Assembly: GCA_030693515.1 (NCBI GenBank) | Contig: JAUYAK010000023.1 | Coordinates: 1-53,001, forward strand | Direction of reading: 5' to 3' | DNA length: 53,001 nucleotides | DNA from: Opitutaceae bacterium | GTDB taxonomy: Bacteria; Verrucomicrobiota; Verrucomicrobiia; Opitutales; Opitutaceae | Shown here: positions 1 through 53,001 of the stretch, piece by piece | How the letters are laid out: every line of letters starts with the position of its first letter | Position numbering within the stretch: the stretch's first letter is position 1 | Translations under genes and position numbers: made by a program | Notes under the pieces: generated by a model | The model's input: only the letters and a program-made list of their open reading frames with translations | Databases searched by the model: none | What the model was told of the DNA's origin: nothing

Positions 1-327
1 ACCACCCCGCCGGTCGTTCCACCCGGCCCAAGTCCACCCCCGCAACTTCCCTGCCCATGCCACTCGCCCGTTTCCATTCGCAAAAAAATCCCCTCGCACC
101 CATCGGCCGGATTAAACAGTGAGTTTTTCAGAGGCTCCTTAACATGAAACCTTCGTGGCAACATTCCCCAAAGCGCCCAGCGACCTCAGCCGGGGCAATC
201 TCCGCACCGGAGAAACCCGCCCTTCCTCACGCCTCCTCGGCCGTTTCACCAGCCACCCTGTCGAACCCCGTCGCGCCCGCGGGCTGGCCTCGCGTCCGGG
301 TTTCGTTTCCTTTGCCCTGCCCACCCG
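1..327. other. 5' flank of thrC, no gene recognised
   Basis: No supported gene was found in this stretch. Short open frames exist on both strands, including two minus-strand frames that are still open at the left edge (possible starts near 58 and 77). None has a recognisable product or a convincing ribosome-binding site. A plus-strand frame from 144 overlaps the start of thrC and reads as low-complexity Pro/Ala/Ser-rich sequence, so it is taken as a GC-rich artefact. The promoter of thrC should lie here, but no clear -35/-10 pair can be picked out. Confidence 0.5.
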
Positions 328-1494
328 ATGCACCTCACCGACCTCGTCTGCACCGCCTGTTCCAAACCGCATGACGCCGCCGTGCCCCAGAACGTCTGCA
401 CCGCGTGCGGCAAGCCGCTCTTCGCCCGCTACGATCTCGCCGCCGCCGGGCGCACGCTGACCAAGGCCTCGCTCGCCGGCCGCGTGAAATCCCTCTGGCG
501 CTACCGCGAGGTGCTGCCGGTGAAAAACGACGCTGACATCGTGACGCTCGGCGAAGGCTTTACCCCCCTGCTGCCCGCACCGCGGCTCGGCGCGAAGCAC
601 GGGCTTGCGCACCTGTTCATCAAGGACGAGGCGCAGAATCCCACGGCGAGCTTCAAAGCCCGCGGCATGACGACCGCCGTCTCGATGGCCAAGCAGCTCG
701 GCCTGAAAAAACTCGCCGTGCCCTCCGCCGGCAACGCCGCCGGCGCCCTCGCCGCCTACGCCGCGCGCGCCGGCATGGAGACGCACATCTTCATGCCCCG
801 CGACACGCCGCGCGCTAACATCATCGAGTGCGAGCAGATGGGCGCGCACGTCACGCTCATCAACGGCCTCATCACTGACTGCGGCGCCGAGGTCGCCAAG
901 CGCAAGGTCGCCGAAGGCTGGTTCGACGTCTCGACCCTCAAAGAACCATACCGGGCCGAAGGCAAAAAGACCCTCGGCTACGAACTCGCCGAGCAGCTCG
1001 CGTGGAAGCTCCCCGATGTAATCCTCTACCCCACCGGCGGCGGCACCGGCCTCATCGGCATGTGGAAGGCCTTCGAGGAAATGGAGCGCCTCGGCTGGAT
1101 CGGTGCAGCGCGCCCGCGAATGTTCAGCGTGCAGGCCACCGGCTGCCAGCCGATCGTGCGGGCTTTTATGGCGGGCGAAAAATTCGCCGCAGAGCACGTC
1201 GGCGCCCAGACGAAAGCGAGCGGCCTGCGTGTGCCGAAAGCCATCGGCGACTTCATCATGCTCGACGCCCTGCGGAAATCCGGCGGCGGCGCCGTGGCCG
1301 TGACCGATGAAGAAATGATCGCTTGCACGCGCGAAGTCGGTGCGGCGGAGGGCGTGTTCGTCGCGCCCGAAGGCGCGGCGTGCTACGCGGCACTGAAGCA
1401 ACTCCTCGCCGAAAAGCGGGTGCGCCCCGAGGAAGTCGTTGTCCTTTTCAACACGAGCACCGGCCTGAAATACCTCGAGTGCTACGGCGGCTGA
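328..1494 (+). CDS. thrC: threonine synthase
   Basis: This 388-residue PLP enzyme converts O-phospho-L-homoserine to L-threonine, the last step of threonine synthesis, in the cytoplasm. The sequence shows the PLP-lysine motif [10 protein letters not shown] (Lys110), the [14 protein letters not shown] loop and the [10 protein letters not shown] phosphate-binding loop typical of fold-type II threonine synthases. The N-terminus carries two CxxC pairs (Cys8/Cys11 and Cys24/Cys27) that probably form a small zinc ribbon, seen in many bacterial members. The length fits the family. The start at 328 keeps this ribbon intact. Its 3' end overlaps the convergent S41 gene by 13 bp. A related threonine dehydratase-like function is less likely given the zinc ribbon and the [10 protein letters not shown]-terminus. 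Confidence 0.9.
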
Positions 1495-2711
1495 GCACCG
1501 CGCAGCACGCGCAGCGCAGCCTCCAAATCCGGATCACGACCGGCGCGCAGAGCGGCGAGCGTGCGCTCGATCTTTACGTCGGGCTCGACGCCCTGGCCCT
1601 CGATGCGCCGCCCCTTGGGCGCGACATAATCCTCGCGGCTGAGTTGCAGCTCGCCGCCATCCGGCAGGCGATAGAAACGGCTGGCGAGCACCGCACCCGC
1701 CGTGCGCCGGCCGATAACCGTCGCACGCCCGTGATCCTGCAGGACGGCGGAAAAAATCTCGGCCGCACTGCCGGTCGCGCTGTCGACCAGCACGACGACC
1801 TGACCCGCGTAATTGGCCGAGCCGAGCTGCCATGATCGTTTCACACTGCGGCTGCCGCTGCGCGTAATGAACGTGCCGCAGTCCACGCTGCGATCGAAGA
1901 ACTCGCCGATCGTGATCCCGAGGGAAAACGTTTCCCCGCCCGGATTGCGCCGCAGATCGATCACCACGCCGGGCGCGGCGCGGTGCTTCACCAGTTCTCG
2001 CCCCAGCCAGCGCCGATCCGGCCCGTCGAATTCGTCGAAGCGCAGGTAAACGAAGCCGCCTTCGAGTTCCCGCGCCTCCTGCCGCGACGCCGTCGAGAGG
2101 GTCCGCGCCATCGCCGTGACGCGACGCTCGCGATCCTCGGCGTCGAGAAACACCCACGCAATCGTCTCGCCTTCCTCCGCCCGGAAACGCGGGCGTTCGC
2201 CGAGCGCCTCGCCTTGCCGCGACAGCACGATCCAGCCGACCTGCACGCCCACCTCGGCCGCGGGACTGCCCGGCAGCACTTCATTGACGACCCAGCGGCC
2301 TTCGAGGCGTGTGAGACCAAAGCCGATGCGCGCGCGCTGCTGGGTGCGCCGCTCCCGCGCCTGCGTGGGCGCGATCGCGTGCGTGTGGCTGTCGCCGAGC
2401 GGCGCGAGCATGGCATTGAGGGCCGTGTAGAGCGAGGTCTCGTCTTTCGCCGCCGCCGCCTGCGCCCCGAATTTCTCGCCCGCCGCCTTCCAATCGATCC
2501 CGGCCAGCTTCAAATCGTAGTGCCGGTCGGCGACGAGCGACCACGCGCGCTCAAACACCGCGAGGTTGGCCTGCGCCCGCGCCACTTGCTCCGCCGGGAT
2601 CGCCGCCAGCGAGATGCGAGGCGGTGGCGTGGAGACGCACGCCGCCAGCGTGAAGAGGCAGAACGCGGCGAGAATCGCCCGGCCGGCGGCGATTGCGGCA
2701 CCGCGGCGCAT
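1482..2711 (-). CDS. S41-family peptidase-like lipoprotein
   Basis: This 409-residue exported protein has a lipobox (FTLAAC, lipid Cys25), a PDZ-like segment around residues 128-200 and an S41 (TSPc) domain around 210-400. Aligned by eye with the CtpA/Prc site, Ser315 (in SATGSAAEIF) and Asp326 are kept, but the position of the general-base lysine is occupied by alanine (Ala340 in GRRTAGAVL). This suggests either a tricorn/IRBP-like S41 site, perhaps using His109 of GDSHT, or a protein that binds peptides without cutting them. The ATG at 2711 shares its A with the TGA stop of the upstream parE-like gene (TGATG), so translational coupling is likely. A GTG three bases earlier is an alternative start. 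Confidence 0.8.
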   Translation of the reverse strand: MRRGAAIAAGRAILAAFCLFTLAACVSTPPPRISLAAIPAEQVARAQANLAVFERAWSLVADRHYDLKLAGIDWKAAGEKFGAQAAAAKDETSLYTALNAMLAPLGDSHTHAIAPTQARERRTQQRARIGFGLTRLEGRWVVNEVLPGSPAAEVGVQVGWIVLSRQGEALGERPRFRAEEGETIAWVFLDAEDRERRVTAMARTLSTASRQEARELEGGFVYLRFDEFDGPDRRWLGRELVKHRAAPGVVIDLRRNPGGETFSLGITIGEFFDRSVDCGTFITRSGSRSVKRSWQLGSANYAGQVVVLVDSATGSAAEIFSAVLQDHGRATVIGRRTAGAVLASRFYRLPDGGELQLSREDYVAPKGRRIEGQGVEPDVKIERTLAALRAGRDPDLEAALRVLRGAQPP

Positions 2712-4552
2712 CACACCTCCACGAGGTCTTTTTCCACCTTCAGATTCCCGATGATGAAGTCCTGCCGCTCGGGGGTGTTCTTGCCCATGAAGAAGCCGAG
2801 GAGCTCGTCGCTGTTGTGGAGGTGGTTCAGGGTCACGGGTTCGAGGCGGATGTTCTCGCCGATGAAGTCCTTGAACTCACCCGCGGAGATTTCGCCGAGG
2901 CCCTTGAAGCGGGTGATCTCGTGGCCGGCGCGGAGCTTCAGCATCGCGGCCTGCTTCTCCTCCTCGGAGTAGCAGTAGATCGTCTCCTTCTTGTTGCGCA
3001 CGCGGAAGAGCGGCGTCTCGAGAATGTAGAGGTGGCCGTTGCGGATGAGGTCCGGGAAGAACTGGAGGAAAAACGAAATCAGCAACAGACGGATGTGCAT
3101 GCCGTCCACGTCGGCATCGGTCGCGATCACGACCTTGTTGTAGCGCAGGCCGTCCATGCCCTCCTCGATGTTGAGCGCGGACTGGAGGAGGTGGAACTCC
3201 TCGTTCTCGTAGATCACTTTCTTCGAGAGGCCGTAGGTATTGAGCGGCTTTCCTTTCAGCGCGAAGACCGCCTGCGTCTGCACGTCGCGCGTGGCGGTGA
3301 GCGAGCCGGCGGCGCTGTCGCCCTCGACAATGAAGAGCGTGCTCTGCTCGGCGCGCTCGTTGCGGTCACCAAGGTGGAGGCGGCAGTCGCGGAGCTTCTT
3401 GTTGTGAAGCGAGGCCTTCTTGGCGCGCTCGCGCGCGATGTTGCGGATGCCGGCGAGCTCCTTGCGCTCAATCTCGCTCTCCTCGATCTTCCGCTTCATC
3501 GCCTCGGCCGTCTCCTTGTTCTTGTGGAGGTAGACGTCGAGCGACTGCTGCATGAATTTGCCGACAAATTCCTTCAGGCTCGGGCCGCCAGGGCCGACGT
3601 TTGCCGAGCCGAGCTTGGTCTTGGTCTGCGACTCGAAGACCGGCTCCATCACTCGCACGGAGATGGCGGCGTCGATGGACTGGCGAATGTCGGCGGCGTC
3701 GAAGTCCTTCTTGAAGAAATTGCGCACGGTCTCGACCAGCGCCTCGCGAAACGCCGCGAGGTGCGTGCCACCCATCGTCGTGTGCTGGCCGTTGACGAAC
3801 GAGTAATACTCCTCGCCGTAATGCGCGCCGTGGGTGAACGCCACCTCGATGTCGTCGCCCTCCAGGTGGATGATCGGGTAGAGCGGTTCGCCGCTGAGAT
3901 TTTTCTGGAGGAGATCCTTGAGACCGTGCTCCGAGCGAAACGCCTTGCCGTTAAACGCGAGCGTGAGCCCCCGGTTGAGGAAGGCGTAGTTCCACATCAT
4001 GTCCTCGATGAACTCCGCGCGGAACCGGAAATCCTTCCCGAAGAGCGCCTCGTCGGGCGTGAACTCGACGAGCGTGCCGGCGCGCTCGTCGCTCTTCACG
4101 ACCTTGTGATCTTTCTTGAGCTTTCCCTTCTCAAACTCGACGAGCTTGGTCTGCCCGTCACGAAACGCCTGCGCGCGATACTCGAACGCGAGGGCGTTGA
4201 CGGCCTTCTGGCCGACGCCGTTGAGGCCGACGGATTTTTGGAAGGTCTCGCTGTCGTATTTTGCGCCCGTGTTGATGATCGACACGCAGTCGACGAGCTT
4301 GCCAAGCGGGATGCCGCGGCCGTAGTCGCGCACGCGCAGGGTGCGCTCGCGCAGCTCGACTTCGATCTTCTTGCCGTGACCCATCGTGAATTCGTCGATG
4401 CAGTTGTCGATCGTCTCCTTGAGCAGGACGTAGATGCCGTCCTCCGCGTGCGAGCCGTTGCCGAGGCGGCCGATATACATGCCGGGCCGGAGGCGGATGT
4501 GCTCGAGCGAGCTGAGGGTCTTGATGGAGGCTTCGGTATAGGCTTGGGCCAT
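2711..4552 (-). CDS. parE: DNA topoisomerase IV subunit B (ParE/GyrB type)
   Basis: This 613-residue ATPase subunit of a type IIA topoisomerase shows, in order, the GHKL ATP site ([10 protein letters not shown], then DYGRGIPLG and [13 protein letters not shown]), the transducer domain, and the TOPRIM domain (VEGDSAAGS and [10 protein letters not shown]) with the conserved C-terminal GRFKGLGE-like segment ([10 protein letters not shown]). The length is near that of ParE (about 630) and well below the long GyrB form. The start at 4552 ([10 protein letters not shown]) is chosen because the family begins just before the [10 protein letters not shown] motif; upstream in-frame residues look like intergenic translation. 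No ParC/GyrA partner lies next to it; the next gene downstream is the overlapping S41 lipoprotein. ParE versus a second GyrB-like paralogue cannot be settled by eye. Confidence 0.85.
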
Positions 4553-4661
4553 GGGTATGGCGCGACAGCGTCCGATCGCAGGCGATCCTGACAAGCGAAA
4601 AGCCTGCGGCCTTGCTTCGCCCGAGGCGGTGCCTACCCTCCGTGCATCACCCCGCCCAGTC

Positions 4662-5432
4662 ATGAAAAAACTTCTCATCATCCTTGGTCTCCTCGCGATT
4701 CTCGCCGTCGCCGCCGTTGTTTACGTGTCGATGAACCTCGGCCAGATCGTTACGGCGGGCGTCAACCGCTACGGCCCGCAGCTCACGCAGACGAAGCTCA
4801 CGCTCGAGAGCGCCCGGATTTCGCCCTTCAGCGGCATCGGCACGCTCAACGGTCTCGTGATCGGCAACCCCAAGGGCTGGAGCGACGCCAACCTTGCCTC
4901 GCTCGGCAAAATCCACCTCGACGTGGTGCCCTCTTCCCTGCGCGGCGATCACATCATCATCAACGAGGTGATCATCGAGGCGCCGGTCTTCAACTACGAG
5001 ACGAAGATCATTTCGAGCAACGTCGCTGACTTGCTGGCCAACATCGAGCAGGCCCTCGGGGGCGCCAAGCCCGCCGCGGATGGAAAAACCCAACCGGCCG
5101 CCAGCGGCGCACCGGTAAAGTTTTCGGTGAAAAAATTTCGCCTGCTTAACGGCAGCGTGCGCGTCGGCCTCGGACCCGCGGCCACCATTGTCCCGCTCCC
5201 CGCCATGGAGATCGACGAACTCGGCACCAAGGAGGGCGGCATCACCGTCGCCCAGGCCGCCTCGGTCGTGATGAATCAGATCGTCGGCAAGATCGTCGGC
5301 GTGACCGCGGGGGCCGCGTCCGACCTCCTCATGACTGGCGGCGCCGCCAGCGCGGAGAGCATGAAAAAGGCCGGCGAGGCGATCAAGGGGCTCTTCGGCG
5401 GCGGCAAAGACACGACGAAGAAGGAGCCCTGA
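4662..5432 (+). CDS. AsmA/DUF748-like membrane-anchored protein
   Basis: The protein has 256 residues with one N-terminal hydrophobic segment (about residues 3-27, [20 protein letters not shown]), then a periplasmic-type beta-rich region containing an AsmA-like pattern: a short segment naming a function-free subdomain ([27 protein letters not shown]) followed by [20 protein letters not shown]. The C-terminus is Ala/Gly/Lys rich with an amphipathic stretch. Such proteins are thought to take part in outer-membrane lipid handling, but no specific function can be claimed here. The gene diverges from parE with a 109-bp gap. The start at 4662 is chosen because it begins directly with the lysine-plus-hydrophobic anchor. 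Confidence 0.7.
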
Positions 5433-5566
5433 GCTCGAAGTGTGGGAGTTGAGCGCAGGCGATCCCATCTGCCTTGGTTTTGTGCGGGCCTGTCCAGCAT
5501 GCCACTGTGACGCCACGCGCCGCCTCGTCCGTTGACGCCGCGCAAGCCGCGCGCTCCCCTGCCCGC

Positions 5567-6214
5567 ATGAAGATCACCTACTACCTCGAGGTCATTTCAT
5601 CGTGGTGTTATTGGAGCGAGCCCGCGTGGGCCGACCTGAAACGGCGCTACGAATGTCGCGTCCGCTTCGACTGTAAGATCGCCAAGATGACCGCCGCCGA
5701 CTGGCCCGTGTCGCGCGCGCAGTGCGAGTGGTTCTACCGGCGCAGCGGAACCGTCATGCGCTCGCCCTTCATGCTCAACGCGGGCTGGTATGAGCCCTTT
5801 CCTGCCAGCGGTTATCCGGCGGCGAGCTACGTCGCCGAGGCCGCGCGAGATTTCGGTTTCACGGGCGACGAGATCCGGCTCGCCCTCGCCCACGCCGCCG
5901 ATCGCGAAGGGCGCAAGATCGGTCAGATGGACGAGGCCATCGCCGTCGCCGTGCAGGCCGCCGCCGGGAAGCTCCGCGCCGCCGCCGAATCACCGGCGGT
6001 CGCCGCACGCATCGAGGCCAGCACGCAGGAATTTTTTGCTCATCAGATCAACCAGCGCCCGGCCTTCGTGATCGAGGACGACATCGGCGACAAGGCCGTG
6101 TTCTCCGGCCTCGTGCGGATCGAGCCGCTCGCCGCGACGATTGATGCGATGCTCTCCGACACCGCGGCCTACGCGTCGTTCAAGGCACACTTCGGCGGGC
6201 CGCCGAGAACGTAA
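5567..6214 (+). CDS. DsbA-fold (FrnE/HCCA isomerase-like) protein
   Basis: This 215-residue protein of the DsbA-like thioredoxin superfamily has no signal peptide and is probably cytoplasmic. The N-terminal beta strand leads to SSWCYWSEPAW, where a CxxC site would be reduced to Cys-Tyr-Trp-Ser. The long helical insertion (residues about 50-150) and the late cis-proline-like segment (NQRPAFVIED) match the family. A single cysteine argues against a classical disulfide oxidase; glutathione-dependent isomerase-type or uncharacterised activity is possible. The ATG at 5567 is chosen because upstream in-frame sequence is low complexity. The gene converges on the IclR gene, with 33 bp between the stops. 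Confidence 0.65.
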   Translation: MKITYYLEVISSWCYWSEPAWADLKRRYECRVRFDCKIAKMTAADWPVSRAQCEWFYRRSGTVMRSPFMLNAGWYEPFPASGYPAASYVAEAARDFGFTGDEIRLALAHAADREGRKIGQMDEAIAVAVQAAAGKLRAAAESPAVAARIEASTQEFFAHQINQRPAFVIEDDIGDKAVFSGLVRIEPLAATIDAMLSDTAAYASFKAHFGGPPRT

Positions 6215-6247
6215 GCCGCTTGGCCGTTTACTCCGCCGTTTTCCCGG

Positions 6248-7009
6248 CTAGCCCCCGGGCAACGGAGCATGCAGTCGCTTGGTCATCGCCGCAGTCAGCG
6301 CCAGCAGCTGTGCCCGCACCTGCGCCAACTGCGCGCGGGTCGTGCGTGAGATCGGCGCACTGCAACCGATCGCCATCAGCAGGCGTCCGGTCGCATCGAA
6401 GACCGGCGCCCCGAGGGCGATCACGCCACTGTCGCCCACGTTATCCGTTAGTGCGTAGCCGTCATCCACGATCTTCTTTAGCAGCGCAAACAGCTCCGTC
6501 GCCGTGCGCGGCCCGTTTAATCCGAGCGCGGCCAGGTGCTTCGGCCGCCCGTGCCGGAGTTGTTCCTCGCGGCTTTGATACGCGAGCAACACCCGGCCCG
6601 AGGCAAACACCAGCGGATTCTCCAGCACGCCATGATTGTGGGTCACGGCGAGAGGATGCCCCGCCTGAATCCAGTCCACCACCACCGCCTGCCCAGCCTG
6701 CCACGTGGCGACGACGATCGTCTCGTCAAATTCGGCGGAAAACCCTTCGATATACGGCCGCGCAAACTCCCGCAAATTCGTCAACGGGTCCGAGCCGCCG
6801 CCAAGGCGGATCGCCGCCAGGCCGAGACGGTATTGCCGCGTGGCCGGGTTCGTTTCGGCGAAACCCGCCGCCACGAGCGTCTTCAGCAAATTGTGGGTCG
6901 TGGGCGGCGAGAGTTCGAGCCGCCGCGCAAGATCTCGCACCCCGATCCATTCGCCGTGCAAATCGAGCGCTTGCAAGAGACGGAGAGCTTTTTCGACGGA
7001 TTGGATCAT
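6248..7009 (-). CDS. IclR-family transcriptional regulator
   Basis: This 253-residue DNA-binding regulator begins with the IclR winged helix-turn-helix (SVEKALRLLQAL, then LARRLELSPPTTHNLLKTLVAAGF, about residues 3-50) and continues with an IclR effector domain (about 75-250; NPLVFASGRVLLAY and GVIALGAPVFDATGRLLMAIG). IclR proteins sense small metabolites, often sugar acids or aromatic acids, and usually control neighbouring genes. It diverges from the TonB receptor at 7307 across a 297-bp gap, so the receptor and the downstream sugar operon are the likely targets. The effector is unknown. Confidence 0.88.
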   Translation of the reverse strand: MIQSVEKALRLLQALDLHGEWIGVRDLARRLELSPPTTHNLLKTLVAAGFAETNPATRQYRLGLAAIRLGGGSDPLTNLREFARPYIEGFSAEFDETIVVATWQAGQAVVVDWIQAGHPLAVTHNHGVLENPLVFASGRVLLAYQSREEQLRHGRPKHLAALGLNGPRTATELFALLKKIVDDGYALTDNVGDSGVIALGAPVFDATGRLLMAIGCSAPISRTTRAQLAQVRAQLLALTAAMTKRLHAPLPGG

Positions 7010-7306
7010 AGATTAATGGTTTCGGCGGAGAACATGCCGACCGAGCGAGACACTCATCCGAAGAGCGGTGCGCCGACAAGGTCGCAGTATTCGAGACTAT
7101 TGAACACCGTTCGCAACCATCGGCCTCCGGCAGTGCGCGACCAAGTTCCGTAGCCAAATGCGCCACTATGCACGCACGCAATTGTTCTACTAATCGGAAC
7201 ACTAGTCGGCTAATCGAAATACAGGCTTGCGCTCACTTCTTGCCTTGATCTGAGTTTCAGCGTCCCCCTGCCCTCCGTCACCCCTCGCGGCCAACCCGCT
7301 CCAGTC
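7010..7306. promoter_or_regulatory. Divergent IclR/TonB-receptor control region
   Basis: The 297-bp gap between divergent genes must carry both promoters. It holds a direct repeat CTAATCG at 7190-7196 and 7210-7216, spaced exactly 20 bp (about two helical turns), with extended agreement CTAATCG(G)AA. The first copy sits inside the imperfect dyad GTTC-N9-GAAC at 7184-7200. The placement, about 90-120 bp before the receptor start, fits an operator for the adjacent regulator. No confident -35/-10 pair was found. This is pattern reading only. Confidence 0.35.
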
Positions 7307-10300
7307 ATGAACAATCCCTTCCTGTTCTCGTCCTGCCTTCAACACGTGCGCCCCCCGGCACCGGCAGCCCGGCAGCATCGATCCGTCTCACGCGCGATTC
7401 TCGTCGGTCTCCTGGCCTGCGCCACCGCGCACGCCCAATCCGGGCCCGCCGCTCCCGCGCCGACGACCGACACCATTGTCCTCAGCCCGTTCTCCGTCAC
7501 ATCGGAAAGCGATGTGGGCTACGCCGCGGGCGATTCGCTGGCCGCCAGCCGGTTCAAGACGCGTCTGATGGACTCCGCCTCGACCGTCTCCGTTTTCACC
7601 GAACAGTTTCTTCAGGATCTCGGCGCCAGCACGCTCGCTGAAGTGCTCGAATACGGCGTCAACTCCAACATCGACTTCGACCAGAACCGGCCCGACCCCA
7701 CGATGTTTTATGTCGATGCCGGCCTGCAGAGCACGCGCATCAACAATCGAGGCCTGCTCGGCTCGAGTCTCACCGATTTCTTCCGCTCGCGCATGCCCGT
7801 CGATGCCTACAACACCGGCCGCTTCGATTTCGCCTCGGGACCCAACAGCGTCCTCTTCGGCGTCGCGAATTCCGCCGGCTCGATCAACACCTCCACGCTC
7901 CAGGCCGAACTCCGCAGGAATCACTACAAGTTCTCGGCGCAAGCCGGCCGCTGGGAGGATTACCGCGCGTCGTTCGACGGCAATTTCGTCCTCGTTCCCA
8001 ATCGCGTCGCCGTGCGCGTGATGGGGGTGCATGCCCGCAAGGAAAGCTGGCGCGAATGGGACAACCGCGAAGACAACCGCGTCACCGGCTCACTGCGCCT
8101 CGTGCCGTTCAAGAAGGCCGGCACCCAGATCATCGCGTCCTTCGAGAAGGCCAACCTCTCCGGCATGTGGTCCGTCCCCCAGAACATGGGCGACAACGTC
8201 TCCTTCTGGGAGACGCTCCCCGATTCCGTGCGCCTCATCGACAACCGCGGCACGGCCGCCCTGGCCGTCAACGCCGCCGCGGCCCGCGGCCTCGAGCGCA
8301 TCGGCGGCAACCGGCACTATATTGTGGCCAATTCCGGCGACATCTTCGCCAACACGATCAATCCCACCCTCGGCGGGATGAATCTCTATACCAGCACCAG
8401 CTTCTACGAAACCGCCGCGGCGTTCAACACGCTCGTCGGTGTCGTGCCCGGTTGGCAGCCCGCCATCTACCGTGACACGTTTCAGACCCTGCTGCCCGCG
8501 ACGCCCGAAGCCGCCGCGCGGAATGGCCCGTATCAAGCCAATCTCGTCGCGCCCTACCACATCGGCTACGGCCCCGACACGACGAACGCCAGCGACGTCG
8601 AGCGGCTCTTCCTTCGCATCGAGCAACCCATCGGCAAGAATCTGTTCCTCGACGTGAGTTACCAGAAGGAAAAAGCCAAGGGCTCGGCCTTCCGGCTCGA
8701 TACGCAGATTTCCGCCGATCCGAATCTCTACATTCCCGATGGCGCCGGGGGCGTGAAGTCCAATCCCTTCGTTGGCCGCTACTACATCGACGGTGCGCCG
8801 CTGCGCACGATCAATACCGACAACAACGAGGCCCTCCGCGCCTCCGCGCTCTACAATCTCAACCTAAAGAAACTCGGCGACCACAAGATCCTCGCGATGT
8901 GGGAAACGAGCGAGAACACCAACTCGCAGCTGCAGGGCAACCAGGTGCTGATCAACGCGCGCACCAACGCCCCGATCTTCAACGCCGATATCCGCAACGC
9001 CAACAACCGCGTCGACTACCGCACCTATATCACGCCGGGCACCGATTACCGCTCGTGGTTCGCCGGCACCTTTGCGGACAACCAGCTCGTCCGTCTCAAT
9101 GGCATCGACTACAAGAAGGACTTCACCGACCGCAGCGTGTCGGGCAACAAATCCGAGGCGAAGACCTACGTCCTCGCGACCCAGAGCTCGTTCTTCGACA
9201 AGAAAGTTTTCCTCTCGCTCGGCTTTCGCCGCGACGACTACTCCACGTTCACCCGGGTTGCGGCGCTGCTCGCCGCCAACGATCCGCGCGTCACCTCCGG
9301 CCAGCGCTATGCCGGCGATGGCACCCTCACCGACCAGTATCTGACGATCAATAGCGAGACCTTCGACACCTACACCGCCGGCGTCGTGTGGCACGCGCAC
9401 CCCTTGCTCTCCGTCTTCGGGAATCAGGCGACCAACGTCGCCCCCGCCATGACCAACCGGCGCGTCATCGCCAATAACTTCGATGTCCCGAATCCCGTCC
9501 AGGGCAAAGGTTACGACACCGGCATCATGCTGCGGCTGCTCAACAACCGCTTCAACGCCCGGCTCACCTATTTCAAGGGCGAAAACCCCGGCAATCCCGT
9601 GAACCGCGTGAACTCCGTCGTGGTCGACCACGACCGGATCATCAGCGCGCAGATGACCTCGATCAATCCCGCCACCGGCCGACCCTATATCACGCAGGCG
9701 GAAGCCAACGAGAAATTCGTGTATCAGAAATCGCGCGGCGGCACTGTGGGCACCTACGGCGGCGCGCTGCTCGACGGCCTCTCCGACGACGTTACGACCG
9801 GCTATGAAGCCGACCTCAAGTTCAACCCGTCGCGCGCGTGGACCTTCACCGGCGCGGTTTCCTACACGAAGCTCGAGCGCGGCAATATCTTCTCCGAATT
9901 CGAGCCGTGGTTCGCCGAGGTCCGGCCCTACCTTGAACGCTTCGGCAATCCCGCCGGTCTGGTCGACCAGAACAACAGCCCGGTGAATGTGGCGGAACAC
10001 GTCGAGCGGATGCAGCTCGCGATCGACGATGTGCGCAACGCCGGCGGGTTCGGTTTCAACAACCGGCCCTACAAGGCGAACATGTTCACGCGCTACTCGA
10101 TCGCCGCCGGCAAGCTGCGCGGCATCTTCTTCGGCGGCGGCGTCCGCTGGCAGAGCCAGAATCGTGTGCAGCGCGTGGTCACCGGTCTTTCGGCCCTCGG
10201 GCGGCCCCAGTATGGCGCGGTCCTCTATGGCCCGGAGATCCTCGAGGTGGATGCGCTGCTCGGCTACTCGGGCAAAACCGACTTCTTCGGCCGGCGCACC

Positions 10301-10447
10301 AATTGGCGTGTCCAGCTCAACGGCTACAATGTGCTCAACAACCGCGAAATCCAGGTGCTGCGCTATTCCGCCGACGGGACCCGCCTCTGGCGCGTGACCC
10401 CGCGCGCGCCTGGCAGCTGGCGGGTCTCGTTCTCCGTCGATCTGTAA
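7307..10447 (+). CDS. TonB-dependent outer-membrane receptor
   Basis: This 1,046-residue outer-membrane transporter carries a long signal peptide (about 43 residues, hydrophobic core ILVGLLACATAHA) and the N-terminal segment typical of opitutacean receptors, TIVLSPFSVTSESDVGYAA, which includes a TonB-box-like stretch. A plug domain follows (about 85-200, ending SGPNSVLFGVANSAGSIN), and the protein ends in a beta-barrel closing with an aromatic-rich strand (APGSWRVSFSVDL). It imports large or scarce solutes using energy from TonB. Next to an IclR regulator and a glycan-degradation run, an oligosaccharide substrate is inferred. The palindromic repeat at 10463-10523 lies just after the stop. Confidence 0.9.
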   Translation: MNNPFLFSSCLQHVRPPAPAARQHRSVSRAILVGLLACATAHAQSGPAAPAPTTDTIVLSPFSVTSESDVGYAAGDSLAASRFKTRLMDSASTVSVFTEQFLQDLGASTLAEVLEYGVNSNIDFDQNRPDPTMFYVDAGLQSTRINNRGLLGSSLTDFFRSRMPVDAYNTGRFDFASGPNSVLFGVANSAGSINTSTLQAELRRNHYKFSAQAGRWEDYRASFDGNFVLVPNRVAVRVMGVHARKESWREWDNREDNRVTGSLRLVPFKKAGTQIIASFEKANLSGMWSVPQNMGDNVSFWETLPDSVRLIDNRGTAALAVNAAAARGLERIGGNRHYIVANSGDIFANTINPTLGGMNLYTSTSFYETAAAFNTLVGVVPGWQPAIYRDTFQTLLPATPEAAARNGPYQANLVAPYHIGYGPDTTNASDVERLFLRIEQPIGKNLFLDVSYQKEKAKGSAFRLDTQISADPNLYIPDGAGGVKSNPFVGRYYIDGAPLRTINTDNNEALRASALYNLNLKKLGDHKILAMWETSENTNSQLQGNQVLINARTNAPIFNADIRNANNRVDYRTYITPGTDYRSWFAGTFADNQLVRLNGIDYKKDFTDRSVSGNKSEAKTYVLATQSSFFDKKVFLSLGFRRDDYSTFTRVAALLAANDPRVTSGQRYAGDGTLTDQYLTINSETFDTYTAGVVWHAHPLLSVFGNQATNVAPAMTNRRVIANNFDVPNPVQGKGYDTGIMLRLLNNRFNARLTYFKGENPGNPVNRVNSVVVDHDRIISAQMTSINPATGRPYITQAEANEKFVYQKSRGGTVGTYGGALLDGLSDDVTTGYEADLKFNPSRAWTFTGAVSYTKLERGNIFSEFEPWFAEVRPYLERFGNPAGLVDQNNSPVNVAEHVERMQLAIDDVRNAGGFGFNNRPYKANMFTRYSIAAGKLRGIFFGGGVRWQSQNRVQRVVTGLSALGRPQYGAVLYGPEILEVDALLGYSGKTDFFGRRTNWRVQLNGYNVLNNREIQVLRYSADGTRLWRVTPRAPGSWRVSFSVDL

Positions 10448-10462
10448 TGCGCCCGGAAGTTG

Positions 10463-10523
10463 ACCGCGGATTGCACGGATACAATCACTGCCTTTATCCG
10501 TGTGAATCCGTGCAATCCGTGGT
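10463..10523. repeat. Palindromic repeat, short form (ATCCGTG family)
   Basis: Two 18-nt arms, 10463-10480 (ACCGCGGATTGCACGGAT) and 10506-10523, are reverse complements with one mismatch and a 25-nt loop. The right half (TTTATCCGTGTGAATCCGTG onwards) closely matches the reverse complement of 22187-22222, so this is the same repeat family as the larger element between the permease genes. It lies between the TonB receptor and the MFS gene, where it could protect or end the receptor transcript. There is no long T run. Confidence 0.7.
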
Positions 10524-10614
10524 GAAAAAATGTTTGGGTTGTCCGGTTGCGGCTGCGCCGCGCGGCGGTTCGTGCCTGGGCTCTGTTTCGGCGTGAGTTT
10601 TTCGACCTAACGAA

Positions 10615-11847
10615 ATGCTCCCGCCCTCGCAGAAATTGTCCACCGCGCCGGCGCTCTCACCGGCCCGCGCCTGGCTGCTCTGCGTCCTGCTCTTCCTCTC
10701 GGCGGTGCTCTGCTTCCTCGACCGGCAGGTGCTCAGCGTGCTCGCACCGCAAATCATCGCGGAGTTCGGGATGTCGAACACGAGCTACTCGCGCGTCGTG
10801 TTCGCCTTTGTGCTGAGCTACACCGTCATGCTCGCGCTCGGTGGACGCGTGATGGATGCGCTCGGCACGAGGCGCGGCTTGGGGCTCGCGGTCGCCTTTT
10901 GGTCGGTCGCGAGTGCGGCGCACGCCTTGGTGACGGGGCCGCTCACGCTCGGCGTGGCGCGGTTTTTCCTCGGCGCTGGCGAAGGTCCGGCGATTCCCGG
11001 CGCGATCAAGGGTGCCGTCGAGTGGATCGACCCGAAGCGCCGCGGTCTCGCGATCGGTCTCGTCACGAGCGGCGCATCGCTCGGCTCGTTGATCGCGCCC
11101 CCGCTCGTGGTGTGGACCGCCTCGCACATCGGCTGGCGCGGCGCCTTCGCCGCCACCGCGGCCCTCGGTGCGCTCTGGCTCGTCGCATGGCTGCTCGCCT
11201 TTCGCGGCCTGCCCTCGACCACCACCACCGCGTCCGCTTCCGACCGACCCGTCTCGACGTGGCGCACGCTTCTCGCCCGGCGCGAAGTGCGCCGCCTGCT
11301 CGCCGCGCGCTTCTGTTTCGATCCGGTCTTCTACTTCTACATGTTTTGGATTCCGCAGTATCTCTCGCGCGAGCGCGGCATGTCGCTCGCACAGATTGGC
11401 GCGCTCATCTGGATTCCCTTCGTCGCCCTCGAAATCGCCAACCTCGCCGCCGGGCAGGCGTCCGATATGTGCGTCGCCCGCGGCTGGTCCCGCCCGCGCG
11501 CCCGCCTGGCTCTAATGCTCGTCGCCGCGTTGCTCACGCCCGCCTCGTTTTTCGTGGTCCTCGCCGGCACCCCCGCCCTCGCCATCGTGCTCATGTCCGT
11601 TCTGATGTTCGCGCACGGCATCTGGATCACGAACTTCATGACGCTCGTCGGCGACACGGTGGAGTCGCGCGATGTCGCCACCACCGTCGGCCTCACCGGC
11701 TTCTGCGGCGGCATCGCCGGCATGTTGTCGAATCTCGTGATCGGTCCGGTCGTGGATAACTATTCCTTCACCCCCATCTTCCTCGCCTCCGCGGTCGTCT
11801 ATCCGCTCGCGTGGCTCATCCTCAGCGGCCGTTCGCCGCTTCGTTGA
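10615..11847 (+). CDS. MFS transporter, ExuT-like (ACS family)
   Basis: This 410-residue inner-membrane carrier has about 12 hydrophobic segments. The signature of the anion:cation symporter group is present: FLDRQVLSVLAP in the first helix, the GxxxDxxGxR-like loop (ALGGRVMDALGTRRGLG) and RFFLGAGEGPAIPGAIKGAVEWIDPKRRG, close to hexuronate and galactonate carriers. A uronic or aldonic acid is therefore the likely substrate, taken up with protons. It opens the plus-strand run; the isomerase begins 9 bp after its stop. The start at 10615 directly precedes a short polar N-terminus and the first membrane segment. Confidence 0.85.
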   Translation: MLPPSQKLSTAPALSPARAWLLCVLLFLSAVLCFLDRQVLSVLAPQIIAEFGMSNTSYSRVVFAFVLSYTVMLALGGRVMDALGTRRGLGLAVAFWSVASAAHALVTGPLTLGVARFFLGAGEGPAIPGAIKGAVEWIDPKRRGLAIGLVTSGASLGSLIAPPLVVWTASHIGWRGAFAATAALGALWLVAWLLAFRGLPSTTTTASASDRPVSTWRTLLARREVRRLLAARFCFDPVFYFYMFWIPQYLSRERGMSLAQIGALIWIPFVALEIANLAAGQASDMCVARGWSRPRARLALMLVAALLTPASFFVVLAGTPALAIVLMSVLMFAHGIWITNFMTLVGDTVESRDVATTVGLTGFCGGIAGMLSNLVIGPVVDNYSFTPIFLASAVVYPLAWLILSGRSPLR

Positions 11848-11856
11848 TTTCCTTTC

Positions 11857-13341
11857 ATGTCCGCTTCTTCCTCCGACCCTGTCGTCCGCATCCCGCGTCG
11901 CAAGCCGCGCACCGCCCGCATCGGCCTCTTCGGGGTCGGCTACCACGTTTATTGGGGCCAGTTTCCCGGTCTCCTCGACGAGCTCCTCGCCAAACTCGCC
12001 GTGCTCGAACAGCGCGTCGCCGCCACCGGCGCAACCGTCGTGAATTTCGGCATGGTCGACAAAGCCCAGGACGCCTACGCGCTCCTCCCGAAACTCAAGG
12101 CCGCCGACCTCGATCTCGTCTTCTGCGACATGGTCACCTACGCCACCTCGGCGACCTTCGGCGCGATCATCCGCGGTCTCGATGTGCCCATCGTCCTTGT
12201 CGCGCTCCAGCCACTCGCCGCGATGGACTACGCAAAAGCGACGACGCATTTGCAGCTCGCGAACGACGATTTTTGCTCCGTGCCCGAGTTCACCGGCGTC
12301 GCCATCCGCATGGGCAAGCGCCCGCCCGAGGTCATCCTTGGCACCCTCCACGATGATCCCGCCGCCGAGGCCGAACTCACCGAGTGGTGCGAGATCGCGA
12401 TGGCGCTGCACGACCTGAAACGCGCCCGCCTCGGCCACTTCGGCCACCCGATCGAGCACATGCTCGATATGCAGACCGACCAGACTGCGCTCACCGCCGC
12501 GTTCGGCCTCCACGTCGTCCAAACGGAGGCCGACGATCTGCTCCGGCTCAGCCGCGACATCACGTCCGCCGAGATTGCCGCGAAAAGCGCCGAGATCCTC
12601 GCGCTGTTCGACACCCCCGATCCGAAGGCCGACCCGCTCACGCGCAAGCTCACCGACGACGATCTCCAGATCGCCGCGCGCACCGCGGTCGCGCTCGATA
12701 AGTTCGTCGCGCACCACGCGCTCGACGGCCTCGCCTACTACTACGACGGCGAGCCCGGCAGTCCGCTTCGCGAACTTGTCACCAATCTCATCGTCGGCAA
12801 CTCGCTCCTCACCGCCGCCGGTTTCCCGATGTGCGGCGAGTCCGATCTCAAAACGTGCGTCGCCATGCTCATCATGGATCGGCTCGGCATCGGCGGCAGT
12901 TTCGCCGAGTTCCACCCGATCGATTTCCGCGAAGGCTTCGTCCTCGTCGGCCACGACGGCCCGCACCACATCAACATCGCCGCCGCCAAGCCCGTCCTCC
13001 GCAGCCTCGTGAAATACCATGGCAAACCCGGCAAGGGCGCGGGCGTGGAGTTCAAAATCAAGGAAGGTCCGATCACGATGCTCAGCATCGGCGTGACGGC
13101 ACAGGGCAAATTCAAGTTCATCATCGCCGAGGGCGAGAGCGTCCACGGTCCGATCCCCGCGACCGGCAACACCAACACCCGCGGTTTCTTCCGCCCCGAC
13201 GTGCGCACGTTCCTCAAGCGCTGGGTCGCCGAGGGGCCGACGCACCACTTCGCCCTCGGTATCGGCCACCGCGCCCAATCGCTCCGTCGCATCGGCGAAG
13301 CGCTCGGTCTCGAGACCGTCGTCATCAATCTCGCGCCATGA
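11857..13341 (+). CDS. L-arabinose/L-fucose isomerase-fold protein
   Basis: This 494-residue protein belongs to the fucose/arabinose isomerase superfamily, which interconverts aldoses and ketoses using a divalent metal. Aligned by eye with AraA, all four metal ligands have counterparts: Glu328 (GESDLKT), Glu351 (AEFHPIDF), His366 (GHDGPHH) and His463/464 (PTHHFALGIGH). The length is that of AraA (about 500). The N-terminus (IGLFGVGYHVYWGQFPGL) is the Rossmann-like start of the fold. Overall sequence is far from AraA, so the sugar is uncertain; rhamnose, fucose or an unsaturated or keto sugar released by this locus are candidates. Its stop overlaps the GH106 start (ATGA). Confidence 0.75.
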   Translation: MSASSSDPVVRIPRRKPRTARIGLFGVGYHVYWGQFPGLLDELLAKLAVLEQRVAATGATVVNFGMVDKAQDAYALLPKLKAADLDLVFCDMVTYATSATFGAIIRGLDVPIVLVALQPLAAMDYAKATTHLQLANDDFCSVPEFTGVAIRMGKRPPEVILGTLHDDPAAEAELTEWCEIAMALHDLKRARLGHFGHPIEHMLDMQTDQTALTAAFGLHVVQTEADDLLRLSRDITSAEIAAKSAEILALFDTPDPKADPLTRKLTDDDLQIAARTAVALDKFVAHHALDGLAYYYDGEPGSPLRELVTNLIVGNSLLTAAGFPMCGESDLKTCVAMLIMDRLGIGGSFAEFHPIDFREGFVLVGHDGPHHINIAAAKPVLRSLVKYHGKPGKGAGVEFKIKEGPITMLSIGVTAQGKFKFIIAEGESVHGPIPATGNTNTRGFFRPDVRTFLKRWVAEGPTHHFALGIGHRAQSLRRIGEALGLETVVINLAP

Positions 13342-16300
13342 AAACGCCTGCCTTCGTTCTCGCCGCCGCGTTCACTCTTTCCACCTTCGCCGCCGAACCC
13401 ACCCTCGAAGCCGGCTTCCGCGCGCCGCCGCCCGCTGCCCGCCCGCACACCTACTGGCTCTGGCTCAACGGCCACGTCGATCTGCCGACCGCTGCCGACG
13501 AGCTCAAGGCTATGCGCGACGCCGGCCTCGGTGGCGTGCTCCTCTTTGAAATGGGAGCGCGCGGCGATCCCGCCACCACCCCTCCGCCCGGTCCGGCCTT
13601 CCTCAGCGCCGATTGGTTGCAAAATCTCCGCGCCACCACCGAGCAAGCGCGCGCCCTCGGACTCCAGGTGGACATGTCCGTCATCAGCAGTTGGGACATG
13701 GGCGGTCCGTGGATCGAGCCGAAGCACGCCGTGATGGGCCTCTACTCGACCGAGACCACCGCCACCGTTGCGGCCGGCACGCCCCTTGATCTCGCGCTCC
13801 CGTTTCCTACCCCGGAACGCGCCGCCCCGCTCGGCGCCGATGGTCGCCCCGCCTTCTGGATCGACGTCGCCGTCCTGGCCCTTCGCACGCCACGCCGCCT
13901 GCCTGCGCACGAATTTGTCCTGCGCCTCGAACCCGTCGGCATCCACGATCTCGCCGCTGTTGTGCTCGACCAAGGCAGACCCAACGCCCCCGCAGCCCTC
14001 GCCGCGACGATGACGCCTGTCCGTGAATTCAGCGTCGCCGTCTCCACCACCGGCACCGACGACCGCGACTTCACCGAGGTCCACCACGGCGCGCTCGCCG
14101 CCACCGCCGGTCCGCAACGCTTCGCCCTCCCCGCCGGCACGCGCGCGACGTATGTGCGCCTGCGCCTCATCTCCGGGCACGACGACACCCGTCCGCGTTG
14201 GACGCTCGGCGAATTCGAAGTGCTCGACGGCGCCGGCCGGAATCTCGCCGCCTCCCATCGCGTCGATCAGGCGCGCGGCGGCGCGCTCCTCGTCCGCGAG
14301 CCGGTGCCACTCACCTTCACCGCCTGGAGTGCCGGCAAACTCCATGACGGCCTCCGCGAAGGTGCCGGCGGCGTGTTCGCCACGGCTGGTCGCCCTTCGT
14401 TCGATATCGCCGACCTCAAAGACGTCGTCGACGTCACCGCGCACGTTGATCGCGACGGCCGTCTCCGCTGGGCCGCCCCGCCCGGCCAATGGACCCTCCT
14501 CCGCTACGTCTGCATGGTCACCGGCGAAAAACTCAAGGTGCCCAGCCCCTCGTCCGACGGCCTCGCGAGCGACCACCTCAATCCCGACGCGACGCGTCTG
14601 CACATGGACCACGTGATCGCCCGGCTTCGCGCCGGCCTCGGACAGGATCTGTCCCGCAGCGGCCTCGAAAATCTCTACCTCGCCAGCTACGAAGTCGTCG
14701 GTCGCGTTTGGTCCCCCGTCTTCGCCGGCGAATTCAAACGCCGCCGCGGCTACGATCTCACGCCCTTCCTCCCGACGATCTTCGGTGCCCGAATCGGCGG
14801 CGAAGCGACCACCGCCCGTTTCCTTTTCGATTATCGTAAAACCCTCGGCGAAGTCGTCGTCGATGCCTATTACCGCACCGCCGCGGAGGTGGCCCGCGCC
14901 GCCGGGTTGAAAATCAAATCCGAAGCCGGCGGCCCCGGCCCGCCCATCCACACGCCGCCGATCGAGTCGCTTTCGGCCTATGGCGCGATTGACAGCATAC
15001 AGGGCGAGTTCTGGCCCTTCTGGCCCGACAACGACGCCATCAACGTCATCAAGGAACCTGCCTCCGCCGCGCATATCTATGGCAAAAGCCGCGTGCACCT
15101 CGAGGCGTTCACCTCGTTTCACCACTGGGCCGAGGGACCGCAGGATTTGAAGCCCAGCGCCGATCGCGTGTTCACGGAAGGCGGCAATCACTTCGCCTGG
15201 CACACTTGGACGCATCAGGCCCCAGACTACGGGCTCCCTGGTCTTGTCTATGGTGCCGGCACGCATCTCAGCCGCAGCGTCACGTGGTGGCCGAAAGCGA
15301 AGCCGTTTCTCGACTACCTCGCCCGCGGTTCCTTCCTCCTGCAACGCGGCCACTTCGTCGCCGACGTGCTCTATTACTACGGCGACGCCGGCATGAACTT
15401 CGTCCTCCCGCGGAAAAACCCCGCGACGCTCGGCCCCGGCTACGACTACGATGTCACCAACGCCGAAGTGCTCCTCAACCGCTTCACCGTCCGCAACGGC
15501 CGCCTCACGCTCCCGGAAGGCACCAGCTACGCGCTCCTCGTCCTCCCCGACCGCGACGACATCCATCCGCCCGTTCTTGAAAAAATCGAATCACTCGTCG
15601 CCGCCGGGGCCACCGTTCTCGGCCGCCGCCCCACCCGCGCCTCCGGTCTCGAAGGTTTTCCCGTCAGCGATGCCCGCGTGCGTGAGCTCGCCGCTAAACT
15701 CTGGGGTGACCTCGATGGCCGCACGCGCACCAGCCGCACCCACGGCCGCGGCCGTGTCTTCACCGGCGTGACCGCGCGCGCCGTGCTCACAGCCCTCGGC
15801 GTCGCCCCCGATTTCACCGCGCCCGCCACGCTCGACTTCACGCACCGGCGTGACGGAGAGGACGAGATCTATTTCGTGCGCAACAAGACCGCCGCACCCG
15901 TCGCCGAAACCGCCACCTTCCGCGCCGGCGACCGCACCCCGGAACTATGGGACGCGATTTCCGGCCGCATCGCCCGCGCCCCCGCGTTCCGTCGCACCGC
16001 CGCCGGCATCGAGGTCCCGCTCACGCTCGCGCCACACGGCTCGATCTTCGTGATCTTCCGCGCCCGCTCCACCGCCGCGCCGCTCCCGGTCACGAGCGAA
16101 AACGCCCCCGGCCTCCCCGCCCCGCTCGCGCTCGATCGCGACTGGACCATCGACTTCGCCTCGCCGCTGGGCGCGCCCGCGCGCGTGACCCAACCCGAGG
16201 TCGGCCCGTGGACCGCGACGGGCTCCGCCGAGCACCGCTATTTCTCCGGCACCGGCACCTACCGGAAAACCTTCACGCTCCCCGCCGGGTGGCGCGCGCC

Positions 16301-16625
16301 GGGGCGTCGTATCGCCCTCGATCTCGGGCGTCTCTGGACCATCGGCGAAGTTTTCCTCAACGGAAAATCCCTCGGTGTGCTCTGGACGCCACCGTTCCGG
16401 GTCGATTGCACCGAGGCGTTGCGCAACGGCGAAAACGAACTGATCGTTGAAGTGATCAACCCCTGGCAAAACCGCCTCGTCGGCGAAGCCCGCGACGCGA
16501 TTCCCCGCCGCACCCGCACCAACATCCTCGTTTCCCAGCGCAAGCCCTGGAAGGACCTTGAGCCGCTCGCGTCCGGCCTATTCGGCCCCGTGCGCCTCGT
16601 GCCGAGCCAAACGATCACCCCATGA
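13338..16625 (+). CDS. GH106-type alpha-L-rhamnosidase
   Basis: This large secreted glycosidase (1,095 residues) has a signal peptide ending at about residue 18 (LAAAFTLSTFAAEP). It starts with the GH106 pattern PHTYWLWLNGHVDLPTAADE and GVLLFEMGARG, followed by an inserted carbohydrate-binding beta-sandwich, a TIM-barrel part (LYLASYEVVGRVWSP; KSEAGGPGPPIH; EFWPFWPDND) and a C-terminal GH2-like beta-sandwich (TGTYRKTFTLPAG, GEVFLNGKSLGVLWTPPFRV). GH106 enzymes remove terminal alpha-L-rhamnose from glycans such as rhamnogalacturonan. The ATG at 13338 is chosen because it starts the signal peptide and overlaps the previous stop (ATGA); it also overlaps the next start the same way. The exact linkage is unknown. 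Confidence 0.85.
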   Translation: MKTPAFVLAAAFTLSTFAAEPTLEAGFRAPPPAARPHTYWLWLNGHVDLPTAADELKAMRDAGLGGVLLFEMGARGDPATTPPPGPAFLSADWLQNLRATTEQARALGLQVDMSVISSWDMGGPWIEPKHAVMGLYSTETTATVAAGTPLDLALPFPTPERAAPLGADGRPAFWIDVAVLALRTPRRLPAHEFVLRLEPVGIHDLAAVVLDQGRPNAPAALAATMTPVREFSVAVSTTGTDDRDFTEVHHGALAATAGPQRFALPAGTRATYVRLRLISGHDDTRPRWTLGEFEVLDGAGRNLAASHRVDQARGGALLVREPVPLTFTAWSAGKLHDGLREGAGGVFATAGRPSFDIADLKDVVDVTAHVDRDGRLRWAAPPGQWTLLRYVCMVTGEKLKVPSPSSDGLASDHLNPDATRLHMDHVIARLRAGLGQDLSRSGLENLYLASYEVVGRVWSPVFAGEFKRRRGYDLTPFLPTIFGARIGGEATTARFLFDYRKTLGEVVVDAYYRTAAEVARAAGLKIKSEAGGPGPPIHTPPIESLSAYGAIDSIQGEFWPFWPDNDAINVIKEPASAAHIYGKSRVHLEAFTSFHHWAEGPQDLKPSADRVFTEGGNHFAWHTWTHQAPDYGLPGLVYGAGTHLSRSVTWWPKAKPFLDYLARGSFLLQRGHFVADVLYYYGDAGMNFVLPRKNPATLGPGYDYDVTNAEVLLNRFTVRNGRLTLPEGTSYALLVLPDRDDIHPPVLEKIESLVAAGATVLGRRPTRASGLEGFPVSDARVRELAAKLWGDLDGRTRTSRTHGRGRVFTGVTARAVLTALGVAPDFTAPATLDFTHRRDGEDEIYFVRNKTAAPVAETATFRAGDRTPELWDAISGRIARAPAFRRTAAGIEVPLTLAPHGSIFVIFRARSTAAPLPVTSENAPGLPAPLALDRDWTIDFASPLGAPARVTQPEVGPWTATGSAEHRYFSGTGTYRKTFTLPAGWRAPGRRIALDLGRLWTIGEVFLNGKSLGVLWTPPFRVDCTEALRNGENELIVEVINPWQNRLVGEARDAIPRRTRTNILVSQRKPWKDLEPLASGLFGPVRLVPSQTITP

Positions 16626-17770
16626 ACGCCCGGCTTAATATCCTCCGCTGCGTGCCTGCCTTCGCGGTGTTCGCCACGGGTGTCGCCCAGGAAAAGCCGG
16701 TGTCATCGCCTTACCGCGAGCCTTTCGCCCAATCGTTTCCCAACCGTCAGGAGCAGCATCTCCAAATCAAGGCCTACGCGGACCAGCTCCTGAAAACGCA
16801 AGCCGACCGAACACTCCGCGCGGTCGAGCCTGATTTTTCCAGCCCCGCTGCCTACGAGCGTTCGCTGCAGCCGTATCGCGATCGCCTCCAAGCGTTCCAT
16901 GGCACACCGCCTCCCGGCGCACGCGAGGGCCGGGTGACGAAATTTCTTCAGGTGGGCGAAGACGCCGACTGCACGATCTTCCGCGTCTGGATTGAAGTCA
17001 TCGACAGCGTGGACGCCTACGGTCTCTACCTCGTCCCGAAGAAATTACCGCCCACCGGCAAAGCCCCGCTGCTCATCGCCCAGCACGGCGGCGGCGGCAA
17101 CCCCGAGGCAATCGCCGATCTGGATACGCGCATCAATTACCGCTCGTTCGGCCGCGAGGCCGTGCGGCGCGGCTACATCGTCTGGGCCCCCGCCCTCGCG
17201 ATGCGCTCCAGTTTCAGCGGCGATCCGACGATTCCCGGCGCGAGTCGCGAAGTGCTCGACCAAAAGCTGCGCCTCGCCGGCACGAGCATCATCGGGCTCG
17301 AGCTGCACAAAATCATCGAGAGCACGCGCACGCTGCTGCGCACCCGCCCGGAAATCGACGCCCAGCGCGTCGGGATGACGGGGCTCTCGTGGGGTGGTTT
17401 TTTCACGATGTATGCGACCGCACTGGCTCCGTTCATCAAGGTCGCCGCGCCCTCCGGCTATTTCCGTGACACCGCAGTGCTGCTCGAAAAAGCGGCGGCC
17501 GACACCGCCACGGCCGCCGACCGCGAACTCTTCGGCGCCCTCGGCCACTTTCAGGCCGTCGCGCTGATTTGCCCGCGACCCTGCCTCGTCCAAATCGGCG
17601 AGCAGGACGGCACTTTAAATCCCATGACCGGCGCCCGCACCGAGGCGGAGCGCGCCGCAACCTACTACCGGAAACTCGGCGTCGCCGACCGCTTCCAGTT
17701 CAACGCGCACGCGGGCGGCCACGAGTTCGACGTTCCCGTCATCCTCGATTTCTTCGACCGCCATCTCTGA
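16622..17770 (+). CDS. secreted alpha/beta hydrolase (acyl esterase-like)
   Basis: This 382-residue exported protein has an N-terminal hydrophobic leader (about residues 1-22) and an alpha/beta-hydrolase domain. The nucleophile elbow is GLSWGG (in VGMTGLSWGGFFTMY), the acid is probably the Asp in QIGEQDGTLNP, and the histidine is in NAHAGGHEFDVP; the oxyanion region is LIAQHGGGGNPE. The layout resembles acetyl-xylan esterase and prolyl-oligopeptidase-like esterases found in polysaccharide loci, so removal of acetyl or other acyl groups from the glycan is the inferred role. Its start overlaps the GH106 stop (ATGA); the sulfatase follows after 19 bp. Confidence 0.75.
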   Translation: MNARLNILRCVPAFAVFATGVAQEKPVSSPYREPFAQSFPNRQEQHLQIKAYADQLLKTQADRTLRAVEPDFSSPAAYERSLQPYRDRLQAFHGTPPPGAREGRVTKFLQVGEDADCTIFRVWIEVIDSVDAYGLYLVPKKLPPTGKAPLLIAQHGGGGNPEAIADLDTRINYRSFGREAVRRGYIVWAPALAMRSSFSGDPTIPGASREVLDQKLRLAGTSIIGLELHKIIESTRTLLRTRPEIDAQRVGMTGLSWGGFFTMYATALAPFIKVAAPSGYFRDTAVLLEKAAADTATAADRELFGALGHFQAVALICPRPCLVQIGEQDGTLNPMTGARTEAERAATYYRKLGVADRFQFNAHAGGHEFDVPVILDFFDRHL

Positions 17771-17789
17771 GTCTCCCAGCGGCCCGCGC

Positions 17790-19172
17790 ATGAAAACCCT
17801 CCGTCTCCTTTTGCCCGGCGTCCTGTTCGCGGCCAGTGCGCTCTCCGCCGCGACCGCCGCCCGGCCCAACATCGTCATCTTCCTCGCCGACGATCTCGGC
17901 TATGCCGACGTCTCCTGCTATGGCGGCAAGGACGTGCCCACGCCGCAGATCGACCGTCTCGCGCGCGAGGGTGTGCGGTTCACCGATGGCTACGTCACGT
18001 GCCCCGCCTGCGCGCCGAGCCGTCTGAGCCTCATGGCGGGCGCGTATCCGCAGCGTTTCGGCATGACGTGGAACGACGACCGCAGCGCCCACAAACTCCC
18101 CGATTCGCAGCGCCTCCTGCCCGAGTTGCTCCGGGACGCGGGCTACGTCACCGGCCTGGTCGGCAAGTGGAACATCGTCCGCCCGGCGGAGCAGGTCTTC
18201 CACGAAGTGCACGACTTCATCGAGTGGGAGTCCGATTATTTTCCGCAGGAAGATGGCCACTACACTGGCAGCCTCGCCACCAAGAGCCCCGGCTTCGCCT
18301 CCGGCAAGGTCGCCCGCTGGGGACCCGACCGCGACTCCGACGAATACCTTCCCGACCGCATGGGCCGACATGCCGCCGAGTTCATCGCGCGCCACGCCGC
18401 GAAGCCGTTTTTCCTCTTCGTCAGTTTCAACTCCGTCCACAGCCCGTGGCACGGCCGCCGCTCCGACCAAGCGCGCTTCGCCCATCTTCCGCACGAGGTG
18501 ATGCGCCTCTACTCGTCGATGATTGCGGGCCTCGACGAAAATGTCGGCCGCGTCCTCGACGCCCTGCGCGCGCAGAAACTCGAGGATAATACGCTCGTCG
18601 TCTTCCTCAGCGACAACGGCCCCGCCAAGGGTGGCCCGCACATCGAAGGCTGGAAACCGGATTGGCCGAAACAACTCATCGTCGGCTCCACCGCTCCGTT
18701 GCGCGGCGCGAAGACCGAGCTGCTCGAAGGCGGCATCCGTGAGCCGTTCATCGTGCGCTGGCCCGCGCGGTTCAAGGGTGGCGTGACCTCGTCGCATCCC
18801 GTCATCGCCAATGACCTCCTGCCCACCGCCTGCGCGGCCGCCGGCGCCGCGATTCCCGCCACGACCGCGGTCGACGGCGTGGATCTGATGCCGTTTCTTA
18901 CGGGCCAACGCGCCGGCGCACCGCACGACACGCTCTACTGGAAAATCAAATCCGCCGCCGCCCTCCGTCGCGGTGACTGGAAACTCCTGATGCTCGCCCC
19001 CGAATGGAAGCCCGAGCTCTACCATCTTGCCACCGACCCCGGCGAATCGCGCAACCTCGCCGCCGCCGAGCCCGTCCGCGCACGCGAGCTGCACGCCGCC
19101 TGGCAGGCGTGGAATGCGCCGCTGCCCCCGCCGGCCCGGCCGCCGCCCCAGGCTCCCGCGCCCCCGCGTTGA
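17790..19172 (+). CDS. type I sulfatase
   Basis: This 460-residue exported sulfatase hydrolyses sulfate esters. After the signal peptide (about residues 1-23), the metal-binding start NIVIFLADDLGYADVSCYGG holds Asp34 and Asp35. The modification motif CAPSR (Cys74) is the C-x-P-S-R site whose cysteine becomes formylglycine. LSDNGPAKG supplies further metal ligands and HPVIANDLLPT is also typical. The tail is a proline-rich stretch. A maturation enzyme (FGE or anSME) is needed but is not in this window. Within this run the substrate is inferred to be a sulfated, rhamnose-containing polysaccharide. Confidence 0.9.
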   Translation: MKTLRLLLPGVLFAASALSAATAARPNIVIFLADDLGYADVSCYGGKDVPTPQIDRLAREGVRFTDGYVTCPACAPSRLSLMAGAYPQRFGMTWNDDRSAHKLPDSQRLLPELLRDAGYVTGLVGKWNIVRPAEQVFHEVHDFIEWESDYFPQEDGHYTGSLATKSPGFASGKVARWGPDRDSDEYLPDRMGRHAAEFIARHAAKPFFLFVSFNSVHSPWHGRRSDQARFAHLPHEVMRLYSSMIAGLDENVGRVLDALRAQKLEDNTLVVFLSDNGPAKGGPHIEGWKPDWPKQLIVGSTAPLRGAKTELLEGGIREPFIVRWPARFKGGVTSSHPVIANDLLPTACAAAGAAIPATTAVDGVDLMPFLTGQRAGAPHDTLYWKIKSAAALRRGDWKLLMLAPEWKPELYHLATDPGESRNLAAAEPVRARELHAAWQAWNAPLPPPARPPPQAPAPPR

Positions 19173-19206
19173 CCGCGTCTCTCGCGTGCCTTTCCCTTCG
19201 CGCGCG

Positions 19207-19710
19207 ATGAATTCCAAACGGCGCCTCTCCCACGCGCAAGGCTACCTCGGCCTCGGCATGGTCGCGGAAGCGGCGGCCGAGCTGGAGCGCATCCCAGCGC
19301 CCGAACGCGATGCGCTGGAGGTGCTGGCGTTGCGCGTGGCCGTGCGGCAAGAGCAGGGCGACTGGCCAGCGCTCGCGGTGCTGGCCGGCGAGTTTGCGCG
19401 CCGCGCGCCCACGGAGACCTCCGCCTGGGTCACCTGGGCCTACGCCACCCGCCGGTCCCAAACGTTGGCCGCAGCGGAAAAAATCCTGCTCGAAGCCGAA
19501 CCCCTTCACCCTTCTGAGCCCACGATTCAATTCAACCTCGGCTGCTACGCCTGCCAGCGCGGGGATCTCGCCGAGGCGCGACGCCGCGTCGATCGGGCCA
19601 TCGCCCTCGATCCCAATTTCCGCGCGCTCGCGGGGACCGATCCGGACCTCGCGCCGCTGCGCGCGCTGGAGGACACTCAGGGCGGACTGTCAGCCGGCAG
19701 CACCATTTGA
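19207..19710 (+). CDS. small tetratricopeptide-repeat protein
   Basis: This 167-residue protein has no signal peptide and is almost all helical. It shows TPR-like pairs: GYLGLGMVAEAAAELERIP, then WPALAVLAGEFARRAP and an almost canonical unit IQFNLGCYACQRGDLAEARR followed by ALDPNF. TPR domains bind other proteins; no enzyme domain is present. It sits 34 bp after the sulfatase and 45 bp before the ABC ATPase gene, so it is probably co-transcribed. Its job in a sugar operon is not known. The ATG at 19207 is preferred because the longer in-frame extension reads as the sulfatase tail in another frame. Confidence 0.65.
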   Translation: MNSKRRLSHAQGYLGLGMVAEAAAELERIPAPERDALEVLALRVAVRQEQGDWPALAVLAGEFARRAPTETSAWVTWAYATRRSQTLAAAEKILLEAEPLHPSEPTIQFNLGCYACQRGDLAEARRRVDRAIALDPNFRALAGTDPDLAPLRALEDTQGGLSAGSTI

Positions 19711-19755
19711 CGCTCGCCGCACCGCCGGCCGCTCTCGACCTTTCCCGTCGCCCCA

Positions 19756-21261
19756 ATGCCCGTCGCCCCTGTCCTCCAGCTCCGCCAACTCGCCAAATCA
19801 TTCGGCGGAGCGCGGGCGCTGCGTGGCGTGGATTTCGACCTGCAGGCCGGTGAGGTGCATGCCCTGCTCGGAGAAAATGGCGCCGGCAAAAGCACGCTGA
19901 TCAAGATTGTCACCGGCGCGCACCAGCCGGACGGCGGGACCATCGCCGTGGGCGGTGAGCCGGTCGCCGACCTCACGCCCGCCGCAGCGCAGGCGCTCGG
20001 GATCGCGTGCGTCTATCAGCAGCCGGCTCTCTTCCCCGATCTCAGCGTGGCGGAAAACATCGCGCTGCGCCTCGAGCGCGGCGGCGCCTTTCGCACCGTC
20101 GGCTGGCGCGCCCGGCGCGAGTGCGCGCAGGACCTCCTGCGCCGCATCGGAGCCGCGATTTCGCCGGAGGCTGAGGTGCACTCGCTCTCGATGCCCGAGC
20201 AGCAGCTCGTCGAGATCGCCTGCGCGCTCGGCTCGGGCGCGCGCATCGTGATCATGGACGAGCCGACCGCCTCGCTCACGCATCAGGAGCAGCACCTGCT
20301 TTTCGGCGTCGTGCGCGACCTGCGGAAAAACGGTGTCGGCGTCATCTATATTTCGCACCGGCTGGAAGAAATTTTTGCTCTGGCCGATCGCGTGACGGTC
20401 CTGCGCGACGGCGAGAGCGTGGGCACGCACCCCGTGGCCGCGATGGACGAGGCGGGGCTCATCCGCCTGATGGTCGGCCGCGAGGTCGCGCAGATCTATC
20501 CGCCCAGCGAAGCGGCGCCCGGCGCGGTCGTGCTCGCGCTGCGCGGCGTGGGCTGCACGGCCTCAGGCGTGCGCGACGTGACGCTCGACGTGCGCGCGGG
20601 CGAAATCGTGGGTCTCGCGGGGCTCGTCGGCGCGGGCCGCACCGAGCTGGCGCGCGTGCTCTTCGGCCTCACGCCGGCGGACACGGGAGAAATCTTGCTC
20701 CACGGCCAGCGCGTCACGCTGCGTTCCCCACAGGAAGCCGTCGCCCTCGGGATCGCCTACGTGCCCGAGGATCGCCGGCGCCACGGCGTCGTGCTGGAAA
20801 TGCCCATCGCGCACAACATGACAATGGCGGTGCACCGACGGTTGTTTCGCGGCGCCTGGCTGCGCTTCGGCGCCGAGCGCTCACTGGCGCTCGATTACAT
20901 CCGTGACCTGGCCGTGAAATGCACCGGACCGGACGCGCCCGGCGGCAGCCTTTCCGGCGGCAATCAGCAAAAAGTCTCCCTCGCCCGCTGGCTCGCGACG
21001 AAGCCCAAAGTTCTCATCCTCGACGAACCCACGCAGGGCGTGGACGTCGGCGCCAAGAGCGAAATCCACAAGATCGTCCGCCGCCTCGCCAAGGAGGGTC
21101 TCGCCGTGCTGCTCATCTCGAGCGATCTGCCCGAGGTGATCGGCATGAGCGACCGCATCGGCGTGATGCGCGGCGGGACCATCACCGCGATGCTCCCAGG
21201 AACGGCCGATCCGCACACCGTGATGGCGGCGGCGCTGGGCCAGGAGGAGACCGCAGGATGA
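19756..21261 (+). CDS. sugar ABC transporter ATP-binding protein (RbsA/RhaT type)
   Basis: This 501-residue cytoplasmic ATPase has two fused nucleotide-binding domains, as in RbsA, XylG and RhaT. The first half has a full Walker A (GENGAGKST), a variant signature (LSMPEQQ) and Walker B (IVIMDEPTA). The second half has a degenerate Walker A (GLVGAGRTE), a canonical signature (LSGGNQQKV) and Walker B (VLILDEPTQGVDVG). This asymmetry is normal for the CUT2 family. It energises sugar import with the two permeases and binding protein downstream. The permease start overlaps its stop (ATGA). Confidence 0.92.
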   Translation: MPVAPVLQLRQLAKSFGGARALRGVDFDLQAGEVHALLGENGAGKSTLIKIVTGAHQPDGGTIAVGGEPVADLTPAAAQALGIACVYQQPALFPDLSVAENIALRLERGGAFRTVGWRARRECAQDLLRRIGAAISPEAEVHSLSMPEQQLVEIACALGSGARIVIMDEPTASLTHQEQHLLFGVVRDLRKNGVGVIYISHRLEEIFALADRVTVLRDGESVGTHPVAAMDEAGLIRLMVGREVAQIYPPSEAAPGAVVLALRGVGCTASGVRDVTLDVRAGEIVGLAGLVGAGRTELARVLFGLTPADTGEILLHGQRVTLRSPQEAVALGIAYVPEDRRRHGVVLEMPIAHNMTMAVHRRLFRGAWLRFGAERSLALDYIRDLAVKCTGPDAPGGSLSGGNQQKVSLARWLATKPKVLILDEPTQGVDVGAKSEIHKIVRRLAKEGLAVLLISSDLPEVIGMSDRIGVMRGGTITAMLPGTADPHTVMAAALGQEETAG

Positions 21262-22184
21262 GCCGCCACTTCCGCGAACTCTCCGTCGTGGGGGCCCTTG
21301 CCGTCGTGCTGATCGCGATGGCCTTGTTTGCCCCGGCGTTTTTTCAGCCGCAGCCGCTGCTCTCACTCGCGACGCGCGAGGCACCGACGCTCGTCGTCGC
21401 CTGCGGCATGGCGGTCGTGATCATCTGCCGGCAGATCGACATCTCGGTCGGCTCCATGTTCTCGGTGGTGAGCGTGTGCGCCGGGCTGCTCGCGGCGCGC
21501 GGCTGGCCGCTGCTCCTCGTGCTGCCGGTGGCGGCGGCGCTCGGCGCGGCGCTCGGCGCCCTGAACGGCCTGCTCGTCGCGGGCCTCAGGCTGCCGTCGA
21601 TTGTCGTCACGCTCGCGACAATGGTCGCGCTGCGGCAGGGCTTGAATCTCGTGCGACAGGGCGAGTTTGTGAACATGCCCGACGCCGTGCAGTGGTTCGG
21701 CCTGCCGCAGGCCACCGGACAATGGCTGCTGGTCGGTTCCGCCCTGGCGCTGCTTGTGGGGCTGGGCCTCGCGTTGCGCCACTTGGCGGCCGGACGGTTT
21801 GTGTATGCCGTCGGCACCGAGGCGGAGGCGGCCCGACTCGCCGGCATCCGGCCGCAGCGCGTGACGTTTGCCGTTTTCGTTTTCATCGGTGCGCTCACCG
21901 GACTGGCCGCGATGATGAACATCGTGCAGTCGCCCCAAGTGCAGCCTCTCTCCGGCATGGGCCTTGAGCTGAAAGTCATCGCGGCCGTGGTCGTCGGCGG
22001 TGTCGCCATCTCGGGCGGACGCGGGAATCTCTGGGGCGCTTTCGCCGGGCTGCTGCTGCTCGCCTGCGTCGCCCCGGCGCTGACCCACCTGCGCATCGAG
22101 GCCTATTGGGAAAAGGCGATCCAGGGCGCGATCATTTTGCTCGCGGTCGTGGCGGATGGGGTGAGGCAACGGAAGCAAAACTGA
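21258..22184 (+). CDS. sugar ABC transporter permease (RhaP-like)
   Basis: This 308-residue inner-membrane permease of the CUT2 (RbsC) family has about eight to nine hydrophobic segments. It shows the family patterns QIDISVGSMFSVVSV, NGLLVAGLRLPSIVVTL and the ATPase-coupling stretch near IAAVVVGGVAISGGRGNLWGA. It should pair with the second permease to form a heterodimeric channel, as in rhamnose and AI-2 systems, where two permease genes are present. Translation is coupled to the ATPase gene (ATGA). A complex palindromic element follows directly, 2 bp after the stop. Confidence 0.9.
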   Translation: MSRHFRELSVVGALAVVLIAMALFAPAFFQPQPLLSLATREAPTLVVACGMAVVIICRQIDISVGSMFSVVSVCAGLLAARGWPLLLVLPVAAALGAALGALNGLLVAGLRLPSIVVTLATMVALRQGLNLVRQGEFVNMPDAVQWFGLPQATGQWLLVGSALALLVGLGLALRHLAAGRFVYAVGTEAEAARLAGIRPQRVTFAVFVFIGALTGLAAMMNIVQSPQVQPLSGMGLELKVIAAVVVGGVAISGGRGNLWGAFAGLLLLACVAPALTHLRIEAYWEKAIQGAIILLAVVADGVRQRKQN

Positions 22185-22186
22185 GC

Positions 22187-22375
22187 AACCACGGATTACA
22201 CGGATGAACACGGATAAAGGCCAAACAACCGAGGCTTCTCATTCTGGGCGGAGCGACGAATCCAGCAGGAGATGCGATAGCTTTGCGCGATGCGAATATC
22301 CCAGTGGATTCTTCGCTCCGCTCAGAATGACAGGCAACTTGGATTCATCCGTGTTCATCCGTGTAATCCGTGGTT
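22187..22375. repeat. Nested palindromic element between permease genes
   Basis: The outer arms are 29 nt and perfectly complementary: 22187-22215 (starting AACCACGGATTACACGGATG) and 22347-22375. Inside lies a second pair, 22241-22263 and 22306-22328, complementary at 21 of 23 positions (ATTCTGGGCGGAGCGACGAA on the left). The whole 189-bp unit can fold into one long hairpin and fills nearly all of the 204-bp gap between two permease genes of one operon. It has no coding capacity of its own. It resembles REP/MITE-type dispersed elements, and a shorter relative lies at 10463-10523. Confidence 0.85.
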
Positions 22376-22388
22376 GGTTTTCTGCTCG

Positions 22389-23462
22389 ATGAGTTCGCCG
22401 CCTTCATCTTCCCCGCACTGGAAAGCCCTGCTTCTCCGCCACGAGATGCTGCTCCTCTACGTGCTGATCGCGGAGTGGCTGTTTTTCTATTTCGCCGGCA
22501 CGACCACCAACCGCCGTGGCATCGTGGTCGGCTTTGGGACGCTCGACCGGCAGTTCGATATTCTCCGACATTCGTGCGAAATCGGCCTGCTCGCCCTCGC
22601 CCTCACACCGGTGATCATCACGGCGGGCATCGATCTCTCGGTGGCCTCGCTGCTGGGGCTCTGTGCGATTCTGTTCGGCAAATTTTGGCACGATGCCGGC
22701 ATGCCGATCCCGCTCGCGGCGGCGCTCGCGCTCGGGTGCGGCGCGCTCGGCGGGGCGCTCAATGCCGCGCTCATCACCACGCTGCGCCTGCCTCCGCTCA
22801 TCGTGACGCTCGGCACCTATTCGCTGTTCCGCGGGCTCGCCGAGGCGATCACGCGCGGCTCCGCCACCTACACCAATTTTCCGGAGAGCTTTCTCTTCTT
22901 GGGGCAAGAGCGGTGGCTCGGGCTGCCGACGCAGGCGTGGCTGTTTTTCGCCGTCGCGGCCGGCGTGTGGGTGCTCGTGCACCGGATGACGTTTGGTCGC
23001 TCGTTCCGCGCGATCGGATTTGCGCCCGATGGCGCGCGCTACGCGGGGCTGCCCGTAAATCGCCGGGTCGCACTCGCCTACATCCTCGCGGGCCTGATCG
23101 CGGCGCTCGCCGCCATCATCTACACGGCGCGGCTCGGGCAGGCCAAGGCCGACGCCGGCATGGGCTACGAACTCTTCGCCATCACCGCGGTCGTGCTCGG
23201 CGGCACGAGCATCTTTGGCGGCACCGGCAGCGTCCATGGCACGCTGCTGGGCGTCGCCGCCATCGCGGTCCTGAAAAACGGCCTCGCCTCGCTGCCGGTG
23301 GTGATGCGCATGAACGCCGCCGAGGAAATGGCCGGTCTGCTGACCGGCGCTTTGTTGCTGCTCGCGTTGACGGCGGGCGTTTTGCCACGACTGTGGGCGC
23401 AGCGGCGCCCGCCTCCGGCCGCCCCCGCGATAGCCTCTTCCACCCCGCCTTCACCCGCATGA
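22389..23462 (+). CDS. sugar ABC transporter permease (RhaQ-like)
   Basis: This 357-residue second permease of the CUT2 type has a longer N-terminus than the first and about nine hydrophobic segments. Family patterns include PVIITAGIDLSVASLLGLCA, LRLPPLIVTLGTYSLFRGLAE and ITAVVLGGTSIFGGTGSVHG. The ATG at 22389 (MSSPPSSS) is chosen because upstream in-frame sequence is translation of the palindromic repeat. Its stop overlaps the binding-protein start (ATGA). With the first permease it is inferred to form the rhamnose-type channel. Confidence 0.9.
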   Translation: MSSPPSSSPHWKALLLRHEMLLLYVLIAEWLFFYFAGTTTNRRGIVVGFGTLDRQFDILRHSCEIGLLALALTPVIITAGIDLSVASLLGLCAILFGKFWHDAGMPIPLAAALALGCGALGGALNAALITTLRLPPLIVTLGTYSLFRGLAEAITRGSATYTNFPESFLFLGQERWLGLPTQAWLFFAVAAGVWVLVHRMTFGRSFRAIGFAPDGARYAGLPVNRRVALAYILAGLIAALAAIIYTARLGQAKADAGMGYELFAITAVVLGGTSIFGGTGSVHGTLLGVAAIAVLKNGLASLPVVMRMNAAEEMAGLLTGALLLLALTAGVLPRLWAQRRPPPAAPAIASSTPPSPA

Positions 23463-24448
23463 AATCCCTCCTCCGTCCCCTCCTCGCCGCCACGCTGGCG
23501 CTTGCCTTGGCCAGCGGCGCGTTTGCCGCCGCCGCTTCGTCGAAACTCATCGTCGCCTTCCTCCCCAAGTCGAAAGGCAACGCCTACTTCATCTCCTGCA
23601 AGGCCGGCGCCGAAAAGGCCGCCAAGGAACTCGGCGTCGAACTCCTCTTCGACGGCCCGACCGATTCCAATGCCGCCAAGCAGAACGAAATCGTCGAAAA
23701 CTGGATCACGCTCGGCGTGGATGTGATCGCGGTCGCCGCCGAGAATCGCGAGGGCATCTCCACCGCGCTGCGCAAGGCGCAGAAGCAAGGCATCAAGGTC
23801 GTGACCTACGATGCCGACGCGATGCCCGACGCCCGCTCGTTTTTCGTGAATCAAGCCACGCCCGAGGGCATCGGCCAAGCGCTCATGGACGAGGCCGCGC
23901 GCCTCCTCAATGGCGAGGGCGAATTCTCGATGATCGTGGCCACCCTCACCGCTGCCAACCAGCGCGAGTGGCAGAAGCATATCGAGGCGCGCCTGAAGGA
24001 AAAATATCCCAAGATGAAGCTCGTCGCCGTCCGGCCCTGCGACGACCTGAAGGACAAGGCCCAGTCCGAAGCCACCGCGATGATGAGCGCCAACCCCAAT
24101 CTGAAACTCATCATGGCCATCTGCTCACCCGGCGTGCCCGGGGCGGCCGAGGCCGTGAAACAAGCGGGCAAGACCGGCCAGGTGAAGGTCATCGGCCTCG
24201 GCCTGCCCAACGAGAACAAGCGCTACGTCCACGAAGGCGTGACCGACACCGTCATCCTCTGGAACACCGGGGATCTCGGGTATCTCACGATTTACGCCGG
24301 TGTGGCCCTGGCCAAGGGCGAGCTCAAGCCCGGCGCGAAATCCTTCAAGGCCGGCTCGCTCGGCACCTTCGCGATCCAAGGCGACAACATCCTCCTTGGA
24401 AAGCCGTTCGCCTTCAACAAGGGTAACATCGATCAGTTCAACTTCTGA
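23459..24448 (+). CDS. sugar ABC transporter substrate-binding protein (RhaS-like)
   Basis: This 329-residue periplasmic binding protein has a signal peptide (about residues 1-24, ATLALALASGAFAAA). It is a type I binding fold with the pattern FLPKSKGNAYFISCKAGAEK at the start, GVDVIAVAAENREGI, VNQATPEGIG and ILWNTGDLGYLTIYAGVALA near the end. These last features are shared with the rhizobial rhamnose-binding RhaS and with LsrB, rather than with RbsB. Together with the neighbouring alpha-L-rhamnosidase this favours L-rhamnose as ligand; AI-2 or another deoxysugar is possible. Confidence 0.87.
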   Translation: MKSLLRPLLAATLALALASGAFAAAASSKLIVAFLPKSKGNAYFISCKAGAEKAAKELGVELLFDGPTDSNAAKQNEIVENWITLGVDVIAVAAENREGISTALRKAQKQGIKVVTYDADAMPDARSFFVNQATPEGIGQALMDEAARLLNGEGEFSMIVATLTAANQREWQKHIEARLKEKYPKMKLVAVRPCDDLKDKAQSEATAMMSANPNLKLIMAICSPGVPGAAEAVKQAGKTGQVKVIGLGLPNENKRYVHEGVTDTVILWNTGDLGYLTIYAGVALAKGELKPGAKSFKAGSLGTFAIQGDNILLGKPFAFNKGNIDQFNF

Positions 24449-24463
24449 GGCTTGCCCCACCCG

Positions 24464-25213
24464 ATGACCTCGCGCGCGTTCCCCTTCCGTGTCGTGCTTG
24501 CCCCCGCGATCCTCTGGATCGCCGCGACGCTGGCGCAGGCGGAGCCGGCCACCGAGCCGCGTCCGCGCGACGCCGGCTGGGTGAAACGCCACGAGGAGTT
24601 CGTCGCCCTCGCGAAGCAAGGTGGCGTCGAGGTGCTCTTCGTCGGCGACTCGATCACTGATTTCTGGCGGCGCGAGGACAAGAAGTCCGGCGGAAAGAAA
24701 ATCTGGGATCAGCACTTTGCGCCGCTCAAGGCCGCCAATTTCGGCATCAGTGGCGACCGCACGCAGCACGTGCTCTGGCGGCTGGAGAACGGCGAGCTGG
24801 AGGGCATTTCGCCGAAGGTCGTCGTCCTCATGATCGGCACGAACAACACGGGCTTCGAGCGCGACGGCAAAACCGTGCGCAACACCCCGGCCGAGACCGC
24901 CGAGGGCGTGACTGCGATCGTGAAGAAACTGCGCACCGCGCTGCCCCAGGCGAAGATTCTCCTCCTCGGCATCTTCCCCCGCGGCGAGAAGCCCGATCAC
25001 CCGCAGCGCCGCCAGATCGCCGAGATCAACGCCGTCATCGCCAAGCTCGCCGACCGCAAAACGGTGCACTACCTCGACCTCGGCCCCCGTTTCCTCACCG
25101 CCACGGGCGCGCTGCCCAAGGAATTCATGCCGGATTTTCTGCACCCTGGCGAACTCGGCTATGAGATCTGGGCCGATGCCATCAAGGCGCCGCTCGCTGA
25201 GTTGCTGAAGTAG
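24464..25213 (+). CDS. secreted SGNH/GDSL hydrolase
   Basis: This 249-residue exported esterase has a signal peptide (about residues 1-24) and the four SGNH blocks: block I FVGDSITDFW (catalytic Ser), block II with Gly in FGISGDRTQ, block III GTNN (in VVLMIGTNN), and block V DFLHPGELGY (Asp and His). It resembles PAF-acetylhydrolase-like carbohydrate esterases. It begins 15 bp after the binding-protein gene, so it probably closes the operon. A role in removing acyl groups from the glycan or its fragments is inferred. A TTG at 24452 is a possible earlier start; the ATG is preferred. Confidence 0.82.
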   Translation: MTSRAFPFRVVLAPAILWIAATLAQAEPATEPRPRDAGWVKRHEEFVALAKQGGVEVLFVGDSITDFWRREDKKSGGKKIWDQHFAPLKAANFGISGDRTQHVLWRLENGELEGISPKVVVLMIGTNNTGFERDGKTVRNTPAETAEGVTAIVKKLRTALPQAKILLLGIFPRGEKPDHPQRRQIAEINAVIAKLADRKTVHYLDLGPRFLTATGALPKEFMPDFLHPGELGYEIWADAIKAPLAELLK

Positions 25214-25237
25214 GCGTCGGCCGTCGCGGCAAGGTGG

Positions 25238-25252
25238 CGAGGCTTCGCCTCG
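25238..25252. other. Short hairpin between convergent genes
   Basis: A six-base-pair stem CGAGGC-TTC-GCCTCG lies in the 40-bp gap between the convergent SGNH gene and the small minus-strand gene. No T run follows on either strand, so it is not a standard intrinsic terminator, though it may help end or protect both transcripts. Confidence 0.35.
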
Positions 25253-25253
25253 G

Positions 25254-25652
25254 CTACATCACACGCTTTGCCGACCATTCGCGCGTGATCATAAGGCCCG
25301 TGACACCCGGCTCCTCGATCGTGCCGTTGATGAACGGGCCGAGAAGCTTGCCGCGATACTTGGAGGTCATCTTTTGGCCGTTGATGTCGCGCACGACGCT
25401 GAAGGCCACGATGTCACCGTCGAAGGTCCCGTCCACCAAGTCGGCATAGATGTGTTCGCCCCGGGGGCCCGGCGAGGTGAGGCCGCCGACGACACGCTTG
25501 CCTTTAAGAACCAAGGTGAGCCGCGCTTCGCGCACGACGCCGGACCGAAGGGTCTGTGTCCAGGTCCAGTTGCCCGAGGGATCGGCGTAGGCGGTCAGGG
25601 GCAGCAGACAGACCGCGACAAGGGCGACGGCGGGGCGCAGCAGCATTCTCAT
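25254..25652 (-). CDS. small secreted beta-rich protein, paralogue 1
   Basis: This 132-residue protein has a signal peptide (about residues 1-24, hydrophobic core PAVALVAVCLLPLTAYA). The mature part alternates short strands: GNWTWTQ, LTLVLKGKRVVGGL, DGTFDGDIVAFSVVRDINGQ, SKYRGKLLGPFINGTIEEPG and a final REWSAKR. This is the same plan as the protein at 27268-27678. It could be a small lipocalin-like barrel; no catalytic residue stands out. The start at 25652 (MRMLLRP) is chosen because it begins the signal peptide; upstream in-frame residues belong to the opposite strand's neighbour. Function unknown. Confidence 0.75.
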   Translation of the reverse strand: MRMLLRPAVALVAVCLLPLTAYADPSGNWTWTQTLRSGVVREARLTLVLKGKRVVGGLTSPGPRGEHIYADLVDGTFDGDIVAFSVVRDINGQKMTSKYRGKLLGPFINGTIEEPGVTGLMITREWSAKRVM

Positions 25653-25716
25653 GACGACGAGCGTTAGCCGTTCTCCGGCCGCTGGCAACGCCCGGCTCGA
25701 CCACCCATCGCGGACA

Positions 25717-27108
25717 TCACCCGCGCGCCAGCGCAGGCATCGGCAGCGAATCGCGGCGCGTAGGCATCGGCGCATGATCGGGGCGCGGCAGCGGCCCGAT
25801 GAGATCCGCGAGAGCGACGCGTGCGCCGCTCGCGAGGCTGCGATTGGCGGCAATGCCGACCAGAACGGAGCAGGCTCCCGCCCGCTCGTCGGCGGCGCGC
25901 AGGTATTTGTCGGGAGCGGGCACGGCGCTAAAAATATCCTCCAGCATCAGCCGATCGCCCCCGCCGTGGCCACCCGCCGCGGTCCAGGGCTCGACTTCGT
26001 AGCCCGCGCCACGCAGCGGCACCACCCGCGTCGTCACGGCTGGCTGCGTATCGCCCCCGGGCGCCGACTCGACACCGTCGGCATACACCGTCTCGACCAC
26101 GCGGTGCTCGATGCGGCCGAGCGTGCCGTTGAAGGCGACGGTGTAGCCCTCCCACGCGTTGAAGGCATTGAGCGAGTAGCTCAGGGTCGCGCCCGTGTCA
26201 TAGGTCACGAGGGCGTTCATCGTGTCCTCAATGTCGATGCCCGGGCGAAACACGCAGCGGTCGCGCCAGTAGCCATCGTGCCGCTCCGTCTCCAGGTAGA
26301 GCGCCCGCAGCACGTCATTCCCCGCGAGATCGAGGCGGAAGGCGCACGCGTCAGCCTCGGGGCAGGTGAGGCAGCGCTCATGCGCGCCCGCGAGGCCCAG
26401 CCGCCGGGCGGTCGCCGGCGTGTAGAATTCCCGCTTGCCCGTCGCCATCACGGACACGGGCGCGGCCCCCAGCCACCAATTGACCAGATCGAAGTGATGC
26501 GTCGCCTTGTGGACAAAGAGGCCACCGGAATTTTTTTTCTCCGCATGCCAGCGGCGGAAGTAATCGGCCCCGTGGTGGGTGTTGAGCATCCAATGGAAAT
26601 CGACCGAGAGGACATCGCCGATGGTGCCCGCCATGAGCAAGTCCTTCACCTGCGAACGGGCGGGCGAATACCGGTAGTTGAATGTCACCCGACACTGTCG
26701 CCCGGTGCGGCGGCGCGCCTCCAACAGACGGCGGCACTGCTCCGCATCGGTCGCCATCGGCTTCTCCGTAATGGCGTCGCAACCCGACTCCATCGCTCGC
26801 ACGACGAAATCGACATGCGTCGCGTCCGGGGTTGTCACAATGACGGTGTCGGGCCGGCATTCCGCGAGCATGCGGTCAAAATCGGCCGCGGCATAGCCCG
26901 TCGCCGGACGGGCGCCATTGGCCAAGGAACGCCGCCGGGCGACCTCGATCCGGCCGGCATTGGCATCGCACAGGCCTACCAATTCGGCCGCGGAAGCATG
27001 CACGGTCTCGATCGCGTCCTGATATAGCCCGCTGCGTGAGCCAACGCCCACGATTACACAACGGCGGCGCGCGAGCGGAAAAGCGGGACGAGAGGGCGAA
27101 TCGGACAT
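25717..27108 (-). CDS. Gfo/Idh/MocA-family oxidoreductase
   Basis: This 463-residue NAD(P)-dependent dehydrogenase has no export signal. The Rossmann part (about residues 15-140) carries GVGSRSG and the family motif TEKPMA (in DAITEKPMATDAEQC). The C-terminal alpha/beta domain holds GGLFVHKATHHFDLVNWWLG with the conserved histidines. A cysteine cluster, CLTCPEADACAF, lies near residue 245 and may bind metal. Family members act on sugars, inositols and their derivatives. It is flanked by two paralogous secreted proteins and lies near the UxuA-like gene, suggesting carbohydrate metabolism; the substrate is unknown. Confidence 0.85.
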   Translation of the reverse strand: MSDSPSRPAFPLARRRCVIVGVGSRSGLYQDAIETVHASAAELVGLCDANAGRIEVARRRSLANGARPATGYAAADFDRMLAECRPDTVIVTTPDATHVDFVVRAMESGCDAITEKPMATDAEQCRRLLEARRRTGRQCRVTFNYRYSPARSQVKDLLMAGTIGDVLSVDFHWMLNTHHGADYFRRWHAEKKNSGGLFVHKATHHFDLVNWWLGAAPVSVMATGKREFYTPATARRLGLAGAHERCLTCPEADACAFRLDLAGNDVLRALYLETERHDGYWRDRCVFRPGIDIEDTMNALVTYDTGATLSYSLNAFNAWEGYTVAFNGTLGRIEHRVVETVYADGVESAPGGDTQPAVTTRVVPLRGAGYEVEPWTAAGGHGGGDRLMLEDIFSAVPAPDKYLRAADERAGACSVLVGIAANRSLASGARVALADLIGPLPRPDHAPMPTRRDSLPMPALARG

Positions 27109-27213
27109 GGCGAAGCGGGAGGTGCCGTCTGGTCACAGCGCACGGTTGGAATCCGCGCCCCGCAACGAATCGGTCAGCCGGACAGTCGGGCCGGGTCCCT
27201 CTCGTTCGTCCAC

Positions 27214-27240
27214 AAAAAATCCCGCCCAAAGCGGGCGGGA
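27214..27240 (-). terminator. Intrinsic terminator of the small secreted protein gene
   Basis: Read on the minus strand, TCCCGCCC-GCTTT-GGGCGGGA (27240 down to 27220) forms a perfect eight-base-pair stem followed by TTTTTT (27219-27214). It lies 27 bp after the stop of the minus-strand gene at 27268, so it ends that transcript and separates it from the Gfo/Idh/MocA gene downstream. Confidence 0.85.
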
Positions 27241-27267
27241 TGACGGGGGAAATCAATTCAGCGACGG

Positions 27268-27678
27268 CTACTTCGCACGCGATGCGACCCACTCGCGCTT
27301 GGCCGACGCACCGTCGCGACCCGGTGCCTCGACCGTGCCGGTGAGTTTGTCACCTGCGAGCGTGGCCTCGTATTTCGAGACGCGCTTGTTGCCGTTGAAC
27401 TCCGTCGTGACCGTGAAGCTGAGCTTGCCGTCCTTGAAGGAAGCGTCGCCGATCGCGGTGTCGGGCACTTCGAACTGGCCCATCGAGAAGCCCTTCATGG
27501 AGCCTGAGACTTTGCCCCCATCGACTTTAAGCATGAGCGTGCGCTCGGTGCCTTGGCCACCTTGGCGGCCGGCCTGCGTCCATTTCCAGGTGCCGGCGAC
27601 AGAATCGGCCGCGACGGCGGCGACGGCTGAGAAAACAAACGCGGCGACGGCCGCGGTGAAGGTGCGAGTGAATTTCAT
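27268..27678 (-). CDS. small secreted beta-rich protein, paralogue 2
   Basis: This 136-residue protein has a clear signal peptide (about residues 1-24, TAAVAAFVFSAVAAVAADS). Its mature part parallels the protein at 25254-25652: GTWKWTQ, LMLKVDGGKVSGSM, DASFKDGKLSFTVTTEFNGN, SKYEATLAGDKLTGTVEAPG and REWVASR. The shared order of motifs shows common ancestry despite low identity. It has its own terminator and is monocistronic. It is probably a periplasmic or outer-surface beta-barrel or lipocalin-like protein; the function is unknown. Confidence 0.8.
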   Translation of the reverse strand: MKFTRTFTAAVAAFVFSAVAAVAADSVAGTWKWTQAGRQGGQGTERTLMLKVDGGKVSGSMKGFSMGQFEVPDTAIGDASFKDGKLSFTVTTEFNGNKRVSKYEATLAGDKLTGTVEAPGRDGASAKREWVASRAK

Positions 27679-27790
27679 GGGGATTAGGAATTAAGAAACA
27701 ACGATACGCGCCATCCCTGCGGCATGGCACGCCCGCCAACAATCCCCCGCGCGCCGGACAGTCCCGCACGCGATGGCCGCAAGGCGGTGC

Positions 27791-28906
27791 CTACGCCTCG
27801 GCGCGCAGGGCCTGGAGCAGCGCCTGGATGTAGCCAAAGCAGAACGCGAACGCCTTCTGCCCCAGCGGATCACCCAGAATCTGCGGCACGTGATCCGGCA
27901 TGATCATGCCCGCGTAGCCGACCTCGCGATAGGTGCGCAGCGCGCGCAGCATGTCCACATCGCCGTCGTCGGGCATCGTCTCGGAGAACTTGAGGAAGCC
28001 GCCGCGAATGTTGCGGAAATGGACGTTGAAGATTTTTCCGCGCCGCCCGAATTCGCGGATCACGTCGAAAATCTGCTCACCCGGCTTCTCCAGCATCTCG
28101 CACACGGTGCCCTGGCAGAAGTTGATTCCATGAAAGGGGCTCGCCTGCAGCTCGACAAACTTGCGCAGGCCCGCCGGCGAACCGAGCACCGTGTTGACGC
28201 CACGCCAGCCCGTGCCCGGCGGCATCGCCGGATCCTGCGGATGGCAGGCGATCCTGACGCCCGCTTCCTCGGCCACGGGCACCAGTTTTTTCAAAAAATA
28301 CCCGATGCGGTCCCAGTAAATCTCGTCGGTGATGCGGCCGGCCTCGGTGAGCGGCGGCTCCTGCTTCGACTGCGCGTAGTCGAACGTGCTCAGGCTCGCC
28401 CCGCCGCGTCCGATCGTGCGCTCGGTGCGCACCACCCCGATGAAGGTGAGGTTGTATTTCGCCATCGGAATGCCCGCCTTGCCGCAGTTGCGGATCATCT
28501 GGCGAAAATGCTCGAGCGTGCGATCGCGCTCGGGATCCTTGGCCAGCATGATCTCGGGGTGCTCCGATTTGGTGATGTAGCTTGAGCTGAGCGGCAGCGG
28601 CACGCAGTCGAGCTTGAGGCCAAACGACTCGACGTGCTTCCGCAGGCGCACGAGCCCGTCGACACTCCACGCCTCTTCACCCGCCTTGCCGACTTTTCCG
28701 CTGCAAATGTTTTTGACGCCAAACGCCGCCAGCGCGCGCAGCGTAGTCTCCGAGTGATCGTGCTGGTGCCCGGCATGCATCAGGATCGGCTTGGCGGCGG
28801 ACGCGGCGGCGCGCGCGGGTGCAGGTGCGGCGCCGAGCGTGACAGCGGCGGCACCGGCGGCGGAGCGCGCGAGGAATTGGCGGCGGGAAACAGATGAGGC
28901 AGGCAT
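27791..28906 (-). CDS. Tat-exported UxuA-like TIM-barrel protein
   Basis: This 371-residue protein starts with a twin-arginine signal ([20 protein letters not shown], cleavage after PARA). The mature part follows the mannonate dehydratase (UxuA) pattern: [61 protein letters not shown] and [10 protein letters not shown]. UxuA dehydrates D-mannonate to 2-keto-3-deoxygluconate in the cytoplasm of uronate-using bacteria; here the Tat signal implies a folded, probably metal-bound protein sent to the periplasm. The start at 28906 is chosen because it gives the complete Tat signal. Activity on mannonate is not certain. Confidence 0.8.
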
Positions 28907-29042
28907 GGGGAGGATGGGGCTGCGCGTCGTTTCTTCCCCGCGTGCGCCGGAGTCAAATGCAATGTCGCGCCCCGAGCTTCGCCGTTGCCAAGCTCCCGGC
29001 CCGCGGCGGACACTGCGTTGCTTCCTCCCTCCCATCGCCGCC

Positions 29043-29954
29043 ATGCGCCCCTCCTTCGCTGCCCGCCTCTTCCTCTTCGCCGCCGTCACCAGCCTGACCG
29101 CGCCCGGCCTAGCCGCGGCCGATAAAAAAGTCCTCCTCATCGCCGGCGCGCCGAGCCACGGCCCCGGCCACCACGAGCACCATGCCGGAGTGCGGCTGCT
29201 TGAGAAATGCCTGGCCGGCCAGACCGGTCTGAGCGCTGCCGTTTTCAACAACGTCTGGCCCGCCGAGGCCGAGCTCGCCGCCGCCGCCGCCATCGTCATC
29301 TACGGCGACGGCGGCCCGAAGCACATCGCCCTTCAGGGTGAGCGCCTCGCGCAGCTCGACCGCGTGCTCGCGCGGGGCACGGGCCTCGGCCTGCTCCACT
29401 ACGCGACCGAGCCCACGCTCGAACTGGGGCAGAAGGAGTTTCTCCGCTGGGTCGGCGCGGCCTTCGAGATTCACTGGTCGGTCAACCCGCACTGGGACGC
29501 CACCTTCTCGAACCTGCCCAATCACCCCATCACGCGCGGCGTGCGGCCTTTCACGATGCGCGACGAGTGGTATTTTCATCTGCGCTTCGCCGAAGCCCGC
29601 CGCGGGCTCACGCCGATTCTCAGCGCCGTGCCCGACGCCTCGACCATGAGCCGGCCCGACGGCCACCACGCCGGCAACCCGACCGTCCGCGCCGCTGTCG
29701 CGCGCGGCGAGCCCCAGACCGTGGCCTGGGCCTACGAACGCCCCGGCGGCGGCCGCGGCTTCGGCACGACCGGCGGGCACTACCACAGCAACTGGGCGCA
29801 GGAGGATTTCCGCCGCCTCGTGCTCAACGCCATCCTCTGGCTCGCCAAACTGGAGGTGCCGCGCGACGGCTTCTCGTCCACGGTCACACCCGCGGATCTG
29901 GCCGCCAATCTCGATCTCAAGCCTCTGCCCAAGGCTCCGAATAAGAAGAAATGA
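29043..29954 (+). CDS. secreted ThuA-domain protein
   Basis: This 303-residue exported protein has a signal peptide (about residues 1-25, [17 protein letters not shown]). The ThuA-like fold is a class I glutamine-amidotransferase-like domain: [44 protein letters not shown] and a late [23 protein letters not shown]. ThuA proteins occur in sugar-degradation loci, where some act on oxidised or keto-sugars. The ATG at 29043 begins the signal peptide. It diverges from the UxuA-like gene across 136 bp, and the tail is lysine rich. The exact reaction is not known. Confidence 0.8.
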
Positions 29955-30012
29955 AGCCCGCAACGGCGCCTTGACTCGGCGCCGCCCAACAGCCTTCTTC
30001 ACCGCCGTTCCC

Positions 30013-30123
30013 ATGAACCTCGCCACCACGACGCTTTCCTCGCGCTTCGCCCACGCCTCCGTGGTCGTCGTCTCCGTCGTGGCCGTTATTTCCGCCGTTA
30101 CTGGCGCACCGCGAGGCTCGTAA
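30013..30123 (+). CDS. valine-rich leader peptide (ilv-type attenuator ORF)
   Basis: This 36-codon ORF reads ATG AAC ... TAA. Its second half is SVVVVSVVAVISAV (residues 16-29), giving eight valines and one isoleucine in 13 codons (residues 17-29). This closely recalls the E. coli ilvB leader, which also has a run of valines near its end. The stop is followed 17 nt later by a perfect intrinsic terminator. The 8-mer CCACGACG at 30026-30033 is complementary to CGTCGTGG at 30075-30082, inside the valine codons, so ribosome stalling there could alter RNA folding. No branched-chain amino-acid gene follows. The peptide is recognised from layout and composition, not from homology search. Confidence 0.55.
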   Translation: MNLATTTLSSRFAHASVVVVSVVAVISAVTGAPRGS

Positions 30124-30140
30124 TCGTCGAAACGACTTTT

Positions 30141-30175
30141 GCCCCTCCGGTGCCAAACCGGAGGGGCTTTTTTTT
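30141..30175 (+). terminator. Intrinsic terminator / attenuator after the leader ORF
   Basis: GCCCCTCCGG (30141-30150), a seven-base loop TGCCAAA, CCGGAGGGGC (30158-30167) and then eight T residues (30168-30175) form a perfect ten-base-pair intrinsic terminator on the plus strand. It lies 17 nt after the leader stop and 41 nt before the ATG at 30216. No clear competing anti-terminator was found by eye. It could alternatively just end the ThuA transcript. Confidence 0.92.
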
Positions 30176-30194
30176 GGCCTCACCGGAAGCCACC

Positions 30195-30210
30195 GTGAGC
30201 GGGCGCTCAC
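30195..30210 (+). other. Hairpin just before the small ORF start
   Basis: GTGAGCGGGCGCTCAC forms a seven-base-pair stem with a two-base loop, or six pairs with a GGGC loop. It ends five bases before the ATG at 30216, so in RNA it would cover the place where a ribosome-binding site should be. No purine-rich ribosome-binding site is seen there. Confidence 0.4.
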
Positions 30211-30215
30211 TCACC

Positions 30216-30440
30216 ATGAAATCGCCCACGCTCCTCGCCCTCCCCCTGCCCGCCGATCCCACCCGGCCCGCCGATCCCACCCGGCCCGCGCCGCTCCGCG
30301 AACGCGCCCCATGGCCCGAGCCCGCCCACCTGCGGCCGTTGTGGCGCCCCACCCCGGCAGGTCACGATCTCCTCGTGCCGAATCCGCGGCCCGATCTCAC
30401 CACCGATCCGCATACGTTGCTGATGCTGGAAACCGGCTGA
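30216..30440 (+). CDS. hypothetical 74-residue protein
   Basis: This short ORF lies directly after the attenuator-like unit and ends 23 bp before the stop of the convergent RND gene. It is proline rich and contains the repeat ADPTRP twice, encoded by an exact 18-bp tandem repeat (30253-30270 and 30271-30288). There is no signal peptide, membrane segment or known motif. A polar C-terminus (DLTTDPHTLLMLETG) looks more protein-like than the start. Without a homologue, it may be a real small protein or chance coding in GC-rich DNA. Confidence 0.35.
   Translation: MKSPTLLALPLPADPTRPADPTRPAPLRERAPWPEPAHLRPLWRPTPAGHDLLVPNPRPDLTTDPHTLLMLETG
30253..30288. repeat. 18-bp tandem repeat, two copies
   Basis: CCGATCCCACCCGGCCCG occurs twice head to tail with no mismatch. 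The length is a multiple of three, so it adds six residues per copy to the small ORF without shifting the frame. It is a likely site of copy-number variation. Confidence 0.85.
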
Positions 30441-30463
30441 GCCCGCGCCCACCCCTCGCCGCC

Positions 30464-33400
30464 TCACTCCGCCCGACTCGCCCGGCCCACGCCCGCGGCG
30501 GCGCCGCCCGAGGCCGGGGTCGCGGCGTCCTTGGCAAATATCGACGCCCAGATGCGGCCGGTGAACTCCCGCAGATCGTCGAGCAGCGCGTAAAGCAGCG
30601 GCACGATCACGAGAGTCAGGAGCGTCGAGGCGAGCAGGCCGCCGATCATCGTGCGGCCGAGCGGCGCGTAAGCCATGCCCACGACCTTCGAGGTGCCGAG
30701 CGCCATCGGAATCAGGCCGCAGACGGTCGTGAGCGTGGTCATCAGAATCGGGCGGAAGCGCGCGCGGCCGGCCTCCACCAGCGCCTCGAACCGCGCCTTG
30801 CCCTCGGCCCGCAGACGGTTCGCCATGTCCACGAGCACGATCGCGTTGTTGACCACCACGCCGACCAGAATCACGAGGCCGATGCGCGCCATCATGTCGA
30901 GCGGCGTCTCGGTGAGATAGAGTGTCCACACCACCCCGAGGTAGGCGAACGGCACCGCGATGATGACCGCCAGTGGCAGCACGAACGACTCGAAGAGCAG
31001 CCCCATCAGCAGAAACACGAACACGATCGCGAGCGCGCCGGCGAAGCGCATCGCCTTGTCCTGTTCCGAAATGTCGCGGAACTCGCGGCCCTTGTCCCAG
31101 CGGTAGCCGCGGGGCATCTCGAAATCCGCCATCGCCTTGTCCACCGCCTCGAACAGCCGGCGCGAGTCCGCGCGCGGAGCCTTGGCCGTAATTTGCAACA
31201 TCGTCTGCCGGGCCTCGCGCCGGATCGAGCCCAGCGTGCGCGAAACGCGCAGATCAGCGATCGACTCGAGCGGCACCTCGATGCCCGCGTCGGTGCGGAA
31301 AGTCATGCCCCGCACATCGTCCAACCCCGCGCGGTCGGCCTCGCCGAGCTGGGCAAAGATGCGCAGCTCGCGGCCGTCCGCCCCGGGGAAACGGCCGACC
31401 TCCTGGCCGCGCATCGAGTAGCCGATGCCACTGGAGACCGCCCGCGGGTCCACGCCGAGGCGCCGCGCGCGGTCCCGATCGAGCTGCACCTGCAGCTCCT
31501 GGCCGCCGCGTTCGCTGTCGATGTCCACGCCCACCAGACCTGGGATGCCGCGGAGGCGCTGCATCGCCTCCTCCGCGATCTGGAGGAGCGTGCCGGTGTC
31601 TTCCCCGTAAAGATTGATCGACATGCCGGCATCCTGCACCCCGCCGCCGCCCGTGGAGCGGCCGCGCTGGACGATGCCGGCCGGCAGTTTGAACTTCTCG
31701 CGAAAGTCCGCTTCGATGTCGTTGCGGTCCATCGGACCGGGCTTGGGCTCCAGCCCGAAAAGGCCCTGCACCCGGCGCGCGAGGTCAGTGCGCACGAACG
31801 AGTCCCACGCGCTCGCATACCACTGGGTGCGGGTGTTGTCGCGCAACCGGATCTGGATGCGGCCGTTGTTGTAGGTGAACCGCGTCTCGACGCGGTCGAA
31901 GTTGTAGCGCGCGGCGTTGGCGGCGAGGAACCCCTCGACCTCCAGGAAAAAGGCCTCGGCCCGTTCCAGCGTGCCCCCCGAGGGCAGCTCAAACATGAAA
32001 TACATGGTGGTCTCGCCACTGCCGCCGAATCCGCCGGTCGGCATGCGCAGCTTCGAGTGGGCATAGGGCAGCGTCCACATCAGGGCGCCCACGACGACGA
32101 GTGACTCGATGCGGTGCGTCAGCACCCAGCGCAGGGCGACGGCATAGCGGTCCCGCGCCCAGCCCACGGCGCGCAGCTCCGGATGCTGCCGGCCGCGCGA
32201 GAGCCGCTGCGCCGCCAGCGGCACAAAAATCAAAGCGATGAAAAGCGACGCGACCAGTGAAACAATCACCGGCAAGCCGAGCCGGAGCATCCAGAACGAG
32301 AAATCGCCCCCGCCCTGCATCAGGATGAGCGGCAGAAAGACCACGATGGACGTGAACGTGGACATCACCACCGCAAGCCCGACCTCGCCAGCGCCGACAA
32401 TGGAGGCCCGCGTCGCCTCCACGCCTTCCTGCCGCAACCGGTAGATGTTCTCCACGATCACGATCGAATTGTCCACGACCATGCCGGTGGCGAGCATCAG
32501 CCCCATCATCGTGGCGATGTTGAGCGACCAGCCGCTGAAAAACAGCGCGACGATGGTGCAGAGCAGCGACAGCGGGATCGACAGGGTCAGGATGCCCGTC
32601 ATCCGCGGTGCGCGCAGGAAGAGGTAGATGATCAGCGCGGCAAACATGCCGCCCCACAGCCCGGTGTCGGCGAGATTGTCGATCGATTGGCGAACCTGCA
32701 CACCCTGGTCGAAGAACACGTTGAACTGCATGCCAGCGAGCTGAGGCAGCTTGGGGAGTTCGGCGATCGCCGCGCGCACCTCGCGGCTGATGCGCTCGAT
32801 GTTGCCGGTCGAATCGCGCGTGATCTGGATGCCGATCGCCGGCTGGCGGTCCACGCGATAGACCGTTTCGCGGCGCGGGGGCCGGAGCTGCACCCGGGCG
32901 ACATCGCTCAGCCGCAGCCGCCGCTCCGGATCGATGATGATCGCGGCGATATCCTCGACGGACTGGAAGCGCCCCATCGATCGCACGTAAATCTTGCGGC
33001 CGCCGTCCATCACCCAGCCGCCCGAGATGGCGAAGTTCTGGTTGCGCAGCAGGGCGAGCATCGTGCCCACATCGATGCGATGGCTGCGCAGGCGCTCATC
33101 GATCAGTTCGACCTGAATCTCGCGCGACTGCGTGCCCCAGATCTCGACGTTGCCCACGCCCTCGATGCGCTGCAGCACCGGCTTCATGTAGTGCTCGAGC
33201 CGGAACGCCGCGTCGTCCATGCCCGGCGGGATCGAGGCGACGAGGTTCATCATCGGCGCGTCGTTCTGGTCGTAGCGCCGCACATCGATGCGATCGATTT
33301 CATCCGGCAGGAGCGGTTTCACCCGGTCCATGCGATCGGTGAGCAGCGCGTAGGAGGCGCGCAGGTTGGTGCCGGTCTGGAACTCGACGCGCACGTTGCT

Positions 33401-33724
33401 GTAGCCGTTGTAGGAGTAGCTGGTCAGGCGCTTCACGTTCGGCACGGTGCCGATGATGTCCTCGATCTTGCGGGTCACCTTCTCCTCCACATCGCGCGGC
33501 GAGGCGTTGGGGTAGCGCGTGAAGATGCTGAGCTGGTTGCCCTCGTAGCCCTCCGGGTAGAGCGCGAGCGGGATCCGGCGCAGCGCGATGAAGCCCACCA
33601 CGAGGATGGTCGCCAGGATCATCACGACCGTCACAGGCCGCGACACCGCGAAGCGCGGGATGCGATACGCGGCGGGCTCGCGCGGCGCGGGCGCAGGCGG
33701 GGGCATGGCGGCGGGCGCGCTCAT
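30464..33724 (-). CDS. RND efflux transporter (AcrB/MdtC-like)
   Basis: This 1,086-residue inner-membrane pump uses the proton gradient to expel compounds. It has the RND plan: a first membrane helix at about residues 30-50, a large periplasmic loop, a block of helices (GMFAALIIYLFLRAPRM, LMLATGMVVDNSIVIVENIY), a second half repeating the pattern (ALAIVFVFLLMGLLFES, IGLVILVGVVVNNAIVLVD) and a terminal helix (LLASTLLTLVIVPLLYALL). The VVDNSIVIVEN and VVNNAIVLVDM motifs are the proton-relay helices. The start at 33724 overlaps the preceding RND stop (ATGA), so both pumps are made together, as in MdtBC-type pairs. Substrate unknown. Confidence 0.9.
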   Translation of the reverse strand: MSAPAAMPPPAPAPREPAAYRIPRFAVSRPVTVVMILATILVVGFIALRRIPLALYPEGYEGNQLSIFTRYPNASPRDVEEKVTRKIEDIIGTVPNVKRLTSYSYNGYSNVRVEFQTGTNLRASYALLTDRMDRVKPLLPDEIDRIDVRRYDQNDAPMMNLVASIPPGMDDAAFRLEHYMKPVLQRIEGVGNVEIWGTQSREIQVELIDERLRSHRIDVGTMLALLRNQNFAISGGWVMDGGRKIYVRSMGRFQSVEDIAAIIIDPERRLRLSDVARVQLRPPRRETVYRVDRQPAIGIQITRDSTGNIERISREVRAAIAELPKLPQLAGMQFNVFFDQGVQVRQSIDNLADTGLWGGMFAALIIYLFLRAPRMTGILTLSIPLSLLCTIVALFFSGWSLNIATMMGLMLATGMVVDNSIVIVENIYRLRQEGVEATRASIVGAGEVGLAVVMSTFTSIVVFLPLILMQGGGDFSFWMLRLGLPVIVSLVASLFIALIFVPLAAQRLSRGRQHPELRAVGWARDRYAVALRWVLTHRIESLVVVGALMWTLPYAHSKLRMPTGGFGGSGETTMYFMFELPSGGTLERAEAFFLEVEGFLAANAARYNFDRVETRFTYNNGRIQIRLRDNTRTQWYASAWDSFVRTDLARRVQGLFGLEPKPGPMDRNDIEADFREKFKLPAGIVQRGRSTGGGGVQDAGMSINLYGEDTGTLLQIAEEAMQRLRGIPGLVGVDIDSERGGQELQVQLDRDRARRLGVDPRAVSSGIGYSMRGQEVGRFPGADGRELRIFAQLGEADRAGLDDVRGMTFRTDAGIEVPLESIADLRVSRTLGSIRREARQTMLQITAKAPRADSRRLFEAVDKAMADFEMPRGYRWDKGREFRDISEQDKAMRFAGALAIVFVFLLMGLLFESFVLPLAVIIAVPFAYLGVVWTLYLTETPLDMMARIGLVILVGVVVNNAIVLVDMANRLRAEGKARFEALVEAGRARFRPILMTTLTTVCGLIPMALGTSKVVGMAYAPLGRTMIGGLLASTLLTLVIVPLLYALLDDLREFTGRIWASIFAKDAATPASGGAAAGVGRASRAE

Positions 33725-36700
33725 TTGGCGAGCGGCACGGGTTGGCCGGTCGGGGCCATGGCTTCGACTGGCGCGGAACCACGCTGACCGGGGAAGAGGT
33801 AGTAAAGGGTCGGGATGACGACGAGCGTCAGCAGCGTCGAGGCGCTGAGGCCCACGACCACGGTGACGGCCATCGGCGCGCGGATTTCAGCGCCCTCGCC
33901 CAAGCCGAGCGCCATCGGCACGAGGCCGAGCACCGTGGTCAGCGTTGTCATCAAAATGGGCCGCAGGCGCGCGCGCCCGGCCTCGGTGATGGCCGTCTCA
34001 AGCGCCAGTCCGCGGTCGCGCAGGGTGTTGATGTAGTCGATGAGGACGATCGCGTTGTTCACCACAATGCCGGCGAGGATGATAAGGCCGAGAAACACCA
34101 TGATGCTGATCGGAATGCCGGCGATCCACAGCGCGATGATGACACCGACCAGCGCGAGCGGCACCGTGGCCATGATGAGGAGCGGCTGGAGCAGCGACTC
34201 AAACTGGCTCGCCATGACGATATAGACGAGGAACAGCGCGAGCGCGAAGGCCAGCAGCAGGCTGTTGAGCGAGGTCTGCATCTCCTTGTTCTGGCCGGCG
34301 ACAACGTAGGTGAACCCGGCGGGAAATTCCAGACCGTCGAGCGCCGTCACGATGTCGCGCGACACCGTCGAGAGATCGGCGTCGCGGAGATTGGCCGTGA
34401 TGAGCGCGGTGCGCTGCTGATCCACGCGGCGGATCTCGCTCGGGCCCTCGTTGATCGTGAGGTCGGCCACGACCGCGAGCGGGATGGGCACGCTGCCGGA
34501 GGGGTTCACGATCAAGTTGCGCAGTTCCTCGATGCCAAGGCGGTCCTGTTCGCGCAGCCGCACTACGATGTCGATCATCTGGTCCTCCTTGCGGAACTCC
34601 GTCGCCGTGCGGCCCTGGACCTTGTTACGCACGAGATCGGCGACGCTGCGGAGATTGAGGCCATACTCCGCGAGCCGATCGCGCTTGTAGACGACTTGGA
34701 TCTCCGGGTGGCCGCTCTGGAGGCTGGAGCGCACATCGACGAGCCCGGGCACGGTCTCGGCCAGCAGCGCCTCGGCCTCGCGGCTCAGGCGCTTGAGGAG
34801 CACAAGATCATGGCCGCGAATCTCGACCTCCACGGGACTGCGGAAACTGAACAGCGTGGGATAGGAGACCTCGATCTTGGCCGCCGGGAGCTCACGAAAC
34901 CGCTCGCGGATGCGGTCGATGAGGTCCGGCTCCGCGTCTGACGGCAGGCCGGATTTCAACTTCACGCTGAGCCTCGCCGTATGCTCGCCCGCCGAGATTG
35001 AGGTGCTGGCGCCCTCCTCGGCGCCGACGGTGAGGGCGGTGCGCTCGACCTCCGGCTGCACCCGCACGGCATCGTCGATCTGCGCGACCACCTCGGCCGT
35101 GCGTTCCAGCGGCGTGCCGATGGGCAGCGTGACATCGAGGTTGAACTCACCCTGGTGCACCTGCGGGATCAGCTCCTTGCCCAGGCGCGGCACGAGGACG
35201 AACCAGCATACGAGAAACGCCGCCACTGAGCCGCCCAGCACGGCATGGCGCCGCCGCAGAGCCACGGCGATGAGGCGCGGATAGAACCGTTGCAGGCGTT
35301 GGAACAGGCGCTCGAAGCCGTCGAGCCCGCGGCCCGCCGCCGAGCCACCCAGCACGGCGGCAAGTCGCCCGACGCCCAGCACCAGCACTGCGACCGCCAG
35401 CAGCGCCGCCAGCACGATCGAGCCCACCAGCCGCAGCACGACCTCGGCGACCGCACGCATGAGGCTGAAGGCTAGCGGCACCGCGCCGGGCACGAAGAGA
35501 ATCACCAGCCACCACCACGGCTGCACCACGAGCCAATGCCAGACGGACAGATGCAGCGGCTTCAACGGTGGCAGGGCTGAGGCACTGGCGCCAAAAATCT
35601 GCGCCACCGGCGGCACCGTGACCCCTTTCGAAAAATACAGCACCGCGCCCACCGCGAGAGCCGGCAGCACGAGCAGCCCGATCCAGCGCCAGTGCCGCGC
35701 CGTGAGCCAGCCCCACGTGCCGCCCAGACCCGCGGCCAGCGTGGCCGGAGCAGAAAACGAAAGCAGCCCCGGCCATATCCGCGCGCCCTCGATCCGCCAG
35801 AGGCGGTCGGCGGTGGCCCAGGCCGTAAAAGCCGGCCACCACGCGCGCATCCCGCGCCACGCGAAAAGGGAAATCCCGGCGAGCAGCGGCCAGAGCAGCA
35901 GGAAAGCGACGACCGCCAACGCCTTGAGCACCACGGCGACGATCAGGACAGGCACCCACGCGATCCGGCCCATTGCGAGCCCGGCGATGCGGCCGAGCTG
36001 CCGCGCGACACCCGCGCCCGCGGGCGCAGGCGTGAAGCCCAGATAGGCGCTCGTCTGCGTGCGCCAGCCCGTCGCCGGCGCCTCGAACTTTCGCGAGGCG
36101 AGCATCGGAATCAAAAACAGCGCGGTGCCGAGCGAGGCGAGCAGCGAGAACACGACCGTGAGCGCCATGTCGCCAAACACCTGTCCCGCCACGCCCTCGA
36201 CAAAGACGATGGGCAGGAAGACCGCGACCGTCGTCAGCGTGGAGGCCCCGACCGCCATGCCGACCTCCTGGGTGCCGCGCACGACGGCGGTCTGGAGCTC
36301 ATCGCCCTCCTCGCGACAACGAAAAATGCTCTCAAGGACGACGATGGCGTTGTCCACCAGCATGCCCACGCCCAGCGCCAGGCCACCCAGCGAGATGATG
36401 TTGAGCGAGACCCCGGCCATGTGCATCGGCGCAAAGGTCGCCACAATCGAGATCGGGATGCTGAGGCCGATGATGAGGGTCTGCACGAGATTGCGCAGAA
36501 ACAGGTAGAGCACGATCACCGCGATGATGGCGCCGGAGATGGCATTGTTCTTCACCTCATCGATGGACTTGCTGATGAAGACCGATTGATCGGCGAGCAG
36601 CTCGACGGTGGCGCCGGGCGGCAACTGCTGGCCGATGAAGGCCGTCATCTGCCGGCGCGTGATTTGCTCCTGCGCGGCGGCCCGCAGGCGCTCCACCTCG

Positions 36701-37878
36701 GCGAGGGCGGCCTTGCGGGACTCAAGCTGAGCCGCCTCGGCGCGGGAACGCGCCGAGCCCGCGGAGGCCTTCTCCGTTTTCTTCGAGCTGCTGGAGCGGC
36801 TGCTTTCGCCCTTGCCGCTCGCGACGACCTTCATATCGAAGACGGAGGAGGCGCCGCGCTTTTCGCGCGCCGCGAGGGCGGCAGGACTGTTCTCGCCGGC
36901 CTTGTCGCGCGCAATCCAGGCCTGCTGCTCGGCCGTGCCGAAGAGCGCGTTGCGCACGGTCTCGGCGACCTTGACGATATTGGCGTCGGCCTCCTTGAAG
37001 ATTTCGATTTCGACGCTCTCGCGGCCGTTGACGCGCGTGATGACATCGCGGTCCTTGTGAAAACGCGTGACCGTGGCGATGTCGCGCAGGCGGATATCGA
37101 CGGCGTTGTTGCTGCGCGAGATGATGAGGGCGCCGATCTCCTCGATGGTTTTGAATTCGTTGAGCGTGCGGATGACGTATTCCGTCTGGCCCTCGCGGAG
37201 ATTGCCGCCGGGCATGTTGACGTTGCCCGACTGGAGGCGCTGGCCGATCTGCGTGATGTCGAGGCGGAGCTGGGCGAGCTTGCTCTCGTCGATGGCGACG
37301 AGGAACTGCTCCTCAAGGCCGCCCTTCACCTGCACGGCGGCGACGCCGTTGAGCGACTCCAGCCGGCGCTTCACCTCGTGCTCCGCGAGGTGGCGGAGTT
37401 CGAAAAGCGACTGCGGGCCGGCGAGCCCCACGCGCAAAATCGGATCCAGCGAGGGATCAAAATGCAGGAGCAGCGGGCGCTGCGCGCCCTCGGGCAGGCG
37501 GAGCCGGTCGATTTTCTCGCGGACCTCCTGGGCGACGAGATCCATGTCGGTCTTCCACTGGAACTCGAGCATCACATCGCTCTGCCCGGCTTTCGAGACG
37601 GAGCTGATGGAGACGAGCTTGGGGATGACGCCCAGCTGCTGCTCCAGCGGCCGGGATACGACGCTCTCCATCTCCTCGGGCGCGGTGCCGGGATAGACCG
37701 TGCGCACCGTGAGCGTGGGATAGCTCATGTTGGGCATGAGCGTGAGCGCGAGCCGCTGGTTCGAGACCCAGCCGAAGACGACCACCGCCAGCACGACCAT
37801 GAGGATCGAGACAGGGCGGCGGACCGTGAAGGCGTAGAATGAATCCTCGGCCCGGAACTTGACGGGAGGTGTGCTCAT
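33721..37878 (-). CDS. RND efflux transporter with two unusual insertions
   Basis: This 1,385-residue RND pump is well above the usual 1,020-1,080. It has the normal features (first helix at about 20-38; LALGVGMLVDNAIVVLESIF; LIILAGIVVNNAIVLIDYIN). Two extra blocks are visible. The first (about residues 313-410) is charged and Ser/Lys/Ala rich, with SSRSSSSKKTEK and a long Glu/Arg/Lys helix, and lies in the periplasmic part before the second helix. The second (about 600-850) lies between the two halves and adds about five hydrophobic segments rich in tryptophan. The start at 37878 (MSTPPVKF) is chosen because upstream in-frame residues overlap the MFP gene. It forms an operon with the MFP (34-bp gap) and the second RND. 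Confidence 0.85.
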   Translation of the reverse strand: MSTPPVKFRAEDSFYAFTVRRPVSILMVVLAVVVFGWVSNQRLALTLMPNMSYPTLTVRTVYPGTAPEEMESVVSRPLEQQLGVIPKLVSISSVSKAGQSDVMLEFQWKTDMDLVAQEVREKIDRLRLPEGAQRPLLLHFDPSLDPILRVGLAGPQSLFELRHLAEHEVKRRLESLNGVAAVQVKGGLEEQFLVAIDESKLAQLRLDITQIGQRLQSGNVNMPGGNLREGQTEYVIRTLNEFKTIEEIGALIISRSNNAVDIRLRDIATVTRFHKDRDVITRVNGRESVEIEIFKEADANIVKVAETVRNALFGTAEQQAWIARDKAGENSPAALAAREKRGASSVFDMKVVASGKGESSRSSSSKKTEKASAGSARSRAEAAQLESRKAALAEVERLRAAAQEQITRRQMTAFIGQQLPPGATVELLADQSVFISKSIDEVKNNAISGAIIAVIVLYLFLRNLVQTLIIGLSIPISIVATFAPMHMAGVSLNIISLGGLALGVGMLVDNAIVVLESIFRCREEGDELQTAVVRGTQEVGMAVGASTLTTVAVFLPIVFVEGVAGQVFGDMALTVVFSLLASLGTALFLIPMLASRKFEAPATGWRTQTSAYLGFTPAPAGAGVARQLGRIAGLAMGRIAWVPVLIVAVVLKALAVVAFLLLWPLLAGISLFAWRGMRAWWPAFTAWATADRLWRIEGARIWPGLLSFSAPATLAAGLGGTWGWLTARHWRWIGLLVLPALAVGAVLYFSKGVTVPPVAQIFGASASALPPLKPLHLSVWHWLVVQPWWWLVILFVPGAVPLAFSLMRAVAEVVLRLVGSIVLAALLAVAVLVLGVGRLAAVLGGSAAGRGLDGFERLFQRLQRFYPRLIAVALRRRHAVLGGSVAAFLVCWFVLVPRLGKELIPQVHQGEFNLDVTLPIGTPLERTAEVVAQIDDAVRVQPEVERTALTVGAEEGASTSISAGEHTARLSVKLKSGLPSDAEPDLIDRIRERFRELPAAKIEVSYPTLFSFRSPVEVEIRGHDLVLLKRLSREAEALLAETVPGLVDVRSSLQSGHPEIQVVYKRDRLAEYGLNLRSVADLVRNKVQGRTATEFRKEDQMIDIVVRLREQDRLGIEELRNLIVNPSGSVPIPLAVVADLTINEGPSEIRRVDQQRTALITANLRDADLSTVSRDIVTALDGLEFPAGFTYVVAGQNKEMQTSLNSLLLAFALALFLVYIVMASQFESLLQPLLIMATVPLALVGVIIALWIAGIPISIMVFLGLIILAGIVVNNAIVLIDYINTLRDRGLALETAITEAGRARLRPILMTTLTTVLGLVPMALGLGEGAEIRAPMAVTVVVGLSASTLLTLVVIPTLYYLFPGQRGSAPVEAMAPTGQPVPLAK

Positions 37879-37912
37879 GCGGCGGCTGGCGAGAGGGGGC
37901 GAGGCCGCGCGC

Positions 37913-39172
37913 TCAGGTTTTATGGGGGGCCGCGGCCGGGGCCGGCGGCTCCTTGGCGAGTCCGGCCTCCGGCTGGATCGGAACAGGCGCGAGGGCGTTG
38001 ACGGTCCGCACCACCGCGCCATCCTTCAAACCGGCATGGCCAACGACGATGACGTGCGTGCCGGGCTCGACGCCTGCGATGGCCTCGATGTTTTGCGGGT
38101 CCTCGTAGCCGGCCTGGAGTTTGCGCTTCGACGCGATCTCGTTCGTGACGGTGAAAAAATAACGTTCGCCGCCCTCGTAAACGATCGCGCGCTTGGGCAC
38201 GAGCAAGGCGTCGGGGCGCGTCTCGGTGATGATGCGGACGTTCACAAACAGCCCCGGCGGCAGCTCCGCGGGCTTTTCGCCGCGCACGCCCACGGTGACC
38301 TTGAAGGTGCCGCTCTTGGGATCGATCACCGGGCTGATGCGCTTGACCCAGCCCTTGAAGATGCGGTCCGGCAGGAACTCCGAGGTCACCACGGCGGGCT
38401 GATCCAGTTTGACGACCGATAGGTAGCGACCCGGCACGAACACGCGGCCGACGATCTCGTCGAGCTTCACCATCGAAAAGAGCTTGGTGCCCGAGGCGAC
38501 CCGCGCGCCCACCTGCGCCTCGCGGGTGGCGATCACCCCGTCGAATGGCGCGCGGACCGTCGTGTAGGAGTGGCGCAGCGTCGCGCGCTCGTAGCGGAGG
38601 CGGGCCTGCTCCAGCTGGTAGTTCTGGTTTTCGTGGTCCTGCTTGTTGATCAGCTTGGAAGCGAAGAGTTCCTCGGAGCGGGAGAAGTTGCGCTTGAGCT
38701 GCTCGTAATTGGCGCGGCTCTCGTCGGCATCGATGCGCATCTCGGTGTCCTCGATTTTCAGGAGCGGATCGCCGGCCTTCACGATCTTGCCCTCCTCGAC
38801 GAGGAGCGCCTCCACCTGCCCGGTGGTCTGGGGGAAGATGTCCACCATCGCCTCGGTCTCGAGGGTGGTGTTGAAGGGCAGAAAAGCCGAGATCGGGCCG
38901 CGCACGATGGCGGCGGTCTCGACCGGCACGCGCTCCAGCGTGCTCTGCCGCGGACGCTCGCCATCGGCAGGCCGGCGTTGCACCGGTGTGGCCGGGGCGG
39001 TCGCAGTCGCGGTGTTGGCGGCGACCGCAGGCGTGGCTGGCTGAGTGGAAGGAGCGGTCGCGGCCGACGGCGACGGGCTGCGATCGCATCCGGCGGCCAA
39101 ACCAATGAGGGTCGCCGCGCCGACGCGCGCAGCTAGAAGTCGCAATTCTGAGAACAACACGGGATTAATCAA
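37913..39172 (-). CDS. RND membrane-fusion lipoprotein (HlyD/AcrA family)
   Basis: This periplasmic adaptor of about 419 residues links the RND pumps to an outer-membrane channel. It has a lipobox (LIGLAAGC, Cys at about residue 29), a Pro/Thr/Ala-rich linker, then lipoyl half-motifs (VDIFPQTTGQVEALLVEEGK and TVRAPFDGVIATREAQVGAR) around a coiled-coil hairpin (about 150-205), beta-barrel and membrane-proximal domains (LVPKRAIVYEGG). No ATG lies near the signal; the frame opens at TTG (39172), and GTG at 39160 or TTG at 39145 are also possible, so the start is uncertain. No outer-membrane TolC-like gene is adjacent. Confidence 0.85.
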   Translation of the reverse strand: MINPVLFSELRLLAARVGAATLIGLAAGCDRSPSPSAATAPSTQPATPAVAANTATATAPATPVQRRPADGERPRQSTLERVPVETAAIVRGPISAFLPFNTTLETEAMVDIFPQTTGQVEALLVEEGKIVKAGDPLLKIEDTEMRIDADESRANYEQLKRNFSRSEELFASKLINKQDHENQNYQLEQARLRYERATLRHSYTTVRAPFDGVIATREAQVGARVASGTKLFSMVKLDEIVGRVFVPGRYLSVVKLDQPAVVTSEFLPDRIFKGWVKRISPVIDPKSGTFKVTVGVRGEKPAELPPGLFVNVRIITETRPDALLVPKRAIVYEGGERYFFTVTNEIASKRKLQAGYEDPQNIEAIAGVEPGTHVIVVGHAGLKDGAVVRTVNALAPVPIQPEAGLAKEPPAPAAAPHKT

Positions 39173-39363
39173 ATTAGGTGGTCGGGAAGGAGGTGCCTCC
39201 CGGGTGGCAACCGGGAAATTTCTGCAAAGCTTCGACGCAGGTCAAAGGTTTCGATGATTTTACTCGGCGCACGCGAGACGTTGCAGCGTCGCTACGGTTG
39301 CGCCGGACTGACACGTCGCCACCCCGCGCCGCAAACTCCGGACCACGCCCAGGGGCCGCTGGC

Positions 39364-40194
39364 TCAAGGCACCTCGTAAACTTCCACGATGACGAGGCCT
39401 TCGCTGGCGGCCGCACTGCGGACCTGCGCGCTGTATCGACCAGGCGCGAGGTTCACGAGCAAGACGGCATCCTTGCTGGAGGAACTGCCGAGGGCAAAGG
39501 CCCCCACCGCGGCGAAGGAAGCGCTGAGCGCAGCGGCGCCGGCCCAGTCGTTGTTTTCTCCGATTTTCGCACCGGTGGCGTTGTCAAACAGCTGGAGACT
39601 CGGATCGGCCATTGCGCCAGATAGGTTGAATGGCTGGAGGCCGAGCGTCGGCCCGACGGCGCGCACGAGCACGGTTTTGTGCGTCGTGCCCTCAATCGCG
39701 AAGCCCAGAGTCAGCGGCGTCGCGGGGGCGATGCGCTTAAGCACTGAGACGTTGATCAAGCGCGGCGTGCCGGCGGCATATGCGCTCGCCGGGGTCGCGT
39801 CATAGAGTTCCGCGATCACCGTGCCGGCGCCCGAGCCGGCGTCGCTCACCTGCACCGTGTAATTGGCGGCAGCGAGTGCAGGTTGGGAAATGCCGGCATC
39901 CTTTGACGTGGGGTCGCCATAGGGGAACGCTCCCACCCGGGCAAAGGCCGCGCTGAGTGCCGGATCGCCGGCCCAATCTCCGTTACTCGCGAGCGGGGCA
40001 CCGCCGCCCTGGCCGATGAGCGCAATCTTTGGATCCGGCAAGACGCCGCTCACTCCGAACTGGGTCAGGGCGGGTCCGGCGGCGCGCGCGACTATGGCCT
40101 TGGTCCCGCTGGTGCCAGCGCCACCGATCACCGTGCCGATGGCCATGACCTCTCCTTCGATCAGCGACGCGAGGACCGAGATATTGATCAGCCG
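39364..40194 (-). repeat. Two tandem copies of a C-terminal domain
   Basis: Coding for the last ~276 residues of the giant protein, this region holds two related domains. Shared pattern: RLIN(I/V)SVL, a VR/AR-A-x-GPxL segment, F-x-(V/L)-SG-x-(L/M)-x-DP, N-x-DWAG-x-x-ALSA-x-F-x-x-VGAF and TSKDA or SSKDA, then an APGRYSAQV or AANYTVQV strand and a V-x-E-x-Y-(D/E) end. A third copy closes the phosphoesterase at 45584. Confidence 0.75.
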
Positions 40195-43100
40195 ACTTGT
40201 CGCCAAGGGATTCCCGCCCGGCGTCGGGATGCGAAAATCGCTTGGATCGCGGGGATTGGTGCCAGCGATGTATTCGGCCCGGTTGCTCTGGCCATCACCG
40301 TCGGCATCAAGACTGGCATCGGCAGGATCAGTCGGATCGAAGCCGTGGGCTATCTCCCAAATGTCGGGCAGCCCGTCGCCGTCGTAATCGGCGTCGAGAC
40401 GAAAGTTCACGACGCCGGGTGTCGGAACCATCAAAACAAAGAAGATGCCTCCGCCCGAAGCCCGGCCCTGCGAAACATCCGTGCGCTGCGGGCCGTAAAT
40501 GACGTGATCGATCACGGTGAGGGAGGGGGAAACGAAACCGATTTCCCCCTGCACGGGCGACAAGCGGAACCCAGCATGACTTGGCCCTTTGGAAGGATCG
40601 TTGTCCGCGGTGAACGCAAGATAACCACCACCCCGGATGAACGTCAGCGGCGGGATCGGGCTGCGGGTCGGCCAACCGACGGGATTGTCCGTGAGGAAAT
40701 ATCCGCCGAGGTCCACGGGAAAGGGACCGGGGTTGTGCAGTTCGACGAAATCATCCCCGCGCGCCGTGCTGGCGTCGGCCAGCCATTCGTTGATCCTCAC
40801 CGAGATCGCGGGCGACTGCGCGGCCGGCGCGTTGGCCGCCCCGAAGGTGGGTCGGCACAAGCCCCAAGCGCCGTTGGCCAGCCGGCCGATCGAAAAGTCC
40901 GCGATTTGTTGCCCCCAGGCCACTTTGTCGGCGATGCCGCCACCGGCCGCGGCGCTGCGTGTGAGCGTGAGATCATCGCCGCTCGCGCCGAGGGCAAAGC
41001 CGGTTAGCGGCGCCGGCACGGCCGCGTTGCCGCTCGCATAGACCACGAGGAACGCGCCGGGCGCGAGCGTCGTGCCAGCGGGAAAAGTGTATTTGTAAGG
41101 AAGCGCCGCGTTGTCGGTCAGGCCCCAACCGCTGAGGTCGGCCGGGGCGTTGCCCACATTTGCCAGCTCAACGATGTCAGGAAACACGGAGCCGAAGCTC
41201 GCGGTCGTGGCGTTGCTCGCGAGCACTTCATTGATGCGGACGATCGCCGCGGGCGCAGGCGGGACATAGCTCGTGTCCACCCGCCAAGTCGCGCTGCTGA
41301 TTCGCGCGTTGGGGCCGAGTTCGGGGGTATCCTGAAAAGTGTTGGCGTCGTTTTTTCCGACGACCTCAAGCGTGTGGGTGCCGTTGGTGAGTCCCGTCAG
41401 CGTGATGGGGGTGGTCGTGGGCGTCTCCCCGCTCCACGCGCCGCCGTCGAGCCGCCACTTGTAGTGAGGCCAGCCGGCACCGCCCGGAAATTGATTCGCA
41501 CCGGCGGGGATGCCGGAGCCCGTCATCAGCGTGCCGGTGGTCACCGTCGCCGTGGTGGCGTTTGTCGTGCCGCTGGGCGCTCCACCGAGGGTAACACCGA
41601 GCGCGCGCACGCCGCCCTTGTCACTGCCGTTGGGCCCGGTGCCGCGGGCGGGTGAGCGCGGATCGAGGCCGAACTGCCGCCGGATCTCCTGCGCGACGCG
41701 ACGATAATTGTCCTTGGTCGGCGTCGGGATGTTTGAGGCGCCGGTCGCGGCGTCCACGACGACCTCATTGAGGAGGGCGGCCGCGCTGGTGTTGCCGCTC
41801 CCGGGGCCGGACCAGGCGAGGTCGGGCGGAAGCAGGTTGTTGTTGAAGGTGACAGCTTCCGCGCCGGTGTAATTGCGGACGAGTTTTTCGGCGGAGTGGA
41901 TGAGGTTGCCTTCGACATACATCCCCCGCGCGCCCGGGCTGCCGTGGTCGGCGACGTTGAGGACCGCCGGGAGAAAGACGTTGGGATGGTTGGCGATGTC
42001 CTCGCTCCGCTCCGCGCTGCCGCGCGAGTTTTGATCGACGACGGTGTTGTTGAGGAAGGTCACGAAGTTGCCCTGCTTCGCGGTCACCGCCTGATCCACG
42101 TCGTAGAAAAGATTTCCGACCAGCGTCAATTCGGACGTCCGGCCGTTGTCATCTCCGCTGCTCACCGCGCTCGCGGAGTCCGGCGAGTTGACCCGATGCA
42201 CATGCATGAAAATATTGCCCTCGATCCACGCATCGGTGCCATCGAGATCGAGGATGTCGTCGTCCGATCCGAGGAAGACGTTGTTGTAGACTTGGAGGAT
42301 CGGTCCGGGGCGGTTGCCGCCGGTGAAGTCGATGACGTCGTTGTAATTGCCGGGCGTGCTGTGGCACTTCCCGAAAAATGAGTCGCGGATGATGGCGCGC
42401 CCGCCGGCTGGGGTGGAGCCCTTCCCGTGCACTCCCTCGAAGTAGGAGTTCGCGCTGGCGGAGGGGAAGATGCAGTTGCTCACCACGAAGGAGCCGCCGT
42501 CGAGGTGCAGGTAGGCGACATCCGTGCGCAGCCACTCGCAGTAGTCGAGGATGACATTCGAATTGGCCGCACAGACCACCGCCGGAGCGCCGCCAAAGTT
42601 GAAGAACACGTGGCGGAAACGGGTCTCCGGCGCACCGGCTGCGCCGTTGATTGTGAGGGTGCCGCCATTGGTCGTGGCCCCGGGAGCGCGGGTAAAATAG
42701 ATGGGCTTGGCCTCGGTGCCCTCCGCGAGGAGGCGCCCACCGGCGGCCACCGTGAGGCCAACGCCGGCGGCCAGGTAAACGGACGCACCGGGCTCGATGG
42801 TGAGCGTCACGCCGTTGTTGACCGTCACTGGAGCAGTGATCTGGTAGGGACCGCCGGCGGCCGTCCACGTCGTGTCCGCAGCGATGGAGCCGGCGACATT
42901 CGCGACGCTGCCGTCGTCATACCACACCTCATGGTAGGTGCGCTCAATCTCGTTGCCTGCGGCATCGTGGGCTTGGATGAGCAAGCGGTTGATGCCGGGC
43001 TGAAGGACGATATCCCCCAGCGACCACTCGCCGATTGCGACCGTGTAGCTATTCGACGCTGCCGTGGCCGTCGCCACCCGCCATGGCACGTAGCTCGCGG

Positions 43101-45387
43101 CAACGCCGTTGACCTTCACGCCCTGAGTGCGCGCCGGATCGGATTTTCCGACGAGATCGCATCGCGCCACCGTGGTCCGCGGATACCCCGTCGCCGCATC
43201 AACCGCCGGGCCGCTCGTGACACTCAGGCGCCCGCCCACGAGGTCGCTCACGTAGGCGTGGCGCGCGGCATACCACTCCTTGCGCCGGCCGACACTCGAC
43301 GCACCCACGACGCCGGACAAGACCTGATCCGCGAGGGCGTTGACGTTTGCGATCGAAAGCGGACCGCTGAGCAACTGCTGAAGTTTCGCGAAATAGAGCG
43401 GACCGAAGGCCGGGTGACGCAGCAACGGGTAAAGCACCGTCGGGGTGAGGGCCGCGAATCGTTCTGATCCATGCCGGATCATCGGGAAGAGATCGTCCGT
43501 GGCTTTCGCCGGGCTGTCACCGCCGCCGAGGATTGTGTCCAAATCGTAGGGGATGAGCCGGGCGCGACGATCCTTGACGCCGATGTAGAAGGAAAAGTCG
43601 TCGCCATACCCATTGGAAAGGTTCGTCTCTCCGTTGCCGATCAGCATTTGGGCGGCAAACCACGTCATCCACTGGTCCACATCGACCGTCGCCTGAACCG
43701 CCGCGACATAGTCGGCGTCCCAAGTGGGCGGGGCGACGAGCGTGGTGGAGCGTCCCTTGGCCAGCGACCGCGTCAATTCGACCAGGTCGCTCCACTCGTC
43801 CTCGGAAGCGTTCGTGCCCTTGAAATAAACGGGCCGATAGGGATCGGCGCCGTTGATCCCAGCAGGGGCTAGGTGCGCGAAATCGCCTTCCTGATAACGG
43901 CCCAATTCGTCGCGCCGCACGCCATAGAGGTTGCCGTTGGCATCCGTCGGAAAATGGTAGTCCGTGAAATCTGAATCCTGAACCTCGTTGCAGACGTAAA
44001 AGCCGTAGCTTGGGGCCGCGGTGCTGCCGCCGGTTGGGTCCAGATTATTCACCCGAATCTGAACCGGACGCGACTCCGGTGCCGTCAAGCCGGCGCGGCG
44101 CATGAACGCGCTGCCCAGGAGCTGGAGATAGGTGAATTGCGAATTGAGATTCAACGCGGTGCGGCCGTTCCAACGCGAATCGTTCGGGATGGTTACGTTG
44201 AAGCTCTGCGGCTGCTTGTCGGCGCTGTTGTGGCCGCGATTCCGCACTCCGCTCAGGTAGCGCAATTCCTTGCGCACGCCGTCCATGGTGAGGAAGGTCG
44301 CGTTGAACCGAGCGTGGCTGTCCTTTCCGGTGCCAAGGTTGATGCTGGCAAGTGTGGCGCGGTCGGCCGCCTTCAGAATCAAACGGTAAAGCGGTATCGC
44401 CCCGAAGTAAGCTTTGTTGTCCACCTGATAGAGGCAGTTTTGGGACTGTTCCGCGACGAAGGGGTCGCCTTGGGCCGCGTTGTTCAGTGCCGGCGCCGGC
44501 CACGTGCGCGCACGCCCTCCGTCCGTCGCTGTGATGTAGAATTCGACGATGCTGCCGTCTGCCTCGGCCGGGAGCCGCGCGCCAAAGACGTTATCGCCGG
44601 CGAGGCCGTCATTGTGCGCGCCGTCGTCGAACATCGCCACGGTCGTCCAGCCGGCCGAGCCGTCCTTGCGATAGGTGACGGTGACCGCGACCGTCGCGCC
44701 GCGGTCGTCGATGACCACTGCGCTCACCGTCACGGTCTGGTCGCTGGATGGAACCAACGGAAAATGCCGCACGCCGCTCACCAACGGCGCGATGTCCGAG
44801 GCCGCGATGCTATTCGCTTCACCAGGGGTGCCCTCGGCCTTCGCGCTCGCGCCCCAGTTTTGACCGCTGTTGTTGTCGAAGGCCGCATTGATCAATTCCA
44901 GCGACTTCCCGTAGCCATCGGCCGGGCTGCGCCAGCGCCAACCCCGATGTCCAAAATCCAAATCGTCCCGCTCGCGCACGGACCACGCGCCATCATCGGC
45001 GTAGTCCACCTGATCGATTGTAATCCCCCGGTCGTCCTTCAGGACGATGGAATCCCGCGAGTTGGAAAGCCGGCCCGTCCACCCCGCCACAAAATTGGTC
45101 ACGGCCGGATACTTCGCGGAAAAAACCGCGCGATCCGCTGCCACTACGAGATAGCCGCCCGGCGCAATAGTTACGTTTGGAAACGTATAGGATACGCCGC
45201 GAACAATGCTCCAGCGATCCAAGCTTACCGGATTGGTCCCGGTGTTGTGCAACTCGATATACTCCTCAGAAATCCTCTCCGACGAAGGATGATACATGAT
45301 CTCATTGATCACGATATCCGCCCGCATCAGCGCAGGAAAAATTAGGACCGCAAACAGCAAGCGGAGGCGTATCGCCAAGGAAGTCAT
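39364..45387 (-). CDS. giant secreted LTD/CotH/beta-helix protein
   Basis: This 2,007-residue exported protein has a signal peptide (about 1-23). In order it shows a lamin-tail domain (DIVINEIMYHP, YIELHNTGTNPVSLDRW), a CotH kinase-like domain (about 330-720; LRYLSGVRNRGHNSADK, LIPYDLDTILGGGD), a long beta-helix-like region with many short strands (VTLTIEPGASVYLAAGVGL, FRHVFFNFGGAPAV, GNLFYDVDQAVTAKQGN), two further lamin-tail domains (VRINEVLASN; VRINEWLADAS), a calcium-binding thrombospondin-3-like stretch (DADYDGDGLPDIWEIAHGFD) and two tandem C-terminal domains of about 130 residues each. The DxD in YDLD is the CotH metal site. The start at 45387 begins the signal peptide. Likely a surface or spore-coat-like protein; substrate unknown. 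Confidence 0.82.
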   Translation of the reverse strand: MTSLAIRLRLLFAVLIFPALMRADIVINEIMYHPSSERISEEYIELHNTGTNPVSLDRWSIVRGVSYTFPNVTIAPGGYLVVAADRAVFSAKYPAVTNFVAGWTGRLSNSRDSIVLKDDRGITIDQVDYADDGAWSVRERDDLDFGHRGWRWRSPADGYGKSLELINAAFDNNSGQNWGASAKAEGTPGEANSIAASDIAPLVSGVRHFPLVPSSDQTVTVSAVVIDDRGATVAVTVTYRKDGSAGWTTVAMFDDGAHNDGLAGDNVFGARLPAEADGSIVEFYITATDGGRARTWPAPALNNAAQGDPFVAEQSQNCLYQVDNKAYFGAIPLYRLILKAADRATLASINLGTGKDSHARFNATFLTMDGVRKELRYLSGVRNRGHNSADKQPQSFNVTIPNDSRWNGRTALNLNSQFTYLQLLGSAFMRRAGLTAPESRPVQIRVNNLDPTGGSTAAPSYGFYVCNEVQDSDFTDYHFPTDANGNLYGVRRDELGRYQEGDFAHLAPAGINGADPYRPVYFKGTNASEDEWSDLVELTRSLAKGRSTTLVAPPTWDADYVAAVQATVDVDQWMTWFAAQMLIGNGETNLSNGYGDDFSFYIGVKDRRARLIPYDLDTILGGGDSPAKATDDLFPMIRHGSERFAALTPTVLYPLLRHPAFGPLYFAKLQQLLSGPLSIANVNALADQVLSGVVGASSVGRRKEWYAARHAYVSDLVGGRLSVTSGPAVDAATGYPRTTVARCDLVGKSDPARTQGVKVNGVAASYVPWRVATATAASNSYTVAIGEWSLGDIVLQPGINRLLIQAHDAAGNEIERTYHEVWYDDGSVANVAGSIAADTTWTAAGGPYQITAPVTVNNGVTLTIEPGASVYLAAGVGLTVAAGGRLLAEGTEAKPIYFTRAPGATTNGGTLTINGAAGAPETRFRHVFFNFGGAPAVVCAANSNVILDYCEWLRTDVAYLHLDGGSFVVSNCIFPSASANSYFEGVHGKGSTPAGGRAIIRDSFFGKCHSTPGNYNDVIDFTGGNRPGPILQVYNNVFLGSDDDILDLDGTDAWIEGNIFMHVHRVNSPDSASAVSSGDDNGRTSELTLVGNLFYDVDQAVTAKQGNFVTFLNNTVVDQNSRGSAERSEDIANHPNVFLPAVLNVADHGSPGARGMYVEGNLIHSAEKLVRNYTGAEAVTFNNNLLPPDLAWSGPGSGNTSAAALLNEVVVDAATGASNIPTPTKDNYRRVAQEIRRQFGLDPRSPARGTGPNGSDKGGVRALGVTLGGAPSGTTNATTATVTTGTLMTGSGIPAGANQFPGGAGWPHYKWRLDGGAWSGETPTTTPITLTGLTNGTHTLEVVGKNDANTFQDTPELGPNARISSATWRVDTSYVPPAPAAIVRINEVLASNATTASFGSVFPDIVELANVGNAPADLSGWGLTDNAALPYKYTFPAGTTLAPGAFLVVYASGNAAVPAPLTGFALGASGDDLTLTRSAAAGGGIADKVAWGQQIADFSIGRLANGAWGLCRPTFGAANAPAAQSPAISVRINEWLADASTARGDDFVELHNPGPFPVDLGGYFLTDNPVGWPTRSPIPPLTFIRGGGYLAFTADNDPSKGPSHAGFRLSPVQGEIGFVSPSLTVIDHVIYGPQRTDVSQGRASGGGIFFVLMVPTPGVVNFRLDADYDGDGLPDIWEIAHGFDPTDPADASLDADGDGQSNRAEYIAGTNPRDPSDFRIPTPGGNPLATSRLINISVLASLIEGEVMAIGTVIGGAGTSGTKAIVARAAGPALTQFGVSGVLPDPKIALIGQGGGAPLASNGDWAGDPALSAAFARVGAFPYGDPTSKDAGISQPALAAANYTVQVSDAGSGAGTVIAELYDATPASAYAAGTPRLINVSVLKRIAPATPLTLGFAIEGTTHKTVLVRAVGPTLGLQPFNLSGAMADPSLQLFDNATGAKIGENNDWAGAAALSASFAAVGAFALGSSSSKDAVLLVNLAPGRYSAQVRSAAASEGLVIVEVYEVP

Positions 45388-45583
45388 GGGTGGAATCCGA
45401 CAGAGCCAACCGACTACATCGGCAATCGCCATCCGGGGATGGTGAAAAGACCTGTGAAAATCCCTCTCCGAGGGGCCCTAAACAAGCAGCGCAACCGTCG
45501 CCAAGCGGTGCCGGGCAGCTACTCCAACGCAAACCTCCTCAAAATCTAGTGGTTTAACCCCACCCGCAGCAGAAACACGTCCG

Positions 45584-47296
45584 TTACGGGAGGTCGTATA
45601 CTTCCAAGAGCGTCGAACCCGGTGTGGAGTCGCCGCTTTTCACCTGAACGGTATACGCTCCCGGAGCCAGCGAGAGGAAAACCGCGGCGTCGCGACTGCT
45701 TTCGTCGAGGAGACGGAAGGCTCCGGCGCGGTCAAACGCCTCGAGCAGAGCACCGGTCGTCCCGGCTGTTCCCCCAGCCCACCCTTCGTTGAACGCAACG
45801 ACCCGTTCACCCTGAAAGACCTTGAGAACCGGAAGGGCCAACGCATCCGCCACACCGAAAGCCGACAACGTCGGACCAACCGCCCGCACGAGCACGTTTC
45901 GAGACGATGAGCCGGAAATGACGAAACCCGAGATGAGCGCACCATCATCTGAGGTCACCCGCGCCAGCGTCGAGATGTTGACGATCGCTTGGGCATTCGA
46001 ACCGGCCGCAGAACCGCTGAATATCTGCGTGATCTTGCGGCCTTCACCGGCCCTGGTTCCAAGAAAGCGGCACGCGACGCTGCTTCCCCCGTTGTCGTAG
46101 ATTTCGAGAATCCCATATTGCTGGGTGCCGGTCACGAGACCGCCGCTGTAGGGGCCGCCCTTGGCCAGTCCCCTTTCAGTAAGTGCCGCGCTATGCAACA
46201 CGGTGACGGGCGCGCCGCCGCCGGTCGCGTAATCCGAATTGGTGCCATCGTCATAGGCGAGGCCGTGCATATCACCGGAAAAAAGCACCAGATTGGAGAT
46301 GCGGTTGTCGCGGATGAAATCCGCCAACTCCCTGCGCTCCGTGGCGTAGCCGCCCCACGTATCAGAGCCCACCTCATCCGGCGAAATCCACGGGACCGTG
46401 CAGACCCAAACAATCAGCGGAAACCCACTGTCTCGCGCACTGATCAGTTCCTGCTTGAACCAAGCTTTTTGCGCGGCGCCGAGGCGGCTTTTGGAGGCCG
46501 ACTCCCGCTGGGAGGCGGGCATAGCCGCGCTGCGCAGATCGGTCATGATGAACCGAACCCGCCCGACTGTGAACGCTTGCCCGATCGTGCCGCCTGCGAC
46601 CGGAGTCGGGTAATGGGGCACGCGCTCGCGATAGGCGGCGCGAGCGGCATCACGGCCGGCGGCCGTCGAGTCGGTGTCGTTCCCGCAGAAGTCGTGGTCG
46701 TCCCACATGTAGGCCATAGCCATGCTGCGGTAGAACACCCCCTGGCTCGCATGCCCGAGAACCTGATCGTAGTTGGCGCGGTGGTCATTGATCTGGACCG
46801 AGTTCGTGTCGCTGTAGTGGAGATCACCCGTGTTGATGAAAAGCAGCGGTTTTTCCCGGATGATTTCATCGAAGACACCCTGATTGCCCGAACGGAAATC
46901 ACTGCAACTGGCAAAAGCCACCCGGAAGGAAGCACGGCCCAGCGGAAAGGTCCTGAACTTACCCCGGGCGTTAGCCTCGGCGCGCACGACACCGCGCACT
47001 TCCAACGCATAAAAATAGTCGGTGTCCGGCTGTAATCCCTGCACGGTGAGCTTCACGGCGTTGCCACTCGTCGAGGCAGTCGTTACCGCCGCAGAGAACA
47101 TTGGCGCGGTCAGAGACTCGCTGGGACTGACGACCAGACGCACGCGCACATTGCTCTCGTTGATCCGACCGGCGACAGTGGCGCTGGTGGGCGACACATT
47201 CCCCGCCCACACTCCGCCGACTACCGGCGAGCCGGTCTGGGCCGCGACTGAGACGCAAAACGCAAGCCAAACAGCGATCTGTTTTTCCGTCTTCAT
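45584..47296 (-). CDS. PhoD-like secreted phosphoesterase
   Basis: This 570-residue exported protein has a signal peptide (about residues 1-19, IAVWLAFCVSVAAQT). An N-terminal fibronectin-like domain (WAGNVSPTSATVAGRI, LQPDTDYFYALEV) is followed by a PhoD-type metallophosphatase core: ASCSDFRSGN, FINTGDLHYSDT, MWDDHDFCGNDTDS and FSGDMHGLAYDD supply metal ligands. PhoD enzymes cleave phosphate mono- and diesters, often using Ca and Fe. The last ~134 residues are the same type of domain as at the end of the giant protein. The ATG at 47296 is preferred because it starts the signal; GTG at 47320 is an alternative. Confidence 0.85.
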   Translation of the reverse strand: MKTEKQIAVWLAFCVSVAAQTGSPVVGGVWAGNVSPTSATVAGRINESNVRVRLVVSPSESLTAPMFSAAVTTASTSGNAVKLTVQGLQPDTDYFYALEVRGVVRAEANARGKFRTFPLGRASFRVAFASCSDFRSGNQGVFDEIIREKPLLFINTGDLHYSDTNSVQINDHRANYDQVLGHASQGVFYRSMAMAYMWDDHDFCGNDTDSTAAGRDAARAAYRERVPHYPTPVAGGTIGQAFTVGRVRFIMTDLRSAAMPASQRESASKSRLGAAQKAWFKQELISARDSGFPLIVWVCTVPWISPDEVGSDTWGGYATERRELADFIRDNRISNLVLFSGDMHGLAYDDGTNSDYATGGGAPVTVLHSAALTERGLAKGGPYSGGLVTGTQQYGILEIYDNGGSSVACRFLGTRAGEGRKITQIFSGSAAGSNAQAIVNISTLARVTSDDGALISGFVISGSSSRNVLVRAVGPTLSAFGVADALALPVLKVFQGERVVAFNEGWAGGTAGTTGALLEAFDRAGAFRLLDESSRDAAVFLSLAPGAYTVQVKSGDSTPGSTLLEVYDLP

Positions 47297-47656
47297 TAGG
47301 GGTATCAACCTAGTTTTCACGTGCGAAACCCGCGGGCAAATGAATTTATTGATAAATTCCGGCGCAGCCTACGTAGCCCGAAACTCAGCGTTTCCACGAG
47401 CGAAACGGGATCATCGCAATGCCAAAACCCACTCCACCGGCCGAGCGACGGATGGAAATCCCAACCATGAGCGAACGCGGAAGAGTTGCACCGCCCTTGG
47501 GCCAAGATTTCGCCCTCCATCCGAGAATCAAAATCCCGCAACTAACGCCGGCAATCATCGCCTGCCTCCCGGCAGACGAGACACGGAATGATCGTTTCTT
47601 GGTGGTTTTCGCGTTGCGCCACAAATGCCGCGCACTTGGGTTCCATCACTCTCGCA
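47297..47656. promoter_or_regulatory. Divergent intergenic region with AT-rich palindrome
   Basis: The 360-bp gap between the divergent phosphoesterase and hydroxyacid dehydrogenase genes has no supported gene; short frames on both strands are low complexity. It contains a perfect palindrome with eight-base arms, GAATTTAT-TG-ATAAATTC at 47342-47359, about 46 bp upstream of the phosphoesterase ATG. This is unusually AT-rich for the window and is well placed for an operator or a -10 region. Promoters for both genes should lie here, but none can be assigned firmly. Confidence 0.4.
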
Positions 47657-48640
47657 ATGCCACGTGACCTGCTCCTCCTTTGGACCGACGTTCCGCTCCA
47701 CGCCGATGCGCTCGAGGTCCTGACCCCACACGTGCGCCTCGCGGGGCCGAATATCCCCGCTGCGTTCACGGTGCCGGGCGAACCGGCCGCGGCGGATGCG
47801 GCCATCGTCGGCGTGCAGCGGAGCTGGGACGCGGCGGCTTTCGCCGCTGCGCCGCGGCTGCGCGTCATAGCGCGCACGGGCATCGGCTACGACAATGTCG
47901 ATGTGCCCGCCGCCTCCGCGGCCGGGGTCTGCGCGCTCAACACGCCCGATGCACCCACGGAATCCACCGCCGAATTTGCGATCGCGCTTATGTTCGCCGT
48001 CGCCCGCCGTGTCGCCACCGCCGATCACAACTCCAAGGCCGGCGCGTGGAAAGTCGACGCGACCGTGCTCGGCTTCGACCTCGCGGGCAAGACGCTCGGG
48101 CTCGTCGGCTTCGGCCGCATCGCGCGCCGGGTGACCGAGATCGCCCGGGCGATCCGCATGGACGTGCGCGTGTTTGATCCGCTCGTTTCCTCCGAGGCGA
48201 TCGCGGCCGCGGGCGCGACCCGCTGCGCCGATCTTTCCGAGCTCCTGCGCCAGGCGCGCGTGCTCTCGCTCCACGCGCCGCTCACGCCCGCGACGCGCGG
48301 ACTCATCGGCGCGGCTCAGCTCGCGCTCCTGCCGGCCGGCGCGATCCTGATCAACACCGCGCGCGGCCCGCTCATCAACGAGGCCGCCGTGCTGGCGGCG
48401 CTCGATGCCGGCCGACTCGCAGGTGCCGGGCTCGACGTGTGGGAACGCGAGCCCGTCGCTGCCGATCATCCGCTCTTCCGCCACCCGCGCGTGATCGCGA
48501 CGCCCCACATGGCGGCCTACACCGACGAGGGCCGCCGCCGCAGCCACGTCGCCGCCGCCGAGGGCGTGCTCGCCGTCCTGCGCGGAGACCGCACCCCTCT
48601 GCTCATTGATCCCGCGATGTGGGAACGTCGGCGCAGGTAG
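47657..48640 (+). CDS. D-isomer-specific 2-hydroxyacid dehydrogenase
   Basis: This 327-residue cytoplasmic NAD-dependent enzyme of the phosphoglycerate/glyoxylate reductase family has no signal. It shows RTGIGYDNVDVPAA, the NAD loop GLVGFGRIARRV (GxGxxA), NTARGPLIN (catalytic Arg), DVWEREPV (Glu) and the catalytic histidine in TPHMAAYT. The second NAD acidic residue is in the strand VFDPLVSS. It reduces a 2-keto acid or oxidises the D-2-hydroxy acid; the exact substrate is open. The ATG at 47657 (MPRDLLLLW) is chosen over an upstream frame that runs through the intergenic region. It converges with the NRPS gene with 23 bp between stops; a link to its product is possible but unproven. Confidence 0.88.
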   Translation: MPRDLLLLWTDVPLHADALEVLTPHVRLAGPNIPAAFTVPGEPAAADAAIVGVQRSWDAAAFAAAPRLRVIARTGIGYDNVDVPAASAAGVCALNTPDAPTESTAEFAIALMFAVARRVATADHNSKAGAWKVDATVLGFDLAGKTLGLVGFGRIARRVTEIARAIRMDVRVFDPLVSSEAIAAAGATRCADLSELLRQARVLSLHAPLTPATRGLIGAAQLALLPAGAILINTARGPLINEAAVLAALDAGRLAGAGLDVWEREPVAADHPLFRHPRVIATPHMAAYTDEGRRRSHVAAAEGVLAVLRGDRTPLLIDPAMWERRRR

Positions 48641-48663
48641 CGCCGAGCCCGCCACGCGTCGTC

Positions 48664-53001
<4,338 letters not shown>

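Follow-up and report, generated by a model that had tools for sequence, protein, structure and literature searches.

The question raised by this locus is what a valine-rich attenuator controls when no ilv gene stands behind it. An attenuator is taken to serve whichever biosynthetic operon follows it, and the enterobacterial ilvB (ivbL) attenuator combines a valine-rich leader peptide with an overlapping antiterminator and terminator. The window analysed here is the whole stretch of 53,001 nucleotides from an Opitutaceae bacterium, in which a leader of this kind precedes a small open reading frame (ORF). With a probability of about 0.7, we read it as a working valine attenuator which descended from the ilvBN attenuator of the family, taken here as Opitutaceae, and which now controls a 74-residue microgene predicted to be a fused remnant of the operon.

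Leader, terminator and antiterminator in the window

The leader peptide ORF was found on the plus strand at 30013..30123, with the ATG at 30013, 36 codons and the TAA stop codon at 30121-30123. Its codons 17-29 comprise eight valine codons and one isoleucine codon, so that the valine control codons lie at 30061-30099 (+). The stop codon is followed after 17 nt (30124-30140) by an intrinsic terminator (30141..30175, +), in which GCCCCTCCGGT at 30141-30151 pairs with ACCGGAGGGGC at 30157-30167 around the loop GCCAA, followed by 8 T. Direct reading of the window confirmed what the original prediction had said of the 36-codon ORF, of its eight valines and one isoleucine within 13 codons and of the 17-nt gap. 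The same was true for the layout downstream, where the next plus-strand frame is the 74-residue ORF and convergent RND efflux genes come after it. The terminator, which had been described as a perfect 10-bp stem, was present as well, but its stem has 11 bp and its loop 5 nt.

Two features were absent from the original prediction, the antiterminator and the conservation of the 74-residue ORF. The 5' arm of the antiterminator, GCACCGCGAGG (30106..30116, +), encodes the C-terminal APRG of the leader peptide. It pairs with the 3' arm CCTCCGGTGC (30144..30153, +), which overlaps the 5' arm and the loop of the terminator, in 10 bp with one bulged base. When the unit was folded by RNAfold with the last arm withheld, the antiterminator pairing was obtained, and with the last arm present the terminator was formed. 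Like an ilvB-type attenuator, the unit has a short leader ORF rich in the relevant codons, an intrinsic terminator between the leader and the gene, and a mutually exclusive antiterminator made of the leader end and the terminator arm. A branched-chain amino acid gene was not found behind the terminator in the window. Rfam gave no match to the window at the gathering score, and between 29900 and 30500 just ten sub-threshold matches at E <= 10, mostly to sRNA models.

A promoter is predicted at 29971..29999 (+), with the -35-like TTGACT at 29971-29976 and a weak -10-like CTTCTT at 29994-29999. Of 143 units, 91 had the motif TTGAC[AT] close to the leader, at a median of 41 nt before the ATG, compared with 1 of 35 control windows further upstream. 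Given its recurrence at a fixed distance, the unit is predicted to have a promoter of its own with a very short 5' leader. The predicted start lies a few nucleotides before the ATG, and the leader peptide may come from a nearly leaderless mRNA.

The unit and the genes behind it in relatives

The original prediction had proposed a search of related genomes for the ORF-terminator pair together with a comparison of its neighbours. In blastn with 206 bases, part or all of the stretch was found in 18 of 57 genomes, the own genome included, a few of the weakest matches (e.g. G003) looking spurious. A covariance model built from 17 units then detected the unit in 149 of the 252 genomes of the family (E <= 0.01). 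The matches of both searches across relatives argue that the unit is more than a chance arrangement. In a sample of 240 genomes across the phylum, the model gave matches at E <= 0.001 in 17, of which 13 belong to the family; the four others were G386, where the match lies before ilvB, G276, which looked spurious, G425 and G410. A DNA pattern of terminator plus antiterminator was found in 53 stretches of named genomes, 46 of them titled Verrucomicrobia, Opitutae or Opitutaceae-type; the 7 stretches from other phyla are probably due to chance.

We read 145 units, namely the listed covariance-model matches with E up to 6.2e-8; five listed places with weaker scores, and all that were unlisted, were left out. 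A short valine-rich ORF was correctly placed in 143 of the 145, a figure which favours the claim of valine richness because the script chose the ORF with the most valines. The leaders of the relatives have a median of 7 valines. In the leaders that precede a microgene, V makes up 20.8%, S 17.1% and A 16.1%; serine and alanine are nearly as common as valine, and valine is therefore not proven as the sole signal. That valine would be the signal is deduced from the leader codons and by analogy with known attenuators.

The terminator was paired in 97.6% of the cells across 17 units. For the antiterminator, an alignment of 101 matches, two of them probably spurious, had 94.6% of 1002 cells paired, versus 40.3-59.0% in slid controls, and a covariation score of 0.180 versus 0.024-0.058. 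Six pairs had changed on both sides, and neither this number nor the covariation score was matched by any of 500 shuffles. The version slid by +1 also had six such pairs, with 18 double-sided cells versus 15 in the true register, so that the support for the antiterminator comes from how many cells are paired and from the covariation score. In the initial set of 17 rows the antiterminator was paired to 97.1%, a value reached by 116 of 500 shuffles; none of its pairs had changes in both partners, and the covariation did not exceed that of the shuffles. RNAfold with the last arm withheld gave at least 7 bp between the leader end and the terminator arm in 138 of 139 units, versus 315 of 695 shuffled controls. 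Very probably, the attenuator is real.

Behind the terminator of the 145 units stood a microgene in 105, ilvB in 30 (two assigned via the ilvN behind it), ilvN alone in 1, an MFS-type gene in 3 and an unclassified gene in 1, and 5 units ended at a contig edge. A branched-chain gene is thus present behind the terminator in 31 of the 145 units of relatives (30 ilvB, 1 ilvN). The 105 microgenes are 104 found by script and one (G090) by eye; the 104 include those of G109, G265 and G213, which were retained by eye at a profile E of 2-11, and the weak members G074 (E 0.86) and G079 (E 0.25). The small ORFs are about 58-111 residues long and typically start 38-85 nt past the T run. By script count, they occur in 24 genera, ilvB in 17 and both in 7. 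Four genomes (G074, G079, G182 and G266) each have one unit with a small ORF and one with ilvB, and the small ORFs of G074 and G079 are the weak members named above.

Several units carry other genes. In G030 (L057) the leader stands directly before an intact ACT gene resembling ilvN, and ilvB is missing between the two; this is another rearranged ilv unit. A related leader-terminator with a different peptide precedes an MFS-type transporter of 410-413 residues in G247 (L235:446-1687), G250 (L250) and G253 (L261); the L235 protein had NCBIfam matches below the cut-offs only, and these units are possibly a third use of the attenuator. Closely behind the small ORF of two genera (L051 of G032 and L188 of G246) lies an ORF that we take to be PLP aminotransferase-like; some g38 units presumably have a YchJ-like ORF nearby and some g64 units a transglutaminase-like one.

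In G386, which belongs to another family of the same order, a valine-rich leader and a terminator precede ilvB. This suggests that the ilvBN attenuator arrangement is probably ancestral, the outgroup being one genome outside the family. On a leader tree of 102 columns only, the downstream gene changed at least 8 times, compared with 28 times when the labels were shuffled. The well-supported branches force only 2 changes, so the origin may have been single or repeated.

The microgene and its probable kinship with IlvB and IlvN

The microgene lies at 30216..30440 (+) and encodes 74 residues, or 96 when read from an upstream GTG at 30150. Its conserved core HDLLVPNPRPDL spans the residues 50-61, and the small proteins share the core HDFLV...RPDL. 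The motif [HN]D[FLM]L was present in 100 of the 104 ORFs versus 1 of 520 other frames of the same DNA, and G200 and G213 lacked it even in loose form. The small ORFs L153 (G265) and L092 (G109) stop just after HDFLV (...PVHQAPHGDSAHDFLVR or Q), which suggests HDFLV as the least part that is kept.

The 12-codon core had a pN/pS of 0.31 in 335 within-genus pairs, which are not independent. The 12 codons just upstream had 0.96 in an ungapped comparison of 338 pairs, where misalignment inflates the value. An earlier estimate from pairs with at least 60% protein identity was biased low and was superseded by the within-genus run. Between G000 and G018, the closest pair of relatives, the tail showed no amino acid change at a dS of 0.60. 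These ratios indicate purifying selection on the core, and the microgene can very probably be taken as a genuine gene under selection. A larger downstream gene that might have been missed was not seen, and the length of the small ORF is kept in the relatives.

A protein collection contained 86 proteins of the microgene family, all with the loose motif, and those with a name were called hypothetical. One of them (P0070, 147 residues) has the Pfam domain PF07883 within a longer ORF. Pfam gave no family at E <= 1 for the ORF of the window or that of G167, and no ACT domain was found in either, which speaks against an IlvN function in the usual sense. The AlphaFold model of the microprotein was uninformative (mean pLDDT 65.9, pTM 0.19, one short C-terminal helix at 65-72).

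The core resembles the IlvN tail of ilvBN units (HDVLSVSERPDLGPEFF in G002; HDFLVLNQRPDLTPEYF in G167). Against the IlvN profile the tail of G167 scored 14.4 bits. Of 5000 shuffles, 4170 gave a score and none did as well. The segment of IlvN behind the ACT domain was matched by G167, G123, G027 and others, with the ORF of the window outside the top matches listed. In AHAS I IlvN (2lvw, 6lpi), the core of the least diverged microproteins matches the segment at and after the end of the ACT domain, but the microprotein itself has no detected ACT domain.

The head was compared with IlvB. Here G167 did not match (-0.3 bits, with 285 controls as high), and P0005 scored 21.2 bits with residues 1-34 in exact register, the best of 1720 shuffles reaching 3.8. 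An IlvB-like start was found in P0005 and the members of genus g37. Among the 86 proteins, 10 were above all shuffles for the IlvB head and 10 for IlvN, nine of the latter at the tail. P0005, P0003, P0006 and P0008 were above all shuffles for both, the IlvB head preceding the IlvN tail along the chain. In the 104 ORFs, 22 exceeded the 99% shuffle level for the IlvN tail (7 above all shuffles) and 12 for the IlvB head (4 above all). A match in register near the head was seen in 10 of 84 scored ORFs versus 5 of 782 scored shuffles, where rows of one genus are not independent. A profile-profile comparison gave P = 0.0011 and a probability of 20.7% for IlvN, and with the full set nothing for IlvB. 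The weaker signals over the 104 ORFs are what one would expect of a short sequence whose middle changes freely. We infer that the microgene family arose as an IlvB head joined to an IlvN tail, through a deletion that ran from near the start of ilvB to near the end of ilvN. The ORF of the window would be linked to IlvB and IlvN via its family alone, and the kinship appears clear only for the slowly changing members.

A new small gene might instead have captured the ilvBN leader; the attenuator would then be real and the resemblance to IlvB and IlvN convergent. That different genes can come to stand behind the leader is shown by the ilvN alone in G030 and by the three MFS-type units, and 82 of the 104 ORFs (IlvN tail) and 92 of the 104 (IlvB head) were not above the 99% shuffle level. 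Against such a capture stand the exact register of P0005 with the IlvB start over 34 residues, the four proteins which beat all shuffles for head and tail with the chain order kept, and the excess of ORFs in register near the head, even with rows of one genus not independent. We regard the capture as unlikely.

Neighbourhood, proposed working and probable origin

We then compared the neighbours of the unit. In the window, two adjacent RND permease genes (30464-38022, minus strand, 1086 and 1433 residues) converge towards it, and the original prediction had speculated on a link to efflux. In the 17 neighbourhoods read, RND genes directly adjoined the unit in no genomes but G000 and G018; in G016 one gene lies between, and other members of the genus had different neighbours. 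The RND link of the unit was therefore rejected, since RND neighbours are limited to near relatives. ThuA adjoined the unit only in G000, G016 and G014. The original prediction had named, as a case against itself, a terminator that merely ends the ThuA mRNA; this is disfavoured by the adjacency in three genomes only and by the recurrent -35-like element, and a terminator belonging to thuA alone was rejected, as the upstream gene varies among relatives.

For Sinorhizobium rnTrpL/peTrpL, a small product derived from an attenuator, a role of its own has been proposed, and an action in trans is reported (PMC7298713). A leader peptide or a terminated leader RNA of the window could likewise act in trans, perhaps on efflux, and a leader RNA of about 170 nt would arise whenever the terminator works. 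A conserved link to efflux genes was not found in the 17 neighbourhoods, where the neighbours differ. Further, the downstream ORF is under selection, and the antiterminator arm that encodes APRG accounts for the conservation of this leader C-terminus, which makes a stand-alone leader quite improbable. Our unit resembles rnTrpL/peTrpL in having an attenuator-derived small product with a proposed role of its own, but the candidate product here is the gene behind the terminator.

The own genome has a separate ilvB without this leader, which the covariance model matches once in the genome, and an IlvH-type small subunit on another contig, so that the genome does not lack the enzyme. There the AHAS-I-type IlvB head had its best match at only 7.7e-16, and at least 34 matches in 120 genomes were at 1.2e-26 or better. 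Least probable of all is a decaying relict, a leader and operon stub persisting by chance without function, for which this separate ilvB with its IlvH-type subunit and the almost free change before the core (in the ungapped comparison) could be claimed, but the ORF is open in 105 units over 24 genera, the core has its low pN/pS and the antiterminator pairing is kept in nearly all cells.

Of the three options of the original prediction, a relict of a rearranged ilv operon agrees with the origin (leaders before ilvB in relatives, members with IlvB head and IlvN tail), and a control unit of the small ORF agrees with the present layout, in which the ORF lies right behind the terminator in 105 of 145 units. 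These two go together. The third, a leader RNA and peptide standing alone, loses weight because the downstream ORF is under selection.

In the attenuator, which likely controls the microgene, the ribosome would reach the leader stop codon and cover 30106-30116 when valyl-tRNA is ample. The terminator at 30141-30167 would then form and transcription would end. When valine is short, the ribosome would stall at the valine codons 30061-30099, 30106-30116 would pair with 30144-30153, and the blocked terminator would allow transcription of the microgene. An internal deletion may have reduced an ilvBN operon to a single chimeric microgene that kept the old attenuator. The product would be a disordered peptide whose IlvN-like tail binds acetohydroxyacid synthase or its regulatory subunit and tunes the valine feedback in starvation. 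Since the conserved part resembles the IlvN tail, our best guess is that the microprotein acts on acetohydroxyacid synthase as an IlvN-tail peptide. More tentatively, the operon may have shrunk to an attenuator and a chimeric microprotein with an IlvB head and an IlvN tail, kept by the family as a starvation-induced regulator of the housekeeping acetohydroxyacid synthase. The attenuator would then be the sensor for a regulatory microprotein and not for an enzyme.

The unit is like the ilvB (ivbL) attenuator in its valine-rich leader and overlapping antiterminator and terminator, and relatives have an AHAS I-type ilvB/ilvN behind it. It differs in belonging to another phylum and in that the window and 105 of 145 units have a microgene only and no enzyme gene. 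Leader-peptide control of an ilvB operon is also described for the Corynebacterium ilvBNC attenuator/uORF (PMC10272879, PMC11857589), but there the ilv operon is still in place. Among the open-licence papers listed, there was no published account of such a unit or small-protein family.

In most units read there is no biosynthetic operon behind the attenuator, yet the attenuator and a small coding piece with a selected core persist in 24 genera. If the reading is true, it would describe a small-protein family so far labelled hypothetical or unlabelled in the sources examined, and it would offer a way to test the role of the IlvN tail. It would also show a route by which an operon collapses into a regulated microprotein.
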